From: Sphingopyxis sp. TUF1
GTDB taxonomy: Bacteria; Pseudomonadota; Alphaproteobacteria; Sphingomonadales; Sphingomonadaceae
Assembly (NCBI RefSeq): GCF_036687315.1
Contig: NZ_CP144683.1
Span: 1,930,001-1,994,000 of the forward strand
Reading direction: 5' to 3'
DNA length: 64,000 nt
The translations under genes and the position numbers were made by a program. The notes beneath the pieces are model-generated. The model ran no database searches. It was not told the origin of the DNA and saw nothing but the letters and a program-made list of their open reading frames with translations. Numbering within the stretch: the stretch's first letter is position 1; each line of letters begins with the position of its first letter. Shown here piece after piece: positions 1 to 64,000 of the stretch.

Positions 1-843
<843 letters not shown>

Positions 844-955
844 GTCCCGCCATCAACGACAAGCCTGAGTGGTTTGTCCGCGAATGTCGGATGATTGATC
901 AGACAGTATTGCACGGACATCGATTGAAAACCCTTTTGACCTACGCCGGCTTCAT

Positions 956-1073
956 TGCTTGGTGACCATGGCGTCAGTGACCCACCCGATCCCATCTCGA
1001 ACTCGGACGTGAAACCTGACAGCGCCGATGGTACTGTGGCTCAAGCCCCGGAAGAGTAGGACGTCGCCAGGCA
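956..1073 (+). rRNA. rrf: 5S ribosomal RNA
   Basis: The 118-nt segment contains the 5S core, including CCCATCTCGAACTCGG and GCGCCGATGGTA. Its ends pair as TGCTTGGTG against CGCCAGGCA. It follows the 23S gene after a spacer of about 110 nt and precedes tRNA-fMet, a common alphaproteobacterial rrn order. Confidence 0.95.
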
Positions 1074-1116
1074 TTGTGGCCGGCGTAAGGTCGAAAGAAC
1101 CCATTCACAAAGTTAG

Positions 1117-1143
1117 GGGCCGGCAGCGATGCCGGCCTTTTTG
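1117..1143 (+). terminator. Rho-independent terminator after 5S rRNA
   Basis: GGCCGGC and GCCGGCC flank a short loop and are followed by a T run. It lies between 5S and tRNA-fMet, so it probably attenuates the rrn transcript before the tRNA or ends most of it. Confidence 0.7.
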
Positions 1144-1182
1144 CTGTTTTGGCGATCCCGGTTGTGGATTGCCGCTGGTTGA

Positions 1183-1259
<77 letters not shown>

Positions 1260-1263
1260 ACAA

Positions 1264-1298
1264 AAGCCCGCTAGGCCTTAAGCTTAGCGGGCTTTTTG
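1264..1298 (+). terminator. Rho-independent terminator after tRNA-fMet
   Basis: A perfect 10-bp stem, AAGCCCGCTA with TAGCGGGCTT, is followed directly by TTTTTG five bases after the tRNA CCA. It should end the rrn transcript. It is palindromic but the T run is on the + side. Confidence 0.85.
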
Positions 1299-1383
1299 TT
1301 GTCCGGCGCGGCGCCCGTTCGAACTGTTCAGAAGCCGGAGGTCCGACTTTGACCGCTGCCCGGGGCGTTGATCGCGGCGGGCA

Positions 1384-2028
1384 CTAATCCCCTGCTGCCC
1401 AGGCGCGGCAGAAGGTGTCGACAGCCGCGTCGACATCCTCCTGCAGGCGGCTGATGTCGCGGCTTTCGGGAAGGCCCAGCACCGCAAACTGGTAGAGTCC
1501 TGATTGGCAGAGACCTGCGAACTGTTGCACTGCCCGCATCGGATCGCCCATGCGGATCTCGCCGCGCACCATTTTTCCGGCAACCCACGCGGCGGCCCGC
1601 GCCTTGCCGGGGCGCGGTCCCCGATCGTAAAAGGTTTCGGCCAGATGGGGGAAACGTTCGGCCTCGCCGACCACCAGCCGATAGATCGACAGCAGCGGCG
1701 TCGCCGTCAGCTTGGTCATCAAAACCGTGCCAAAGCGGCGAAGCACATCGGGAACTGGCTCATCGAGTGGCAACTCGATGGTGAGAGCGTGGCCATATTG
1801 TTCGATAATATCGTCGACCACCGCCGCAAACAAATCTTCCTTAGACGGAAAATAGGTCCACAGCGTTGTTTTTGAGCCGCCTACTTTGCTGGCTATCGAT
1901 GACATCGTCGTTCCCGCATAGCCGTTCGCGAAGAACAGTTCGCGCGCGGCGTCGATGAACGCCTTGCGGCGCGCCGTCGCGGGGTCATCGATAGCGGGTG
2001 TACTGGCTGGTATCATTTCGATTGACAA
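1384..2028 (-). CDS. TetR-family repressor of the adjacent efflux operon
   Basis: The 214-residue protein has an N-terminal TetR helix-turn-helix at about residues 20-70, including TTMSSIASKVGGSKTTLWTYF and FPSKEDLF, and a helical C-terminal domain typical of ligand binding. The start chosen is TTG: GGAGG lies five bases upstream, and an ATG nearby reads into a stop. It is divergent from an outer-membrane lipoprotein/HlyD/DHA2 operon, and two related palindromic sites lie between the genes. By position it is probably the local repressor of that pump; the inducer is unknown. Confidence 0.88.
   Translation of the reverse strand: MSIEMIPASTPAIDDPATARRKAFIDAARELFFANGYAGTTMSSIASKVGGSKTTLWTYFPSKEDLFAAVVDDIIEQYGHALTIELPLDEPVPDVLRRFGTVLMTKLTATPLLSIYRLVVGEAERFPHLAETFYDRGPRPGKARAAAWVAGKMVRGEIRMGDPMRAVQQFAGLCQSGLYQFAVLGLPESRDISRLQEDVDAAVDTFCRAWAAGD
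2000..2016. promoter_or_regulatory. Candidate TetR operator, gene-internal copy
   Basis: On the minus strand this reads ATGATACCAGCCAGTAC. It matches the intergenic site at 2054-2071 in inverted orientation and lies inside the first codons of the TetR gene. The two copies suggest a pair of repressor sites about 55 bp apart. Binding is inferred from position and symmetry only. Confidence 0.5.
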
Positions 2029-2055
2029 CGCATCCTCCAGAGTTCATTCGGGCAT

Positions 2056-2071
2056 GATACCAGCTAGTATC
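2056..2071. promoter_or_regulatory. Candidate TetR operator in the divergent promoter
   Basis: GATACCAGCTAGTATC is a near-perfect 16-bp palindrome (outer GATAC/GTATC, one mismatched pair). It ends 10 bp before the outer-membrane lipoprotein start. It is repeated in inverted orientation at 2000-2016, so it probably binds the adjacent TetR protein. Confidence 0.65.
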
Positions 2072-2081
2072 GTTGGAAGCC

Positions 2082-3509
2082 ATGCCGCGCCCGACTTTTA
2101 TGACAATCGCTGTTTTCAGCCTTTTAACGGGCTGCGCCAGCGTTCCCGAACTCGGCCCGGCGCCGCTCCCGACGGCGCCCGAGTCGCTGGCGTCGAACGT
2201 CACGCTTGCCGGAACCGGCGCCGCCTGGCCGGTCGAAGGCTGGTGGCGCGGCCTCGGTGACACACAACTCGACGCGCTGATCGCAGAGGGGCTGGCCGGA
2301 TCGCCCGATGTCGCCATCGCCGCGGCGCGCGTGCGCGCGGCCGAGGCGCTGGCGCAGCAGGCGGGCGCCGCGCTGCTGCCGCGCGTCGGCGGCGAAGCGA
2401 GCGCGGGCGGGGTTCAGCAAAGCCGCAACATGGGCATCCCGCCGCAATTCGTTCCCGACGGCGTGCAGGACACGGGGCATATCGCCGCAACCTTTGCTTT
2501 CGATCTCGACCTGTGGGGCAGAAACCGCGCCGCGCTCGCCGCCGCGACCTCCGAAGCCGAGGCCGCGCGCATCGATGCGGCGCAGGCGCGGCTGATGCTG
2601 ACCACGGGAATCGCGTCGGCCTATGCCGATCTGGCGGGCTATTATCGCGCGCTCGATGTCGCGAGCGACGCGGTGCGCGTGCGCACCGCCAGCGCCGACC
2701 TGTCGGGCGAACGCGCGCGCGCGGGCCTTGAAAACCAGGCGAGCCAGTGGCAGGCCGAAAGCCGCGCCGCGTCCGCGCGCGCCGATGTCGCCGCGCTCGA
2801 GGAAGCGATCGCCACGACGCGCAACCGGATCGCCGCGCTCGTCGGCGCCGGTCCCGACCGTGGACAAAGCATCAAGCGGCCGCAGTTGATGCGACCCGCG
2901 CTCGACCTGCCAGCGGGCGCGGGGATCGACCTGATCGGACGGCGGCCCGACATTGTCGCGGCGCGGCTGCGCAGCGAGGCGGCAGCCAAACGCATCGACG
3001 TCGCGCGCGCCGATTTTTACCCGAACATCAGCTTGTCAGCGCTGGTCGGCCTGCAATCGCTCGGCCTCTCCAACCTGTTCGATGCGGGCTCCGAATACGG
3101 CAATGGCGGCGCCGCCATCAGCCTGCCGATCTTTGAAGGCGGGCGGCTTTCGGGGCGCTATCGCGGCGCCCGCGCCGATTATGACACCGCCGTCGCCACT
3201 TATGATCGCACGCTGATCGGCGCGCTGCGCGACGTCGCCGACATCGTCGCCAGCCGCGCCGCGACGGCGCGCCAGCTCGCCGCGCGCCGCGACGCGCTGG
3301 CGGCTGCGGCCAAAGCATCGAAACTCGCCGGACTGCGCTATCGCGCGGGCCTTGCCAATCAGATTGAGCAGCTGACCGCCGAGGACAGCATGGTCGCATT
3401 GAACCGCGCGGTCGCCGAGCTGGAGGCGCGCGAACTGGCATTCGATATTGCCCTGATCCGCGCGCTTGGCGGTGGATTCAGGGCCGACAATCCGACAGGA
3501 GACGAATGA
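2082..3509 (+). CDS. Efflux outer-membrane lipoprotein, NodT/OprM family
   Basis: The 475-residue protein begins with a lipoprotein signal ending in LLTGC (lipidated Cys at about residue 18). Two outer-membrane-efflux-protein repeats follow, with the family segments GRRPDIVAARLRSEAA, DFYPNISLSA and LPIFEGGRLSG. It should form the trimeric outer-membrane channel of a tripartite pump. ATG 2082 was chosen because it keeps a basic residue ahead of the lipobox; a TTG nine bases upstream is also open. Its stop overlaps the next start (ATGA), indicating translational coupling to the adaptor gene. Confidence 0.93.
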   Translation: MPRPTFMTIAVFSLLTGCASVPELGPAPLPTAPESLASNVTLAGTGAAWPVEGWWRGLGDTQLDALIAEGLAGSPDVAIAAARVRAAEALAQQAGAALLPRVGGEASAGGVQQSRNMGIPPQFVPDGVQDTGHIAATFAFDLDLWGRNRAALAAATSEAEAARIDAAQARLMLTTGIASAYADLAGYYRALDVASDAVRVRTASADLSGERARAGLENQASQWQAESRAASARADVAALEEAIATTRNRIAALVGAGPDRGQSIKRPQLMRPALDLPAGAGIDLIGRRPDIVAARLRSEAAAKRIDVARADFYPNISLSALVGLQSLGLSNLFDAGSEYGNGGAAISLPIFEGGRLSGRYRGARADYDTAVATYDRTLIGALRDVADIVASRAATARQLAARRDALAAAAKASKLAGLRYRAGLANQIEQLTAEDSMVALNRAVAELEARELAFDIALIRALGGGFRADNPTGDE

Positions 3510-4657
3510 TGGCCGACGAAACGGCTGCGACCGAAACCGGCGTTCCCGAGGTCACGCCCGAGGCCAATGGCGCGCGGCGGAAAAAGCTGCTTCGTATCCT
3601 TGCGCTCGCCGTGCTGGCCGCCGCAATCCTGTGGGGCATCTGGTATTTTCTGACGCAGGCGGGGCGTGTCCACACCGACAACGCCTATGTCGGCGCCGAT
3701 TCGGCGCAGGTCACCGCGCTCGTTTCGGGTCCGGTGAAGGAGGTGCGCGTCAGCGGCACGCAAGCGGTGGAGAAGGGCGACGTTCTCGTCATCCTCGACG
3801 ATGCCGACCAGCGCATTGCCGTTGCCGACGCCGAGGCGGCGCTCCGCCTGGCGCGCCAGCGGTACGGGCAGGCCGATGCGAATGCCGACGCGGCGCGCGC
3901 GCGCGTTGCCGCGCGCGGCGCCGACGTTGCGCAGGCGCGCGCAAGGCTGCGCGATGCCGAAGCGAGTGTCGAGCGCGCGCGCGCCGAACTGGCGCGGCGC
4001 GAGAGCATCGCGGGCACCGGCGCGGTGTCGGCCGAAGAGCTGACCGCGGCGCGTGCGGCGGTCAAGCAGGCGCAGGCCGCCCGCGACCTTGCCGCCGCGG
4101 CGATCGCTTCTGCCGAGGCAACGCGCGGATCGGCAAGCGGCGACCTTGGCGCGGCCGAAGCGATCGTGCGCGGCACGACGGTGAACACCGCCCCTGACGT
4201 CGCGGCCGCCGAAGCGCGGCTGGAGAAAGCGAAGCTCGATCTGGCGCGCACCGTAATCCGCGCGCCGGTCGATGGCATCGTCACCAATCGGCAGGTGCAG
4301 GTCGGGCAGCGGATCGCCGCAGGCGCGCCGATCATGGTGATCGTTCCCATCGCCACCGCCTATGTCGATGCCAATTTCAAGGAAAGCCAGTTCGGCAACA
4401 TCCGCATCGGCCAGCCGGTCGAGCTGACGTCGGACTATTATGGCGGCGACGTCGTTTATCGCGGCAAGGTCGTCGGCATCGCCGGCGGCACCGGCGCGGC
4501 CTTTTCCCTGATCCCCGCGCAGAATGCGACGGGCAACTGGGTCAAGGTGGTGCAGCGGCTGCCGGTGCGCATCGCGCTCGATCCGAAACAGCTGAAAGAG
4601 CATCCGCTGCGCGTCGGGCTGTCGATGGAAGCGACGATCGACACGCGCGGGAACTGA
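3506..4657 (+). CDS. HlyD/EmrA-family periplasmic adaptor
   Basis: The 383-residue protein has one N-terminal membrane helix (about residues 28-50). A first lipoyl half begins at VHTDNAYVGADSAQVTA, a long alanine/arginine-rich coiled coil spans about residues 95-215, and a second lipoyl half contains VIRAPVDGIVTNRQVQVG. The C-terminal barrel ends with NATGNWVKVVQRLPVRI, a signature of EmrA-type adaptors. It should link the DHA2 permease to the outer-membrane channel. It overlaps the upstream gene by four bases; a second ATG three bases later is an alternative start. Confidence 0.93.
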   Translation: MMADETAATETGVPEVTPEANGARRKKLLRILALAVLAAAILWGIWYFLTQAGRVHTDNAYVGADSAQVTALVSGPVKEVRVSGTQAVEKGDVLVILDDADQRIAVADAEAALRLARQRYGQADANADAARARVAARGADVAQARARLRDAEASVERARAELARRESIAGTGAVSAEELTAARAAVKQAQAARDLAAAAIASAEATRGSASGDLGAAEAIVRGTTVNTAPDVAAAEARLEKAKLDLARTVIRAPVDGIVTNRQVQVGQRIAAGAPIMVIVPIATAYVDANFKESQFGNIRIGQPVELTSDYYGGDVVYRGKVVGIAGGTGAAFSLIPAQNATGNWVKVVQRLPVRIALDPKQLKEHPLRVGLSMEATIDTRGN

Positions 4658-4683
4658 GATGCGCGTCCATCACCTCTTCTCCT

Positions 4684-4769
4684 CGTCATTGCGAGGAGCC
4701 GAAGGCGACGCGGCAATCCAGAGCGGTGCAAGGCCGCCCCTGGATTGCTTCGCTTCGCTCGCAATGACG
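4684..4769. repeat. Inverted repeat, CGTCATTGCG family
   Basis: The arms CGTCATTGCG and CGCAATGACG enclose an inner pair GCAATCCAG/CTGGATTGC. The element fills the gap between the adaptor and permease genes, so in RNA it would form a long stem inside the efflux operon. Only one copy was seen in this window. Confidence 0.75.
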
Positions 4770-4797
4770 CGCTGTTTTGATGCGGCGCGGGCCTGAC

Positions 4798-6348
4798 ATG
4801 GTCAGCGCTGCCGCCCCCGCCGCCGCCCCCCCTGCCGACCCGCAGCCGCTGACCGGCGTGCGGCTGCTCGTCGCGGCCTTCGCGCTCGCGCTCGCCAATT
4901 TTGTCGTCGTGCTCGACACGACGATCGCCAATGTGTCGGTGCCGCATATCGCGGGCGGGCTCGCCGTGTCGCCGACGCAGGGGACGTGGGTGATCACCAG
5001 CTATGCCGTCGCGGACGCGATCAGCGTGCCGCTCACCGGCTGGCTTGCCTATCGCTTCGGCACGGTGCGCTGGTTCCTCTATTCGATTTTCGGTTTCGGG
5101 CTGTTTTCGGTTTTGTGCGGCGTCGCGCAGACGCTCGACGCGCTCGTCCTTTTCCGCATCCTCCAGGGCCTGTCGGGCGGCCCGCTGATGCCGCTGTCGC
5201 AGATCCTGCTGCTGCGCATCTTCCCCAGGGAAAAGGCCGGTATCGCGCTCGCCATCTGGGCGATGACGACGACCACCGCGCCGATCCTTGGGCCCATCCT
5301 CGGCGGGCTGATCAGCGATAACTGGAGCTGGCACTGGATTTTCTTCATCAATCTGCCGGTGGTCGCGATCTGCGCCTTTGGCGTCGCGACGCTGCTTACG
5401 CCGTTCGAGACGCAGCGCGTCAAATTGCCGATCGACGTCGTCGGGCTGATCCTGCTCGTGGTGTCGGTCGGCGCGTTCCAGATCATGCTCGATACCGGGC
5501 GCGAGCATGACTGGTTCGGTTCGGCGTGGATCGTCACGCTGGCGATCATTGCCGCGATCAGCTTTGCGGCGTTCGTCATATGGGAGCTGACCGACGCCAA
5601 CCCCATCGTCAATCTGCGCATCTTTCGTTTTCGCGGTTTCACCTTCGGCACAATCGCGCTGTCGCTGGGGTTCGGCGCCTTTTTCGCGCAGGTCGTGCTG
5701 ACGCCGCTGTGGCTGCAACAGGTCGCGGGCTATACCGCGACCGAGACGGGGTATGTCGTCGCCTGGCTCGGTTGTTTCGCGGTGCTGTTTTCGCCGATTG
5801 CGGCGGGAACGCTGGGCAAGCTCGACATCCGGCTGACGGTCAGTGCGGGCATATTGTGGATGGCGGCGATGTCGATCCTGCGCGCGAGTTGGAATGCCGA
5901 TGTCGATTATTGGACGCTGGCGCTGCCGCATGTGTTGCAGGGAATGGGGATGCCCTTTTTCTTCGTCGGACTGACCGCACTGGTGCTGAGTTCGGTGTCG
6001 GTGAAGGACCAGACCTCGGCGGCGGGGTTGATGAGTTTCCTGCGCACCCTGAGCGGTGCGATCGGAACCGCGGTCGCGACGACCGCGTGGGACGAATCGA
6101 GCCGGACGTCGCGGTCGGAGCTTGTTTCGTCGCTCAATGATCCGGGCGGGTTCATGGCGTCGCTCGAACGCGCGGGCCTGACGCTCGAACAGGCGCGCGC
6201 GCTGCTCGACCGGCTGGTTGAGGTGCAGGCGCTCACGCTGAGCGTGATCCACATCTTCCTCGCCGCCGCGGCGGTGTTCGTCATCGCCGCGGCCGCCGTC
6301 TGGATCGCACCCAGACCCAAACAGATTTCGATGGGCGCGTCGCACTAG
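4798..6348 (+). CDS. DHA2-family (EmrB/QacA-like) drug:H+ antiporter
   Basis: The 516-residue, 14-helix permease has the DHA2 segment VLDTTIANVSVPHIAGG in helix 1, GTWVITSYAVADAISVPLTG in helix 2, and GPILGGLISDNWSWHWIFF in the motif-C/helix-5 region. It is the inner-membrane component of the pump encoded by the two upstream genes. An in-frame ATG at 4780 is also possible, and neither start has a strong ribosome-binding site. A palindromic repeat separates it from the adaptor gene. The substrate cannot be told from sequence. Confidence 0.92.
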   Translation: MVSAAAPAAAPPADPQPLTGVRLLVAAFALALANFVVVLDTTIANVSVPHIAGGLAVSPTQGTWVITSYAVADAISVPLTGWLAYRFGTVRWFLYSIFGFGLFSVLCGVAQTLDALVLFRILQGLSGGPLMPLSQILLLRIFPREKAGIALAIWAMTTTTAPILGPILGGLISDNWSWHWIFFINLPVVAICAFGVATLLTPFETQRVKLPIDVVGLILLVVSVGAFQIMLDTGREHDWFGSAWIVTLAIIAAISFAAFVIWELTDANPIVNLRIFRFRGFTFGTIALSLGFGAFFAQVVLTPLWLQQVAGYTATETGYVVAWLGCFAVLFSPIAAGTLGKLDIRLTVSAGILWMAAMSILRASWNADVDYWTLALPHVLQGMGMPFFFVGLTALVLSSVSVKDQTSAAGLMSFLRTLSGAIGTAVATTAWDESSRTSRSELVSSLNDPGGFMASLERAGLTLEQARALLDRLVEVQALTLSVIHIFLAAAAVFVIAAAAVWIAPRPKQISMGASH

Positions 6349-6383
6349 AGTGGCGTGCGTTAAATCGGCAATGCCACAATTCC

Positions 6384-6460
6384 GTTCGTGTCGAGCGAAG
6401 TCGAGACACCCGTCGACCTTGCGCCGTGCCGATGGGTGTCTCGACTTCGCTCGACACGAC
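6384..6460. repeat. Inverted repeat, TCGAGCGAAGTCGAGA family, copy 1
   Basis: The arm GTGTCGAGCGAAGTCGAGAC recurs inverted as GTCTCGACTTCGCTCGACAC about 30 bp away. The same family occurs at 10282-10360. It sits downstream of the DHA2 permease gene and may act as a 3'-end stem. Confidence 0.85.
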
Positions 6461-6556
6461 CGGGGAGATAGCTCAGATCAACGTACGCTGCTGTAGGTTC
6501 TTGACGCAGCGCTGCGGGGCTTGGGTCCGGGCCATGACCATGCTAGGCGCGCCGCC

Positions 6557-8455
6557 ATGTTGACGATTAACGGCCTCACCGTGCGCCTTGGCGGGCGCAC
6601 CATCCTCGACCGCGCGAGCGCCAGCCTGCCGGGGCGGAGCCGCACGGGCCTGATCGGCCGCAACGGCGCGGGCAAATCGACCTTGATGAAAGTGATGATC
6701 GGCCAGCTCGAAGCCGACGAGGGCGGCATCGAAATGCCGCGCAAGACGCGCGTCGGCTATATCGCGCAGGAAGCGCCGGGCGGCAGCGCGACGCCGTTCG
6801 AGACGGTACTCGCCGCCGATACCGAACGTGCGGGGCTGCTCGCGGCGTCGGAGGTCGAGCGCGACCCGCACAAGCTCGGCGACATCCATGAACGGCTGAT
6901 CGCGATCGACGCCTATACCGCGCCTGCGCGCGCGGCGCGCATCCTGATCGGCCTCGGGTTTGACGAGGCGATGCAGGGGCAGCCGCTCGACAGTTTTTCG
7001 GGCGGGTGGAAGATGCGCGTCGCGCTCGCGGCACTGTTGTTCTCGAACCCTGACCTGTTGCTGCTCGACGAGCCGTCGAACCACCTCGACCTCGAAGCGA
7101 CGATGTGGCTCGAAAGCTTCCTCAAATCCTATCCGGGCCAGCTCGTCGTGATCAGCCACGAGCGCGACCTGCTCAACAATGTCGTCGACCATATCCTGCA
7201 TCTGGAGGCCGGCAAGGTGACGCTTTACCCAGGCGGCTATAATGATTTCGAGCGCCAGCGCGCCGAACGCCTGGCGCAGCTTGCCGCCGCCAAGGCCGCG
7301 CAGGACGCTCAGCGCGCCAAATTGCAGGACTATGTCGCGCGCAACAGCGCGCGCGCCTCGACCGCGAAACAGGCGCAGTCGCGCGCCAAGCAGCTGGCGC
7401 GGATGCAGCCGATCGCCGCGGTCACCGAAGACCCCAGCCTGACCTTCGATTTTCCGAGCCCTGACGAATTGAAGCCGCCGCTGATTACGCTCGACCTCGC
7501 CAGTGTCGGCTATACGCCGGGCGAGCCGATCCTGACGCGATTGAACCTGCGGATCGACCCCGACGATCGCATCGCGCTGCTCGGGCGCAACGGCAATGGC
7601 AAGACGACGCTCGCGCGTCTGCTCGCAGCGCAGCTCGCGCCGATGGACGGCGCGATGGCGGCGTCGGGCAAGATGCGCGTCGGATATTTCACGCAGTATC
7701 AGGTCGAGGAACTCGACGGCAGCGACACGCCCTTGGGCCATATGACGCGCGTGATGGCGGGCAAGACGCCGGGTGCGGTGCGCGCGCAATTGGGGCGGTT
7801 CGGCTTTACCGGCAACAAGGCGACGACCGAGGTCGGCAAGCTGTCGGGCGGCGAGCGCGCGCGGCTCGCGCTCGCGCTGATCACGCGCGACGCGCCGCAT
7901 CTGCTGATCCTCGATGAGCCGACCAACCACCTCGACGTCGACGCGCGCGAGGCCTTGGTGCAGGCGCTCAATGGCTTCGACGGCGCGGTGCTGATCGTCA
8001 GCCACGATCGCCACATGCTCGAACTCACCGCCGACCGGCTGGTGCTCGTCGATGGCGGCACCGCGCGCGAATTCGACGGCAGCATGGACGACTATGTTGC
8101 CTTCATTCTTGGCCAGGGGACGGGCAAAGGTTCGGCGGCGAATGACGATGCCAAGGGGGCGCCCGCCAAGCCGAAGGACGCAAAAGCCGCCCGGCAGGAA
8201 GCGGCAAGGGCGCGCGAGGCGCAGGCGGCGCTGCGCAAGAGCGCGAAGGAACTGGAGGCGAAGGCCGGAAAGCTCGCGCAGCAGATCAGCGTGATCGACC
8301 GCGCGATGTTCGACCCCGCGGGCGCCGAAGCTGCGCTCGCAAAGCTGACGATGGGCGACCTCGCGCAGCGTCGCGGCAAGTTCGTCGCCGAGCTGGAGGC
8401 GACCGAAGCGGCGTGGATGGATGCACTCGAAGCGATCGACACCGCGGCGGCTTAA
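6557..8455 (+). CDS. ABC-F family ATPase (Uup/YheS-like)
   Basis: The 632-residue soluble protein has two ABC domains and no membrane helices. The first has Walker A GRNGAGKST, signature SFSGGW and Walker B LLLLDEPSNHLD. The second has GRNGNGKTT, LSGGERARL and LLILDEPTNHLD. A charged linker lies between them, and an alanine/lysine-rich coiled-coil tail starts near residue 540. ABC-F proteins of this plan act on the ribosome E site rather than in transport. The start was set at the ATG preceding LTINGLTVRLGG; the upstream open frame lacks family similarity. Confidence 0.92.
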   Translation: MLTINGLTVRLGGRTILDRASASLPGRSRTGLIGRNGAGKSTLMKVMIGQLEADEGGIEMPRKTRVGYIAQEAPGGSATPFETVLAADTERAGLLAASEVERDPHKLGDIHERLIAIDAYTAPARAARILIGLGFDEAMQGQPLDSFSGGWKMRVALAALLFSNPDLLLLDEPSNHLDLEATMWLESFLKSYPGQLVVISHERDLLNNVVDHILHLEAGKVTLYPGGYNDFERQRAERLAQLAAAKAAQDAQRAKLQDYVARNSARASTAKQAQSRAKQLARMQPIAAVTEDPSLTFDFPSPDELKPPLITLDLASVGYTPGEPILTRLNLRIDPDDRIALLGRNGNGKTTLARLLAAQLAPMDGAMAASGKMRVGYFTQYQVEELDGSDTPLGHMTRVMAGKTPGAVRAQLGRFGFTGNKATTEVGKLSGGERARLALALITRDAPHLLILDEPTNHLDVDAREALVQALNGFDGAVLIVSHDRHMLELTADRLVLVDGGTAREFDGSMDDYVAFILGQGTGKGSAANDDAKGAPAKPKDAKAARQEAARAREAQAALRKSAKELEAKAGKLAQQISVIDRAMFDPAGAEAALAKLTMGDLAQRRGKFVAELEATEAAWMDALEAIDTAAA

Positions 8456-8462
8456 CAATGCC

Positions 8463-8552
8463 CGTCGCCCCCGCGAAGGCGGGGGCCGTCATCGGCCTTT
8501 TTCTGCGTCGCCGCGTAAACCGACAGCGGCCCCCGCCTTCGCGGGGGCGACG
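8463..8552. repeat. Inverted repeat, CCCCCGCGAAGGCGGGGGC family, copy 1
   Basis: CCCCCGCGAAGGCGGGGGCC is answered about 50 bp later by its complement, flanked by CGTCG/CGACG. A second copy lies at 34871-34948. Both copies sit just downstream of a coding region, here the ABC-F gene. Confidence 0.88.
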
Positions 8553-8604
8553 CTTGTCTTGGATGCGGCCAGCATTGACTCGCGTGCGCCAATTCATCAT
8601 AATA

Positions 8605-8618
8605 GTTTCAATTGAAAC
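8605..8618. promoter_or_regulatory. 14-bp palindrome upstream of hppD
   Basis: GTTTCAATTGAAAC is a perfect palindrome 17 bp before the hppD start. The size and symmetry fit a MarR-type dimer site. Tyrosine-catabolism genes in proteobacteria are often controlled by MarR- or IclR-family repressors, but no such regulator gene is adjacent here, so the cognate protein is unknown. Confidence 0.6.
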
Positions 8619-8635
8619 CATATAAGGGAATGACC

Positions 8636-9724
8636 ATGGCCGACCTGTTCGAAAACCCGCTGGGCCTCGACGGCTTCGAGTTTGTCGAATTTTCGGCGCC
8701 CGAAAAGGGCATGCTCGAACCCGTGTTCGAACGCATGGGCTTTACCCGCATTGCGCGGCACCGCTCGAAAGATGTGCAATTGTGGCGCCAGGGCGACATC
8801 AACCTGATCGCCAATTACGAACCCAAATCGCCCGCGGCCTATTTCGCCGCCGAGCATGGCCCGTCGGCGTGCGGCATGGGCTGGCGCTGCCGCGACGCGG
8901 CGAAAGCTTATGCCGAGGCGATCGAACGGGGCGCCGAGCCGGTTAAGGTCAAGACCGGCCCGATGGAACTCCGTCTCCCCGCGATCCGCGGCATCGGCGG
9001 CTCGATCATCTATCTGATCGACCGTTATGGCGATGACCTTTCGATCTACGACATTGATTTCGTGTACGAAGACGGCGTCGATCGCCATCCGGTCGGCGCG
9101 GGGCTCAAGCTGATCGATCACCTGACGCACAATGTCTATGGCGGGCGCATGGCGCATTGGGCGGCGTTTTACGAGCGGATCGCGGGCTTCCGCGAGATCC
9201 GCTATTTCGACATCAAGGGTGAATATACCGGGCTGACGTCGAAGGCGATGACCGCGCCCGACGGCAAGATCCGCATTCCGCTGAACGAAGAAGGCGCGGG
9301 CGGCGGCGGCCAGATCGAGGAATATCTGCGGGCCTATAATGGCGAGGGCATTCAGCATATCGCCTTTGCCTGCGACGATCTTTACGCGGCGTGGGACAAG
9401 CTCAAGACGCTCGGCAATCCGTTCGCGCCGTCGCCGCCCGCAACCTATTATGAAATGCTCGCCGAACGCCTGCCCGGGCATGGCGAGCCCGTCGACGAAC
9501 TGAAATCGCGCGGCATCCTGCTCGACGGCTCGACGACCGAGGGCGATCCGCGCCTGCTGCTCCAGATTTTCGGCCAGACGGTGATTGGCCCGGTTTTCTT
9601 TGAATTCATCCAGCGCAAGAAGGACGAAGGCTTCGGCGAGGGCAATTTCACCGCGCTGTTCAAGTCGATGGAACTCGACCAGATCCGCCGCGGCGCGCTG
9701 CATGTCGAGGAGCCCGCCGAATGA
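8636..9724 (+). CDS. hppD: 4-hydroxyphenylpyruvate dioxygenase
   Basis: The 362-residue enzyme converts 4-hydroxyphenylpyruvate to homogentisate in tyrosine catabolism, using Fe(II). The metal ligands are visible: His in IDHLTHNV, His in GIQHIAF, and Glu in VFFEFIQRK. Two vicinal-oxygen-chelate halves and the family's usual length are present. The start chosen follows AAGGG by seven bases; another ATG lies six bases upstream. It overlaps the next gene by ATGA, forming a two-gene unit. A 14-bp palindrome precedes it. Confidence 0.96.
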
Positions 9725-10266
9725 CTAGCCCGATCAAATTGGGCGGCGTCCACCACGCTGCCTATCGCTGCAAGGATGCGAAGCAGACGGTCGAGTGGTA
9801 CGAGGCCATGCTCGGCATGACCTACACCACCGCCTTTGCCGAGGATCATGTGCCGTCGACCGGCGAATATGATCCCTATATGCACGTCTTTCTTGACGCA
9901 GGGAACGGCAACATCCTTGCCTTTTTCGAGCTCCCCAATCAGCCGGACATGGGCCGCGATGCGAACACGCCGCAATGGGTCCAGCATCTGGCGTTCAAGG
10001 TCGGCAGCTATGACGAGCTGCTCGCGGCGAAGACGCATCTGGAAGCGAACGGCGTCGACGTGCTCGGCCCGACGCACCACGGTATCTTCAAGTCGATCTA
10101 TTTCTTCGACCCCAACGGCCACCGCGTCGAACTGGCGTGCGACATCGGCACCGACGAGCAATATGCCGAGCTGAAGCGCGTCGCCCCGCTGATGCTCGAG
10201 GAGTGGAGCCGGACCAAGAAAGCGCCGCGCTACGCCGACTGGCTGCACGCGGCGGCGAACGAGTAG
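9721..10266 (+). CDS. VOC-superfamily (glyoxalase/dioxygenase-like) protein
   Basis: The 181-residue protein has one vicinal-oxygen-chelate unit pair. It starts [21 protein letters not shown] and ends with [14 protein letters not shown], so a metal site made of His and Glu is likely. Its start overlaps the hppD stop by four bases, implying co-translation and a role linked to aromatic amino-acid breakdown. The reaction is not evident. It is too short to be a second HPPD. Confidence 0.82.
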
Positions 10267-10281
10267 GCGGAACGTCCCGTC

Positions 10282-10360
10282 CGTTCGTATCGAGCGAAGT
10301 CGAGATACGCTTGGCTTGGCGGATGCAGTCGGCGTATCTCGACTTCGCTCGATACGAACG
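10282..10360. repeat. Inverted repeat, TCGAGCGAAGTCGAGA family, copy 2
   Basis: CGTATCGAGCGAAGTCGAGA on the left is answered by its complement on the right, with about 20 bp between the arms. Each arm is 29 bp and the match looks perfect. It is related to 6384-6460 but carries compensated changes (TATC in place of TGTC on both arms), evidence that pairing is maintained. Confidence 0.88.
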
Positions 10361-10397
10361 GGCTAATTGCGCTAGCCGCGACTCATTCACGCCGCCC

Positions 10398-11651
10398 TCA
10401 AAATTTACGCGAAAAGCTGACCAGATCGGCATCGGGGTCGCCATCGCCGCAGATCAGCCCGCGCAGCATCTGCGCCGCCATCATCGAAAAAGTGATGCCG
10501 TTGCCGCCGAATCCCATCGCTGCATAACAATTGGGCATCCGTGGAATCCGCCCGATCGTCGGCGTGCCCGTCTTGCTGTCGCCAAAGCTGCCCGCCCACG
10601 CATGGACCGGGGTCGGATCGATCATCGGCAGCAGTGCACCGAGCTTGCGCGACAAGGTCGCGGTCTTGGCGGCGATCTTGGCGTCGCGCTCGTCCGCGTC
10701 GCTGATCTCTTCATCCTCGCCGCCGCAGATGACTTCGCCCGCCGGGGTGGTGCGGATATAGAGATAGGGGTCGGCGGCTTCCCAGATCATCGCCGCCGTG
10801 GGCCAGATCGCGCGCGGCTGCGCCTTGGTCGCGATCGACCAGCTGGAGATGATCTTATTCCCCTTGCGCGGAATGCCCTTCAATATCTCGTAGCCCGTTG
10901 CTGAGACCAACGTGCTCGCACGGATTTCGCGGCCATCGGCGCTCTGAAGCGTCACGCCGCTCTCGCCGGGCGCCACGTCGCAAATGTCGACCGGGCTATA
11001 GACCCGCGCCCCGCGGCCGATCGCGACGTTCAGATAGCCCGCCGCCAATTGGCGCGGGTCGGCCGAATAATTGCCGAAGCCGATGATCGCGTGCCGCCCC
11101 TTGATGCCATAGCGATCCTGAACCGCAGCGGGCTTCAGCAACTCGATCTCGAACCCCGCGCGGCGCCGTGCATCGGCTTCGCGCGCCAGCCCGTCGGGGT
11201 CGAGCACATTGCCGTGCAGATAGATCGACCCGCGCGTTGCGGCATCAACCTTCAGCCCCAGCCGCTCGGTCCGCTCGCGCAGCGCATCGACCGACTGGCG
11301 CGACCGGCGCCACAGCCGCTCGGCGCGATCGCGGCCGATCCGGTCGGACAGCTGCGACAGCGGCGTGTCGATTTCATATTGCAGCATCGCGGTCGATGCG
11401 GTCGTCGATCCGTCGAGCGGCCGACGGCGATCGACGACGACGACTTGCAAACCCGCTTCGGACAGCGTCTCGGCGATCAGCGCCCCCGAAATCCCCGCGC
11501 CGATGATCACCACGTCGCAACTGATGTTGCGGGTCAGCTTTTGGGTGGGAACGCTCGGCCGCCGCCGCGCCGACCAGATCGACTGGCCGGTGTGCAGATC
11601 GCGATGATGAGTGATCGAGCCTTGGCTCGATCGCGCGGGGTTTTTCGTCAT
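10398..11651 (-). CDS. FAD-dependent amine/amino-acid oxidoreductase (DAO family)
   Basis: The 417-residue flavoprotein has an N-terminal Rossmann motif VVIIGAGISGALIAETLSEAG near residue 45. Its C-terminal DAO-family stretch contains GTPTIGRIPRMPNCYAAMGF and GGNGITFS. Proteins of this group oxidise secondary or primary amines or amino acids. The substrate is not determinable. ATG 11651 has GGAG seven bases upstream and was preferred over an earlier in-frame start. It stands alone between the hppD unit and an exported hydrolase gene on the same strand. Confidence 0.85.
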   Translation of the reverse strand: MTKNPARSSQGSITHHRDLHTGQSIWSARRRPSVPTQKLTRNISCDVVIIGAGISGALIAETLSEAGLQVVVVDRRRPLDGSTTASTAMLQYEIDTPLSQLSDRIGRDRAERLWRRSRQSVDALRERTERLGLKVDAATRGSIYLHGNVLDPDGLAREADARRRAGFEIELLKPAAVQDRYGIKGRHAIIGFGNYSADPRQLAAGYLNVAIGRGARVYSPVDICDVAPGESGVTLQSADGREIRASTLVSATGYEILKGIPRKGNKIISSWSIATKAQPRAIWPTAAMIWEAADPYLYIRTTPAGEVICGGEDEEISDADERDAKIAAKTATLSRKLGALLPMIDPTPVHAWAGSFGDSKTGTPTIGRIPRMPNCYAAMGFGGNGITFSMMAAQMLRGLICGDGDPDADLVSFSRKF

Positions 11652-11801
11652 GGGATGCTCCGTGCCGCGGTCGGGGCGACACGGATCTAATTCCCCGCGC
11701 GCCTTCCGGTTGCACGATGGCACGGTCGAACCCTCGTCGGGCCGACGAACGGTAGAATGTCCCGACGGCTATCACCGGGCAGGGCCGCCCGATCCTGAGC
11801 G

Positions 11802-12869
11802 TCAGCGCGCCGCGATCCCCCGCTCGGTCAACCATTGGGAAAGCCGGGCAAAATATTCGGGTGCCTCGGGACCGCCAGCGTCGGATTTCGACGGATCGAA
11901 TTGATCCATGGTGGTTACCGACGTTTGCATCCGATGGTCCGCCCCGGCGATTACCGCGACGTCCATGGCGGTCATTTGCGGAGCGAGTTTTTTCAGCCGT
12001 TCCACCGACGTTGCGACCGGCACCCAGGGATCCACCGCTCCAAACAGGACCAGCGTCGGCACCTTTACCGTCGCCACCGTTGCCAGCGGATCGTGCTCGA
12101 TCTCGCGTCGCCAGCTTGAATCGGCACGGTCGCGCACCGTTTCGCCCATATACAGATATTTGTACCAAGGTTTGACCTTGGCCGCATCGACCATCTTTTG
12201 GGCGGTCGCGCGATCCGCCGTGCCGCGCATATAATCGTCGACCGCTTTGCGGGTGGCGACCATCTGGTCGATGTCGGCTTGCGAATATCCATTCACGCGC
12301 AGGCTGTTTTCCGACGAAAAGATCATCTGAACATCGGGCGTCACCATCGGCGCCGATACCGAGATGGCAAAGGCGAGGTCGGGGCTGCGCGATGCCGCGA
12401 GCAAGGCGAGCCAGCCGCCTTGGCTGAGACCCCATATTCCGATCCGGCGCGGATCGATGCGGGGGTCTTTCATCAGCGCTCTTGCTCCGGCGATCGCATC
12501 GTCGGCCAAGAGGGCATAGTCGCCCGTACCGGCCTGTCCTGTCGATTCACCCGAGCCGCGCCGGTCATAAGTCAAGACCGCAATTCCCATCGCTGGCAGC
12601 ATCTGGATCAGATGGTCGTAGAGCGGTGAACTGCGAAGCGGAGAAGACGCACCATGCGTTACTATCACCGCCGCGACCGGCTGATTTGCCGCGGGTAGAT
12701 GGAGCGTCGCGGCAAGGCTGGCACCCGCGTTCTCGACGATAAACCCATCGGCCGTCACCTTGGTGGTCGGCGCCGCGCTCCACGGTGGTGGCGCCGTCTC
12801 GGCAACGGCGGACGTCGCCGAAAGCATCGCACCCGACAGCGCCAGCAGAATAGTACCGCAATATTTCAT
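11802..12869 (-). CDS. Exported alpha/beta hydrolase
   Basis: The 355-residue protein begins with a Sec signal peptide of about 23 residues ending SAVAET. The hydrolase core shows the oxyanion region VTHGASSP, nucleophile elbow GLSQGG, probable acid Asp in LFGAVDPWVP and catalytic His in GADHRM. It should act in the periplasm or outside on an ester, peptide or amide. The insertion rich in Met/Tyr around residues 190-240 forms the lid region. Substrate unknown. Confidence 0.87.
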   Translation of the reverse strand: MKYCGTILLALSGAMLSATSAVAETAPPPWSAAPTTKVTADGFIVENAGASLAATLHLPAANQPVAAVIVTHGASSPLRSSPLYDHLIQMLPAMGIAVLTYDRRGSGESTGQAGTGDYALLADDAIAGARALMKDPRIDPRRIGIWGLSQGGWLALLAASRSPDLAFAISVSAPMVTPDVQMIFSSENSLRVNGYSQADIDQMVATRKAVDDYMRGTADRATAQKMVDAAKVKPWYKYLYMGETVRDRADSSWRREIEHDPLATVATVKVPTLVLFGAVDPWVPVATSVERLKKLAPQMTAMDVAVIAGADHRMQTSVTTMDQFDPSKSDAGGPEAPEYFARLSQWLTERGIAAR

Positions 12870-12937
12870 CCGTAACGCCTTTCGGATTGGCTCGTTTGGG
12901 ACCGCTGCTGTTGAGGATAAGATGCGCCGCCGCCGGC

Positions 12938-14530
12938 TCAGTGCTTAAAATGCCGCATCCCGGTGAACACCATCGCCAGCCCCGCCGCGTTCGCGGCCGC
13001 GATCACTTCATCGTCGCGGATCGATCCGCCCGGCTGGATCACGCAGGTCGCGCCCGCCTCGACCGCGGCGAGCAGGCCGTCGGCGAAGGGGAAGAAGGCG
13101 TCGCTGGCCACCGCGCTGCCGACGGTGCGCGGGCTTGCCCAGCCGTGCGATTCCGCTGCCTCGCGCGCCTTGACCGCGGCGATGCGCGCGCTGTCGCGGC
13201 GGTTCATCTGTCCCGCGCCGATGCCCGCGGTCGACCCGCCCTTGGCATAGACGATCGCGTTCGATTTCACATGCTTGGCGACCGTCCAGGCGAACAGCGC
13301 GTCCGTCAGTTCCTCCTCGGTCGGCGCACGGTCGGTTACGACCTTCAGGTCCGTGCGGGTAATGCGGCCATTATCGCGGCTCTGCGCCAGCCACCCGCCG
13401 GCAATCGTCTTCAGCATCAGTCCGCCGCGCGCCGGATCGGGCAGTTCGCCGGTCAGCAACAGGCGGAGGTTTTTCTTCTTTGCAAACACCGCGCGCGCCT
13501 CGGCATCGGCGTCGGGGGCACACACGACCTCGGTAAAGATGGTGCTGATTGCCTCGGCGGTCGGGCCGTCGAGCGGCCGGTTGACCGCGATGATACCGCC
13601 GAACGCCGACACATCGTCGCATTTCAGCGCCGCGTCATAGGCCTCGGTCAGGCTCGCTGCCGTCGCGACTCCGCACGGATTAGCGTGCTTGACGATGACA
13701 CAGGTCGGATCGGCATCGCGGAATTCGGCGACGAGTTCGAGCGCGGCGTCGGCGTCGTTGATATTATTGTAGCTGAGCTCCTTGCCCTGCACCTGCTCGG
13801 CCTGCGCGATGCCGCGCGCCGCCGGGCCGGCAGGCAAATACAGCGCGGCCTTCTGATGCGGATTCTCGCCGTAACGCAGTTCGTTCGCGAGCTTGGCGGT
13901 CAGCGGCAGCGTGTCGGGGAACAGCTTGCCTTGGTCGGCGAAGGCGAACCAGCTCGCGATCATCCCGTCATAGGTCGCGGTATGCGCAAAGGCGGTCGCG
14001 GCGAGCCGCTTGCGCAGGTTCAGCGTCGTCGCGCCGCCGTTTGCGTCCATTTCGGCGATCACCGCGGCATAATCCTCAGGCTCGGTGACGATGTTCACGA
14101 ACGCGTGGTTCTTTGCCGCCGATCGCACCATCGCGGGGCCGCCGATGTCGATATTTTCGATGACCTCGTCGCGCGCGGCGCCCTTCGCGACGGTCGCTGC
14201 AAACGGATAAAGATTGACCACCACCAGGTCGATTGCACCGATGCCGTGCGCGTCCATCGCTGCAACATGCGCGGCATCGTCCCGCACGGCCAGAATGCCG
14301 CCGTGGACGGTCGGGTGCAGCGTCTTGACGCGCCCGTCCATCATCTCGGGAAAGCCGGTGAGGTCGGCGACGTCGAGAACATCGTGGCCCGCTTCGCGCA
14401 GCGCCTTCGCCGTCCCCCCGGTCGACACCAGTTCGACCCCATGGCGGACGAGGGCCGCGGCCAGATCGGCAAGCCCCGCCTTGTCGCTGACGGACAAAAG
14501 CGCGCGGCGGACGGGGACGAGATCGGTCAT
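12938..14530 (-). CDS. purH: Bifunctional AICAR transformylase/IMP cyclohydrolase
   Basis: The 530-residue enzyme catalyses the last two steps of purine biosynthesis, formylating AICAR and closing the ring to IMP. The N-terminal MGS-like cyclohydrolase domain contains [21 protein letters not shown] and [11 protein letters not shown]. The transformylase domain contains KHANPCGVA with the catalytic Lys-His pair and [10 protein letters not shown]. It ends [11 protein letters not shown] as the family does. The start was set at MTDLVPV by family alignment; no clear ribosome-binding site is seen. Confidence 0.97.
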
Positions 14531-14686
14531 GGGGAGGGCTCGGCTGCTGGATGAAACGGGCGCGCTTGCCCTAGGAGCGCGCGCGGCGCAGGGCAAGTCT
14601 TATGCGGAACGCCTGCCTGGCGGCTTGACCGGAAAGATTGATCAGGATTATTGTCGTATTTCAAATAACTGTAAGGAAATGCAGTA

Positions 14687-15565
14687 ATGATCTCCCCCGC
14701 TATGGCCTATTTCAGAAAAATGCTTCTAATTGTAACAGGATTGTTACTTTCGTTTCCTGCCGCCGCATTCGATGCCTCCGGGCAAAAGCCGCAATTGATG
14801 ATCGTCGGCGTTCCGCATTTCGCCAATCCGGGGCGCGATGTCGCCAAGACGAACGTCGAAGATGTGTTTTCGCCGCAACGCCAGCGCGAGATCGAGGCGA
14901 TCGTCGAATCGCTCGCTGCATTTCGGCCGACGCATGTCGCGGTCGAATGGGATGCCTCGAAACAGGAAGCGCTCGACCAGCGTTACGCGGCCTATCTTGC
15001 CGGAACCTATGAACTGACGCGCAACGAGGTCGATCAACTGGGGCTGCGACTGGCGAAGCGGCTGGGCCTGAAGCGCGTCGATGCGGTCGATTGGGGCGGC
15101 GATGCGCCGGGCAAGCCCGACGATTATAATTATATCGCCTGGCTGGAGGCGAACGGCCGCGCCGACGTCTGGGCGAATTTTCAAAAGACCGTACAAACCT
15201 ACGCCGATGCCGAGCAGGCACGGCATCGCTGCCAGTCGATTGCCGACTGGATCCGCGGCTATGCCGAACCGGCGACGCTCTTTGGAATGGCGCAGCCCTA
15301 TTATGAAATCGCCACCTTCGGAGCGCATGAAGACAACCCCGGCGCGGCGTGGGTGAGCAGCTGGTATTTACGAAACCTGCGCATTTTCAATTATTTGCGT
15401 GATATTGGCGGCGCACCGGGCAGCCGCACCGTGGCGATTTTCGGCGCGGGCCATGCGCCGCTGCTTCGCGACAATGCACGCGGTTCGGGGGCAATGGAAC
15501 TGGTCGAGCCCGCCGATTATCTGCCGCCGTCGCGCGGATCGACCTGCGCCGCGGAGGCGCGCTGA
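14687..15565 (+). CDS. Exported DUF5694-type protein
   Basis: The 292-residue protein has a signal peptide (about residues 8-28, hydrophobic LLIVTGLLLSFPAAAF). The mature part starts KPQLMIVGVPHFANPGRD and contains HVAVEWD and AIFGAGHAPLL, features of the TraB/ChaN-like fold in DUF5694 proteins. Function is not established for the family. AAGGA precedes the start by about nine bases. A plausible promoter (TTGACC, 17 bp, TTATTG) lies at 14625-14653. It is convergent with the phytase gene. Confidence 0.7.
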   Translation: MISPAMAYFRKMLLIVTGLLLSFPAAAFDASGQKPQLMIVGVPHFANPGRDVAKTNVEDVFSPQRQREIEAIVESLAAFRPTHVAVEWDASKQEALDQRYAAYLAGTYELTRNEVDQLGLRLAKRLGLKRVDAVDWGGDAPGKPDDYNYIAWLEANGRADVWANFQKTVQTYADAEQARHRCQSIADWIRGYAEPATLFGMAQPYYEIATFGAHEDNPGAAWVSSWYLRNLRIFNYLRDIGGAPGSRTVAIFGAGHAPLLRDNARGSGAMELVEPADYLPPSRGSTCAAEAR

Positions 15566-15575
15566 CGCCGGGGCG

Positions 15576-16604
15576 TTACAGCCCCAGCGCCGCAGCGATC
15601 TGGTCCCAGCGCACCAGTTTGAAATTCTGCGCCTGGGCGCCGTTGTCGCCGTCTTGGGCGATGAAGATGCCATCGGGATAGGCGGGGCCGAAATTGCCCG
15701 CGACCGCCTCGATCCCGTCGGTCTCGCTCGTCGCGCCGAAGGTGCCTGCGGCGACGGCGAAGCGGCCGACATAGTCGATGCCGGGTAGGCGGAATACGGC
15801 ATAGGCATTGTCGCCCTGGCTCGATGCGATCAGGTAGCGCTGGCCCTTGTGGTCGATCGTCGCCAGCCCTTCGAGGTCGGCGACGAGCCGCTGGTTGTCG
15901 ATCGGCGCGACCATGCGCGCGGTGGCACCCTTGCCCTGCTGCTTCAATTCCCACAGCCCGCCGACCTCTTCGCCGACATAGAGCGTGTCGCCGTCGAAGA
16001 CGCAGCCTTCGGACTGGGTCGGGATCTTATGTTCCCACTCGACGGTAAAGGTCGGTGCACTGCCCGCGGGCAGCCCCAGCGTGCCGACGCGTACCGTGCC
16101 GTCCTTGACGATCAGCGCCGCGGTGATCGGTTCGCCCGGCGCGCTTTTCTTGACGCACAGGCCATAGGCCTCGCCCGGTCCCGCCGCCGCGCGGCCCAGC
16201 GCGGTGATCGCCGGTTTTGCGCCATCCAGGCGGAACAGTGCAAGATGCGCGTTGATGCCGTCGTTGCGGTCGCTGGCAACGATGATGTCGCCCGCCATGT
16301 CGACATTGTTGACCAGCCCGGCCTTGATGAACGCGACATCCTTGCCTGCAAGGTCATAGACGTGGAGCCCCGCCTTCTTGTCGGTGGCAACGATCAGCGC
16401 GCGATTCGGATTGGCGGGATCGACCCATACCGCCGGATCGTCGGCGGCGTCGGCGCGGTTGGTGCCGACCGGCTGCGTCTCGCCGCTCGCGGTCACCTGC
16501 ACCGGCGGCAAGCCAGTGATGACGGGTCCGCGCGCAGTGCACCCGGCGAGCAGCGAGGCAAGGGCGAGCGAAGTCAGCAACTTCGCCTGGCGGGTGGCGG
16601 GCAT
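15576..16604 (-). CDS. Beta-propeller phytase (3-phytase), lipoprotein
   Basis: The 342-residue protein begins with a lipoprotein signal ending LLAGC. The six-bladed propeller carries the calcium/phosphate-site segments DAADDPAVWVDP, SDRNDGINAHLALFRL, SEGCVFDGDTLYVGEE, ADLEGLA and SSQGDNAYAVF. Beta-propeller phytases release phosphate from Ca-phytate. It is divergent from a TonB-dependent receptor gene, and the shared upstream region carries a Pho-box-like array, so expression under phosphate starvation is likely. The pairing phytase-TonB receptor recurs in aquatic proteobacteria. Confidence 0.93.
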   Translation of the reverse strand: MPATRQAKLLTSLALASLLAGCTARGPVITGLPPVQVTASGETQPVGTNRADAADDPAVWVDPANPNRALIVATDKKAGLHVYDLAGKDVAFIKAGLVNNVDMAGDIIVASDRNDGINAHLALFRLDGAKPAITALGRAAAGPGEAYGLCVKKSAPGEPITAALIVKDGTVRVGTLGLPAGSAPTFTVEWEHKIPTQSEGCVFDGDTLYVGEEVGGLWELKQQGKGATARMVAPIDNQRLVADLEGLATIDHKGQRYLIASSQGDNAYAVFRLPGIDYVGRFAVAAGTFGATSETDGIEAVAGNFGPAYPDGIFIAQDGDNGAQAQNFKLVRWDQIAAALGL

Positions 16605-16692
16605 GGCGATTCCCCTTGTTCATGCAGCGCATCCGCGCGTTTGAACGCGCCCTCTTCCATCTTGGGCGCGCCGCGTCAATTGCACAATATTT

Positions 16693-16745
16693 CCGTCACT
16701 TAACTGTCATCAAAGCGTCATTTGACTCGTCGCAAACTGTCACAC
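16693..16745 (+). promoter_or_regulatory. Array of Pho-box-like (PhoB) half-sites
   Basis: Five units repeat at exactly 11-bp steps: CCGTCAC, CTGTCAT, GCGTCAT, CTCGTCG and CTGTCAC. AT-rich 4-bp spacers separate most of them. This matches the PhoB rule of 7-bp half-sites with 4-bp spacers (consensus CTGTCAT). The array lies 44 bp before the TonB-receptor start and about 90 bp before the divergent phytase start, so it may serve both. Confidence 0.85.
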
Positions 16746-16788
16746 GCTGCCCCTAGACGCCCGGCAACCATAACGGGGGTCTCATCAG

Positions 16789-19137
16789 ATGATTCGAACT
16801 TTCAGCCTGCGTTCCACCGCCGCTCTCGCCATTGCCGCCGCGCTTGCCGCCGCCCCCGCCGCCGCGCAGCAGGCGCCGGCCGACACCGCGCCGATTCAGC
16901 GTCAGGACGGCGAAATCACGACCTCGCAGGACATCGTCGTCCTCGGCAGCGTCGGCTATCGCAACCGCAGCGACGAGGCCGAACCTGTCCTTTCGTACGA
17001 CAGCGAATTTTTCCAGCGCTTCGAGCCGCTGACCGCGGGCGATGCGCTGAAGCGCGTGCCGTCGGTGACCTTTCTGTCGGACGTCATCGAAAGCGACGGC
17101 GCGCGGCTCCGCGGCCTGCCGCCGGGCTATACGCAGATCCTGATCAACGGCGAGCGCGTGCCCGGCAATGCGTCGGACCGCAGCTTCTTCCTCGACCGCA
17201 TCCCCGCCGAGCTGATCGACCGCGTCGAGATCGTCCGCTCGTCGTCGGCGCGCCGCACCGGCGACGCGGTCGCGGGCACGATCAACATCGAATTGCGCGA
17301 CGGTTTCGAACTCGACGGCGGCTATGTCCGCGCGGGGGCGCTCTATTATGATGACGAGGAACTCGAACCGAGCCTCGGCCTCGTCTATGGCGGTCAGGTC
17401 GGTCCGGGCCGCCTGCTGATCGGCCTCAACTTCCAGGGGCGCCACAACCCCAAGAAGAAATTTTCGCTCCGCTATGGCGATTCGCCCGAGAATGATCCTG
17501 ATTTCAGGGCCAACGACTTCGACAATCGCGAGGATCAGACCGACACGCGCGACGGCAAGGATTATTCGGCCAACGCCAGCTACGAGATCGACGGCGAGAC
17601 GACCGATTTCCGCATCAGCGGCTTCTTCGTCCGCACTGACCGCTTCGAAAGCGAGCGCAGCTTCGAATATGACGATCCGACTGCGGTCAACGGCCCGCTG
17701 CCGACCGGGAACCTGATCAGCGACAATGCCAACGACAATGGCATCGACCAGCAGAATTACAGCATCGACACCAAGCTGTCGCACGAATGGTCGCTCGGCA
17801 AGACGACGCTGCGCGTCGGTTTCGCGCGCTTCGACGACGAACAGACCGAAAGCGAGTATCAGATCGAATTCAACGACGAGGGCGACGACCCCGAGTTCGA
17901 ACAGGGCATCTTCACCACCGACATCCTCGACAAGGAATTTTCGGTGAAGCTCGACCATGCGTTCGAACTGGGCGACGACACGCAGCTAATCGTCGGCGGG
18001 CTCTATCAGGACAAGGACCGCAGCACCGCGATTCTGGAAGCCGACGATGACGCCGCGTTCGCGGGACTGGAGGACAGCTACGACCAGTTTTCCGACAATC
18101 CGGCCGACCTCGCCGTTCCCTTCGGCGAGCTCGAACCTGCCGATGGCGGGGTTAACCGCATCGAGGAACGCCGCCTCGACGCCTTTGCGCTGGTCCAGGG
18201 CAAGTCGGGCGGACTGACGTGGGAAGCGGGTATCCGCTATGAAACGACGCGCTTCGACATCACCGACTTCACCGAAGCGGCGGCTGTGCCGACGCAGCGC
18301 AACGAATATGAAAAATGGCTGCCGTCGGCGTCGATCAAGTTCGACCTGACCCCGCGCGACCGCATCACCGCGTCGGTCGCACGCACCAATCGCCGCCCCG
18401 ATTTCAACTTCATCTCGCCCGCGCTGCTTGAAGAGGAGGTGGGTGACAGCGATCTGCTCGGCAATCCGCTGCTCGGCCCCGAAACGGCGTGGGGTTTCGA
18501 CCTCGGTTACGAACGCCGCATCGGCCGGACCGGCGTCGTCGGCATCAACGCCTTCTATCGCGACGTGACCGATCTGATCGAGCTGACCAACACCGGCGAA
18601 GAGGGGTCAGAAGGGCCAGGCACCTTCGTCTACCAGCCGCAGAATGTCGGTGACGGCAAGGTCTGGGGCGTCGAGTTCGACCTGTCGACCGACCTTGGCT
18701 TCCTCGGCCTGTCCGACACCGGCATCTTCGGCAACGTCTCATGGCTCGACAGCGAAATCACCGATTTTGCGGGCAAGCGGCGTTTCAACGGCCAGTCGGA
18801 CTATGTCTATAACATCGGCTTCATCCAGGACGTTCCGGCTTGGGGTGTGGCGTTCGGCGCAACACACCGCAAGCAGGGCGCGGCCTATGACCGGGTGATT
18901 GCCGAAGAAGTCCGCACCACCTATGACGCCGATCTTGAAATCTTCGTGGAAAAGCGGATCGGCAGCAATTTCACCATCCGCGCGGTCGGATCGAACCTGC
19001 TGAACGGCGCCAAGCGCGAAGTGTTCAACAAGTTCGACAATCTGGAAGACCAGCTCGACCGCGATTTCGACGAATATGAGCTCGAAAGCGAAAAGGCGGG
19101 GCCGGTGTTCCAGCTGATGGCGCGCTACGCCTTTTAA
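16789..19137 (+). CDS. TonB-dependent outer-membrane receptor linked to phytase
   Basis: The 782-residue protein has a signal peptide ending in AAPAAAQQ. A plug domain (about residues 45-170) contains GDALKRVPSVTF and RLRGLPPGYTQILINGERV, and a long barrel ends in LMARYAF with the terminal Phe of outer-membrane proteins. Being divergent from a phytase and behind Pho-box-like repeats, it probably imports phytate, its breakdown products or another organophosphate. The substrate is inferred from context only. The gene codes for many acidic extracellular loops (EDQTDTRDGKD). Confidence 0.92.
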   Translation: MIRTFSLRSTAALAIAAALAAAPAAAQQAPADTAPIQRQDGEITTSQDIVVLGSVGYRNRSDEAEPVLSYDSEFFQRFEPLTAGDALKRVPSVTFLSDVIESDGARLRGLPPGYTQILINGERVPGNASDRSFFLDRIPAELIDRVEIVRSSSARRTGDAVAGTINIELRDGFELDGGYVRAGALYYDDEELEPSLGLVYGGQVGPGRLLIGLNFQGRHNPKKKFSLRYGDSPENDPDFRANDFDNREDQTDTRDGKDYSANASYEIDGETTDFRISGFFVRTDRFESERSFEYDDPTAVNGPLPTGNLISDNANDNGIDQQNYSIDTKLSHEWSLGKTTLRVGFARFDDEQTESEYQIEFNDEGDDPEFEQGIFTTDILDKEFSVKLDHAFELGDDTQLIVGGLYQDKDRSTAILEADDDAAFAGLEDSYDQFSDNPADLAVPFGELEPADGGVNRIEERRLDAFALVQGKSGGLTWEAGIRYETTRFDITDFTEAAAVPTQRNEYEKWLPSASIKFDLTPRDRITASVARTNRRPDFNFISPALLEEEVGDSDLLGNPLLGPETAWGFDLGYERRIGRTGVVGINAFYRDVTDLIELTNTGEEGSEGPGTFVYQPQNVGDGKVWGVEFDLSTDLGFLGLSDTGIFGNVSWLDSEITDFAGKRRFNGQSDYVYNIGFIQDVPAWGVAFGATHRKQGAAYDRVIAEEVRTTYDADLEIFVEKRIGSNFTIRAVGSNLLNGAKREVFNKFDNLEDQLDRDFDEYELESEKAGPVFQLMARYAF

Positions 19138-19182
19138 GCGTTCGGCGGCCGGTGCTCAGTCCCTTGGGCACCGGCTGCGCTT

Positions 19183-19318
19183 CCTCCCGGTCGCGTAGCG
19201 ATGGGGAGGTGGCAGCGCGAAGCGCTGACGGAGGGGCCTTGGCGCTGGTGTCGCAAGGCCCCTCCACCATCCGCTTCGCGGACGGTCCCCCTCCCCATGG
19301 CTTCGTCACAGGGAGGAT
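19183..19318. repeat. Large inverted repeat, CCTCCC...GGGAGG family, copy 1
   Basis: The outer arms CCTCCC and GGGAGGAT enclose nested arms: ATGGGGAGGTGGCAGCGCGA, GCGCTGACGGAGGGG, CCCCTCCACCA and CCCCCTCCCCATGGCTTCG. The inner half contains the reverse complement of the outer half with changes. It ends five bases from the heparinase-like stop codon. Four more copies occur in the window. Confidence 0.9.
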
Positions 19319-19322
19319 CATC

Positions 19323-21101
19323 CTACCCGATATGCTTGAATATCCACCCCACGCTCACCCCGCCCGCGGGTGCGGTGCCGGTGATGACGAGCTGTTCGGT
19401 CGGATGCGGGCGGCCGTCGCCGTCGACCCACAGGCTTTGCTCGATTTCCAGCGTGCCTTCGGACGTGCGAAACTGCCACAGCGGGCCGCCGCCGATGCGC
19501 AGCAGCGCGCCCAGCCCGTCGGCGGTCAGGCTCGCCGAAATATTGCGGCCGAGGTGAAAGCGCATCGTGAAGCGCTTGTCGCCCTTGCGCCGCGTGCGCG
19601 GGGCGGGGAGCAGCATGTCCTCGCCGCGCAGCTCGCGCCCGTTGGGTGAGAGGATCAGCAGGCGGCGATGGATGAGGCCGTGGCGCCGCGCATAGCCGTC
19701 GTGGCTCATCTCCAGCCGGCTGCCCTGCGGCGTTTCGCGCCGGTCGAGCTCGACCTCGGTCACGCCCTTGCCGAGCGCGCCGCCCGGCAGGATCGCGGTC
19801 GAATTGCTGTCGCCCAGCGTCAGCGTCGAATGCGCCGCGGTGGTGCGCAGCCCGCGCGCAAGATCGGCGGGAATGGTCGCGCCGGTCAGCGCCGCGCCGC
19901 CGCAATTGACGACGATGCGCTCGTCGCCGTCGCTGAGTTCGAACGCCAGCGTCGAGGCACAGCCCGCCTCGGTCACCCGGGCAATGGGGGGAGGCGCGGC
20001 GTCGGCGAGCAGCACCGCCTTGTTCGCGACGAGCCGCTGATACCCCCAGTCGCGCGCCTGCTTGAGCGGCCGGGTACGCACGCCGCTTGCCGCGACGATC
20101 GCCTGCACATGCGCGGCCGAGGTCGCGCCGCTGCCCTGCCAGCAGCCCATGCCGCCGTCGGCGTGGAGCAGCCCAAGCAGCGCGGGCACCGCGCGCGCGA
20201 GCACCTCCTGCACAAAAGGCGGCACCTCCATCCGGCGCATCTCATAGGTTTTGGCGAGCATCGACAGCGCCATAATCGCATCGAGCTGCGCCTGCGGCGA
20301 GCGCGAGATATTGCCGCCGTCGGCATAGAAGCTGGTTTCGAGAACCTTGCGTAGCCCCGCCTCGCCGAACACCTGCCGCGGTTCGCCGCCGGGCATCAGC
20401 AGCGACGCGGCAACGATGCCGACCCACGCGACCATCTGGCCCGTGCCCGGCCGCGTCTTGTCGGCAACGCGGTCGAGGTGCCGCGCCGCGCGCGCGAGGT
20501 GGTTGAGCACCGCCGAGCGATAGACGAGGTCGCTCGACGACAGGATCAGCGGCGCATGCGCGGCCCAGAACAGGATGCGCCATCCGGTATTGTCGGCGCG
20601 CCACGCGGGTTCGCTCACCGCATCGCCATGCGTGCCGAGCCAGTGGCGCACCACGGCTTCGGCAATCGGCGCGCCATCGGCGCGGGTGCCGGTGGCGGCA
20701 AGGTCGCGCAGCCAGGCGAAGCTGTGGAGATAATCGGCAAAGGCGGGCGCGACGGTCAGCGACGCGAAATCGAGCTGGCCGAGCGGCAATTTCAGCCCGC
20801 GGTGCAGGAAATGTCCCGCACGAATTGCAGTGCCCGCGCGCATGTCGCCGGGTACCGGGTCGGCGGGCACGCCGAGCAGCTTCAGCGGAAAGCGCCCTTT
20901 CAGCCGCAGCGCGTGAAGCGGCGTGCGCCAGGTCAGGCGGGTGATCGCATTGGCCACGCGGTCGCCGAGCGACAGCCCCTTGTCGGCGGGCAGGCGGATC
21001 AGCCGCTTGCCGGGCTCGATCGTATCGTCGATCGGCGCGGCATCGTGACCGGAATCGAGCGGCGGGTCGGCGGGGGCAGTGGTCAGCGGTCTCCCCTCCA
21101 T
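19323..21101 (-). CDS. Heparinase II/III-family protein
   Basis: The 592-residue protein has an N-terminal alpha/alpha toroid (about residues 100-330; LDFASLTVAPAFADYLHSF, WRADNTGWRILFWAAHAPL). A C-terminal beta domain typical of the heparinase II/III family contains SDGDERIVVNCGG, AAHSTLTLGDSNS and HDGYARRHGLIHRR. Family members are polysaccharide lyases, but many chromosomal copies in alphaproteobacteria are of unknown role. It starts three bases after the rpe stop, so the two genes are probably co-transcribed. No signal peptide is evident. Confidence 0.85.
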   Translation of the reverse strand: MEGRPLTTAPADPPLDSGHDAAPIDDTIEPGKRLIRLPADKGLSLGDRVANAITRLTWRTPLHALRLKGRFPLKLLGVPADPVPGDMRAGTAIRAGHFLHRGLKLPLGQLDFASLTVAPAFADYLHSFAWLRDLAATGTRADGAPIAEAVVRHWLGTHGDAVSEPAWRADNTGWRILFWAAHAPLILSSSDLVYRSAVLNHLARAARHLDRVADKTRPGTGQMVAWVGIVAASLLMPGGEPRQVFGEAGLRKVLETSFYADGGNISRSPQAQLDAIMALSMLAKTYEMRRMEVPPFVQEVLARAVPALLGLLHADGGMGCWQGSGATSAAHVQAIVAASGVRTRPLKQARDWGYQRLVANKAVLLADAAPPPIARVTEAGCASTLAFELSDGDERIVVNCGGAALTGATIPADLARGLRTTAAHSTLTLGDSNSTAILPGGALGKGVTEVELDRRETPQGSRLEMSHDGYARRHGLIHRRLLILSPNGRELRGEDMLLPAPRTRRKGDKRFTMRFHLGRNISASLTADGLGALLRIGGGPLWQFRTSEGTLEIEQSLWVDGDGRPHPTEQLVITGTAPAGGVSVGWIFKHIG

Positions 21102-21104
21102 TGA

Positions 21105-21776
21105 TCAGGTCCCGCGCAGCCGCCGGATATTGTCGGCGTAAACATCTGGCCCGCCCTTGAAGGTCGCGGTCCCCGCAACGAGCACGTCGGCGCCGGCTGA
21201 TATGGCGAGCGGCGCGGTGGCCGCGTCGATCCCGCCGTCGACTTCCAGCCTGATGTCGCGGCCCGATTTGTCGATCATCTTTTTCACCGCCTCGATCTTG
21301 CGAAGCTGGCTGGAGATGAAACTCTGCCCGCCGAAACCGGGGTTGACGCTCATGATGAGGACCAGGTCGACGTCGTCGATCAGATAATCGAGCATCTTGG
21401 CGGGGGTCGCGGGGTTCAGCGACACGCCCGCCTGTTTGCCCAGCGACTTGATATGCTGGACGGTGCGGTGGATGTGCGGGCCCGCCTCGGGATGGACGGT
21501 GATGATGTCGGCGCCCGCCGCGGCAAAGGCGTCGAGGAAATGATCGACCGGCGAAATCATCAGATGGACGTCGAAGGGCAGCGCCGAATGCGGCCGCAGC
21601 GCCTTGACCACCATCGGCCCGATCGTCAGGTTGGGCACAAAATGGCCGTCCATCACGTCGATATGCACCCAGTCGGCCCCCGCGACCTCGATCGCGCGCA
21701 CTTCCTCGCCCAGCCGCGCAAAATCGGCGCTGAGGATCGACGGAGCAATGCGGACGGCAGGCGACGTGACGGACAT
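21105..21776 (-). CDS. rpe: Ribulose-phosphate 3-epimerase
   Basis: The 223-residue TIM-barrel enzyme interconverts D-ribulose 5-phosphate and D-xylulose 5-phosphate. Family motifs are complete: [45 protein letters not shown] and LEVDGGI. Metal ligands (His/Asp/His/Asp) fall in these motifs. It lies immediately upstream of the heparinase-like gene. Confidence 0.97.
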
Positions 21777-21902
21777 GGACCGGCCTTAACCATCTAAGGA
21801 GTCGGGGGCAAGCGGGGGCAGGGGGGCGGCTGTGGAAAAGCGGGTGGGGGCTGTGGTGTTAGGAGGGGAAGGTCTGATTGCGACCGATTGCAGCCAAAAG
21901 CT

Positions 21903-22035
21903 CCTCCCTGTGGCGAAGCCATGGGGAGGTGGCAGCGCGAAGCGCTGACGGAGGGGCTATGGCGCAACCGTCGCAGCCCCTCCACCACTCGCTTCGCGAG
22001 CGGTCCCCCTCCCCATCGCTTCGCGACAGGGAGGA
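21903..22035. repeat. Large inverted repeat, CCTCCC...GGGAGG family, copy 2
   Basis: It begins CCTCCCTGTGGCGAAGCCAT and ends CGACAGGGAGGAT, with the same nested internal blocks as 19183-19318. It lies in the 298-bp gap between rpe and the NadR-like gene, which otherwise shows no gene. The flank GGATTTAGCGGCAGCTT is shared in similar form with the copy at 31603. Confidence 0.9.
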
Positions 22036-22074
22036 TTTAGCGGCAGCTTCCCACCCCAAAGCGGTCACCAACGC

Positions 22075-22593
22075 TTACATCAAACCCGCCGCCTCGATCG
22101 CCGAAATCGCATTGTCGATCCGGGCGTCTCCTTCGCCCTCGATCCACGCCCACGGGAGCTGCCGCCGGTCGAGCTCGCCGATCGCAACGTCCATGAACTG
22201 GTGCCGCGCGAGGTCGCTGCCGAACAGGCGGGTGCCGTCTTCCTGCCAGGGCAGGTCCATCGCGGGGACAAGATACAGGTCGGCGACCCCGGTCCACGCG
22301 TCGATTTCGGGCAGGCGGCGCCCCAGCAGCATGATCGCCCACGCCTGCGTCATCAGCGGGTCGGTGTCGGATACCAGCCAGTCGGGCCGCTCGGCCAGCG
22401 CCGCGGCGGTCGCGGCGCGGTGGCCGTCGAAAATGGCGAGCAGATCGACCGCGTCGAATTCGGTGCCGTGCGCTTCGGCATAGGTGCGCCCATATTCGGG
22501 AACGACCAGCCCGCCGAGCCGCAGCGCAAGCCGCGGGGCGAGCGTCGACTTGCCCGTGCTTTCGGCGCCGTGCAGGCAAATGTGCCGGGTCAT
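22075..22593 (-). CDS. NadR/Ttd14-like P-loop ATPase
   Basis: The 172-residue protein has Walker A GAESTGKST at residues 9-17, then VPEYGRTYAE, a segment characteristic of the NadR nicotinamide-riboside kinase domain, and VSDTDPLMTQAWA. It probably phosphorylates nicotinamide riboside entering through the adjacent PnuC transporter, making NMN. It lacks the NMN-adenylyltransferase and HTH parts of full-length NadR. Its start overlaps the pnuC stop by four bases. Confidence 0.85.
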   Translation of the reverse strand: MTRHICLHGAESTGKSTLAPRLALRLGGLVVPEYGRTYAEAHGTEFDAVDLLAIFDGHRAATAAALAERPDWLVSDTDPLMTQAWAIMLLGRRLPEIDAWTGVADLYLVPAMDLPWQEDGTRLFGSDLARHQFMDVAIGELDRRQLPWAWIEGEGDARIDNAISAIEAAGLM

Positions 22594-23159
22594 AATGCGA
22601 GGGGTCCCGTCGCGGCGGCGCGGCGCCACTGGATCAACCCGTCGATCGACAGGCCGAGCAGCACGACATAGACCGCGCTGGTCGCATAAAGCCCGCGCGA
22701 CGCGAAGAGCGGTATCGCGATCAGGTCGACGAGGATCCACAGATACCAGCTTTCGACGCGGCGCCGCGCGAGCAGCCATTGCGCGGTGACGCTCATCATC
22801 GCTATCGCGCCGTCGATCCATGGTGCCACGGCGTCGGTGTGGCGATCCATCGCATAGCTCCACCCCGCCCACGCGGCGAGCGTGCCGAGCCCCCAGCCCC
22901 AGCGCGCGCGGCGGCTCATCCAGCCGACAGGCACGCCACCGTCAGTCCGTGCGCGCGTCCACGCGGCCCAGCCATAAAGGTTGAGCGCGAAGAAAAAGCC
23001 CTGGAGCAGCATGTCGCTGTACAGCTTGGCCTCGAAGAAGACGAAGGCATAAAGCGTCACCGCGACGAGCGCGAAGGGGTAGTTCCAGACGCTGCGCAGA
23101 GCGACGAGCGCGACATTGGTGAGCACGGAGGCGGCGGCGATCCACTCGACGGCGTTCAT
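22590..23159 (-). CDS. pnuC: Nicotinamide riboside transporter
   Basis: The 189-residue membrane protein has about seven helices. It has PnuC-family features: WNYPFALVAVTLYAFVFFEA, LQGFFFALNLYGWAAW and the tryptophan-rich ESWYLWILVDLIAIPLF. It imports nicotinamide riboside, which the neighbouring NadR-like kinase would trap. It overlaps crtB upstream and the kinase gene downstream by four bases each, so the three are translationally coupled. Confidence 0.92.
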   Translation of the reverse strand: MNAVEWIAAASVLTNVALVALRSVWNYPFALVAVTLYAFVFFEAKLYSDMLLQGFFFALNLYGWAAWTRARTDGGVPVGWMSRRARWGWGLGTLAAWAGWSYAMDRHTDAVAPWIDGAIAMMSVTAQWLLARRRVESWYLWILVDLIAIPLFASRGLYATSAVYVVLLGLSIDGLIQWRRAAATGPLAL

Positions 23160-24139
23160 GCGCCTCGGCGCTCCCCGTCCGCGCGTGCGCCTTCCTGCCG
23201 CGGCCGCGTCCACAGCCCGTCGCGGCTGATCCGCCGCTGCAGCGGGCGGCGCAGCACCGACCAGCCGGCGCGCGCGACCCAGCCGAGCTTGGCGGCGAGC
23301 GAACTGGCGGCGCGGTGATCCCAAGCATGGTCGCCGCGGCGCCGCACCTCGCGCGCGATGTCGCCATAGATGCCCGCGGCGGCGAGGACCGCCCAGCGGC
23401 TGCGTGGCGGCAGTTTGCGAGCGCCCCAGCGCGCCGATGCTTCATATTCCTCGGCCATTTCGGCCAGCCATTTTGCCATCACCGACAGGCGCGGGCGAAA
23501 GGCGGGATGCATATGCTGCCCGGGGGGAATGTCGAGCTCGACCATCCATTCGACGGGCAGGTAACAGCGGTCGGCCGCGGCATCCTCGGCCACGTCACGC
23601 GCGATATTGGCGAGCTGGAAGGCGATGCCAAGGTCCGATGCGCGGTCGAGCGTGCGCTCGTCGTCGGGATCGATGCCCATCACCAGCGCCATCGCGACGC
23701 CGACTGCGCCCGCGACATGGTAGCAATAGCGCAGCAGGTCGTCCTCGCTGCGCGGGCGCCAGTCCTGCGCATCGAGTTCAAACCCCGCGACGATGTCGTC
23801 GATCACCGCGCGCGGGATCGCCACCTCGGTGAGCAGGAAACCCAGCGCGTCGAACGCCGGTTCGCCCGTCGGCTCGCTCGCAAAGGCCTTGTCGGTCAGC
23901 GCCCGGATGCGCGCGACGGCGGCGGCGGGATCGTGCCCCGGTCGCATCGTGCCGCCATGATCCTGCCCGTCGGTCAGATCGTCGGCGGCGCGGCACCAGG
24001 CGTAGAGCAGCCAGACGCGCTCGCGCGTTTTTCGATCGAACAACTGGCTTGCGAGCGCAAAACTTCTCGATCCGCGCGCGATGCTGTCGTGCGCGAAACC
24101 GTGGAGGGCGTCGGCGTCATAGGCCCCCTCCGCAGTCAT
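23156..24139 (-). CDS. crtB: Phytoene synthase
   Basis: The 327-residue enzyme condenses two geranylgeranyl diphosphates to phytoene, the first carotenoid step. The first Asp-rich region is present as LLYAWCRAADDLTD and the second as IAFQLANIARDVAED, with RCYLPVEWM following. SRSFALASQLFD is the family's N-terminal motif. It is unusual in being sandwiched between a LOG-family gene and pnuC rather than beside crtI, which lies 700 bp upstream beyond a repeat. Confidence 0.95.
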   Translation of the reverse strand: MTAEGAYDADALHGFAHDSIARGSRSFALASQLFDRKTRERVWLLYAWCRAADDLTDGQDHGGTMRPGHDPAAAVARIRALTDKAFASEPTGEPAFDALGFLLTEVAIPRAVIDDIVAGFELDAQDWRPRSEDDLLRYCYHVAGAVGVAMALVMGIDPDDERTLDRASDLGIAFQLANIARDVAEDAAADRCYLPVEWMVELDIPPGQHMHPAFRPRLSVMAKWLAEMAEEYEASARWGARKLPPRSRWAVLAAAGIYGDIAREVRRRGDHAWDHRAASSLAAKLGWVARAGWSVLRRPLQRRISRDGLWTRPRQEGARADGERRGA

Positions 24140-24720
24140 CAGAGATTTTCGGCCTTCATCGCGAAAATCGTCTGGTGCGGTTCGTAGGCCGCCATCTTGT
24201 CGAGCAGTTCGTCGAGTCCGGCATCGACGATCATGATCCCCGCGTGCGCCGGGCGGATGAAGCCGACGTCGATCATCCGGCGATTGAAGGCGATCAGGTC
24301 GTTAAAGAAACCCGCGGCGTTGAGCAGCCCGACGGGCTTGGTGTGATAGCCGAGCTGCGCCCAGCTGATCGCCTCCCACAGCTCGTCCATCGTCCCGACG
24401 CCGCCGGGGATCGTCAGGAACCCGTCCGACAGGTCGGTGAACATCTTCTTGCGCTCGTGCATCCCGCTCACGACGTGCAGTTCGGTGCAGCCGCGATGCG
24501 CGACCTCGGCGCCGACAAGCGCTTCGGGGATGATGCCTATCACTTCGCCGCCCGCCTCAAGCGCGCTGTCGGCGACCGCGCCCATCAGCCCCAGCCGCCC
24601 GCCGCCGTAGACAACACCGATCCCGCGGCTCGCGAGCGTGCGGCCCACATGGCGCGCGGTTTCGATATAGATGGGATCGTCGGGAGTGGCGGACCCGCAA
24701 TAGACGGCGAGGCGTTTCAT
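24139..24720 (-). CDS. LOG-family protein (cytokinin riboside phosphoribohydrolase-like)
   Basis: The 193-residue Rossmann-fold protein has VYCGSATPDDP, VYGGGRLGLMG and the family motif PGGVGTMDELWE. LOG proteins hydrolyse the N-glycosidic bond of nucleoside 5'-monophosphates. The ATG before KRLAVYCGS was chosen from family alignment. Its TGA shares one base with the crtB ATG, tying a nucleotide hydrolase to carotenoid and NAD-precursor genes in one transcript. Confidence 0.92.
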   Translation of the reverse strand: MKRLAVYCGSATPDDPIYIETARHVGRTLASRGIGVVYGGGRLGLMGAVADSALEAGGEVIGIIPEALVGAEVAHRGCTELHVVSGMHERKKMFTDLSDGFLTIPGGVGTMDELWEAISWAQLGYHTKPVGLLNAAGFFNDLIAFNRRMIDVGFIRPAHAGIMIVDAGLDELLDKMAAYEPHQTIFAMKAENL

Positions 24721-24748
24721 CGTTTGATGGCTTTCACAAATTTCCATT

Positions 24749-24822
24749 TGGGCTGAGCTCGTCGAAGCCCCGTCCTTCTCTTGCCGCCTTTGAAGGAAGA
24801 ACGGCCCTTCGACAAGCTCAGG
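24749..24822. repeat. Inverted repeat with GGGCTGAGCTCGTCGAAGCCC / CCCTTCGACAAGCTCAGGG arms
   Basis: The arms GGCTGAGCTCGTCGAAG and CTTCGACAAGCTCAGG are imperfect complements. Inner arms CGTCCTTC and GAAGGA also pair. It separates crtI from the LOG-crtB transcript and is 15 bp from the crtI stop codon, so it may end or weaken read-through. Confidence 0.75.
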
Positions 24823-24837
24823 GTAAACGGAGTCGTG

Positions 24838-26313
24838 TCATTCAAGCATGAGCGCAGCAGTCGCCTTGGCGCTGCCGACGACACCGGGAATACCCGCGCC
24901 CGGATGCGTGCCTGCGCCGACGAAGTAAAGATTGGAAATCACATCGTCGCGGTTGTGCGCGCGGAAATAGGCCGATTGCCACAGCACGGGTTCCAGGCTG
25001 AAGGCGCTGCCGAGATGTGCGCTGAGGTCGCGGCCAAAATCGGCGGGGGTGTAGTGAAAGCGGGTGACGAGATTGGCGCGCAGATCGGGGGCGACGCGCC
25101 GCTCGACCTCGTCGATGATCGCGTCGGCGAAGCGCGCGCCGAAGTCACCGTCCCAGTCGGCCTTTGCCTTGCCAAGATGCGCGACGGGGGCGAGCGCATA
25201 AAAGGTCGAATGCCCGGGCGGTGCCATGCCGGGATCGGTGATGCTCGGATGATGGAGGTAGAGCGAGAAATCGTCGGGCACGACGCCATTCTTGTAGATG
25301 TCGGCGAGCAACCCCTGATACCGCGGACCGAACAAGATGCTGTGGTGCGCGACGTCGGGATATGCGCCCTTCGCGCCGAAATGGACGACGAACAGCGACG
25401 GCGACCAGCGTTTGCGCGCCAAGCTGCGCGCAGCTTTGGGTCCACGCGGATGATCGGCGAGCAGGTCGTGGTAGCTGTGCATCAGGTCGCCGTTGCACGC
25501 GATCATGTCGGCATCGCCGCGCCAGCCGCTCGCGGTGGTGACTCCGGTGGCGCGGTTGCCTGCGGTGTGGATTGCAGTCACCGCATCGCCGAGGCGCAGT
25601 GTGCCGCCCAGTCGTTCGAACAGCTGCACGAGCCCGGCGACGAGCCGGTTGGTCCCGCCGCGGGCGAACCAGACGCCGCCGTCCTTTTCGATTGTGTGGA
25701 TCAGCGCATAGATGGCGCTCGTCGTCATCGGATTGCCGCCGACGAGCAGAGTATGGAACGACAGCGCCTGCCGCAGCCGTTCGTCGCGAACATAGGAGGA
25801 CACGATCGAATAAACGCTGCGCCAGGCCTGATATTTCATCAGCGCGGGGGCGGCCTTGATCATCGTCGAAAAGTCGAGGAAGGCCGTCGCGCCGAGCTTC
25901 ACATAGCCCTGTTCGTAAACGCCCTTCGAATAGTCGAGAAAGCGTTCATAACCCGCGACATCCTCGGGATTCAGCCGCGCGATCTCGGCGTGGAGCGCGG
26001 CCTCGTCGTTCGAATAGTCGAAATTGGTGCCATCGGGCCAGTTCAGTCGGTAAAAGGGGCTGACGGGCATCAGGTCGACGTCGGCGGCCATATCCCATCC
26101 GCTCAGCGCCCATAGTTCGGACAGGCACGGCGGATCGGTAATGACGGTTGGCCCGGCGTCGAAGGTGAAGCCGTCGCGCACCCAATGATAGGCGCGCCCG
26201 CCCGGCTTGTCGCGCGCCTCGACGATCGTTGTCGCAACGCCCGCCGACTGGAGCCGGACCGCAAGCGCGAGGCCACCAAAGCCGGCGCCGATGACGATGG
26301 CGCGGCGGCTCAT
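24838..26313 (-). CDS. crtI: Phytoene desaturase
   Basis: The 491-residue FAD enzyme introduces four double bonds into phytoene to give lycopene. The N-terminal dinucleotide motif is IVIGAGFGGLALAVRLQ, followed by KPGGRAY and GFTFDAGPTVIT. The C-terminal FAD signature is YFVGAGTHPGAGIPGVVGSA. Length and motifs match bacterial CrtI. Its start overlaps the crtY stop by four bases. Confidence 0.96.
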   Translation of the reverse strand: MSRRAIVIGAGFGGLALAVRLQSAGVATTIVEARDKPGGRAYHWVRDGFTFDAGPTVITDPPCLSELWALSGWDMAADVDLMPVSPFYRLNWPDGTNFDYSNDEAALHAEIARLNPEDVAGYERFLDYSKGVYEQGYVKLGATAFLDFSTMIKAAPALMKYQAWRSVYSIVSSYVRDERLRQALSFHTLLVGGNPMTTSAIYALIHTIEKDGGVWFARGGTNRLVAGLVQLFERLGGTLRLGDAVTAIHTAGNRATGVTTASGWRGDADMIACNGDLMHSYHDLLADHPRGPKAARSLARKRWSPSLFVVHFGAKGAYPDVAHHSILFGPRYQGLLADIYKNGVVPDDFSLYLHHPSITDPGMAPPGHSTFYALAPVAHLGKAKADWDGDFGARFADAIIDEVERRVAPDLRANLVTRFHYTPADFGRDLSAHLGSAFSLEPVLWQSAYFRAHNRDDVISNLYFVGAGTHPGAGIPGVVGSAKATAALMLE

Positions 26314-27464
26314 CGCCAGTCGAGCCTGGCGAGCGCTGCGAGCGCGCGACCGACAGGGACGGGCGGCCTTCCCGCGAGCAGGCGCAATCTGTCCGCCGCC
26401 GTCGAGCGGCCGGCATAGAAGCGCGCGATGAGCCGCGGCGAGAGGCGATAGAAACGCTCGAAAATGCGGTAGCGCGCCTCGGGATCGGCGGCGCGGAACA
26501 GCATCGCGTCAAGCATCCGGTAAAAGCGCTGGCGGTGCCACGACGCTGCGGCGCGCGCGCGAAGCCGGTCGGGCAGGTCGGCGCGGCTGACCAGCGCGGG
26601 CAGCGCCGCGGCGGTGCGCACCGCGTGCGGCAGCGAGTAGCCCGTCGTTGCGTGGAACATCCCGGCGCGCGCACCGATTCGCGCAGTGCGGTCCGAGGCC
26701 GGCCACAGCCGGTCGAAATCGCCCGCGATCACCACTGGCAACACTCCACTCTCCTCGCGCGTCGTGGCGGTCACCTGCCAACCCTGTGCCGCGGCATAGG
26801 CCGCGATCCGTTCGCGCACCACCGCCTCGTCGAGTTCGGCGTCGTTGCTGTAATAAGTGTCCTCGACGAACAGGGTCTGGGCGTCGAAGGGAAGGAGATA
26901 GACAAAGCGATAGCCGTCCAGCTGCTCGACCGTCGCATCCATGACGACCGGATGCTGAATGCCGTGCCCGCCCGCAATCGTCAGCGCCTGTCCGACGAAT
27001 TTCTGCCAGCCGCAATCGAGCGTCGGAAAGCGGCCCGCGCCGCGCGCGTCGATGACATGCTTCGCCGACAGCCGCCCGCCACGCGCCAGCAGCAGATGGT
27101 CCGGTGCGACATGCTTCGCGCGATCCGCGATGACATGCCCGTTGGGCAACGTCGCCGCGACCGCTTCGGCAAGCGCCTCGCCGGTGATGCTTTTGTACCC
27201 CATGTCCAGCGTCCGGCCGTGCTCGGGAAAACGCACGTCGTAGCGCGGCCAGTGATAACGGACGAGCGGTGCGACCAGCCAGCGGTCCTTTTTGGCGATG
27301 TCGCTGTCGAAAAAGGACCAGATATGATTGCCGCCGACCGGCCCCGGTTCGACCAGCCGTATGTCGAGATCGGGGCGCTTCGTCGCCAGTGCGAGCGCGG
27401 CCAGCCCGCCGGCCAGCCCGCCGCCGACGATCGCAATGTCGCATTTATCAAAATTCGGCCCCAT
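26310..27464 (-). CDS. crtY: Lycopene beta-cyclase
   Basis: The 384-residue flavoprotein cyclises lycopene to beta-carotene. Its N-terminal motif is DIAIVGGGLAGGLAALAL, followed by GGNHIWSFFDSDI, a CrtY-type signature. It also has DGYRFVYLLPFDAQTLFVEDTYYS and ATTGYSLPHAVRTAA. It is first in a crtY-crtI transcript, with the two genes overlapping by four bases, and is divergent from a hydroxylase gene across 73 bp. Confidence 0.95.
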   Translation of the reverse strand: MGPNFDKCDIAIVGGGLAGGLAALALATKRPDLDIRLVEPGPVGGNHIWSFFDSDIAKKDRWLVAPLVRYHWPRYDVRFPEHGRTLDMGYKSITGEALAEAVAATLPNGHVIADRAKHVAPDHLLLARGGRLSAKHVIDARGAGRFPTLDCGWQKFVGQALTIAGGHGIQHPVVMDATVEQLDGYRFVYLLPFDAQTLFVEDTYYSNDAELDEAVVRERIAAYAAAQGWQVTATTREESGVLPVVIAGDFDRLWPASDRTARIGARAGMFHATTGYSLPHAVRTAAALPALVSRADLPDRLRARAAASWHRQRFYRMLDAMLFRAADPEARYRIFERFYRLSPRLIARFYAGRSTAADRLRLLAGRPPVPVGRALAALARLDWR

Positions 27465-27537
27465 GACTTCGCCCTAGCCGCGCTTCGCGCCGATGCAAAG
27501 CCATTGCAACGCGGCGCCGAACGGCTAGCCTTTGCCG

Positions 27538-28299
27538 ATGACCGGTTGGGCGATCCTTTTTTCCGCGCTTGCGATGACCGTAATCGTCGGTGTTCGCTAT
27601 CTTGTCACCAGCGGCGCTTTCGCGCTGGCAACACGCTTGCGTCACCCCGGTCTCTACCGCGGACTCGAACCGCAGATGCGCCGCGAGATCGGCTGGAGCC
27701 TTGCCAGCGCCGCCATTTATGGCGTTCCCGCTGGCGTCGTCGCCTGGGGGTGGCAGGCGCATGGCTGGACGCGCATCTATACCGATGTGGGCGCCTTTCC
27801 GCTCTGGTATCTGCCCGTCAGCCTGCTCCTCTACCTCTTGCTCCACGATACATGGTTTTACTGGACGCACCGCTGGATGCACCGCCCGCGCCTGTTTCGC
27901 CTCGCGCACGCCGTCCATCATGCCAGCCGCCCGCCGACCGCGTGGGCGGCGATGAGTTTCCACCCGATCGAGGCGGTCACCGGCGCGATCGTCATTCCTG
28001 CGCTGGTCTTTGTCATTCCCATTCATGTCGCGGTGCTGGGGCTCGTTCTGGCGATCATGACGATCATGGGGGTCGGCAATCATATGGGGTGGGAGATGTT
28101 TCCCCGCGCGCTTGTTCATGGACCAGCAGGGCGCTGGCTGATAACCGCGACGCATCACCAGGCGCATCATGCAGCCTACCGGGGAAATTATGGACTCTAT
28201 TTCCGCTTTTGGGATCGCGCGTGCGGCACGGACATCGGGCTTGGCCGCTTTGATCCTGTGCACTCTCGCGGCGAACGCCCCGCTGCCGCCGACGGTTGA
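27538..28299 (+). CDS. Sterol-desaturase/fatty-acid-hydroxylase family membrane oxygenase, probable carotenoid hydroxylase
   Basis: The 253-residue membrane protein has four to five helices and three His clusters of the di-iron hydroxylase superfamily: HDTWFYWTHRWMH, HAVHHASRP and THHQAHH. It is longer than CrtZ (about 160-175 residues) and its first motif is of the sterol-desaturase type. Its position next to crtY suggests beta-ring hydroxylation of carotenoids, for example the CrtG-type 2-position reaction, but this is inference. ATG 27538 is preferred; a TTG six bases upstream is also open. The 3' end overlaps the next gene by 110 bp. Confidence 0.8.
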   Translation: MTGWAILFSALAMTVIVGVRYLVTSGAFALATRLRHPGLYRGLEPQMRREIGWSLASAAIYGVPAGVVAWGWQAHGWTRIYTDVGAFPLWYLPVSLLLYLLLHDTWFYWTHRWMHRPRLFRLAHAVHHASRPPTAWAAMSFHPIEAVTGAIVIPALVFVIPIHVAVLGLVLAIMTIMGVGNHMGWEMFPRALVHGPAGRWLITATHHQAHHAAYRGNYGLYFRFWDRACGTDIGLGRFDPVHSRGERPAAADG

Positions 28300-28654
28300 G
28301 GTCAGCGTTACCAGGCTGCGCAGCACCAAGGGGCAGCTGCTCGTCTGCCTGACGGCCAAGGCGAGCGCTTTTCCCGATTGCAGCAAGGACAAGGGCTCGG
28401 TGCGTATGGCGGTGAAAGCCGTCGATGCCGACCGATTCGACATCCATGCGCCCGCGAACGGCACCTATGCCATCGCGGTGGTCCATGACGAGAATGGCAA
28501 CAACAAGATGGACAAGGCGATCTTCCTGCCAAAGGAAGGCTTCGGCTTTTCGCGCAATCCCGCGATCGCCATGGGTCCGCCGAGCTTCAAATCGGCAAGC
28601 TTTGCCGTTGCGGGCGATATGCACCAGTCGATCGAGATGAAATATATGCTGTAG
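28190..28654 (+). CDS. DUF2141-family secreted protein
   Basis: The 154-residue protein has an N-terminal signal (hydrophobic TSGLAALILCTLAANA). The DUF2141 beta-sandwich contains GQLLVCLTAKASAFP, YAIAVVHDENGNNKMD and EGFGFSRNPA. The Asp/Asn-rich DENGNNKMD looks like a cation loop. Genes of this family often accompany carotenoid clusters in sphingomonads, but no role is known. GGGGAAAT precedes the chosen ATG, and the reading frame overlaps the upstream hydroxylase gene by 110 bp in another frame. Confidence 0.82.
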   Translation: MDSISAFGIARAARTSGLAALILCTLAANAPLPPTVEVSVTRLRSTKGQLLVCLTAKASAFPDCSKDKGSVRMAVKAVDADRFDIHAPANGTYAIAVVHDENGNNKMDKAIFLPKEGFGFSRNPAIAMGPPSFKSASFAVAGDMHQSIEMKYML

Positions 28655-28762
28655 GACTGGCGACCACCCCGGAGCGATCGACGGCTTCGGGCGGCGGGCT
28701 GTCTACGCCAGCGTTGGTAGGCGTGCGTTATCCAGTCGGCACGAGGGCCACGGAATCTTTCC

Positions 28763-28847
28763 AAAGGTCAGGAAAGGTCAGCCCGGCGCGTTCGCAATCC
28801 GAGCAGCGCAGGCCGAGGGATATTTCAAAAGTCAGTAAAGGTCAGCC
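28763..28847 (+). repeat. Two copies of a tandem AAAGGTCAG motif
   Basis: AAAGGTCAGGAAAGGTCAGC at 28763-28782 recurs with two changes as AAAAGTCAGTAAAGGTCAGC at 28827-28846. Each copy contains two AAAGGTCAG-like units 10 bp apart, so four units lie on the same helical face in pairs. They fall in the 560-bp gene-free stretch between the DUF2141 gene and the acyl-CoA synthetase gene. Purpose unknown. Confidence 0.7.
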
Positions 28848-29034
28848 TTGTGCGGCCGCCGATCCGCCGTTCCGGCCGGATATGTCGCACCGGGTCGCTG
28901 CGCACGCCCCCGGCGAGCCAGTCATCGCTTCTGTCCACATGTTGAAAGAGCAAGGGTGAAGGCTGGCACACGCGCGTCATGTAGGACAGCGTTTTTTTGG
29001 TGTGTGCTTTTGCGGTGGGGAGCGGACATTAATT

Positions 29035-29163
29035 CCTCCCTGTCGCGCAGCGATGGGGAGGTGGCAGCGCGAAGCGCTGACGGAGGGGCAATAAGGTGAC
29101 GTCGCGGCCCCTCCACCACCGCTTCGCGTGGTCCCCCTCCCCACGGCTTCGCCGCAGGGAGGA
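29035..29163. repeat. Large inverted repeat, CCTCCC...GGGAGG family, copy 3
   Basis: It begins CCTCCCTGTCGCGCAGCGAT and ends GCCGCAGGGAGGAT with the family's nested arms. The left flank GGTGGGGAGCGGACATTAA is shared with the copy at 31603. It occupies the right half of the 28655-29214 gap; no gene is seen in that gap. Confidence 0.9.
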
Positions 29164-29214
29164 TTTTAGGTACGCAGCTGGTCTAAACGTGACACTCCCG
29201 GCGATGGGCCGTCC

Positions 29215-30753
29215 TCACCCGCTATGCGCATCGCGCAGTTCACGTTTAAGCACCTTGCCGATCGGGCTGCGCGGCAGTTCGGCCACGATGCGGATCGCGC
29301 TCAGCCGCTGCGTTTTGCCGACCTTGGCATTGCAGGTCTCGCGCACGCTTTCGGGATCGGCGCCGGGCTTCAGCACGACGAAAGCGACCGGGGTCTCGCC
29401 CCATTCCTCGCTCGGCATTCCGACCACTGCCGCCTCGACGACGCGGTCGTCGGCGAGCAGGATCGCCTCGAGGTCGCTGGGGAAGATGTTGAACCCGCCC
29501 GATATGATCATGTCCTTCGCACGGTCCATCAACGTCAGGAAACCGTCCTCGTCGATCCGGCCGATGTCGCCGTGGCGATAGAAGAGGTTTCCCTCGCTGT
29601 CGTACCAGTGCATCGCTTTCGTCGCATCGGGGCGGTTGTTGTATCCGGTCATCATCGCCGGACTGCGGCCGACAATCTCGCCGACCGATCCTTGCGGCAG
29701 TTCGTTGCCATCCTCGTCGATGACCTTGGCGATATGGCCGGGCGCGGGTTTGCCAACGGTGTGCAGCTTGTCAGGAAACTGATGCGCTTCGAGGATGAAG
29801 GCTGCGCCGCCCTCGGTCATGCCGTAAATCTCGACCAAGCCGCCGGGCCAGCGTTTCAGCACATCGGCTTTCAGCGCCGCGGGAAAGGGCGCCGAGGTGC
29901 AATATTTCATCACGAAGCTCGACAGGTCGAAGCGGTCGAAATCGTCGAGCGCCATGATGCGGCGATATTGCACCGGCACGAGCATGCAGTTGGTCGCGCG
30001 TTCGCGCTCCGCCAGCTCGAGGAAGCCGCGCGCATCGAATTTCTTCATCAGGACAACCTGCCCGCCCGATCCGACCGTCGGCATGAAGCTGGCCATCGTC
30101 GTGTTCGAATAGAGCGGGGTCGACAGGATCGTCACGGCGTTCGGGCCATAGGCGGGGGCACCGCGCTGGATATGTTGCCAGCGCATCGCATGGCTGTGGA
30201 CTATGCCCTTGGGTGTTCCCGTCGTGCCCGACGAATAGATGATGTTGAATCCGTCCCCGGGCAGGATCTCGCCTGGTGCCGGTTTCGTCCCCGCGGGCGC
30301 GATCCAGTCCGCCAACGGCGTGCCTGCGTCGCTGCCGTCCATCGCGATCAGGTCGCTTGCGGCGATGTCGTGCCCTTCCAAGCTCGCTTTTGCTGTCGCG
30401 TCGAGGAACAGGTGGCGCGCGCTGGTGTCGGCGATCATCGCCGCCATTTGTTCGCCCGTCGCGCTGTTGGTGATCAGCCCGGCGACACCGCCGGCGCGCA
30501 GCGTGCCGAGGATGACCGCCATCTGTTCGACGCTGTTCAGCCCTGCAATTGCAGTGCGATCCCCTTTTTGCAAGCCGTCGTGCTGCAACCGCGCTGCGAT
30601 TCGGTCGGTCAATTGATCCAGTTCGGACCAGCTCAGCCGCCGATCGGCATCGGCAGCCGCTACGGCGTCGGGACGTTCCGCGGCGTGGGCACGGACAAGG
30701 TCGGGCAGGGTGGCGAAGGCGCCGTCGAGCATTTCGATACTGGTCATGGCCAT
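29215..30753 (-). CDS. AMP-forming acyl-CoA synthetase
   Basis: The 512-residue enzyme activates a carboxylic acid to its CoA thioester through an acyl-adenylate. The P-loop is IIYSSGTTGTPKGIVHS. Later core motifs are EIYGMTEGG, YRHGDIGRIDEDGFLTLMDR, MIISGGFNIFPSDLE and the catalytic Lys in SPIGKVLKREL. The acid substrate is unknown; neighbours point to fatty-acid or aromatic-acid catabolism. An internal ATG at 30747 is an alternative start. It is divergent from a regulator gene. Confidence 0.9.
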   Translation of the reverse strand: MAMTSIEMLDGAFATLPDLVRAHAAERPDAVAAADADRRLSWSELDQLTDRIAARLQHDGLQKGDRTAIAGLNSVEQMAVILGTLRAGGVAGLITNSATGEQMAAMIADTSARHLFLDATAKASLEGHDIAASDLIAMDGSDAGTPLADWIAPAGTKPAPGEILPGDGFNIIYSSGTTGTPKGIVHSHAMRWQHIQRGAPAYGPNAVTILSTPLYSNTTMASFMPTVGSGGQVVLMKKFDARGFLELAERERATNCMLVPVQYRRIMALDDFDRFDLSSFVMKYCTSAPFPAALKADVLKRWPGGLVEIYGMTEGGAAFILEAHQFPDKLHTVGKPAPGHIAKVIDEDGNELPQGSVGEIVGRSPAMMTGYNNRPDATKAMHWYDSEGNLFYRHGDIGRIDEDGFLTLMDRAKDMIISGGFNIFPSDLEAILLADDRVVEAAVVGMPSEEWGETPVAFVVLKPGADPESVRETCNAKVGKTQRLSAIRIVAELPRSPIGKVLKRELRDAHSG

Positions 30754-30834
30754 GGACTAGCACAGCCGAAAGGCGGTGCAATGCTGGCGGGGCGGCGGCG
30801 CGATACAATGTTGCGGCGGCGATCGGGGTTGCGG

Positions 30835-31560
30835 ATGGCATCATCGGAGAGCGTCGCCGACGGCGGCAGGACGTTGCGCGTCGCCGTCTATCACCCGTGT
30901 GCCGAACGCGCCGAGACGCTTTGCGCCGCGATCGAGGGGGCGGGGCTGGCGGCGCAATTATTGCCATCGCACGTCAACGGGATACGTCCGTGGCGCGACC
31001 GCTGTTTCGACCTGCTCATCGTCAATCCGTTTCTCGACTGGCAGGAGCCCTTCGCCTTTGTCCGTCTCGCCGCTTCGGTTGCCGGGCAGCGTCCGCTGAT
31101 CGCGATGTCGGACCGCGACTCGCTCGACGATCGGCTGCTGGCGCTCGCCGCCGGCGCCGACGATGCCGTGGGCTGGACCGACAATCTTCCCGAATTGCTC
31201 GCGCGCATCGCGGGGTTGCTCCGGCGCAGCCGCATTGCGACGGGGCAGCTCGGCGCGGGCGAGCTCAGGATCGACCTGATCGACCGGCGCGTCGAGCGCG
31301 CGGGGCAGCTGATCCGCATGCCGCTGCGCGAATTCGACCTGCTAGCCAACCTCGCGCGCGTTCCCGACCGCCCGCTGTCGCGCGACACGCTGTTGAGGGC
31401 CGTGTGGCGGATCGATTTCGATCCGGGGACGAACCGCGTCGAAGTGCATATGTCGCGGCTGCGCGCGAAGGTCGACCGCGGCTTTGCCTGGCCGATGCTG
31501 CGCACGGTGAAGGGCGTCGGCTATGCGCTGCGCTCGCGGCCGGAAACTTCGTGGCCTTGA
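30835..31560 (+). CDS. OmpR/PhoB-type winged-helix regulator with a degenerate receiver
   Basis: The 241-residue protein has an N-terminal receiver-like domain (about residues 15-125). At the usual phospho-acceptor strand it reads DLLIVNPFLD, with Asn where Asp is expected. The C-terminal OmpR-type winged helix has MPLREFDLLANLARVPDR, TLLRAVWRIDF and VEVHMSRLRAKV. It is probably phosphorylation-independent. No kinase gene is adjacent, and it is divergent from an acyl-CoA synthetase gene. In-frame ATGs at 30781 (with AAAGGCGG upstream) and 30808 are alternative starts. Confidence 0.82.
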   Translation: MASSESVADGGRTLRVAVYHPCAERAETLCAAIEGAGLAAQLLPSHVNGIRPWRDRCFDLLIVNPFLDWQEPFAFVRLAASVAGQRPLIAMSDRDSLDDRLLALAAGADDAVGWTDNLPELLARIAGLLRRSRIATGQLGAGELRIDLIDRRVERAGQLIRMPLREFDLLANLARVPDRPLSRDTLLRAVWRIDFDPGTNRVEVHMSRLRAKVDRGFAWPMLRTVKGVGYALRSRPETSWP

Positions 31561-31602
31561 AGGGGTGTCGGCGGATTTAGCGTGGGGAGCGGACGTTTAA
31601 AT

Positions 31603-31735
31603 CCTCCCTGTGGCGAAGCCATGGGGAGGGGAACTGCTCGCGCAGCGAGTGGTGGAGGGGCCGCGACGGTAGCGCCACGGCCCCTCCGTCAGCGCTTCGC
31701 GCTGCCACCTCCCCATGGCTTCGCCACTGGGAGGA
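31603..31735. repeat. Large inverted repeat, CCTCCC...GGGAGG family, copy 4
   Basis: CCTCCCTGTGGCGAAGCCAT at the left is answered at the right by its near-exact complement ATGGCTTCGCCACTGGGAGG. The internal order of blocks is inverted relative to copies 1-3. It lies in the 341-bp gap 31561-31901, which otherwise shows no gene apart from the leader of the downstream synthetase. Confidence 0.9.
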
Positions 31736-31901
31736 TTAGTGGCAGCTTTCGGCCGAAACCGGTCATTCCCCACCCCCTCCACTGATCTTGTTCCGCAGTT
31801 TTCCTGATCCTGTCACGCATCCCAGCTCGCTTGACCAAAAGTTTCAGCTTGCTACTCATCTTCGCCATAAAGAAAGCAACGATTCCCGGAGATGATGCCC
31901 G

Positions 31902-33434
31902 ATGCACCCCTCAGTTCACGCGCGTAGCAATCCCGACAAGGCCGCGATCATCGTCGCCGAAACGGGCGAAGAAATCAGCTATGGCGAACTCGACGCTGCA
32001 TCGAACCGCGCGGCGCAGCTTTTTCGCGCCAATGGGCTCGGGCATGAGGATGTCGTTGCCTTCATGCTCGACAACACGCCGCATTATTATGGCCTGACGT
32101 GGGGCGCGCAGCGCGCGGGACTGCGTTACGTCTGCATCTCGTCGCGGCTGACGCGGGACGAGACCGACTATATCCTCGAAAATTCGGGCGCGAAGATTCT
32201 GGTCGTATCCGCAAGCCTGGCGGGCGCAGCGGAGCAGCTGACGACCGGCATCAAGCGTTTAGCGATGGGCGGCGCCATCGCAGGCTATGAAAGCTGGGAG
32301 GATGCCGTTGCTGCGATGCCCGCGACCCCGGTTGCCGATGAGCGCGCGGGGGTCGATATGCTCTATTCGTCGGGAACAACCGGGCGGCCGAAGGGTGTGC
32401 GCGTGCCGCTGCCCGAAGACCCCGCGATCGACGCGACGAACAGCCTGGTCATGCTTGCCTCGGCGGTGTTCCAGATCAATGCGGACAGCATCTATCTCTC
32501 GCCCGCGCCGCTCTATCATGCCGCGCCGCTGCGCTGGTCGATGACGATCCACCGGCTCGGCGGCACGGTCGTGCTGATGAAGAAATTCGATCCCGAGGCA
32601 GCGTTGGCGCATATCGAAAAATATCGCGTGAACAGCAGTCAGTGGGTGCCGACGCATTTTGTGCGGATGCTGAAATTGCCCGAGGAGGTCCGCGCCCGCT
32701 ACGATATTTCGTCGCTCAAGGTCGCGATCCACGCTGCGGCGCCGTGCCCGGTGCCGGTCAAGCAGGCGATGATCGATTGGTGGGGGCCGGTGCTGTTCGA
32801 ATATTATGCCGGGTCGGAGGGCAATGGCATGACCTTCATCTCCAGCGCCGACTGGCTGACGCACAAGGGCAGCGTCGGGCGACCGATCCTGGGTACGGTG
32901 CATATCATGGGCGAGGATCATGAGACCGAGCTCGGCGCGGGCGAGGAAGGCACGGTTTTCTTCGAGAGCGAGAATGTCTTCGAATATCATGGCGATGATG
33001 AGAAAACCGCGTCGAGTCGCAATTCGAAGGGCTGGTCGACGCTCGGCGATGTCGGCAAGCTCGACGACGAAGGCTTTCTCTATCTCACCGACCGCAAGAG
33101 CTTCATGATCATCTCGGGCGGGGTGAATATCTATCCGCAGGAAATCGAGAATCATCTCGTCACCCACCCCAAGGTCGCCGACGTCGCCGTGGTCGGCGGG
33201 CCGCATGAGGAGATGGGCGAAGAGGTGATCGCGGTGATCCAGCCCGCCGATATGGCCGAGGCGGACGACGCACTGCGGGGCGAGCTGATCGCCTATGCGC
33301 GTGAAAAACTGTCGGGGGTGAAAATCCCGCGCCGGATCGATTTCATGGAAGCGCTGCCGCGGCACGACACGGGCAAGCTCTACAAGCGGCTGCTGCGCGA
33401 CCAATATTGGGAAAAGGCAAAGGCCGAGGCGTGA
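31902..33434 (+). CDS. AMP-forming acyl-CoA synthetase
   Basis: The 510-residue enzyme has the adenylation P-loop MLYSSGTTGRPKGVRVP, EYYAGSEGNG, YLTDRKSFMIISGGVNIYPQEIE and the C-terminal catalytic Lys in HDTGKLYKRLL. It belongs to the same superfamily as the synthetase at 29215 but is clearly divergent. The downstream HCCA-isomerase-like and crotonase genes are two and eleven bases away from their predecessors, so the three form one catabolic operon. The substrate acid is unknown; steroid, terpenoid or aryl side chains are possible. Confidence 0.9.
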   Translation: MHPSVHARSNPDKAAIIVAETGEEISYGELDAASNRAAQLFRANGLGHEDVVAFMLDNTPHYYGLTWGAQRAGLRYVCISSRLTRDETDYILENSGAKILVVSASLAGAAEQLTTGIKRLAMGGAIAGYESWEDAVAAMPATPVADERAGVDMLYSSGTTGRPKGVRVPLPEDPAIDATNSLVMLASAVFQINADSIYLSPAPLYHAAPLRWSMTIHRLGGTVVLMKKFDPEAALAHIEKYRVNSSQWVPTHFVRMLKLPEEVRARYDISSLKVAIHAAAPCPVPVKQAMIDWWGPVLFEYYAGSEGNGMTFISSADWLTHKGSVGRPILGTVHIMGEDHETELGAGEEGTVFFESENVFEYHGDDEKTASSRNSKGWSTLGDVGKLDDEGFLYLTDRKSFMIISGGVNIYPQEIENHLVTHPKVADVAVVGGPHEEMGEEVIAVIQPADMAEADDALRGELIAYAREKLSGVKIPRRIDFMEALPRHDTGKLYKRLLRDQYWEKAKAEA

Positions 33435-33436
33435 AC

Positions 33437-34054
33437 ATGACCGCCGCGCGTGTCGAATTTTTCTTCGACCTCTCCTCGCCCTGGACTTGTCTCGCGTTTC
33501 ATAATCTGCCGGGCGTGCTCGAACGGACGGACGCGACGGCGGTGTATCGGCCGATCCTCGTCGGCGGGGTATTTAACGCGGTGAACCCCGCCGTCTATGC
33601 GGCGCGCGAGCAGGTCGACAACCGGCGGCTCCAGCATAGCTGGAAGGTGCTGAAGGACTGGGCGCGGCTCGCGGGCGTGCCGATGAACTTTCCGTCAGAG
33701 TGGCATCCGGCGAAGAGTATCGCCGCGATGCGGTTCTGCTGCGCGCTGGAGGAGGATCAGGCGGCGCTCGTGCGATTCGCGCGCGGCGCCTTTGCAAGCT
33801 ATTTCGACCAGCAGGAAAATCTGGACGACCCGGCAGTGCTCGCGGCGGTCGCCGATGCCGAAGGACTCGATGGCGCCGCACTTGCGGCTGCGGCGGGCAG
33901 CGATGCGGTGAAGGCGCGGCTGCGCGCCAATACCGACGAACTCATCGCGCGCGGCGGCTATGGTTCGCCGACGATCTTTGTCGACGGCGATGACATGTAT
34001 TTTGGCAACGACCAGCTTCCGCTCGTCGAAGCCGCCCTAAAACGTACAGCGTAG
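33437..34054 (+). CDS. 2-hydroxychromene-2-carboxylate isomerase-like protein (DsbA/GST-kappa fold)
   Basis: The 205-residue protein has the family N-terminus VEFFFDLSSPWTCLAFHNLP, with the catalytic Ser region SSP, and the C-terminal thioredoxin-fold segment GGYGSPTIFVDGDDMYFGND. Named members isomerise 2-hydroxychromene-2-carboxylate in naphthalene-type catabolism, but many relatives have unknown substrates. The start is two bases after the synthetase stop. A related gene, frameshifted, lies at 62852. Confidence 0.87.
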   Translation: MTAARVEFFFDLSSPWTCLAFHNLPGVLERTDATAVYRPILVGGVFNAVNPAVYAAREQVDNRRLQHSWKVLKDWARLAGVPMNFPSEWHPAKSIAAMRFCCALEEDQAALVRFARGAFASYFDQQENLDDPAVLAAVADAEGLDGAALAAAAGSDAVKARLRANTDELIARGGYGSPTIFVDGDDMYFGNDQLPLVEAALKRTA

Positions 34055-34065
34055 AGGACTCTCCC

Positions 34066-34869
34066 ATGAAGGACCGGATTTCGATCACCATGCTCGAAGG
34101 CGGGATCGCCGACGTCCGGCTGATCCGCGCCGACAAGATGAATGCGCTCGACACCGCGATGTGGGAGGCGCTGGCGCAAGCGGTCGATCAGTTGAAGGCC
34201 GCCGCGGACCTGCGCGTCGTCGTCCTGTCGGGCGAAGGCCGCGCCTTTTGCGCCGGGCTCGATCTTTCCAGCCTCAGCAACGAGCGCGATCCGGGGGCGA
34301 GCAGCGCGGGCGGTAGTCTCGCCGATCGCACGCGGGGCATCGCCAACAACGCCCAATATGCCGCCTGGGGCTGGCGCGAACTGCCGGTGCCGGTGATCGC
34401 GGCGGTGCACGGCGTCGCCTTTGGCGCGGGCAGCCAGATCATGGCGGCAGCGGACATTCGTATCGTCCACCCGGACACGCGGATCGCGATCATGGAAATG
34501 CGCTGGGGGCTGGTTCCTGATGTCGCCGGCATGGCGCTGTGGCGCACGCAGGTCGCCGACGATGTGCTGCGCGAGATGATCTACACCAACCGCGAATTCA
34601 CCGGGTCGGAGGCGAAGCTGCTCGGCTTTGCGACGCATGTCTCCGACGACCCGCTGGCCAAGGCGATGGATCTGGCACAGGTGATCGCCGACAAGAATCC
34701 GCACGCGATTCGCGGCGCCAAACGGCTCTGCAACATGCTCGGCCATGCGAGCGACGCCGAGATATTGCAGGCCGAGAGCGACGAGCAGGTCAAGGTGATG
34801 CGCACCCCGAACCAAATCGAGGCGGTGATGGCGGGGATGCAGAAGCGGCGGCCGAATTTCACGGATTGA
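34066..34869 (+). CDS. Crotonase/enoyl-CoA hydratase-family enzyme
   Basis: The 267-residue protein has the crotonase oxyanion-hole segments GEGRAFCAGLDLSSL and HGVAFGAGSQIMAAADIRI. The second active-site region is MEMRWGLVPDVAG, with Asp where classical hydratases have Glu-Gly, so it may be an isomerase or hydrolase rather than a hydratase. It completes the operon synthetase, HCCA-isomerase-like protein, crotonase. An inverted repeat follows the stop. Confidence 0.9.
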   Translation: MKDRISITMLEGGIADVRLIRADKMNALDTAMWEALAQAVDQLKAAADLRVVVLSGEGRAFCAGLDLSSLSNERDPGASSAGGSLADRTRGIANNAQYAAWGWRELPVPVIAAVHGVAFGAGSQIMAAADIRIVHPDTRIAIMEMRWGLVPDVAGMALWRTQVADDVLREMIYTNREFTGSEAKLLGFATHVSDDPLAKAMDLAQVIADKNPHAIRGAKRLCNMLGHASDAEILQAESDEQVKVMRTPNQIEAVMAGMQKRRPNFTD

Positions 34870-34870
34870 C

Positions 34871-34948
34871 CGTCGCCCCCGCGAAGGCGGGGGCCGTCTG
34901 CAACCTTGCGCTATTTCGACAGCGGCCCCCGCCTTCGCGGGGGCGACG
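34871..34948. repeat. Inverted repeat, CCCCCGCGAAGGCGGGGGC family, copy 2
   Basis: CGTCGCCCCCGCGAAGGCGG recurs inverted about 40 bp later, ending GGGGGCGACG. It fills the entire space between the convergent crotonase and ATP12 stop codons and could act as a bidirectional terminator. The other copy is at 8463. Confidence 0.9.
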
Positions 34949-34949
34949 C

Positions 34950-35642
34950 TTAGGCGAGCAACTTGAGAAATCGCGCCGCATTGTCCCAGTCGCGTTGTTT
35001 CGCGGCGCGTGCCTTCTGCGCTTCGCTGTCGGCGCCCCAGCGGCGTTCCTGGTAGAGTTCGTCGAGGCTGACCGCTTGCCACAAGGCATCGGCGTCGAAG
35101 CTGTTTTCGAGAAGCGCGAGGCCCGCGACGAGCGATCCGCCGATTGTGACCAGCGGGGTCAGCGCGGTGATCTGCCAATGGTCGAGCGCGCGCACCGCCG
35201 CCTGCAACGCGGCGATTGTGGCCTCCGGCTGGTCGACCGGCAACACGCCTTGCGTCAGTGTGAATTCGATGCCGTAATGCCCTTCGGCCCAGGCGAGCAA
35301 CGGGTTCCACGCCGCGGCCTGTTCGGCCTGCAACGCCGCATCGCGGGCGTCGCGGTAACAAAGAAGATCGCTTTGCGCATAGGCGGCAACCGGCGCGGCA
35401 AAGGCCGCGACGTCCGGCGCGGTCAGGTCGATCGCGGCATTGGTGAGCCCGGTCATCGGCATCGCCGCAGGATCGATCGTTTCACCGACATCGCGCCATT
35501 CGGCGGCGATCGCTTCGGCGAGCGCAGGATTCGCGACCGCCAGCGGGGCACGCTGCGGCGTGCGGACCGGCCGCCCGTCGAGCGCGATGCCCCAGCCGCC
35601 GTTTTCCTCGACGACGGCCGCCTCTTTCCAGAAGCGCTTCAC
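34950..35642 (-). CDS. ATP12-family F1-ATPase assembly chaperone
   Basis: The 230-residue protein matches ATP12 (F1 alpha-subunit chaperone) with FWKEAAVVEENGGWGIALDG, LDGRPVRTPQRAPLAV, SDLLCYRDARD and WNPLLAWAEGHYGI. Alphaproteobacteria commonly carry this mitochondrial-type chaperone. The start is GTG, supported by a GTGA overlap with the upstream small membrane-protein gene. It is the last gene of the crcB-rluA-paiB-like chain. Confidence 0.9.
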   Translation of the reverse strand: MKRFWKEAAVVEENGGWGIALDGRPVRTPQRAPLAVANPALAEAIAAEWRDVGETIDPAAMPMTGLTNAAIDLTAPDVAAFAAPVAAYAQSDLLCYRDARDAALQAEQAAAWNPLLAWAEGHYGIEFTLTQGVLPVDQPEATIAALQAAVRALDHWQITALTPLVTIGGSLVAGLALLENSFDADALWQAVSLDELYQERRWGADSEAQKARAAKQRDWDNAARFLKLLA

Positions 35643-35875
35643 AGTTCTTTGGGCGTGCGCCAGCGACGTGCGAGCAGCAACGGCATCACCGCAAAATCGA
35701 ACGCGCCGATCAGCACGATCGCCACACCGATCCAGCGATCGGTCGGCTGTCCCGCCAGCGAAAAGCCGCCGCTGATGAGGATGAAACCGATCGCGATGAA
35801 GGCAACGCCCATCAGGCGCATGATCGCCATCGCGAAAAAGCGTTTCTTGGCGAGCGCGTCGTTGGCGGGTGTCAT
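35639..35875 (-). CDS. Small two-helix membrane protein
   Basis: The 78-residue protein has two hydrophobic helices (AIMRLMGVAFIAIGFILIS and WIGVAIVLIGAFDFAVMPLLL) and a basic C-terminus. It overlaps the upstream gene by four bases and the ATP12 gene by four bases, so it is translated as part of the chain. No family was recognised beyond a generic small inner-membrane protein. Confidence 0.8.
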   Translation of the reverse strand: MTPANDALAKKRFFAMAIMRLMGVAFIAIGFILISGGFSLAGQPTDRWIGVAIVLIGAFDFAVMPLLLARRWRTPKEL

Positions 35876-36492
35876 GCGCCCTCCCTATCGCCGCCAAGGT
35901 GGCGCATCAACTGCGCGAGCGCGCCATGGCCCGTCGCTTCCATGCCCGCGATGACCCGCTCGCGTTCGTCGGCGGACTTGTTCTGCGACAGCTTGATCGT
36001 CGGGCGCCACGCCGTGATCCGCATTTCGAAGCCGACGATCGCGCCGGTCATCTTGCTAAACAATGCCGGGTTCATTTTTGCGCGTGTCCACGGCGGGTTC
36101 GCGCCGACTCGCGCTTCATGCGTCGCCGACAGCGTATCGAGCTGCTCTACCAGCGCTGCATCGTCGAGCTTCGTCGTTACCCCTTCCATCTCGATCGTGA
36201 CATAATTCCACGTCGGCACCTGATCGGCGTCGGCGTACCAGCTCGCGCTGACATAAGCGTCGGGGCCCTGCACGACGGCGAGCGCGGTCGCGCCATCGAG
36301 GTGCCGCGTCAGTGCATTTCCGCGCGCGAGGTGGAATTGCAGCGTCGCCGCCTCGTCGCTCAGCACCACCGGCGCATGCGCGACGCGCGGCCCATCGGGG
36401 GTGTTCGCAAAGATCGCGGCAAAGCCGATCTCGCGAACCAGCAATTCGGCGAGATCGTCCTGCTTGGGACGAAAGGCGCTGTTCGGATGCAT
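35872..36492 (-). CDS. PaiB-family FMN-binding protein
   Basis: The 206-residue protein begins MHPNSAFRP, the PaiB-family start. It has FHLARGNALTRHL, DAYVSASWY, VPTWNYVTIEMEG and MTGAIVGFEMRITAW, typical of the FMN-binding split barrel. Bacillus PaiB is a negative regulator of sporulation and protease genes, but in proteobacteria the role is unclear. It shares one base with the rluA stop (TGATG). Confidence 0.9.
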   Translation of the reverse strand: MHPNSAFRPKQDDLAELLVREIGFAAIFANTPDGPRVAHAPVVLSDEAATLQFHLARGNALTRHLDGATALAVVQGPDAYVSASWYADADQVPTWNYVTIEMEGVTTKLDDAALVEQLDTLSATHEARVGANPPWTRAKMNPALFSKMTGAIVGFEMRITAWRPTIKLSQNKSADERERVIAGMEATGHGALAQLMRHLGGDREGA

Positions 36493-37715
36493 CAGCTTGG
36501 TTTGGATGGGCGCGCCGAGTGCTTCTTCGCGCTTGGCTTTTTGCCGGTTTTCGTTGGCTTGCCGGGCTTGCCCGGTTTCGCTTTTGCCCTGGGCTTCGGC
36601 TTGCCGACGAAATCGGTGGGTTTGCTGTCGGCGGTGCGCCCGCGCCGTTCGCCGCGCCGCGCTTTGCGGATCTGCTTGCTGTGCGCCTTGGCCTGCGCCT
36701 TCAGCGCCGATTTGGGCGGAGGGCCTTTCTCGGCCGGCTCGATCCCCACCTCGCCGAGCAGCAGGTCGAAGCCGAGCGCGTCGAGGCTCGCGGTGAAATG
36801 TTCGGGCAGATCGGCCTGCACATCGATCGCGCCGCCGTCGGGATGGTCGATGCGCAGCCGCCGGCTGTGCAGGTGCAGCTTGCGGCTGATCGTCCCCGTC
36901 AGGAATGCGCCCTTGCCGCCATATTTGCCGTCGCCGACGATCGGATGGCCGATCGCCGCCATATGGACGCGCAGCTGGTGCGTGCGCCCGGTCAGCGGCT
37001 GGAGCTCGACCCAAGCCGCGCTGTTCCCCGCGCGCTCGATCACGCGATAGCGCGTCTTCGAGGCCAAGCCGCTGTCATGGACGTGCATCTTTTCGCCGCC
37101 CGATCCCGGCTGTTTGGCGAGCGGCAGGTCGATCTCGCCCTGCTGAATGTCGGGGACGCCGACGATCAGCGCCCAATAGGTCTTTTTCGCGCTGCGATTC
37201 GAAAAGCTCTTGGCGAACCAGGCTGCGGCGCGCGGTGTGCGCGCCACCAGCAGCGCGCCCGACGTATCCTTGTCGAGCCGGTGAACCAGCTTCGGACGCA
37301 CCGGCGCGTCATATTTCAGCGCGTCGAGCAGCCCGTCGACATGATGTTCGGTCTTGGTCCCGCCCTGCGTCGCGAGGCCGGGGAGCTTGTTGAGCACGAT
37401 TGCGCTGGCGTCGCGGTGGATCAGCATCGATTCAGCGAGCGCGACATCGGCGTCGGTCAGTGGGCGGCCCTTGCGCGCGGGGCGCGCCTCGGCCTCGACC
37501 GGCGGGATCGGCATGGCGAGCGTCTGTCCCGCCGCGATCCGGTCCGACACATCGGCTTTTTTGCCGTCGAGCGTAAGCTGTCCCGACCGTGCCCAGCGCG
37601 CGAGCAGCGCGTGCGGCGTTCCGGGCCGGTGACGCTTGAACCAGCGGTCGAGGCGGATGCCGTCGTCCTCATCGCCGACGATCGCGCCGTCGAGGGTCGC
37701 TTTCGGCGCGCTCAT
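36492..37715 (-). CDS. RluA-family pseudouridine synthase with a long basic tail
   Basis: The 407-residue protein has an N-terminal S4-like RNA-binding region (DGIRLDRWFKRHRPG, WARSGQLTLDGKKA). The RluA catalytic domain has the active-site motif HRLDKDTSGALLVA, then ALIVGVPDIQQGEID, LQPLTGRTHQLRVHMA and GDGKYGG. It modifies uridine in rRNA or tRNA, target not determinable. After about residue 315 a Lys/Arg/Pro-rich tail (KPKPRAKAKPGKPGKPTKTG) of about 80 residues replaces the usual end. It overlaps crcB by four bases. Confidence 0.92.
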   Translation of the reverse strand: MSAPKATLDGAIVGDEDDGIRLDRWFKRHRPGTPHALLARWARSGQLTLDGKKADVSDRIAAGQTLAMPIPPVEAEARPARKGRPLTDADVALAESMLIHRDASAIVLNKLPGLATQGGTKTEHHVDGLLDALKYDAPVRPKLVHRLDKDTSGALLVARTPRAAAWFAKSFSNRSAKKTYWALIVGVPDIQQGEIDLPLAKQPGSGGEKMHVHDSGLASKTRYRVIERAGNSAAWVELQPLTGRTHQLRVHMAAIGHPIVGDGKYGGKGAFLTGTISRKLHLHSRRLRIDHPDGGAIDVQADLPEHFTASLDALGFDLLLGEVGIEPAEKGPPPKSALKAQAKAHSKQIRKARRGERRGRTADSKPTDFVGKPKPRAKAKPGKPGKPTKTGKKPSAKKHSARPSKPS

Positions 37716-38092
37716 GCCGGGAACTCCCGCACGGCGATCATGCCCGCGCCGCACGCGAGCAGCGCGCCAATGACCGACGCCAGGACGTAAAAAGCCGCCT
37801 GCGCCGTCTGCCCCCGCTCAAAAAGCGCCCAGAATTCGAGACTGAACGACGAGAAGGTTGTGAACCCGCCCAATATGCCGACTCCGACAAACAACCGCGT
37901 CGTCTCGCCGGCCCCGCCGCTACGCGCGAGCAGACCGATCAGCAGTCCCATCGCCAGACTGCCGACGATATTGACCGACAGCGTCCACCACGGAAAGCCG
38001 GGGCCAAGCCGCGCGAGCATCGCCTGCCCGACCAGATGGCGGGCGCCAGCGCCGATCGCACCGCCGATCATGACAGGAAACAGGCTGTTCAT
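37712..38092 (-). CDS. crcB: Fluoride channel CrcB/Fluc
   Basis: The 126-residue protein has four membrane helices and the Fluc signatures GGAIGAGARHLVGQ, NIVGSLAMGLLIGLL and GGFTTFSSFSLEF, whose Phe and Ser residues line the dual pore. It exports fluoride. No fluoride riboswitch was identified upstream. It overlaps the rluA start by four bases and follows the nuclease gene by 46 bp. Confidence 0.94.
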   Translation of the reverse strand: MNSLFPVMIGGAIGAGARHLVGQAMLARLGPGFPWWTLSVNIVGSLAMGLLIGLLARSGGAGETTRLFVGVGILGGFTTFSSFSLEFWALFERGQTAQAAFYVLASVIGALLACGAGMIAVREFPA

Positions 38093-38138
38093 GGCGCTCG
38101 CCCTAGCCCGAAACCGCGGCAAGGCAAAGGCGGCATTG

Positions 38139-38720
38139 CTATGCGTCGGGCGATGCGGCGGCGGTCGCGGGCCGCTCGTGCGCCGCGCGCCAGTCGGCGG
38201 GCTTGATGAAACTGCCTTGCCAAATGCCGCGCCGCGCGGTTTTGGCGCCGGCTTCTTCGACAAGATAGTCGGTGTCGCTGGCGATCGCCCAGCCCAGGCG
38301 AACCATTTCGGCGCCAAGGTCGATGCCATCGGGCGATACGGCCGTGCGACAGGCGGCAAGCGTACGCCCATAGCGGTCCCTGCCCGACAGGATGCAGTGG
38401 AGCGACCCGTCCCCCACCAGCCGTTCGAGCGCCTGCCGCGCTTCGCGTCCGCACGGCCATTCCGACCCGGAGCGCACGCATGACTGCCGATATTCCACCG
38501 CGTCGATTCCGGTCAGCCGGATCGTCAGATTGGCGTCGGCGTGCCGCACCGTCAGGCTGTCGCCGTCGATCACCTGGATCACTGTCATCGGTGTTATGGG
38601 TTCAGGGCGCGCAAACCATGCCGTCAGCGCCAGCGCGGCCAGCAACAGAAGCGCAGCGACCGAACGAAACCGTCGCTGCCAGATCAGGCGAGTAAGCGAT
38701 CGGGGGCGTCGGGACGTCAT
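38139..38720 (-). CDS. Staphylococcal-nuclease-like (TNase) protein
   Basis: The 193-residue protein has one N-terminal membrane/signal helix (VAALLLLAALALTAWF). The SNase barrel has VIQVIDGDSLTVR, IRLTGIDAVEYRQ, GREARQALERLV and RDRYGRTLAAC. Core residues (Asp in DGDS, Arg in IRLTGID, Asp-Arg in DRYGR) are kept, so periplasmic or membrane-tethered nuclease activity is likely. It may be the first gene of the crcB-ATP12 chain. A GTG nine bases upstream is an alternative start. Confidence 0.87.
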   Translation of the reverse strand: MTSRRPRSLTRLIWQRRFRSVAALLLLAALALTAWFARPEPITPMTVIQVIDGDSLTVRHADANLTIRLTGIDAVEYRQSCVRSGSEWPCGREARQALERLVGDGSLHCILSGRDRYGRTLAACRTAVSPDGIDLGAEMVRLGWAIASDTDYLVEEAGAKTARRGIWQGSFIKPADWRAAHERPATAAASPDA

Positions 38721-38955
38721 CGGCCACACCTGATCGAGTTGGATCTACTTGACAAGGCCGGCATAAGAGATTGATGTTGGGAGCAAATCATATCCAAAAT
38801 GGATGTAATCGATTGGGCTGACTCTCTATCCAGAGATCTCGATCCGGGCTTTGGTCCGGATTGGCGGCGAACGGGAGCGAACAAACTGCGAATGCCACCA
38901 AAATGACGGCAGGATCACGTCAGGGCGGGGCGGTGACAACGGGGGTTATGTCATA

Positions 38956-39981
38956 ATGAATCAGGGAATGCCGCCTTGGGCGGGTTCGTCGGACGACAGC
39001 GACGGAGTCGGCGAAGCATTTTTCGCCAGCGGGTCGATCGCGCGGGGCGTCGCATCGCCGTTGCTTTTGATCGGTTCGCAGCGCGAATGGCCCGCGCAGG
39101 CGGCGCTCCCCGACGTGCGTGTCGTCGCCACGCTCCCGCCGCCGCGCGCTTCAGCCTATATCGGCCAGGTCGCGGCGCTCGACATCGTGTGGCTGGCGGA
39201 TGCGGAAGCTGTGGAAGCCGCGATATTCGCCGAAATCTGTGCCGCGATCGACCGGCGTGGATGTACTTTCATCTGCGAAACCACGCTGGCGGCACTCGAT
39301 CGGGTGGCGGCGGCAATTCCGGCGTCGATCGACGCGCAATTGCTTGTCGATGCCGACCCCGCCGACAAGCTTGTGGCGCTCGCGGCAGCGCGGCGCATGC
39401 GCTTTGTCGAGTTCAACGATGTGGCGCGCGACGACGCGATGGAGCGCATCGACCGGTTGCAGGAAGAGGTCGCGCGTATCGCGCGGATGCTGGGCGACCT
39501 CGCCGCGCAGCAGGGCGGGCTGCCAGGGGCACCGGCCAGCTTCGCTTTGCGCGGCCGCGACAGCGATGATTTCGCCGGACAGCTTCGCTCGCCCCCGCGC
39601 GACTTTGCCGCCGCGCCGCGCAGCTTCATGCCCGAGGAGCGGACGCTCGACCGGCAGCGCGCCAAGCAGGTGCGGCGAATGCTGCGCCAGCGCCGGATGC
39701 GCGAGCATTATTTTCCCGCCGACCTGTTCGCCGATCCGGCGTGGGATATGCTGCTCGACCTGTATGCCGCGCGGCTCGAACGCCAGCCGGTTTCGGTATC
39801 GAGCCTCTGTATCGCCGCCGCCGTCCCTGCGACGACCGCACTGCGCTGGATCAAGACGATGACCGACGCCGGGCTTTTCCTGCGCGAACAGGATCCGCAG
39901 GACGGCCGCCGAATTTTTATCGCGTTGGCGGACGGCGCCTGTGACGCACTTTCCCGCTATTTCGAGGCACTCGACGAATAG
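38956..39981 (+). CDS. Winged-helix (MarR-like) DNA-binding protein with an uncharacterised N-terminal domain
   Basis: The 341-residue protein has an N-terminal alpha/beta region (about residues 20-160) without recognisable motifs. A short coiled segment follows (MERIDRLQEEVARIARML), then a C-terminal winged helix from about residue 235, with VSVSSLCIAAAVPATTALRW as the recognition region and EQDPQDGRRIFIALAD as the wing. It lies alone, preceded by about 235 bp without a gene. The N-terminal part may be a degenerate receiver. Target unknown. Confidence 0.75.
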   Translation: MNQGMPPWAGSSDDSDGVGEAFFASGSIARGVASPLLLIGSQREWPAQAALPDVRVVATLPPPRASAYIGQVAALDIVWLADAEAVEAAIFAEICAAIDRRGCTFICETTLAALDRVAAAIPASIDAQLLVDADPADKLVALAAARRMRFVEFNDVARDDAMERIDRLQEEVARIARMLGDLAAQQGGLPGAPASFALRGRDSDDFAGQLRSPPRDFAAAPRSFMPEERTLDRQRAKQVRRMLRQRRMREHYFPADLFADPAWDMLLDLYAARLERQPVSVSSLCIAAAVPATTALRWIKTMTDAGLFLREQDPQDGRRIFIALADGACDALSRYFEALDE

Positions 39982-40065
39982 CGGCGGCCAACGCTCGTCA
40001 TCGGGGATTCCCTCGGCGCGCGCCAAGCCCTATGGCGGCGATCTGACCTAGGAGGATCGCCGCCG

Positions 40066-41037
40066 ATGCCGATCATGGCCGCCCGTGTTTATCACGAGGG
40101 CAAGCTTGTACGCGATCTTGGGCCTGACGAAGCATTGCCCGAAGATTGTGCCCCTACCGATTTCTTCTGGCTCGGACTTTTTGAGCCGACTCCTGCCGAA
40201 CTTTCGAGCATTGCCAAGCGCTTCGGCCTCCATCCGCTTGCGGTGGAGGATGCACTCAAGGCCAATCAGCTGCCGAAGGTTGAGGCTTACGGCGATCAGC
40301 TTTTTGTGGTCGCGCGTACCGCGAATCTCGATGGCGATACGATTCGGCCCGGAGAAACGGCGCTGTTCCTTGGCAGGAATTTCCTCGTCACCGTGCGTCA
40401 CGGATCGGCGCGGGCGCATTCCGAAGTGCGGGCGCGATTGGAAAGCCTGCCCGACAAGCTCGCCCATGGTCCCGATTACGCGCTCTATTCGGTGCTCGAT
40501 TTCATCATTGATGGCTATTTTCCAGTGATCGACGCGATCGAGGATCGGATGCTGGGGATCGAGGACCGGGTGATGGACACGCCGCTCGACGCTTCCGAAA
40601 TCCGGCATGTCTATAAGCAGCGGCACGAGATTATCCGTTTCCAGCGACTTGTCGGCATGATGAAGGATGTCGCGGGGCGTCTTTCAAGCGACGATGATCT
40701 GCCGACGATAGACGGCGCGGTGCGCCCCTATTATCGCGATATATGGGACCATGTTCAGCGCGCGGAATATCGCCTGGCTGGGCTGCGGGATATTGCGGCT
40801 TCGATCATCGAAACCAACGGGATGCTGGAGCAGCAGCGACAGGGTGCGATCACCCGCCAATTGGCCGCATGGGCCGCGATTTTGGCGGTTCCGACGGCGA
40901 TCGCGGGCATTTATGGAATGAACTTTGATCATATGCCCGAGCTGCGCTGGACCTTCGGCTATCCGCTGATTGTCGGGGGGATGGCGGTGATCTGCCTCAG
41001 CCTCTATTGGCGCTTCAAACGCATCGGCTGGCTTTGA
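40066..41037 (+). CDS. corA: CorA-family magnesium/cobalt transporter
   Basis: The 323-residue protein has an alpha/beta cytoplasmic domain and two C-terminal helices. The selectivity motif GMN is at IYGMNF, just after the first helix (LAAWAAILAVPTAIAGIYG). The long stalk helix includes YPYYRD-type sequence before the membrane (VRPYYRDIWDHVQRAEYRL). AGGAGG lies ten bases before the start. It forms a pentamer in the inner membrane importing Mg2+ or related ions. Confidence 0.93.
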   Translation: MPIMAARVYHEGKLVRDLGPDEALPEDCAPTDFFWLGLFEPTPAELSSIAKRFGLHPLAVEDALKANQLPKVEAYGDQLFVVARTANLDGDTIRPGETALFLGRNFLVTVRHGSARAHSEVRARLESLPDKLAHGPDYALYSVLDFIIDGYFPVIDAIEDRMLGIEDRVMDTPLDASEIRHVYKQRHEIIRFQRLVGMMKDVAGRLSSDDDLPTIDGAVRPYYRDIWDHVQRAEYRLAGLRDIAASIIETNGMLEQQRQGAITRQLAAWAAILAVPTAIAGIYGMNFDHMPELRWTFGYPLIVGGMAVICLSLYWRFKRIGWL

Positions 41038-41097
41038 GCCGCCGACGCACCGCTTGCCAGCCGCGCTGCCTTGTGGCAGGGGCGCGCTTCCCTTCGG

Positions 41098-41173
41098 GGG
41101 CGCTTAGCTCAGTTGGTAGAGCATCTCGTTTACACCGAGAGGGTCGGCGGTTCGAGCCCGTCAGCGCCCACCA
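41098..41173 (+). tRNA. tRNA-Val (TAC)
   Basis: A 76-nt cloverleaf with acceptor stem GGGCGCT/AGCGCCC, D-loop AGCTCAGTTGGTAGAGC, anticodon stem-loop TCTCG-TTTACAC-CGAGA, and T-loop GGTTCGAGCCC. The CCA end is encoded. The anticodon TAC reads valine codons. Confidence 0.96.
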
Positions 41174-41196
41174 TCATCCGAACGGTATTGCCGGGA

Positions 41197-41463
41197 TCAG
41201 GATCGTGCCGGGCGACTGGCGCGCCACACCGTCCACAGCGTGAACAGCCCCATCGCCGCCCAGACGATGTTGAGCGCCGCCGACGGGATCGCGCCATTAT
41301 ATCCCGAATTGATGATGAAGCCCCCCGCGCCGACGACGTTCATCCATTGATAGGCATAGCCGCGCGCCTCAAGCTTGCCGAGCGAAAGCAGGATATAGGC
41401 GGCGAGGATGGTCGCTGCGGCGGCCCAGCCGATGATTTCGATGATGATGATTTCGGCGGCCAT
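41197..41463 (-). CDS. Small CBU_0592-like membrane protein
   Basis: The 88-residue protein has three hydrophobic helices. Motifs EIIGWAAAATILAAYILLS, YQWMNVVGAGGFIINSGY and SAALNIVWAAMGLFTLW resemble the CBU_0592-type family, for which no function is known. It lies between tRNA-Val and the terminator after acnA, on the same strand as acnA. Confidence 0.8.
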   Translation of the reverse strand: MAAEIIIIEIIGWAAAATILAAYILLSLGKLEARGYAYQWMNVVGAGGFIINSGYNGAIPSAALNIVWAAMGLFTLWTVWRASRPARS

Positions 41464-41482
41464 GCGTTTATCTCCACATGAA

Positions 41483-41516
41483 AACGCCCGCCCCGGTAAG
41501 GGGGCGGGCGTTCCGG
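41483..41516 (-). terminator. Rho-independent terminator after acnA
   Basis: AACGCCCGCCCC and GGGGCGGGCGTT form a perfect 12-bp stem with a 6-base loop. On the minus strand, a TTTT run follows. It lies 19 bp after the acnA stop and before the small membrane-protein gene, so it ends the acnA transcript. Confidence 0.85.
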
Positions 41517-41534
41517 CTATTAGTTGCGGCGGCG

Positions 41535-44210
<2,676 letters not shown>

Positions 44211-44354
44211 AGGATTGCAGTCCCCATGTTGGCGCGGCGGGGGAATGACGGCCGATGCCCGTTCGGGAGAGCGGAGCTAAGCGGAGTCGCACGCGCAGGT
44301 TTATGTCCGCGCCGCCTTACGCCGGGGGTGGGGAAATGCAAGGGGGTGGGGGCA

Positions 44355-45182
44355 TTAGCCGCTAATCTCAGCAACCTTCTGCACGAGTTTGGTCACGTCC
44401 CACGTCTCAAACGGCACACCTACAAGCGCATAAACCTCGGCGCTCAGGATCGGGTGCGCGATGCCCTCTCGACTCCAATCAACCTTCTTATCGTTGGTGA
44501 CCAGAACAACCTGCTGGAACTCAATCTTGCGGCGCTTCGCGACCAAGATGGCATCCAACATATCGAGCCAAACAAAAAAATCGCCATCGCCGTCGTCTTT
44601 GAAACCAGGTGGAGTCTTCGTTCTTTTGCGGTGTAATGCGATCTGAGAAAATCGTTCCCGCGTGACGTAGCTCGTAAGCGCTTTGTCCTTGAGAAGCTCT
44701 AGAAGTGCTACTGTCCTTCTAACCGTAACGCCATCGTAGGCGTAGCCGTAGGACGACCGAAATTCATCAATAAGTGCAGAAAATCTTTCAGAAAAATCCT
44801 GGAAATTTCCATCTACTTTTTCAATTTCGGCTTTTAATGCGTCAAATTTCCTGCTGATTCCTGTCGCTATCGTGTCGGCCACGTTTAGATTGTTGTTCCA
44901 AAATTCTTGAATTGATTGTCCGGGAAGAATTAGCGGTGCTTCATGCCGTGTGTTGAGATAGTCGATTACGTCGGGCTGCGATCCGAGTCGTAGAAAGGCG
45001 CTTGAGTCTAAAACGATAGCCGACTTCGCGAGGGTCATATCTCGCGGTTCGGGCTTGTATGCGTAAATCAGCGCGCTGCGAGAGTCGAAGTGCGACTGGC
45101 GATTAACCAGCGAGAGAATCTCGGTTTCGCGCGCTTCTTTTTCTTCGGGACTGCTAATCGAACCAGATCGTCGCGGCAGCAT
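44355..45182 (-). CDS. PIN-like nuclease protein, partner of a DUF262 protein
   Basis: The protein, about 275 residues, has a PIN-like (PIN_8/DUF4935-type) plan. Acidic positions typical of the catalytic site are visible in IVLDSSAFL, LPGQSIQEFWNN, DDGDGDFFVWLDML and VLVTNDKKVDW. The middle is a helical insert. PPGFKDDG precedes the third acidic cluster, as in PIN_8 proteins. It is predicted to be a ribonuclease or DNase. It overlaps the DUF262 gene's 3' end by at least 29 bp, and starts at 45206 or 45221 are also open. Its AT-rich codons differ from neighbours. Confidence 0.78.
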   Translation of the reverse strand: MLPRRSGSISSPEEKEARETEILSLVNRQSHFDSRSALIYAYKPEPRDMTLAKSAIVLDSSAFLRLGSQPDVIDYLNTRHEAPLILPGQSIQEFWNNNLNVADTIATGISRKFDALKAEIEKVDGNFQDFSERFSALIDEFRSSYGYAYDGVTVRRTVALLELLKDKALTSYVTRERFSQIALHRKRTKTPPGFKDDGDGDFFVWLDMLDAILVAKRRKIEFQQVVLVTNDKKVDWSREGIAHPILSAEVYALVGVPFETWDVTKLVQKVAEISG

Positions 45183-46767
45183 CCGCCAAAGCTTCCCCAA
45201 TTTCATCCACGGCTTCGGCATCCCACTGATCCACCTCTTCCAGAATATCGCTCCACTCGTCTTCTATTGCATATGGAAGCAGTCTAGCTTTGAAATCTTC
45301 CCATGAATCAATCGCGATGGGTCGACGTTCAAGTTCAGCCAGAAATGTATTCCCGATTGTGGCGCTCCAGTACACACCATCCTCTTCGCTCATTTCGCTC
45401 CAGTTATCGGCTTGTCGAGTCCAGATGAAGTGGAGGGTTCCATAGCGTTCAGGTGTCATGCTATCTTCGACAACTGATCGACGCATAAATGCTAGAACGC
45501 TTTTGTTGAACGATCTCGTCTTTAGCTGACGAGCGAAATCATCGCGCGACGGGTTGAGGTCACGAAGATCGTTAACGACAGATGTCCAGTCATTGGTATC
45601 GGCAATTTTTCTTGCGGCTTCACCAAACCTTCGTTCGACGTTACCAGTACCGAGATTTCCGACAACGATACGTCGTACGACAAGGCGCAAGACGTACTCC
45701 ATTCCTTCTTGGGCGTTTGGGACATCGGCGATAGCGAGAAGAAGGGGGCGCACTGCGATAACCCCGAGGCTATTTAAGGCTGAGAAAACCTTGAGCGCAT
45801 CTGGCTGCGCCGGGCCATCTAAGCTCGGATCAATCATCTGTAGATAGATCGGCAAGCGCCGGCTGAGCAGCGCCATAAGATCGGGGACGGTGGGCGGATT
45901 CTTCCCCGTGAAACTTAGGCGGCCAGCAAGAAATCCAAAGAGGTCTTTCGGTAGCACGTGACCCGCATCAACCGTAACGGCGTGCCGGATGAATTGTACG
46001 AAATTGTTCGTCCCTTCATCGACGAACCTGCGTTGCATAAGCTGCCATTCTTCATATCTATCAGCTCGATGATTAGGTGGTGTCTGGCTAAGAACATAGT
46101 TTTTGAGTAGGTCAGCAGTCGTAAGCTCTTTTCCGCGTGTGTTGATAACCTCGTAAACTTGATACGCGGATGAGGAATCAGGATGCACGAATACAGCAAA
46201 ATACAGCCTGTCTGTAAGGAATTTGGTCCATTTTCCAAGGCGCTTGAACGGGTCTTGAGCTAGATCTTCCTTTAGGCGTTTCAGCAAATAATCATAGGAC
46301 TCCGCCATCCGAGCAGAAACCGAATCTTTTTCCTTAATTTGTGGAGCAATTCCCGTATCCAAAATTGCCTGAAGGGTGCCGTCATCCCGCAGGTCCGAAA
46401 GCTTTACCCGTGGAGCCGTTTCGTCTGAATCGTAGTCAATTGCACGAATAAAGTCAGCTTGTATACGATCTGCCAGTGCTTCGCGGCCACGCTTGGACGC
46501 TTCGTGATATATCGCATTAGCCAATAGCGTAAGGGTAATTAGTCGCTGTTGTCCATCGACAACAGATTTTCTGTCAGGGCTATCCGTCAGGATTATGAGG
46601 CCAAGAAAATAGGAATCGGAGTCGATATTATTACTCAAGTCAGTCCAGAAATCCGTTACTTCATCGGTGCCCCATGAATACTCTCTTTGGAACGGGGGGA
46701 TTTCGAAAGTGGCATTGGAGAGCAATGCACCGGCACTACTAGCGGATGCATTTAACGGAGTTTGCAC
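45154..46767 (-). CDS. DUF262 (GmrS-like) protein with an apparently inactive HNH-type C-terminus
   Basis: The 537-residue protein has an N-terminal DUF262 ParB-like domain: FEIPPFQREYSW at residues 21-32, DGQQRLITL at 71-79 and VYEVINTRGKELTTADLLKN later. The C-terminal part is laid out like DUF1524 (LAFMRRSV, then LHFIWTRQADNW, then TIGNTFLAELERRP). The EHIxP-type His motif of the HNH nuclease is not recognisable, however. GmrSD-type proteins are modification-dependent restriction enzymes. Here nuclease activity may come from the overlapping PIN gene. GTG start: GAGGGG lies seven bases upstream. Confidence 0.8.
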   Translation of the reverse strand: MQTPLNASASSAGALLSNATFEIPPFQREYSWGTDEVTDFWTDLSNNIDSDSYFLGLIILTDSPDRKSVVDGQQRLITLTLLANAIYHEASKRGREALADRIQADFIRAIDYDSDETAPRVKLSDLRDDGTLQAILDTGIAPQIKEKDSVSARMAESYDYLLKRLKEDLAQDPFKRLGKWTKFLTDRLYFAVFVHPDSSSAYQVYEVINTRGKELTTADLLKNYVLSQTPPNHRADRYEEWQLMQRRFVDEGTNNFVQFIRHAVTVDAGHVLPKDLFGFLAGRLSFTGKNPPTVPDLMALLSRRLPIYLQMIDPSLDGPAQPDALKVFSALNSLGVIAVRPLLLAIADVPNAQEGMEYVLRLVVRRIVVGNLGTGNVERRFGEAARKIADTNDWTSVVNDLRDLNPSRDDFARQLKTRSFNKSVLAFMRRSVVEDSMTPERYGTLHFIWTRQADNWSEMSEEDGVYWSATIGNTFLAELERRPIAIDSWEDFKARLLPYAIEDEWSDILEEVDQWDAEAVDEIGEALADAAATIWFD

Positions 46768-46865
46768 GTGGGATCCCCTCAAGGCAGCTGCTGCGGCGTC
46801 CGACTTTCACTATGCATTAGCCGGAAGTGAGGTGCCGTTCAATCCGGTTGGCACTGGAATTACGG

Positions 46866-46879
46866 AATTACGGTGACAG
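46866..46879 (+). repeat. Short repeat AATTACGGTGACAG, copy 1
   Basis: AATTACGGTGACAG recurs exactly at 53265-53278. Here it follows a partial duplication (GGAATTAC twice). Motifs of the type GGTGACAGTTTACTT accompany REP-associated transposase elements in other proteobacteria, so it may be a relic; this link is from memory and unverified. Confidence 0.45.
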
Positions 46880-46915
46880 TTCACTTTACCCCGATATTCG
46901 TTTCACGCGCCTCGA

Positions 46916-47215
46916 TCACTCCACCAATCCCAGCTCCTGCCCCGCATGGAAAATGCGCAACACCTCGACCACCTCACCGACCCGATAGGCAATAACCGTC
47001 CGCCCGCGAAAGTTCAGCGTTCGCACACCCGGCGCGATGTCGTCGCGTGGGGTGCCGCGTTCGGGAAAGGTCGCGAGGTCGCCGGCGTGGGCCTCGATCG
47101 CGCCGGTGTAGGCGAACGCCGTGTCGGGATCGGCGCGGTCGGCGATCCAGTCGTAGAGGCGGTAGAGGTCGTCGGTCGCAGTCTGGCGCCAGACGACGCG
47201 GAGCGGCCTGGTCAA
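46916..47215 (-). CDS. RelE/ParE-superfamily toxin
   Basis: The 99-residue protein has the ParE-type fold sequence VVWRQTATDDLYRLYDWIAD, FPERGTPRDDIAPGVRTLNF and RTVIAYRVGEVVEVLRIFHAGQ. It overlaps the upstream antitoxin gene by four bases (antitoxin first), the standard type II toxin-antitoxin arrangement. Whether it poisons gyrase or cleaves mRNA is not evident; the ParD-like antitoxin favours ParE. Confidence 0.9.
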   Translation of the reverse strand: MTRPLRVVWRQTATDDLYRLYDWIADRADPDTAFAYTGAIEAHAGDLATFPERGTPRDDIAPGVRTLNFRGRTVIAYRVGEVVEVLRIFHAGQELGLVE

Positions 47216-47484
47216 GCGGACTTGCTCGTCCGCTGAGCGTGGCGAGCGGCTAGGCCGGTGCGGACGTCTTCGGCGGACTGGGCCGGGCGCGTGTCGGCGA
47301 GCGCTTCGGCGACGCGGGCCTTGAGCAGTTCGTCGAGCAGCGCTTCCTCGCGGTCGAGCGCGCGCAGGCCCGCGCGGACGACTTCGCTGACCGAGGCGTA
47401 GCGGCCCGATTTGACGCGATCCTGCGCGGCGCGGGTGAGCGGGCCGAGGGTGACGGTAACGGGCTTTTCGGCGCGCGATGCCAT
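47212..47484 (-). CDS. ParD-like ribbon-helix-helix antitoxin
   Basis: The 90-residue protein begins with a ribbon-helix-helix (PVTVTLGPLTRAAQDRVKSG, YASVSEVVRAGLRALDREE) and has an acidic/alanine-rich tail that would wrap the toxin. AGGAG lies seven bases before the start. A perfect 15-bp palindrome lies 12 bp upstream of the start, a likely autoregulatory operator. Confidence 0.9.
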   Translation of the reverse strand: MASRAEKPVTVTLGPLTRAAQDRVKSGRYASVSEVVRAGLRALDREEALLDELLKARVAEALADTRPAQSAEDVRTGLAARHAQRTSKSA

Positions 47485-47495
47485 GGGCGTTCTCC

Positions 47496-47510
47496 TATGA
47501 CATTGTCATA
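47496..47510. promoter_or_regulatory. 15-bp palindrome upstream of the toxin-antitoxin pair
   Basis: TATGACATTGTCATA is a perfect palindrome around a central T. It sits just before the antitoxin's ribosome-binding site, where a ParD-ParE complex would block transcription. The surrounding sequence is AT-rich relative to neighbours, compatible with a promoter. Confidence 0.65.
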
Positions 47511-47600
47511 TCATGCGGGTGGGAGGTGGGTCAATTTTCTGCTTCGTTTCTCTCGGTGGGGGTGCGGCTCTGTGTCCGGTTATTCCTGCGCCGTCGCATG

Positions 47601-47625
47601 GATCCCGGATCAAGTCCGGGATGAC
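47601..47625. repeat. Short inverted repeat GATCCCGGA/TCCGGGATGAC
   Basis: ATCCCGGA and TCCGGGAT enclose a TCAAG loop. It resembles the CGAGATCCCGGCCTTCGCCG element at 54223. It lies in the 406-bp interval between the antitoxin and the HTH gene, which also holds the palindromic block 47789-47851 but no convincing gene. Confidence 0.6.
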
Positions 47626-47788
47626 GATTTGGGGGGGTGGGATTTTTCGCTTTCCTACATTATCCAAATAGGTTCAAAGCTTCTCCGATTCATTCCAAGG
47701 TGATTCGGGAGGTTGAGCTATGGCGCGTGTAGTGGAGCGGGGTTCGCGGGGGAAAGCGGTGGCGTTGCGCGGGGGTGACTGTGCCCTC

Positions 47789-47851
47789 CCCGCTGCGACT
47801 AGCCAGCAAGCTGGCAAGTCTCGCTGCCCCTCCCGCAAGCGGGAGGGGAGC
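47789..47851. repeat. Palindromic block upstream of the HTH gene
   Basis: The block contains AGCCAGCAAGCTGGC and CCCCTCCCGCAAGCGGGAGG stems. It is a compact GC-rich stem cluster of the type seen elsewhere in the window. The downstream reading frame stays open through it, but the encoded peptide is low-complexity, so it is not taken as coding. Confidence 0.6.
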
Positions 47852-47890
47852 AAGGAGGGGCGGGAGGGGCGCAGGGGGGCGCGGGAGGGG

Positions 47891-48607
47891 ATGAAGGCGA
47901 ATCCCTTCATGCCCGGGCTGCGCGTGCGGTCGGACGGGTGGACGGCGGCGCGGACGCGGGTGTTTCTGGCTACGCTGGGGCGGACGGGGTGCATCACCGA
48001 TGCGGCGCGGATCGCGGGGGTCAGCACGACGTCGGTCAACCGATCGCGCGCGCTGTTTCCTCCGTTCGACAAGGCGTGTGCCGAGGCGATCGCGCGGGCG
48101 CTGCGCGGGCTGGAGGCGGTCGCTTATGAGCGCGCGGTCGAGGGGCGCGAGATGGTGATCCTGCGGAACGGCAAGGAGGTCGAGCGGCGGATCGTGCCGT
48201 CGGATTCGCTGCTGGGGCTGCTGCTGAAACGCGGCGACCTGAAGAATGGGCGCGACGTGCAGATGACGGCGGAGGAGGCCGCGGCCTATGAGCTGCCCGC
48301 CGCGGTGCGCGACCGCTTTCTGTCGCGCGAGGAATATTTCAGCGGCATGGTCTTTGCCGGATTCCACGACGATCCGACCGGGGGCAAGCGGCAGGGGCCG
48401 ACGCAGGAGGAAACCGACGAGGTGCTGATGAGACGGATCACGATGGCGATCCGCCTTCGCGACAATCCGCAGCGCCAGCGCTGCGCGGGGTGCGGGCAGG
48501 GAATGCCGCTGACCGACGCCGAATGGGACGCGTTCGACAGGGCCGACAGGGACGGGACACTGGAGCGGCTGGTGGACGACCCCTGGGGTCCCGATCCTAG
48601 CGGTTGA
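47891..48607 (+). CDS. Helix-turn-helix protein of unknown function
   Basis: The 238-residue protein has an N-terminal HTH-like region (RVFLATLGRTGCITDAARIA, GVSTTSVNRSRALFPPFDKA). A central charged segment follows, with a C-terminal CxxC (RCAGCGQGM) that could bind zinc. The HTH resembles terminase-small-subunit or homeodomain-like HTHs, but no family is certain. The start was placed after a repeat block; the frame is open to 47720. Its end overlaps the convergent Flp pilin gene by about 11 bp. Confidence 0.6.
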   Translation: MKANPFMPGLRVRSDGWTAARTRVFLATLGRTGCITDAARIAGVSTTSVNRSRALFPPFDKACAEAIARALRGLEAVAYERAVEGREMVILRNGKEVERRIVPSDSLLGLLLKRGDLKNGRDVQMTAEEAAAYELPAAVRDRFLSREEYFSGMVFAGFHDDPTGGKRQGPTQEETDEVLMRRITMAIRLRDNPQRQRCAGCGQGMPLTDAEWDAFDRADRDGTLERLVDDPWGPDPSG

Positions 48608-48758
48608 GCGCGTCGTTGATCGTCGTGAAGATGGTCTCCAGATTAAGCCCGAGCGACTGAAAGGCGATGATGCACGCGAGCGCGATCAGTGCGGCAATCA
48701 GTCCATATTCGATCGCGGTCGCGCCGCGCTGGTCGCGGAGTAACTTGGTTTGCGGCAT
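48597..48758 (-). CDS. Flp-family type IVb pilin (orphan)
   Basis: A 53-residue protein, too short for routine gene calling, starts MPQTKLLRDQRGATAIEYGL. It continues with a hydrophobic helix (IAALIALACIIAFQSLGL). RGATAIEYGLIAA is the Flp/Fap pilin signature, with Glu five residues after the processing Gly. Flp pilins form Tad pili, but no tad/cpa genes are in the window. The stop codon overlaps the convergent HTH gene end. Confidence 0.88.
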   Translation of the reverse strand: MPQTKLLRDQRGATAIEYGLIAALIALACIIAFQSLGLNLETIFTTINDALNR

Positions 48759-48881
48759 GGCGCCTGGTCCTTCTTCGCGTCATGGTCCCGCGGCGGACGA
48801 TAGCCGGCGCGGGTGGGGCGCGGGTTGAGGAACAGGCTTAACGCGCTGACAAGGCGGATGTTATCGGGAGCGTGCGGCGTC

Positions 48882-49898
48882 TCAGGCGGTGCCGCGGACG
48901 GCGAGGCGGACGGGGATGCGCGTGCCGCTGCGCGTGCGTTCGTCATCCTCGAGCGCCATCGCGACGAGCGCCTCGCCCGCGGCGTCGAGGTCGGGTTCGA
49001 GCGTGGTGAGCGCGGGGTCGGCGAGCGTGCCGGCGCGGATGCCGTCGAAGCCGATCAGCGCGACATCGTGCGGGACGCGGCGGCCGGCGTCCTTGAGCCC
49101 CTGCAGCACGCCGAGCGCGAGCATGTCGCTGGCCGCGAAGATCGCGTCGACGTCGGGGTGCTGGGCGAGCAGCGCGTGCGCGGCGGCGACGCCCTGTGCA
49201 TGGCGGTCGGCGGCGGCGGGCGGCTCGGCGACGATGGGGGTGAGGCCGTGGGCGGCGAGGGCGGCGGTGAAGCCGTCGCGGCGCTCGTCGAACTGGCGCT
49301 GCGGCGATTGCTGCGGCCCGACGAAGGCGATGCGGCGGCGGCCGAGCTTTACGAGGTGCTCGGCGGCCATCTGCCCGCCCTCGTCATTTTCGCTGCGCAT
49401 CCAGTGGAACGGGCTGCCGGGGCTGCCCCAGCAGACGAAGTCGAGCCCCGACGCCTGCGCCGCGGCGAAATAGTCCCATGCCGCGCGGTTGCTGGTGGTG
49501 CCGATGACGATCATCGCGTCGGCGAGCCCCGATGCGACGAAATCGGCGCGGAAATTGTCGGGATTTTCCTGAAAGCTGATGAGCAGGTTGAAGCCGCGCG
49601 CCGAGGTCGCGGCGGCGATGCTGCCGAGCAGCGCGAAGTAGAACGGGTTGATCGCGCTGCGGTCCTCGCCGGGGCGGCAGATGGTGACGAGCGCGATCGT
49701 CTCGCTGCTTTTGAGGCGCAGCGACGAGGCGTGGCGGTCGACGACATAGCCGAGCTCGCGCGCGGCGGCGGCGACGCGCGCGCGCGTTTCGGCGTTGACG
49801 CCGGGCGAGTTGCGCAGCGCGCGCGAGACGGTCGATTGCGACACGCCCGCGCGCTCGGCGACGTCGAACGATGTCGGGCGCAGCATCTTTGCGGTCAT
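48882..49898 (-). CDS. LacI-family transcriptional regulator
   Basis: The 338-residue protein has a LacI HTH near residues 8-53 (TSFDVAERAGVSQSTVSRAL, NSPGVNAETRARVAAAARELG). The periplasmic-binding-like core has IALVTICRPG, GFNLLISFQENPDNF, DAIFAASDMLALGVLQGLKD and DVALIGFDGI. It represses or activates carbohydrate genes in response to a sugar, but none lie next to it here. The next gene upstream on the same strand is a sensor kinase. Confidence 0.93.
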   Translation of the reverse strand: MTAKMLRPTSFDVAERAGVSQSTVSRALRNSPGVNAETRARVAAAARELGYVVDRHASSLRLKSSETIALVTICRPGEDRSAINPFYFALLGSIAAATSARGFNLLISFQENPDNFRADFVASGLADAMIVIGTTSNRAAWDYFAAAQASGLDFVCWGSPGSPFHWMRSENDEGGQMAAEHLVKLGRRRIAFVGPQQSPQRQFDERRDGFTAALAAHGLTPIVAEPPAAADRHAQGVAAAHALLAQHPDVDAIFAASDMLALGVLQGLKDAGRRVPHDVALIGFDGIRAGTLADPALTTLEPDLDAAGEALVAMALEDDERTRSGTRIPVRLAVRGTA

Positions 49899-49948
49899 GG
49901 CGGCGTCTCTCCCCTCCGGCCCGTCTCTTGCCGGGGGGGCGGGGCTTG

Positions 49949-51586
49949 TCAATCCACGGGCGGGGACTGGTCGGGCGCCGGCTGGTCGGGCCAGCGGATG
50001 ACGATGGAGAGGCGATGGTCGTCGGCTGTGCGCGTCCATGTCCCTTTGAGCTGGCGTTCGATCATCGTGCGGATGAAGCGCGTGCCGAAGCTTTCCTGTT
50101 CGACATTCGGGGTGTCGGGCAGGCCGCTTTCGGTCCACTCGAGCGTCACCTGGCCATCCTCGCGGTGCCAGCCGACGCGAAGCTCGCCCCGGCCCGACAG
50201 CGCGCCATATTTGATGCTGTTGGTGACGAATTCGTGGAGCGCGAGCGACATCGCCTGCGCGCCCTCGTCATCGAGCCGCACCGCGGGGCCGGTGACCGCG
50301 GCGAGGCGGTCGGGCGAGACGCCGGCTAGGTCGAGCTCGCGGTGGACGATGCGTTCGAGCTCGACGGTGTCGACCGCGCCGGTGACGAGCATCTGCTTGG
50401 CGTCCGAGAGCGCGCGCATCCGGCCGTCGAACTTCGCCTCGAACTCGTCGAGGCTGGAGGATTCGCGCAAGGTAATGCGCGCGAGCGCGCCGATGCGGGC
50501 AAAGGCGTTCTTCATGCGGTGCGCCATCTCGCCGATCATCAGCTCGCGGTCCTCGGCATGGCGGGCCTTTTCGTCGGCGAGCGCTTGCGCCGCCTCGGTC
50601 CGCCGCCGCTGGACGCGGTGGAGCTGGGTGGCGAGCAGGGCAACCGCGATGCCGAAGAGCAGGATCGCAAACGGCCGGCCGAGCCGTTCGAGGAGCCGAC
50701 CCGAGGAAATGCGCATCGTCCACTGGCGGTCGGCGACGCGCAGCATCTCTTCCTGCGGGTCCCAGCCGATATCGCCCTTGCGGAAGACGAGCGGCGCCGA
50801 CGGCCCGTGTCCGGCATAGATTTCGATCCCGTCGAGCGTCTCGAGCTGGGGGCCAAGAACCGCGCGCATCATGTCGCCGATGCGGAACGGGGCGTAGACA
50901 AAGGCCTCGACCGGACGCGCGCCGTTCGCCGTGACGATGGTCGCGCCGTTGGCGCCGCCGGGCGCGCGGGCATAGACCGGGAGGTAGATCAGAAACCCCG
51001 GCTGTTTGACGGTGAGGCCCTTTTCCTGCGCCAGCTGGACAACGCCGCTCGCCGCCGGCTCGCCCGTCTGCCAGGCGCGGCGCATCGCGTCGCGGCGCGT
51101 GGGGTCACTGAACATATCGAATCCGAGCGCCGCGTCGCGGCGCGGCGTATAGGGTTCGACCAGGACGACCACAAAGCCGACCGGCTGGTCGGTCGCCGGC
51201 CACACCCTGATGTCGCGGCCATAGTTTTCGCGCAGCTTGGTCTCGACCGCCGCAGGCGTGCCGGCGCGCATCGCGGCGGCGATGCCGACGCCTTCCATGC
51301 CGGGCGCGTGGACTTGCGGTTGCAAGGCGGCGAGATAGGCGCGGATGCCCGGGCCGCTGGCGCTGCTGTCCGATTGATAGAGCGCGCGCACCCCCTCCAG
51401 CACCGCGACATGATCGCGCAGCCGCGCGTCGACCTGCATCGCGAGGCGCTCGACGCGGTCATGTTCCTGGGCGCGATTGTAAAAGAAGCTGCCCACCGCC
51501 GCGGCGAACGTGGCAGTGAGGATGGCGAGGCCGATAAATCGCGCCGACAGCGCGAGCAGCCGGTCTGCCCATGACGAAGGGCGCAT
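49949..51586 (-). CDS. CHASE-domain HWE-type sensor histidine kinase
   Basis: The 545-residue protein has an N-terminal membrane helix (FIGLAILTATFAAAVGSFFY). A CHASE-type periplasmic sensor follows (EGVRALYQSDSSASGPGI, GVGIAAAMRAGTPAAVE, FVVVLVEPYTPRRDAALGFD), then a second helix near residues 325-345. The HWE kinase core has the His-containing MIGEMAHRMKNAFARIGAL and the Asn-box SLALHEFVTNSIKYGAL. It has no adjacent response regulator. ATG 51586 follows AGGA by seven bases. Confidence 0.9.
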   Translation of the reverse strand: MRPSSWADRLLALSARFIGLAILTATFAAAVGSFFYNRAQEHDRVERLAMQVDARLRDHVAVLEGVRALYQSDSSASGPGIRAYLAALQPQVHAPGMEGVGIAAAMRAGTPAAVETKLRENYGRDIRVWPATDQPVGFVVVLVEPYTPRRDAALGFDMFSDPTRRDAMRRAWQTGEPAASGVVQLAQEKGLTVKQPGFLIYLPVYARAPGGANGATIVTANGARPVEAFVYAPFRIGDMMRAVLGPQLETLDGIEIYAGHGPSAPLVFRKGDIGWDPQEEMLRVADRQWTMRISSGRLLERLGRPFAILLFGIAVALLATQLHRVQRRRTEAAQALADEKARHAEDRELMIGEMAHRMKNAFARIGALARITLRESSSLDEFEAKFDGRMRALSDAKQMLVTGAVDTVELERIVHRELDLAGVSPDRLAAVTGPAVRLDDEGAQAMSLALHEFVTNSIKYGALSGRGELRVGWHREDGQVTLEWTESGLPDTPNVEQESFGTRFIRTMIERQLKGTWTRTADDHRLSIVIRWPDQPAPDQSPPVD

Positions 51587-51695
51587 ATAATAATCCTGCC
51601 TGCTGGCTGCCGCGGCGGCCCACCCCTCTGTCCGGCGATCTTCCACGCTGCGCCGCCGATGGCAAGTCTATTTCGTGCCGATCCGGCGATGTGAG

Positions 51696-51718
51696 AAGGG
51701 TTGCGAATGGCAACCCTT
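51696..51718. promoter_or_regulatory. Inverted repeat upstream of the GST gene
   Basis: AAGGGTTGC and GCAACCCTT pair perfectly across GAATG. It lies 38 bp before the GST start, in the divergent space with the kinase gene, so it may be a regulator site or 5'-leader stem. Confidence 0.5.
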
Positions 51719-51755
51719 GGCCTATGCTCGCGGCAGGTTCGGGAAAGGACATGCG

Positions 51756-52406
51756 ATGATTGTTTATGGTTCGATAGTGTCGCCCTATGTGCGCAAGCTG
51801 CTGGCCTATATCGGTGAAAAGGGGATCGACTTCGAGCTGAAGGGCGTCGGGCTGGGCGATCCCGATCCGGGGTTCAAGGCGGCGTCACCGCTGGGCAAGA
51901 TGCCCGCGATGGACGACGACGGCTTCATGCTCGCCGATTCGAGCGCGATCATCCATTATCTGGAAGCGAAGCACCCCGAACCTGCACTGATCCCCGCCGA
52001 CCCCAAGGAGCGCGGGCAAGTGATCTGGTGGGAGGAGTTCGGCGACACGGTGTTCGCGGCGTGCAGCGGCAAGATGTTCTTCAACCGCATCGTCGCGCCG
52101 AAATTCCTCGGCCGTGAGGGCGACTTGACCGCCGCGGCGGCCGCCGAGGCGGAGGAATTGCCCAAGCTGCTCGATTATCTGGAGGGCGCGATCCCCGCCT
52201 CGGGTTTCCTCGTCGGCGACCGGCTGACGCTCGCCGACCTCGCGGTCGCGTCGCCGCTGATCAATTTCCGCCACTGCGGATCGTGCATCGACATGGGCAA
52301 GCATCCGAAGATCGCGGCGTGGAGCGAAGCCATCCTGTCGCGGCCTAGCATGGCGCCGTGGATTGCGAAGGAGGAGCGGATGATGGCGAAGGTTTTGGGT
52401 GGGTGA
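51756..52406 (+). CDS. Glutathione S-transferase family protein
   Basis: The 216-residue protein has the N-terminal thioredoxin-like domain MIVYGSIVSPYVRKLLAYIG with the SPYV active-site loop and cis-Pro/Ser motif GKMPAMDDDGFMLADSSAI. It also has a C-terminal all-helical domain with LVGDRLTLADLAVASPL. It probably conjugates or isomerises with glutathione; the substrate is unknown. AAAGGAC lies about seven bases before ATG 51756. Confidence 0.92.
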   Translation: MIVYGSIVSPYVRKLLAYIGEKGIDFELKGVGLGDPDPGFKAASPLGKMPAMDDDGFMLADSSAIIHYLEAKHPEPALIPADPKERGQVIWWEEFGDTVFAACSGKMFFNRIVAPKFLGREGDLTAAAAAEAEELPKLLDYLEGAIPASGFLVGDRLTLADLAVASPLINFRHCGSCIDMGKHPKIAAWSEAILSRPSMAPWIAKEERMMAKVLGG

Positions 52407-52559
52407 GGGCGGGGCGTTATTCTGGAGGATCAGATGCATGGCATTTCTAGCGTAACGTAACGGCGTTTCACTTGTCGCCCCAACTCGAGCTTCCGTAATT
52501 GTACTTTAACTGGTGAGGCGATAACCATTCGACATCGATATCAATATTCGGGGTCGAAT

Positions 52560-53210
52560 GTGTCTGGATTGTTTGCGCTTGTATTTTTGGCGGCGGTCGT
52601 CGGAGTTTTCAAACCCTACATCGGCGATTTGAAGCGGTGGCACTTTGCCCTCGCCGCATTCGTGTCTTTGATTCTTGTTGGCTCGTTTGCTGATCCCAAG
52701 ACGGGATCGGAACAAGCAGTGGTGACGACACCTGAAGAAAAGTCTGTCGAGAGCGTCGCCGCCGCAGATGTCGTGCCAAAGGCTGCCCAATCGAAATGGA
52801 GCTATGATGAGCAAACCGATGAGATGCGTGGAACGATCACCCGAACCGCGCGGCTCACCAGTTCTAATGAAGTGAATCTTGAATTCCCCTATGGAACGGC
52901 GAGCGGACACCTCGACGTCCGCAAGCGCCCGACTGATGGACTTAACATCATATTCAGCGTGGATAGCGGGCAGATCCTTTGTCGCAGTTACAATGACGGT
53001 CATATCTCTGTGAAGTTCGACGATCAGCCGATCAAAAATTATGGATGCGATGGCGCGAGTGACGGCAGTTCGGATGTTGCTTTCATCCGCAATGAGTCGG
53101 GGTTTCTCGCAAATCTGAAAAAGGCCAAGAAGGTGATTATCGAAGCCGAATTCTACCAGCAGGGTCGGCAGCAGTTCATGTTCGAGACGGCTGGGCTAGA
53201 GTGGCAGTAA
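52560..53210 (+). CDS. Unrecognised two-helix membrane protein with a C-terminal beta domain
   Basis: The 216-residue protein starts at GTG with two hydrophobic stretches (FALVFLAAVVGVF and ALAAFVSLILVGSFA). A linker and a soluble domain follow, with KWSYDEQTDEMRGTITRTAR, EVNLEFPYG, DGLNIIFSVDSGQI, KFDDQPIK and VIIEAEFYQQGRQQFMFE. This domain looks like a widely scattered uncharacterised proteobacterial one (WxYxxxxDxM and IEAxFYQxG). Function unknown. Codon use is AT-richer than its neighbours. Confidence 0.6.
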   Translation: MSGLFALVFLAAVVGVFKPYIGDLKRWHFALAAFVSLILVGSFADPKTGSEQAVVTTPEEKSVESVAAADVVPKAAQSKWSYDEQTDEMRGTITRTARLTSSNEVNLEFPYGTASGHLDVRKRPTDGLNIIFSVDSGQILCRSYNDGHISVKFDDQPIKNYGCDGASDGSSDVAFIRNESGFLANLKKAKKVIIEAEFYQQGRQQFMFETAGLEWQ

Positions 53211-53650
53211 CGTTTGCGGCGGCGAACGGTCTCGCCACTTGCTCGCACTTTTAGCTTGCGCTTAAATTACGGTGACAGGTGCGCCGCCCCCGAACTTCAA
53301 AATCGCCGCCGCAGTTCGCAACAAGCCGCACTCCTGCCATGGTCCGCGGTGTTCCAAGATCACGGATGAACGCCACGCGTTCCTTGTCAGGGCATTGTGG
53401 CGTCATCCTAATTCGGGGGTGGGAGCGGTATGGGGCGATCAGGCGACAGCCTGCAATCCCTTGGGCTGGATGATGGCGAGCAGCCGAAGGGCGGCTCGTA
53501 GGGCGCATTGAAACAATGTCTGTTCTGCACACGCTGGACTCGGCTTTCGAGGAGGAACGGATTTTACTTGCCAGGTAGGCACCGCCTATTGGCATTATCG
53601 AAGCCTGAAATTATTCAGGCCCGATCGAGTTTACATTGCAGGAGGGGTAG
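53211..53650. other. Gene-free 440-bp interval
   Basis: No supportable gene. A second AATTACGGTGACAG lies at 53265-53278. Short open frames overlap in several phases but none has a ribosome-binding site or recognisable motif, so this may be decayed sequence. Confidence 0.5.
53265..53278 (+). repeat. Short repeat AATTACGGTGACAG, copy 2
   Basis: An exact second copy of the 14-mer at 46866-46879. The two copies bracket about 6.4 kb that includes the toxin-antitoxin pair, HTH gene, orphan pilin, regulator, kinase, GST and an AT-rich gene. Confidence 0.45.
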
Positions 53651-54088
53651 ATGCGCAATCTTGAAGAGTATGAGCAGGAAGAAATACTTGCCTTGGATGT
53701 CACTGCCGATCCGTTTTTCCAAGATTTGATCCATAGCGATGAGTATGAGTCCGTGGACATGGGCGATGGGACCGCCGCGCAGGCCGTGGCGATTGCAAAA
53801 CTCCCCAATGTTGCGCGCAGGGCTTTGGACAAACTGGCCGCCGGTTTTGCTGGAGGAAAGGAAGGTTTGCATGCGTCCGTCTGTGTCGAATTCGAATTTT
53901 GCGAAAAATTGCGAAGGCTCGGCAGACTGGAAACGGCAAAACTTCTGGCTTCCTGGTTGGGCGGTGCCGTTGCAGCCGGCGTCATTGCAATGACGCTTGA
54001 TCCGAGTTTGATCGGGCTATTGGCCCTCATGCTTGCATTTTATGCATTGAGCGATTTCTGCGGGTGCAAGATTCAGGTCGAGGGTTGA
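53651..54088 (+). CDS. Unrecognised protein with two C-terminal membrane helices
   Basis: The 145-residue protein begins MRNLEEYEQEEILALDVTAD after the strong ribosome-binding site GGAGGGG. It is acidic for the first 50 residues and ends with two hydrophobic helices (AKLLASWLGGAVAAGVIAM and LDPSLIGLLALMLAFYALSD). Two Cys near the C-terminus (FCGCKI) are noted. No family was recognised. It lies beside an AT-rich, gene-poor interval and is plausibly of foreign origin. Confidence 0.55.
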   Translation: MRNLEEYEQEEILALDVTADPFFQDLIHSDEYESVDMGDGTAAQAVAIAKLPNVARRALDKLAAGFAGGKEGLHASVCVEFEFCEKLRRLGRLETAKLLASWLGGAVAAGVIAMTLDPSLIGLLALMLAFYALSDFCGCKIQVEG

Positions 54089-54222
54089 ATTAATTCTCAA
54101 CACTTCGCGCTTTCGTGAAAACGCCTTCCCACATCGTCGCGTCGTGTTTCGAGAGTTCTATGACGAATTCGCGCAGGTGAGCGCGTGGGCCGGCATTCCG
54201 TCTCGGTGCTTAGGCGATAGGG

Positions 54223-54250
54223 CGAGATCCCGGCCTTCGCCGGGATGACG
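54223..54250. repeat. Short inverted repeat CGAGATCCCGG/CCGGGATGACG
   Basis: ATCCCGGC and GCCGGGAT face each other around CTTC. It is a relative of the element at 47601. It lies in the 394-bp gap 54089-54482, which holds this element, the block at 54299-54400 and no gene. Confidence 0.6.
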
Positions 54251-54298
54251 GGGGCGTGGAGTTACAGGCTAAGCGTCATCCGGCTTTTGCCCCATGCC

Positions 54299-54400
54299 GT
54301 GCCCCTGCGGAGACAGGGCCCATCTTCGGGACTGGCACTCGGAGCGGCCGGTGGTGTCGAAGGCTATGGCGGGTGATGGGCCCCTGCCTTCGCAGGGCAC
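54299..54400. repeat. Inverted repeat with GTGCCCCTGCGGAGACAGGG arms
   Basis: GTGCCCCTGCGGAGACAGGG at the left faces GGGCCCCTGCCTTCGCAGGG followed by CAC at the right. The arms are imperfect and about 50 bp apart. The element lies just before the TetR stop codon at 54483 and may serve as its 3' end. Confidence 0.7.
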
Positions 54401-54482
54401 GAAGCTTCGCGGAGGCACGCGGCGGGTTGGAATTGCGGGGCGCTGCGCGGCTTCGGTTCGCCGCCGCCCCTCAACCAGCGCG

Positions 54483-55091
54483 TCAGCTCCCCGCCTTGCC
54501 CCCATGGTCGGCCCAGAATTTCGCGATGCGGCCGGTGATGAGTTCGGTGGCGAGGACGCGGGCGGTGTCGCGGGGGAGGCCGAGGGCTTCGGCCATCGGG
54601 CCGCCGAGCTGGGCGTCGCCGAGCGCCATCAGGACGAGCGCGAGCGTGTCTTCGTGCATCAGCCGCTTTTCGTCGGCATCGGGCGCCATGCCGTCGATCA
54701 GGCGGTGGATCGCCTCGACGATCGGGTCGAGCGCGTCGTCGTTGCCCGTCGCCGCCATCCATGTCGCGAGCGCGCCCGCGCCGCCGCTGTTGAAGGCGTC
54801 GAAGGCGAGGTCGACGATCTCGCGCACATTGCGCTCGTCCGGCGGCGATTCGGCCATTTTTTTGCCGATCGTTTCGCACACGGTTTCGGCCTGATAGGCG
54901 GCGAGCGCCTTTTGCAGCCCCGCGGCGCTGCCAAAATGGTGGAGCAAATTGGCGTGGGTACGGTCGATCCGCGCCGCCACGGCCTTCAGCGTCACCGCCG
55001 CCGGCCCCATTTCGATGAGGATATGACGCGCCGCCTCGAGCGCCGCCGAACGGCTTTCCTCGGGACTGAGACGCTTCTTCACTATTGACAT
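54483..55091 (-). CDS. TetR-family regulator
   Basis: The 202-residue protein has a TetR HTH at about residues 10-58 (ALEAARHILIEMGPAAVTLK, AVAARIDRTHANLLHHFGSA). The helical C-terminal domain has the segment FNSGGAGALATWMAATG. It is divergent from a PF10118 metal-dependent-hydrolase gene with 58 bp between the starts, so it probably controls that gene. A TTGACA overlaps its start codon. Confidence 0.9.
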   Translation of the reverse strand: MSIVKKRLSPEESRSAALEAARHILIEMGPAAVTLKAVAARIDRTHANLLHHFGSAAGLQKALAAYQAETVCETIGKKMAESPPDERNVREIVDLAFDAFNSGGAGALATWMAATGNDDALDPIVEAIHRLIDGMAPDADEKRLMHEDTLALVLMALGDAQLGGPMAEALGLPRDTARVLATELITGRIAKFWADHGGKAGS

Positions 55092-55113
55092 TTGTGTAAA
55101 TTAAACCCTATTG
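55085..55113 (+). promoter_or_regulatory. Putative promoter of the PF10118 gene
   Basis: TTGACA, 17 bp, then CTATTG (or TATTGC one base later). The -35 overlaps the start codon of the divergent TetR gene, so a repressor bound here could affect both. Evidence is sequence match only. Confidence 0.4.
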
Positions 55114-55149
55114 CTAGCCCCGTCACCCCTTTTCGACGGTAAATGCCAT

Positions 55150-56040
55150 ATGTCCAGCCTTTCCCGGTCGCCGACCCCCGCCGATCTGTCGATCACCCCG
55201 CGCGATATGCGGTTCGGCCGCGACGACAAGCAGGGCCGTTGGTGGCTTAACGGCGATCCGATTGCCTCGGCCTTTCACACCGCGCTGTCGGTCACCTTTC
55301 CCAAGGGCGAGGCGATGTTCATCGAGGCGGTGAAGGCGCACCGGGGCGGCGTTCCCGACAAGCTGGCGCGCGAAATCCGCGCCTTTACCCAGCAGGAAGT
55401 GATCCACAGCCGCGAGCATGTCGTGTTCAACAAAAAGGCGGCCGAGGCGGGGTACGACCTGTCCGAACTCGAAGCCGATGTCGATGAGGTGATGGAGCTG
55501 ATCAAGGCGCGCCCGCCGATCGTCAACCTGATGGCGACGATCGCGCTCGAACATTATACCGCGATGATGGCCGCGGTGATGCTGCGCGAGGACAGGATGT
55601 ATGCGGGCGCCGAGCCCGAATGGGCGGCGCTGTGGAAATGGCACGCGATCGAGGAAATCGAGCATAAGGGCGTCGCGTACGACACCTGGCTGCACGCGAC
55701 GAAGGACTGGAGCCGGTTTCGGCGCTGGCGCGCCAAGTCTATCATGATGCTGCTCGTCACCACGCGTTTCTGGCCCAAGCGGGTGAAGGGGATGAAGGCG
55801 CTGCTCAAGCAGGACGGGCTGACCGGCTGGCGCGTCACGGCGCGCATCTGGTGGTATCTGCTCGGATCGCCCGGCGTGCTGCGCAAAAGCTTTCTGCCGT
55901 GGCTGTCCTATTTCATGCCGGGTTTTCACCCGTGGAACCACGACGACCGCGCGCTGATCGGCAAATATGAAAGCGATTATGCCGACGCGGTAATGCCGGC
56001 GCATTCGTCGCGGCCCGAGCTGGCGGCGGCGGCGGGCTGA
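55150..56040 (+). CDS. Predicted metal-dependent hydrolase (PF10118 family)
   Basis: The 296-residue protein has the family's metal-binding helices: QQEVIHSREHVVFNKKA, ALEHYTAMMAAVML and WKWHAIEEIEHKGVAYD. The His/Glu pattern resembles ferritin-like di-metal sites. Family members are typically controlled by adjacent TetR genes, as here. No reaction is established. ATG 55150 was chosen; an upstream in-frame ATG at 55111 would add a 13-residue unlikely leader. Confidence 0.85.
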   Translation: MSSLSRSPTPADLSITPRDMRFGRDDKQGRWWLNGDPIASAFHTALSVTFPKGEAMFIEAVKAHRGGVPDKLAREIRAFTQQEVIHSREHVVFNKKAAEAGYDLSELEADVDEVMELIKARPPIVNLMATIALEHYTAMMAAVMLREDRMYAGAEPEWAALWKWHAIEEIEHKGVAYDTWLHATKDWSRFRRWRAKSIMMLLVTTRFWPKRVKGMKALLKQDGLTGWRVTARIWWYLLGSPGVLRKSFLPWLSYFMPGFHPWNHDDRALIGKYESDYADAVMPAHSSRPELAAAAG

Positions 56041-56173
56041 CTTGACCCTTTCCTGCGAAGCGCGCCGCCCGGTCGCGCGGGTAAATTGCTTCATCCGCCG
56101 AACCATTTTCGGCTATCGCTGATCGACGACAGGTCCCTCAGCGGCCTTGAAACGCCGACCGGATGGAGAATCG

Positions 56174-56734
56174 ATGCCGCGCCCCAAGACCATTTCCGAT
56201 GCCGAGGTTATCGAGGCGGCGCTGGCGATGCTGGCGGAAAAGGGGCCGTCGTTCACGATCACCGACATCGCCGACCGCGTGAAGCTGTCGCGCGCGACGC
56301 TGATCCAGCGGTTCGGCGATCGCCAGGCGATATTGCTGCGCATGGCCGATTTTCAGGTCGAGCAAACCCGGCTGTGGCTTGACGGGATGCCGTCCGAGTC
56401 CGGCCCCGCGGCTTTTCGCGCGTTCGTCGAAACCATCGTCAACAGCATGGGCGAAGGGGCCGGGTTTTCGGCCCATGTCGCGATCGCGGCGCTCGAGGCG
56501 CGCGATCCGGCGCTGCGCGCGCGCGCCGCCGAACGCTATCGGCTGGTCCAGCAGGCGATTGCGGAGCGCGCCGCTTTCCACAGCGACCCCGTGGGTTTTG
56601 CCGGGCATATTCATGCCATCATCGCCGGGGCGACGATGCAGTGGGTGGCCGATCCCGCACAGTCGGGGCTGGCCGATTTCATCCTTGCGCGCCTGCGCTG
56701 GGCGATTGCCGAAATGGCGCCGGAAAAGCCTTGA
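56174..56734 (+). CDS. TetR-family regulator
   Basis: The 186-residue protein has a TetR HTH near residues 8-55 (ISDAEVIEAALAMLAEKG, FTITDIADRVKLSRATLIQR). It is followed within 4 bp by a perfect 52-bp palindrome and then by an alpha/beta-hydrolase gene on the same strand. GGAG lies five bases before ATG 56174; the upstream 27-bp extension of the frame is unlikely. The palindrome is a likely binding site for this protein or its transcript's terminator. Confidence 0.88.
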   Translation: MPRPKTISDAEVIEAALAMLAEKGPSFTITDIADRVKLSRATLIQRFGDRQAILLRMADFQVEQTRLWLDGMPSESGPAAFRAFVETIVNSMGEGAGFSAHVAIAALEARDPALRARAAERYRLVQQAIAERAAFHSDPVGFAGHIHAIIAGATMQWVADPAQSGLADFILARLRWAIAEMAPEKP

Positions 56735-56737
56735 ACG

Positions 56738-56789
56738 CCACTCCCGACTCAATATAACCTACGCGTAGGTTATATTGAGTCGGGAGTGG
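56738..56789. promoter_or_regulatory. Perfect 52-bp palindrome between TetR and hydrolase genes
   Basis: The sequence is symmetric about 56763.5, core TATAACCTACGCGTAGGTTA, with outer arms CCACTCCCG and CGGGAGTGG, and no mismatch. It starts 4 bp after the TetR stop and covers the TTG at 56775 that opens the hydrolase frame. It could be a large operator, a cruciform site or a bidirectional stem. Confidence 0.85.
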
Positions 56790-56798
56790 GTCGCGGCA

Positions 56799-57659
56799 AT
56801 GATACGCAGGAACAACGGGCAGGTCGTCCATCGGGACATGATATTGGCGACCGAGGAGTTCGGCGAAGCCGATGACCCGGCGATTGTCCTGATCATGGGC
56901 GCGACCGCCTCGATGATCGGGTGGCCCGATGGCCTGTGCATCGATCTGGCGCGTCATGGATTTCGCGTCGTCCGCTTCGACCATCGCGATACCGGCCGGT
57001 CGACCACGGTCCCGCCCGGCGAGGCTGATTATGCGGTCGAGGATATGGCGGCCGACGTCGTGGCGATATTGGATGGCCTGGGCCTGGGTCACGCGCACCT
57101 CGTCGGCATGTCGCTGGGCGGCTATATCGGCCAGATGATCGCGGTCGATCACCCGGCGCGCGTCGCAACGCTGACGCTGATCGCGTCCGAGCCGCTGGGG
57201 TGGGATGGCGACCCGCTGCCGCATATCGCGCCCGAATTCATGACGCATTTTGCCGCGCTGGAGACGCTCGACTGGACCGACGCAGCGGCGGTCGAGGATT
57301 TTCTGGTCGGCATCGACGCGCTCAGCTGCGGGCCGGGGCATCGTTTCGACGCCGCCGCATCGCACGCGCAGGCGCGCCGGGCCCTGTCGCGGACCGCCAG
57401 CCCCGCCAGCATGTTCAACCATGCGACGGTGGAGGCGCGACAGGAATGGGCGGGGGCATATCGCCGGATCGCACAGCCGACGCTTGTCATCCACGGACAG
57501 GATGACCCGGTGCTGCCCATCGAAAATGGCCGCGCGCTGGCGGCGGGCATAGCCGATGCGCACATCGCCGAGCTGGCAGGGGTCGGCCATGAACTTCCGG
57601 CGGCGCATATCCCGAAGATCGCCGCGCTGATCGCGCGCCATGCCAAGGGCGAGGGCTGA
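56799..57659 (+). CDS. Alpha/beta hydrolase
   Basis: The 286-residue protein has the nucleophile elbow GMSLGG at about residue 113, the oxyanion region IMGATASMIGW and FDHRDTGRS. The acid lies in VIHGQDDPVLP, and the catalytic His is in GVGHELP. It resembles haloperoxidase/proline-iminopeptidase-like hydrolases. Length is normal. An earlier TTG at 56775 lies inside the palindrome and was rejected; M at 56838 is also possible. It probably forms a unit with the TetR gene upstream. Confidence 0.87.
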   Translation: MIRRNNGQVVHRDMILATEEFGEADDPAIVLIMGATASMIGWPDGLCIDLARHGFRVVRFDHRDTGRSTTVPPGEADYAVEDMAADVVAILDGLGLGHAHLVGMSLGGYIGQMIAVDHPARVATLTLIASEPLGWDGDPLPHIAPEFMTHFAALETLDWTDAAAVEDFLVGIDALSCGPGHRFDAAASHAQARRALSRTASPASMFNHATVEARQEWAGAYRRIAQPTLVIHGQDDPVLPIENGRALAAGIADAHIAELAGVGHELPAAHIPKIAALIARHAKGEG

Positions 57660-57680
57660 ACAGGCCATCGGCGATGTAAA

Positions 57681-59291
57681 TCAGGGATCGGCCGTATCCC
57701 GGCGGGCGGTGCCGGCACCCAGAGCGACCGTGCGGTCGATCCCGATCGCATCGAGAAACATGCCGTCGTGGCTAACGACGAGCAGCGCGCCGTCATAGGC
57801 GGCGAGCCCGCTTTCGATCGCGGCGAGCGAATCGATGTCGAGGTGGTTGCCCGGCTCGTCGAGGATCAGCAGTTGCGGTGGCTGCGGCGCGCCGAGGACG
57901 CAGGCGAGCCCGGCGCGGAGCAGCTGGCCGCCGCTGAGCGTGCCGGCGATGCGATCGGCGGCGTCGGCGCGAAAGCCGAAGCGCGCGAGTGCGGCGCGGC
58001 ATTGATTGTTCGTCGTGCCCGGATTGCGCGCGAGTAAATTGGCGGCGATCGAGCGCGCGGGGTCGAGGAGGTTGACGCGCTGGTCGAGCAGCGCGAGCGG
58101 GACGCCGACGCGGACTTGTCCCGACCATGGTGCGAGCGTCCCGGCGACGAGCGCGAGCAGGGTGGATTTTCCTGAACCGTTGGGGCCGGTTATCGCGATC
58201 CGTTCGGGGCCGGTGACGGTGAGCGAGAGATTGTCGATCACCGGGGGCGCGGCGCCATAACCCGCGGTGACGCGATCGAGCACGAGCACGGTGCGCGACA
58301 TGGGCAGACCCGTCGATGGCAGGCCGGCCGACAACGGATCGGCGGTCTCAACGCGTGCGCGGGCAGCGGCGAGTTCGGCTGCGGCGTCGGCGCGCTGGCG
58401 ATCGGCGAGGCGACGGGCCGCGGCGCGCGTTTCTTCCGCGCGGCGTTTGAGAGCGCCCGTGAGGATTCGCGGCAGGTCGCCGCGCGCACCCTTGGCGCGC
58501 CCGCGTTTGTCGCGACGATCCTGTTTTTCATGCGCGGTCTGCGCTTGTTGCCGTGCGGAGTCGATACGCTTTTCGGCGTTCGCGAGATCGGCTTCGGCCG
58601 CCGCTTGCTCGACCGCCTTGCGCGCACGATATGCGCTCCAGCCGCCGCCATAGCGTGCCGCGCCGGTGGCGGAGAGTTTGACGATCGCGTCCATTTCCTC
58701 GAGCAGTTCGCGGTCGTGGCTGACGACGATCGCGCCGCCGCGCCAGCCGCGGAGGAGCCGGCGCACGATCGCGCGCCCTTCGCGGTCGAGGTTGTTGGTG
58801 GGCTCGTCGAGGAGGAGAAAGTCGGGCGCGGCGAACATCGTGCCCGCGAGCGCAGCGCGCGTGCGCTGGCCGCCCGAGAGGTGCGCGAGCGGGGCGTCGG
58901 CGGGTACGGCTAGGCCGATCGCGGCAAGGGCGGCGTCGAGCCGGGCTTCGAGCGTCCAGTCGGCGCGCGCGAGTTCGTCGGCGGTCGCGGTGCCCGCCTC
59001 GGCCTTGCGCAGCAGCGCGAGTCCGTCGGTGGCGCCGAAAAGGTCGGCGATGGTTGCGGCGGCGTCGACCTGTACCGTCTGGCGCAGCATCGCGACGCGG
59101 CCGTCGATGGCGATATGGCCGCCGGCGGGGGCAAGCTCGCCGGTCAGGAGGCGCAGCAGCGTCGATTTGCCGACACCGTTGCGCCCGACGATGCCGGTGC
59201 GTTCGGGCTGGAACTGAATGTCTAGGTTCGAGAGGACGGCGCGGCCGTCAGGCGTGGACCAGCTGAGGTCGGCAAGGGTGATCGAAGGCAT
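57681..59291 (-). CDS. ABC-F family ATPase (second copy)
   Basis: The 536-residue two-ABC protein has Walker A GRNGVGKST, LSGGQRTRAAL, LLLDEPTNNLD, then GPNGSGKST, LSGGQLLRAGLA and LLILDEPGNHLD. It lacks membrane helices. It differs from the 6557 gene in length and in having a Lys/Arg/Ala-rich linker (HEKQDRRDKRGRAKGARGD). It lies downstream of DHA2/HlyD efflux genes on the same strand, a context consistent with antibiotic resistance, though not proof. A possible 33-residue overlapping leader ORF precedes it. Confidence 0.9.
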   Translation of the reverse strand: MPSITLADLSWSTPDGRAVLSNLDIQFQPERTGIVGRNGVGKSTLLRLLTGELAPAGGHIAIDGRVAMLRQTVQVDAAATIADLFGATDGLALLRKAEAGTATADELARADWTLEARLDAALAAIGLAVPADAPLAHLSGGQRTRAALAGTMFAAPDFLLLDEPTNNLDREGRAIVRRLLRGWRGGAIVVSHDRELLEEMDAIVKLSATGAARYGGGWSAYRARKAVEQAAAEADLANAEKRIDSARQQAQTAHEKQDRRDKRGRAKGARGDLPRILTGALKRRAEETRAAARRLADRQRADAAAELAAARARVETADPLSAGLPSTGLPMSRTVLVLDRVTAGYGAAPPVIDNLSLTVTGPERIAITGPNGSGKSTLLALVAGTLAPWSGQVRVGVPLALLDQRVNLLDPARSIAANLLARNPGTTNNQCRAALARFGFRADAADRIAGTLSGGQLLRAGLACVLGAPQPPQLLILDEPGNHLDIDSLAAIESGLAAYDGALLVVSHDGMFLDAIGIDRTVALGAGTARRDTADP

Positions 59292-59349
59292 GGACAAGGG
59301 CTTTCCTGGCGGCAAGGCGGGGCGGCGTTGCGGTCAGGTTGCGATCCAT
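59248..59349 (-). CDS. Possible leader ORF overlapping the ABC-F start
   Basis: A 33-codon frame begins MDRNLTATPPRLAARKALVH and ends 44 bp inside the ABC-F gene in another phase. GGAG lies eight bases before its ATG. Resistance-type ABC-F genes are sometimes controlled by ribosome stalling on such leaders. Translation is not shown; the frame may be accidental. Confidence 0.35.
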   Translation of the reverse strand: MDRNLTATPPRLAARKALVHAFDHPCRPQLVHA

Positions 59350-59417
59350 GGCGGGGACTCCGTTGCGGTTGAGGGGCGCTTTTTTAGGATGATTGGCGGC
59401 GCGATGCAAATGGGCTG

Positions 59418-61007
59418 CTAATGCCCCATGTCGGCGGCCGATGCCCTGGGCGCGCCGGCTTTGGGCGGGCGGAGCAGGAGGACGAGGGGGACCGAAAGCG
59501 CCGTCACCCACATCATCGCCCAGAAATCGTCGATATAGGCGACCATCGCCGCCTGCCGGTTGATCTCCGCATCGAGCATCGCCAGCGCACTGTCGCCGAC
59601 GATACCGAAGCGGTCGGCGGTCGAGGGGTCGAGGAGCGCGACCGAGCTGTTGGTGACATGCGCGGCAATATCCTGATGGCTCGTCTGGATATTCGCGCCG
59701 AGCAGGGTCGTGACGACCGAGATGCCGACCGAGGCACCGAGGCTGCGCAGCAGGTTGAGCAGGCTCGACCCGTCGGTGCGGTGCTGCGGTGCGATCGTCG
59801 CGAAGGCCATGGTGTTCAGCGGAATGAAGATCAGCCCCATGCCGAGCCCCTGCACCAGCCCGCTGATAATCACCGGCTGCATCCCCATGGCGAGCGACCA
59901 GTGGCTCATCTGCCACAGCGAGAAGGCGGCGATGGCGAGGCCGGTGCCGACGAGCCAGCGCGCGTCGACCTTGCCCAGCAATTGCCCCGCGACCCACATG
60001 CTCGCGAGGATGCCGATGCCGCGCACCGCGAGCACCAGCCCGGTGTCGATCACCGGCCAGCCAAACAGATTTTGCAGCATCGGCGGCAACAGCGCCATCG
60101 ACGCAAACATGACGATGCCGATGACGATCATGAAGCCCATCGCGGTGACGAGGTTGCGGTCGGCGAGCATTGCGCGGCTGAACAAGGGCGCGCGCGCGGT
60201 GAACAGATGGACGAAGAAGATCCACAGGCACGCGACCGCGACGCCGAGTTCGATCCAGATCTCGATGCTGTCGAACCAGTCGAGATGCGCGCCGCGGTCG
60301 AGCATCAGTTGCAGCGCGGCGAGCCCCAATGCGAGCATCGAAAAGCCGAAGAGGTCGAACTTGCGGCGTGTCCGGCGCATCGCGGGAAGCAGCGCCCACA
60401 TCAGCGCGAGGGTGACGAGCCCGACGGGCAGGTTGACGTAGAAAACCCAGCGCCAGTTCGCCTGTTCGGTCAGCCAGCCGCCGAGCACGGGGCCGAGAAT
60501 GGGGCCGATCATGATCCCCATGCCCCAGATCGACATTGCGCGCGCATGGCGCTCGGGCGGGTTGATGTCGAGCATCACCGACTGCGACAGCGGGCCGATG
60601 AATGCAGCGAAAACGCCCTGGAGGAAGCGGAAGGCGATCATCTGTTCGAGCGATTGCGCCGCGCCGCACGCCATCGACGCGACGATGAAGCCGGTGACAG
60701 CGGCGAGGAAGAGCTCGCGCCGCCCGATGCGGTCGGCGAGCCAGCCGGTGATCGGCATCGCGATCGCGCTGGCGAGGATATAGCTGGTGAGCACCCACGT
60801 CACCGTCTCGCTCGTCGCGCCGAGCGCCGACTGCATATGCGGGATCGCGACGTTGGCGATCGTCGTGTCGAGGATCTGCATGATCGACGCGCCCATGACG
60901 GCGACGGTGAGCAGCCCGCGGTAGCGGATGCGTTGGTGGAGCGGGATGCTGTCGTCGGCGGGGAGCGCGGCGGCGGCGGGACGGCGGGGGAGGGAGCGGG
61001 AGGCCAT
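59418..61007 (-). CDS. DHA2-family (EmrB-like) drug antiporter
   Basis: The 529-residue, 14-helix permease has the DHA2 segments IMQILDTTIANVAIPHMQSA, WVLTSYILASAIAMPITGWL and GPILGPVLGGWLTEQANW. It is the membrane pump paired with the HlyD adaptor encoded upstream. It is paralogous to the 4798 permease but belongs to a MarR-linked module without its own outer-membrane channel. A large inverted repeat separates it from the adaptor gene, and its stop lies about 70 bp before the leader of the ABC-F gene. Confidence 0.93.
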   Translation of the reverse strand: MASRSLPRRPAAAALPADDSIPLHQRIRYRGLLTVAVMGASIMQILDTTIANVAIPHMQSALGATSETVTWVLTSYILASAIAMPITGWLADRIGRRELFLAAVTGFIVASMACGAAQSLEQMIAFRFLQGVFAAFIGPLSQSVMLDINPPERHARAMSIWGMGIMIGPILGPVLGGWLTEQANWRWVFYVNLPVGLVTLALMWALLPAMRRTRRKFDLFGFSMLALGLAALQLMLDRGAHLDWFDSIEIWIELGVAVACLWIFFVHLFTARAPLFSRAMLADRNLVTAMGFMIVIGIVMFASMALLPPMLQNLFGWPVIDTGLVLAVRGIGILASMWVAGQLLGKVDARWLVGTGLAIAAFSLWQMSHWSLAMGMQPVIISGLVQGLGMGLIFIPLNTMAFATIAPQHRTDGSSLLNLLRSLGASVGISVVTTLLGANIQTSHQDIAAHVTNSSVALLDPSTADRFGIVGDSALAMLDAEINRQAAMVAYIDDFWAMMWVTALSVPLVLLLRPPKAGAPRASAADMGH

Positions 61008-61020
61008 GGCTAGACAGGAT

Positions 61021-61153
61021 CCTCCCTGCCGCGCAGCGGTGGGGAGGGGGACCGCCGCCGCAGGCGGTGGTGGAGGGGCGGCAACGTCCGCGCAAAAGCC
61101 CCTCCGTCAGCGCTTCGCGCTGCCACCTCCCCATCGCTTCGCGACAGGGAGGA
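61021..61153. repeat. Large inverted repeat, CCTCCC...GGGAGG family, copy 5
   Basis: It begins CCTCCCTGCCGCGCAGCGGT and ends CGACAGGGAGGAT, with inner blocks CCCCTCCGTCAGCGCTTCGC and GCTGCCACCTCCCCATCGCT. It lies between the HlyD and DHA2 genes of the second efflux module, as a different repeat does in the first module. Confidence 0.9.
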
Positions 61154-61184
61154 TCGATCGGTGTTGGACGAGACGCGCACCCCG

Positions 61185-62279
61185 CTACTTCGTAAACACC
61201 GTCACGTCCGCCGACAGCCCGGCGATCATGTCGCGCGCGGGTTTTTCGTCGAAGGCGATGCGCACGGGGACGCGCTGCGTCACCTTGACCCAGTTGCCGG
61301 TGGCGTTCTGTGCCGGAAGCACCGAAAATTCGCTGCCGGTGCCCGCGCCGATCGTCAGCACATGACCGCGGACCTTGAGCCGCGGATAGGCGTCGAAGCG
61401 GATTTCGGCGCGCTGGCCGACGCGCATGTCGGCAAGGTCGGTTTCCTTGAAATTCGCCTCGACCCACGGATGCCCGGTGTCGACAAGCGTCAGCGCGGGC
61501 AGTCCCGCAACCATCGTCTGCCCGACCTGCAGCCGGTCGGCTTGGGCGACGCGGCCCGCGCCGGGCGCGCGGACGGTGGTGCGCGCGAGATTGACCTCGG
61601 CCTGCGAGCGCTGGACGCGCGCGGCCTGCACCTCCGGATTGACCCCGCTCGACGGACCCGCGGCGAGTTTGGTGCGCGCTTCCACTGCAGCCGCTTCGGC
61701 CTGACGGACGCGCTCGCGCGCCTGCGCAAGCGCGTGGCGCGACGCATCATAAGCGGCGCGCGTCGTGAAGCCCTTTTCCATCAGCGCTGCCTGCCGGTCG
61801 AAATTGACCTGCGCGAACTTCACATCCTCGCGCGCCGCGGCGATGTCGACACTGGAGGTATTGGCGCTGGCCGACAGATTGCCGACCTCGACCTCGGCGG
61901 CGTCGATCGCGGCGGTCGCTTGCGCGACGCTGAGCGCATAGGGTTCGCTGTCGATACGGAACAGCAGCTGGCCCTTGGCGACTTGCTGCCCATCGCGCAC
62001 GGCAACCTCGGTGATGCGCCCGCCGACTTCGGCGGCCACCGAGACCTTGTCCATCTGGACATAGGCATTGTCGGTCGAGACCGACCCGCCGCTCAGCAGC
62101 CACCAGCCCGCGCCGCCCGCGACGAGGAGCGCGGGCAGGCCGAACATGAGGAGGCGCGTGCGCCAGCCGGGCTTTGCCGCGGCTTCGGCAGCGGGGGGCG
62201 GCACGGGGTCGGCTTTGGGCACGGCTTTCGGTGGCGCGGCGGCTTCGGCGTCGGCGCGGGTGGGGGCGATCTGGTCCAT
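61185..62279 (-). CDS. HlyD/EmrA-family efflux adaptor (second copy)
   Basis: The 364-residue protein has one N-terminal membrane helix (LLMFGLPALLVAGGAGWWLL) after an Ala/Pro-rich cytoplasmic tail. It has lipoyl halves at STDNAYVQMDKVSVAAEVGG and RTTVRAPGAGRVAQADRLQV, with a coiled coil between, and ends with FSVLPAQNATGNWVKVTQRV. It shares one base with the MarR stop (TGATG), so MarR, adaptor and DHA2 form one transcript. Confidence 0.93.
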   Translation of the reverse strand: MDQIAPTRADAEAAAPPKAVPKADPVPPPAAEAAAKPGWRTRLLMFGLPALLVAGGAGWWLLSGGSVSTDNAYVQMDKVSVAAEVGGRITEVAVRDGQQVAKGQLLFRIDSEPYALSVAQATAAIDAAEVEVGNLSASANTSSVDIAAAREDVKFAQVNFDRQAALMEKGFTTRAAYDASRHALAQARERVRQAEAAAVEARTKLAAGPSSGVNPEVQAARVQRSQAEVNLARTTVRAPGAGRVAQADRLQVGQTMVAGLPALTLVDTGHPWVEANFKETDLADMRVGQRAEIRFDAYPRLKVRGHVLTIGAGTGSEFSVLPAQNATGNWVKVTQRVPVRIAFDEKPARDMIAGLSADVTVFTK

Positions 62280-62725
62280 CAGGCGGGTTCCGCTTCTTTC
62301 GCGCAGACGCGGCGCGACAGGTTGGCGCGCACGCGCTCGACCAGGCCGAGGAGCCGGTCGCGTTCATCCGCGCTCAGCCCTTCGAGCGCCTCGTCGTTCA
62401 GTGCCTCGACGGCGGGGCGGATGCCGCCGAGCAACTCGGCGGCGCGCGCGGTCAGGTAAAGCTGCCACGCGCGGCGGTCGGCGGGGTCGGCGCGGCGCTC
62501 GACCAGCTCCGCCTCGACCAGCCGGTCGACCATGCGCGACAGGGTGATCGGTTCGACCTCGATCAGATCGGCGAGCGGGCCCTGCCGGATGCCCTCGTGC
62601 CGTTTGAGGTAGGTGATGAGCCGCCATTGCAGCGCGGTGATGCCGCTGTCCCGCGCGCGTGCGTTGAAGGCGCGGCGATAGAGCCGCGCGGTATCGTTGA
62701 GGATAAAGCCGATCGTTTCCGTCAT
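62279..62725 (-). CDS. MarR-family regulator of the second efflux module
   Basis: The 148-residue protein has a MarR winged helix: LQWRLITYLKRHEGIRQGPL, LADLIEVEPITLSRMVDRLV, and the wing RRADPADRRAWQLYLT with the conserved DxR. Its N-terminal MTETIGFILNDTARLYRRAF is the dimer helix. The ATG at 62725 excludes an upstream hydrophobic extension. A near-perfect 24-bp palindrome lies 9 bp before the start, so autoregulation and control of the pump are likely. Confidence 0.92.
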   Translation of the reverse strand: MTETIGFILNDTARLYRRAFNARARDSGITALQWRLITYLKRHEGIRQGPLADLIEVEPITLSRMVDRLVEAELVERRADPADRRAWQLYLTARAAELLGGIRPAVEALNDEALEGLSADERDRLLGLVERVRANLSRRVCAKEAEPA

Positions 62726-62733
62726 GGCATAAA

Positions 62734-62757
62734 ATATAATAGCAATTGCTACTATAT
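62734..62757. promoter_or_regulatory. 24-bp MarR-type palindromic operator
   Basis: The core TAGCAATTGCTA is perfect, and 11 of 12 pairs match across ATATAATAGC...CTATAT. It lies immediately upstream of the MarR gene in an AT-rich promoter region between it and the divergent isomerase gene. MarR operators are typically 16-24 bp symmetric sites in this position. Confidence 0.8.
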
Positions 62758-62851
62758 TCAACCACCGTGCGGGATTGGCAAACATCTCGAATATGGTGTA
62801 AATTTTCTTTACAATGCTTGCATGACGTCATTTTTTTGGCAGGATGCGCCG

Positions 62852-63500
62852 ATGACTCTGACCGCCGACCTTTTCTGGTCTTTTCGCTCGCCGTACAGCT
62901 ATCTTGCCATCGGCCGCTATCGCGCGCTCGCCGCGAGCCACGACGTGACGATCAAGCTGCGCCCCGTCTATCCGCTCGCGATCCGCCAGCCCGATTTTTT
63001 TCGAGCGCAACCATCCCAATTGGCTGAGCTATACGATGCGCGACATGATCCGCGTCGCGCAGTTCCACGGCATTCCGTTCGGCCCGCCGCGCCCCGACCC
63101 GATCGTCCAGAATGTGACGACGCGCGCAATCGCCGCCGAGCAGCCCTATATCTATCGCCTTACCCGGATGGGACAGGCGGCGGCGCGGCGCGGCAAGGGG
63201 CTGGGCTTTGCGCATGAGGTCGGCCAGCTGATCTGGGGCGGCGCGGTCGACTGGCATCTCGGCGACCATCTCGCCGGCGCGGCGCGGCGCGCGGGGCTGA
63301 GCCTTGCCGAACTCGACGTCGAGGCGGTCGACGATGCTGCCGCGCTCGACAATGAGATCGCGGGCAACCAGGTCGCGCTGGAGATCGCAGGCCATTGGGG
63401 GGTGCCGACCCTGGTGTTCGAGGGCGAACCCTTTTTCGGGCAGGACCGGATCGAGATGGCGAAGTGGCGGATGGAGCAGAAGGGGCTGCGGGTGCGGTAG
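62852..63500 (+). pseudogene. 2-hydroxychromene-2-carboxylate isomerase-like gene, frameshifted
   Basis: The first part reads DLFWSFRSPYSYLAIGRYR and ends QPDFF. The family sequence continues in another phase as ERNHPNWLSYTMRDMIRVAQ, IPFGPPRPDPIVQN and HWGVPTLVFEGEPFFGQDRI. The phases join at a run of seven T at 62995-63001; six T would give one continuous 215-residue protein. It may be a sequencing error, a recent mutation or slippage. AGGA precedes ATG 62852. It is divergent from MarR. Confidence 0.85.
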
Positions 63501-63637
63501 GGCTGGGCGCGATCCTTATCCTTCTCGGCTTGGCGTTGATGAGGGATTTTTGGGCGGGCAGCGGCTGGTCCATGTTGGGTTTGCTTAGGCGCAAATAACG
63601 CTCTATTGTCGCTTAATAGCTTGAAAGTGCGTTCTTT

Positions 63638-64000
63638 ATGATCATCGCAGCCGCACAGTTCCAGAGCCAGGCGGGCAAGGTAGCGCTCAATGTGCGCAGG
63701 CATGTCCAGTTCGCTGAAGAGGCGAAACGTCGGGGCGCGGGCCTTCTTGTCTTCCCGGAGTTATCGCTTTCAGGATATGAGCCGGACTTAGCCGAAGCCT
63801 TGCAGACCGATGCCGACGATGAGCATTTTGAGCCGCTGAGATTGTGCGCGCAAGAGCTGGCGTTGACTGTCTGCGCTGGAATGCCGTTGAAGACCGACGG
63901 CAAGCCCGAGATCGGCATGATCATTTGGCACGCAGATGGACGGGTCGAAACCTATTCAAAACAGATTCTACACGAGGATGAGCTGCCCTTTTTCTCGGGC
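63638..64000 (+). CDS. Nitrilase/carbon-nitrogen hydrolase family protein, 5' part
   Basis: The first 121 codons are in the window; the rest continues beyond it. MIIAAAQFQSQAGKV is the family start. The catalytic Glu is in LVFPELSLSGYEPD and the catalytic Lys in VETYSKQILHEDE. The Cys region lies outside the window. It should hydrolyse a nitrile, amide or carbamoyl group. The N-terminal sequence is less GC-rich than neighbours. Confidence 0.87.
   Translation, partial: MIIAAAQFQSQAGKVALNVRRHVQFAEEAKRRGAGLLVFPELSLSGYEPDLAEALQTDADDEHFEPLRLCAQELALTVCAGMPLKTDGKPEIGMIIWHADGRVETYSKQILHEDELPFFSG

Follow-up and report, generated by a model that had tools for sequence, protein, structure and literature searches.

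The systems closest to the locus described here are modification-sensing anti-phage defences of the GmrSD/HEC-06 type. In GmrSD, BrxU, TgvAB and GrwAB, a DUF262 domain with QR and DGQQR motifs is combined with a DUF1524 HNH domain that serves as the effector. TgvAB and GrwAB each need two proteins (PMC11411939, PMC12137116), and the HEC-06 proteins of Payne and colleagues are said to function independently (PMC11411939). DndI and SspE carry a DUF262 domain and a C-terminal DUF1524-type domain, and their own HNH domain nicks DNA (PMC11662687); modified DNA stimulates NTP hydrolysis by DUF262, which alters the action of the HNH domain (PMC11662687, PMC10952713). Menshen has a DUF262 gene and a separate predicted nuclease, which is a predicted OLD nuclease rather than a PIN protein (PMC10952713). 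ptuXYZ has an HNH-less DUF262 protein in an operon with a PIN-like protein, but comprises three genes, including a PtuA-like ATPase; the PIN domain there has no catalytic residues and is accompanied by a YoeB-like domain, and PtuX is shorter than the DUF262 protein studied here (PMC11980606). In Pseudomonas fluorescens SBW25, megaplasmids impose a fitness cost that is due to PFLU4242, a DUF262-DUF1524 protein (PMC8544851). We found that Sphingopyxis sp. TUF1 encodes a DUF262 protein together with a PIN_8 protein, a pair that is probably a new variant of GmrSD/HEC-06 defence. The literature that we surveyed on HEC-06, GmrSD, DUF262 with PIN and DndI, some of it available in part and taking in a minority of the subscription papers and none of the bioRxiv preprints, does not describe the pair; ptuXYZ comes nearest.

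The pair occupies 44355-46767 on the minus strand of the window, the 64,000-nucleotide stretch of the genome that we analysed, with the DUF262 gene first and the overlapping PIN_8 gene second. The features are as follows.

45154..46767, minus strand: DUF262 protein of 537 aa, with an N-terminal GmrSD_N NTPase/sensor domain and a C-terminal DUF1524-like domain without the catalytic His (Pfam, PADLOC, hhalign)
46543..46557, minus strand: NTPase motif DGQQR, at residues 70-74 if numbered from the Q that follows the GTG (121-row alignment)
45412..45438, minus strand: degenerate HNH motif T-L-H-F-I-W-T-R-Q, which in relatives reads T-I-E-H-I-L-P-x-N (hhalign and MAFFT register)
44355..45221, minus strand: PIN_8 nuclease-like protein overlapping the DUF262 gene, 288 aa (ATG 45221) or 275 aa (ATG 45182) (Pfam PIN_8, conserved acidic residues)
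44354..47600, no strand: segment absent from same-genus relatives and containing PIN, DUF262 and ParDE, its right end weakly set at about 47600-47650 (genus comparison)

The original prediction, made from the window's letters, had given the same span for the two genes. This span is right: the DUF262 GTG lies at 46767-46765, a start backed by relatives that begin at the same M-x-TPLNAS, and the stop at 45154-45156. Both candidate PIN starts fall inside the DUF262 gene, so that the overlap is 29 bp from ATG 45182 (the database start) or 68 bp from ATG 45221, and the true PIN start is uncertain. GC content is 0.50 in each of the two genes versus 0.65 in the window, as expected from the predicted AT-richness, and the toxin-antitoxin pair predicted beside them was recovered as matches to ParD and ParE. 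This ParDE pair (46916-47484) shares the variable segment with the AT-rich DUF262-PIN pair, yet has a host-like GC content of 0.70, which suggests separate arrivals. ParDE looks incidental to the DUF262-PIN pair.

The pair sits in a variable, AT-rich segment beside acnA. Our same-genus comparison covered 12 genomes, three of which reach a contig end. In 9/9 relatives with flanking DNA, similarity to the window upstream of acnA extends to 44350-44353, just past the PIN stop, and none of the genomes matches 44354-47580. Collinear homology resumes in two of the nine, at 47600-47627 in L146 and at 47648 in L150. L146 has a nearly empty site, with only about 130 bp in place of the segment, and L150 has about 1 kb of other DNA. 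The matches in L144 and L154 are short and inverted and set no right boundary. Spread by phages gained no support: phage records gave no PIN match (E 1e-5), viral contigs gave one weak PIN match (24% identity), and the 68 DUF262 loci in viral contigs are distant.

The DUF262 protein is GmrSD-like. It matches Pfam GmrSD_N (E 9.9e-35), and the PADLOC HEC-06 model covers nearly its whole length (E 1.5e-75, with the 542-aa frame from an upstream TTG as the query). It has the N-terminal DUF262 domain with QR and DGQQR motifs that GmrSD and HEC-06 share. We aligned each of the two proteins in 121 rows, comprising the window and 120 listed homologues, with the window's own protein present twice, as query and as database copy. 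The GmrS-like motifs that were originally picked out are all present and nearly invariant: QR in 119/119 rows, DGQQ in 121/121 with the following R in 120/121, and NTRG in 121/121. Both genes are under purifying selection in the comparison of the window with L002 (pN 0.13 for DUF262 and 0.21 for PIN, with pS saturated).

The C-terminus tells a different story from the sensor domain. HEC-06-type proteins that bear EHIxP can be aligned with it from end to end (hhalign probability 100, E 9.9e-55; 22 rows of the pair clade, A2, against A4, which holds 18 of the 28 fetched HNH-bearing relatives). In this register, EHILP corresponds to H-F-I-W-T, with Phe at the position of the catalytic His. Across the 121 rows this column holds F in 104, L in 10, Y in 5, S and M in one each, and H in none. 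Pro occurs at residue 449 in 24/121 rows, matching the EHIxP Pro, which supports the register that places Phe at the catalytic position. In a wider MAFFT alignment (without L129 and L130, which are the same as L006 and the window), Glu-His is present in 29/29 relatives outside the clade and in 0/30 distinct pair members, two of which (L007, L011) have His at the catalytic column. The Asn of the HNH helix falls near Arg 480/481, where most rows have Arg or Lys. Thus, of the Glu-His and Asn residues that typify the His-Me finger in the C-terminal DUF1524 domain of GmrSD and HEC-06, the pair keeps the Asn of the GN motif alone (N472, the middle Asn of the HNH motif), in 121/121 rows. H445, one residue ahead of the catalytic column, is His in 118/121. 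Judged from the invariant middle Asn and near-invariant H445, the DUF1524-like domain is under constraint. The original prediction of a DUF1524 layout with an unrecognisable catalytic motif is borne out, as both hhalign and MAFFT show that the HNH site is not intact. Whereas the DUF1524 HNH domain is the effector in GmrSD, BrxU, TgvAB and GrwAB, the present pair has lost the key residues of that domain and includes a PIN protein.

In the PIN protein, by contrast with the HNH domain, the active site looks intact from its alignment. The protein matches Pfam PIN_8 (E 1.9e-12; 48.1 bits against a gathering cut-off of 26.1), with no match among PADLOC or NCBIfam models and nothing meaningful among PDB sequences (best E 0.2). 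Where four acidic sites had been predicted in an overlapping PIN-like gene, we count seven conserved acidic positions: D72 (119/120 rows), E106, D209, D214 and D248 (each 121/121), D212 (120/121) and D244 (114/121, with E in the other 7). We assign metal-site roles among them on general knowledge of PIN domains, as a presumption. All but D212 also occur in four distant PIN_8-like proteins (L029, L030, L031 and L186), which match at only 26-29 bits.

How tightly are the two genes linked? Using the PIN alignment to scan genome contigs, we obtained 30 loci, comprising 27 close homologues and three weak ones (L029-L031) that lack such a DUF262 gene. A DUF262 gene lies directly upstream on the same strand in 25 of the 27; of the two exceptions, L022 is a truncated PIN gene that has no DUF262 beside it and L028 lies at a contig edge. 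The two profile matches overlap in 21/25 paired loci and are at most 46 bp apart in the rest. A search of 296 genomes from the order located each gene in two, our own included; the two genomes are the same for both genes, which are adjacent there. In the class, four of 385 genomes carry the DUF262 clade, each with an adjacent PIN gene (one of them split, in G415), besides one contig-edge PIN fragment and one distant DUF262 without PIN. The linkage that the original prediction needed is therefore found elsewhere. The distribution is patchy, spanning Alphaproteobacteria, Gammaproteobacteria and Actinomycetota.

The HEC-06-type relatives outside the clade that we examined behave differently. The HEC-06 profile (E 1e-40) gave 37 matches in 33/299 genomes of the phylum, of which we fetched 30; 28 of these 30 fall outside the pair clade. 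These 28 and L107 make 29 HNH-intact relatives, and none has a PIN profile match in fetched flanks of up to 1.5 kb, some of them cut by contig ends. The HEC-06 relatives examined thus keep Glu-His and have no PIN match in these flanks, whereas pairing is near-obligate in our set; its occurrence in 25/27 loci suggests that this DUF262 protein may not act as a single protein.

A few copies have come apart. In L187 (G415:C1:1402500-1412500), the PIN pieces at 2791-2928 and 4955-5605 are separated by about 2 kb with a transposase-like ORF and DUF262 is open, so the two genes are separable. In L165 (10435-12050, a plasmid of Rhodococcus sp. DMF-1), the annotation breaks DUF262 into two pieces next to an open PIN gene, which could reflect decay or a sequencing error. 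We rejected a natural DUF262-PIN fusion: the sole fused protein, P0241, switches out of the DUF262 frame after TIGNTF and reaches the PIN frame through unrelated residues, and is likelier, from this junction, to be a frameshift product.

The phylogeny ties these changes together. In a 58-row tree whose alignment included the HNH columns, the 30 pair members group together as a single clade (support 100/100, branch 2.24); the tree left out L165 (split gene), L125 (cut) and L101 and L105 (same genomes as L015 and L012), and L022 has no DUF262 row. The tree needs one label change, against 19.6 in shuffles. The branch on which Glu-His is lost is also the one that marks the presence of PIN, as a hand-over of nuclease function predicts. 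Moreover, DUF262 and PIN distances correlate (r 0.78 over 28 pairs, a value that includes shared species history); 0/1000 permutations were as high, and none exceeded 0.31.

We also surveyed the genes beside the pair. A HamB-type helicase adjoins it in L009, and a methyltransferase and a DEAD/DEAH helicase in L165. In L163 (5200-9945, plasmid pTi6.2 of Rhizobium rhododendri), the pair adjoins a DNA adenine methylase and a DpnII-family restriction gene. In L018 (1803-6857, Rhizobium rhizophilum), a 1685-aa ORF lies just upstream of the pair, and DpdF and GajB helicase models match different parts of it. This neighbour scan is descriptive, has no control set, and shows the commonest families among 131/183 neighbours (25/26 loci, at most three a side). 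The expectation that the pair would lie near defence genes held in part: several copies have defence genes beside them, but many neighbours lack a PADLOC match (9/10, 5/10 and 7/10 large neighbours in three sets, at the limits used).

Why would a DUF262 protein keep its sensor and lose its nuclease? The sensor motifs are kept, the HNH residues are lost and a PIN gene overlaps, so the simplest reading is that the effector is now a partner. On this sequence evidence, we consider it probable that the pair is a two-gene, type-IV-restriction-like defence module made of an NTP sensor and a PIN effector. The architecture, HNH loss, near-obligate pairing, co-divergence, conserved motifs, patchiness and defence neighbours come from direct sequence comparison; we infer complex formation, gating, the cue and anti-phage action. 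By analogy with GmrSD, BrxU, SspE and DndI, the DUF262 protein would bind NTP and sense the state of nucleic acids, with DNA modification as the likeliest cue. Its HNH domain would have decayed into a structural or docking domain, and the PIN_8 protein, encoded in the overlapping frame, would have taken over the cutting. The DUF262 protein would hold PIN and release or activate it once the sensor meets its cue and hydrolyses NTP, a gating carried over from DndI, SspE and BrxU. The move of nuclease activity from HNH to PIN, proposed originally, gains support from HNH loss, pairing and a single clade with co-divergence. The PIN substrate would be RNA or DNA, and RNA cleavage is typical of many PIN toxins. 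HEPN domains joined to DUF262 have been listed earlier (PMC3710099), so an RNase output would have a parallel.

A possible but unlikely view, which overlaps with the sensor-effector reading, is that the pair was ancestrally the restriction half of a Dnd phosphorothioation system, like DndI or SspE, with PIN as the effector; copies away from dnd would sense phosphorothioate or another mark on incoming DNA. The best PDB sequence match of the DUF262 protein is DndI (9jfl, E 1.6e-15), a DUF262-HNH phosphorothioate sensor (PMC11662687), and SspE is also among its best matches of known structure. When we searched 33 loci with five Dnd proteins (tblastn), a complete dndABCDE adjoined the pair in 4/28 pair loci (25 genome contigs and three plasmid-collection records): L006 Methylobacterium, L011 Actinomadura, L023 Mycobacterium sp. 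and L164 Nonomuraea, the last an 11.85-Mb replicon. The dnd genes start some 90-930 bp past PIN; they show two arrangements, and the four loci fall at three places in the tree. NCBIfam models confirm DndB, C and D in L006 (DndA falls just below the cut-off) and DndE in L023, and find the dnd-associated methyltransferase TIGR04096 in all four. L023, then L011 with L164, branch first in the clade (the second fork, 94/78, is not starred). DndC occurs in 5/25 relatives' genomes versus 7/240 genomes of the same class (Fisher p 0.0025), although this comparison mixes phyla. The 25 are 24 genomes with the pair and one with the L022 remnant, L016's genome being left out; DndC lies next to the pair in three of the five, on another contig in one (L021), and is a weaker match in one (L004).

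Several points count against this view. No DndC match turned up in our own genome or in the remaining 20 of the 25 relatives' genomes (limits E 1e-40 and 1e-3). A dnd_restrict_1-like protein is also encoded in the genomes of L011 and L023 (547 and 539 bits; cut-off 600), so the pair is not the sole restriction candidate there. The dnd genes adjoin HNH-type or other DUF262 genes too, in the DndI-like arrangements of L142, L183 and L184; L142 has a DndA match and weak DndE matches, and DUF262 matches lie at two DndC loci. Finally, we tried the sensing-patch aromatic (Y25 in DndI) as a marker of dnd linkage, and it is Phe or Tyr in pair members without tracking dnd. A further possible but unlikely reading is an effector swap, in which one DUF262 lineage would have lost HNH and gained PIN, and modification sensing, perhaps ancestrally of phosphorothioation to judge from the first branches of the clade, would trigger PIN, possibly leading to RNA cleavage and abortive defence.

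It is distinctly improbable that PIN is a VapC-like toxin neutralised by the DUF262 protein, with phage defence secondary. A PIN toxin is often encoded second in an overlapping operon, and ParDE lies in the same segment. However, the partner is no small antitoxin, at 537 aa with nearly invariant NTPase motifs, and PIN is open beside a DUF262 gene that is split (L165) or in two frames (L016), where sequencing errors are possible. Least probable of all, the DUF1524-like domain would still be an active, unorthodox His-Me nuclease with PIN as an accessory, for which H445, N472 and the catalytic-column His of L007 and L011 speak, but Glu-His is lost in 30/30 distinct pair members, the helix Asn has become Arg or Lys in most rows, and Pro 449 backs the register with Phe at the catalytic place.

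Altogether, the sensor-effector reading would describe a modification-sensing NTPase that has parted from its built-in nuclease and been coupled to another nuclease class, a hand-over placed on one branch of the tree. Sensor/effector modularity in phage defence thereby becomes testable. Our findings also suggest that current HEC-06 models may put two mechanisms under one name.
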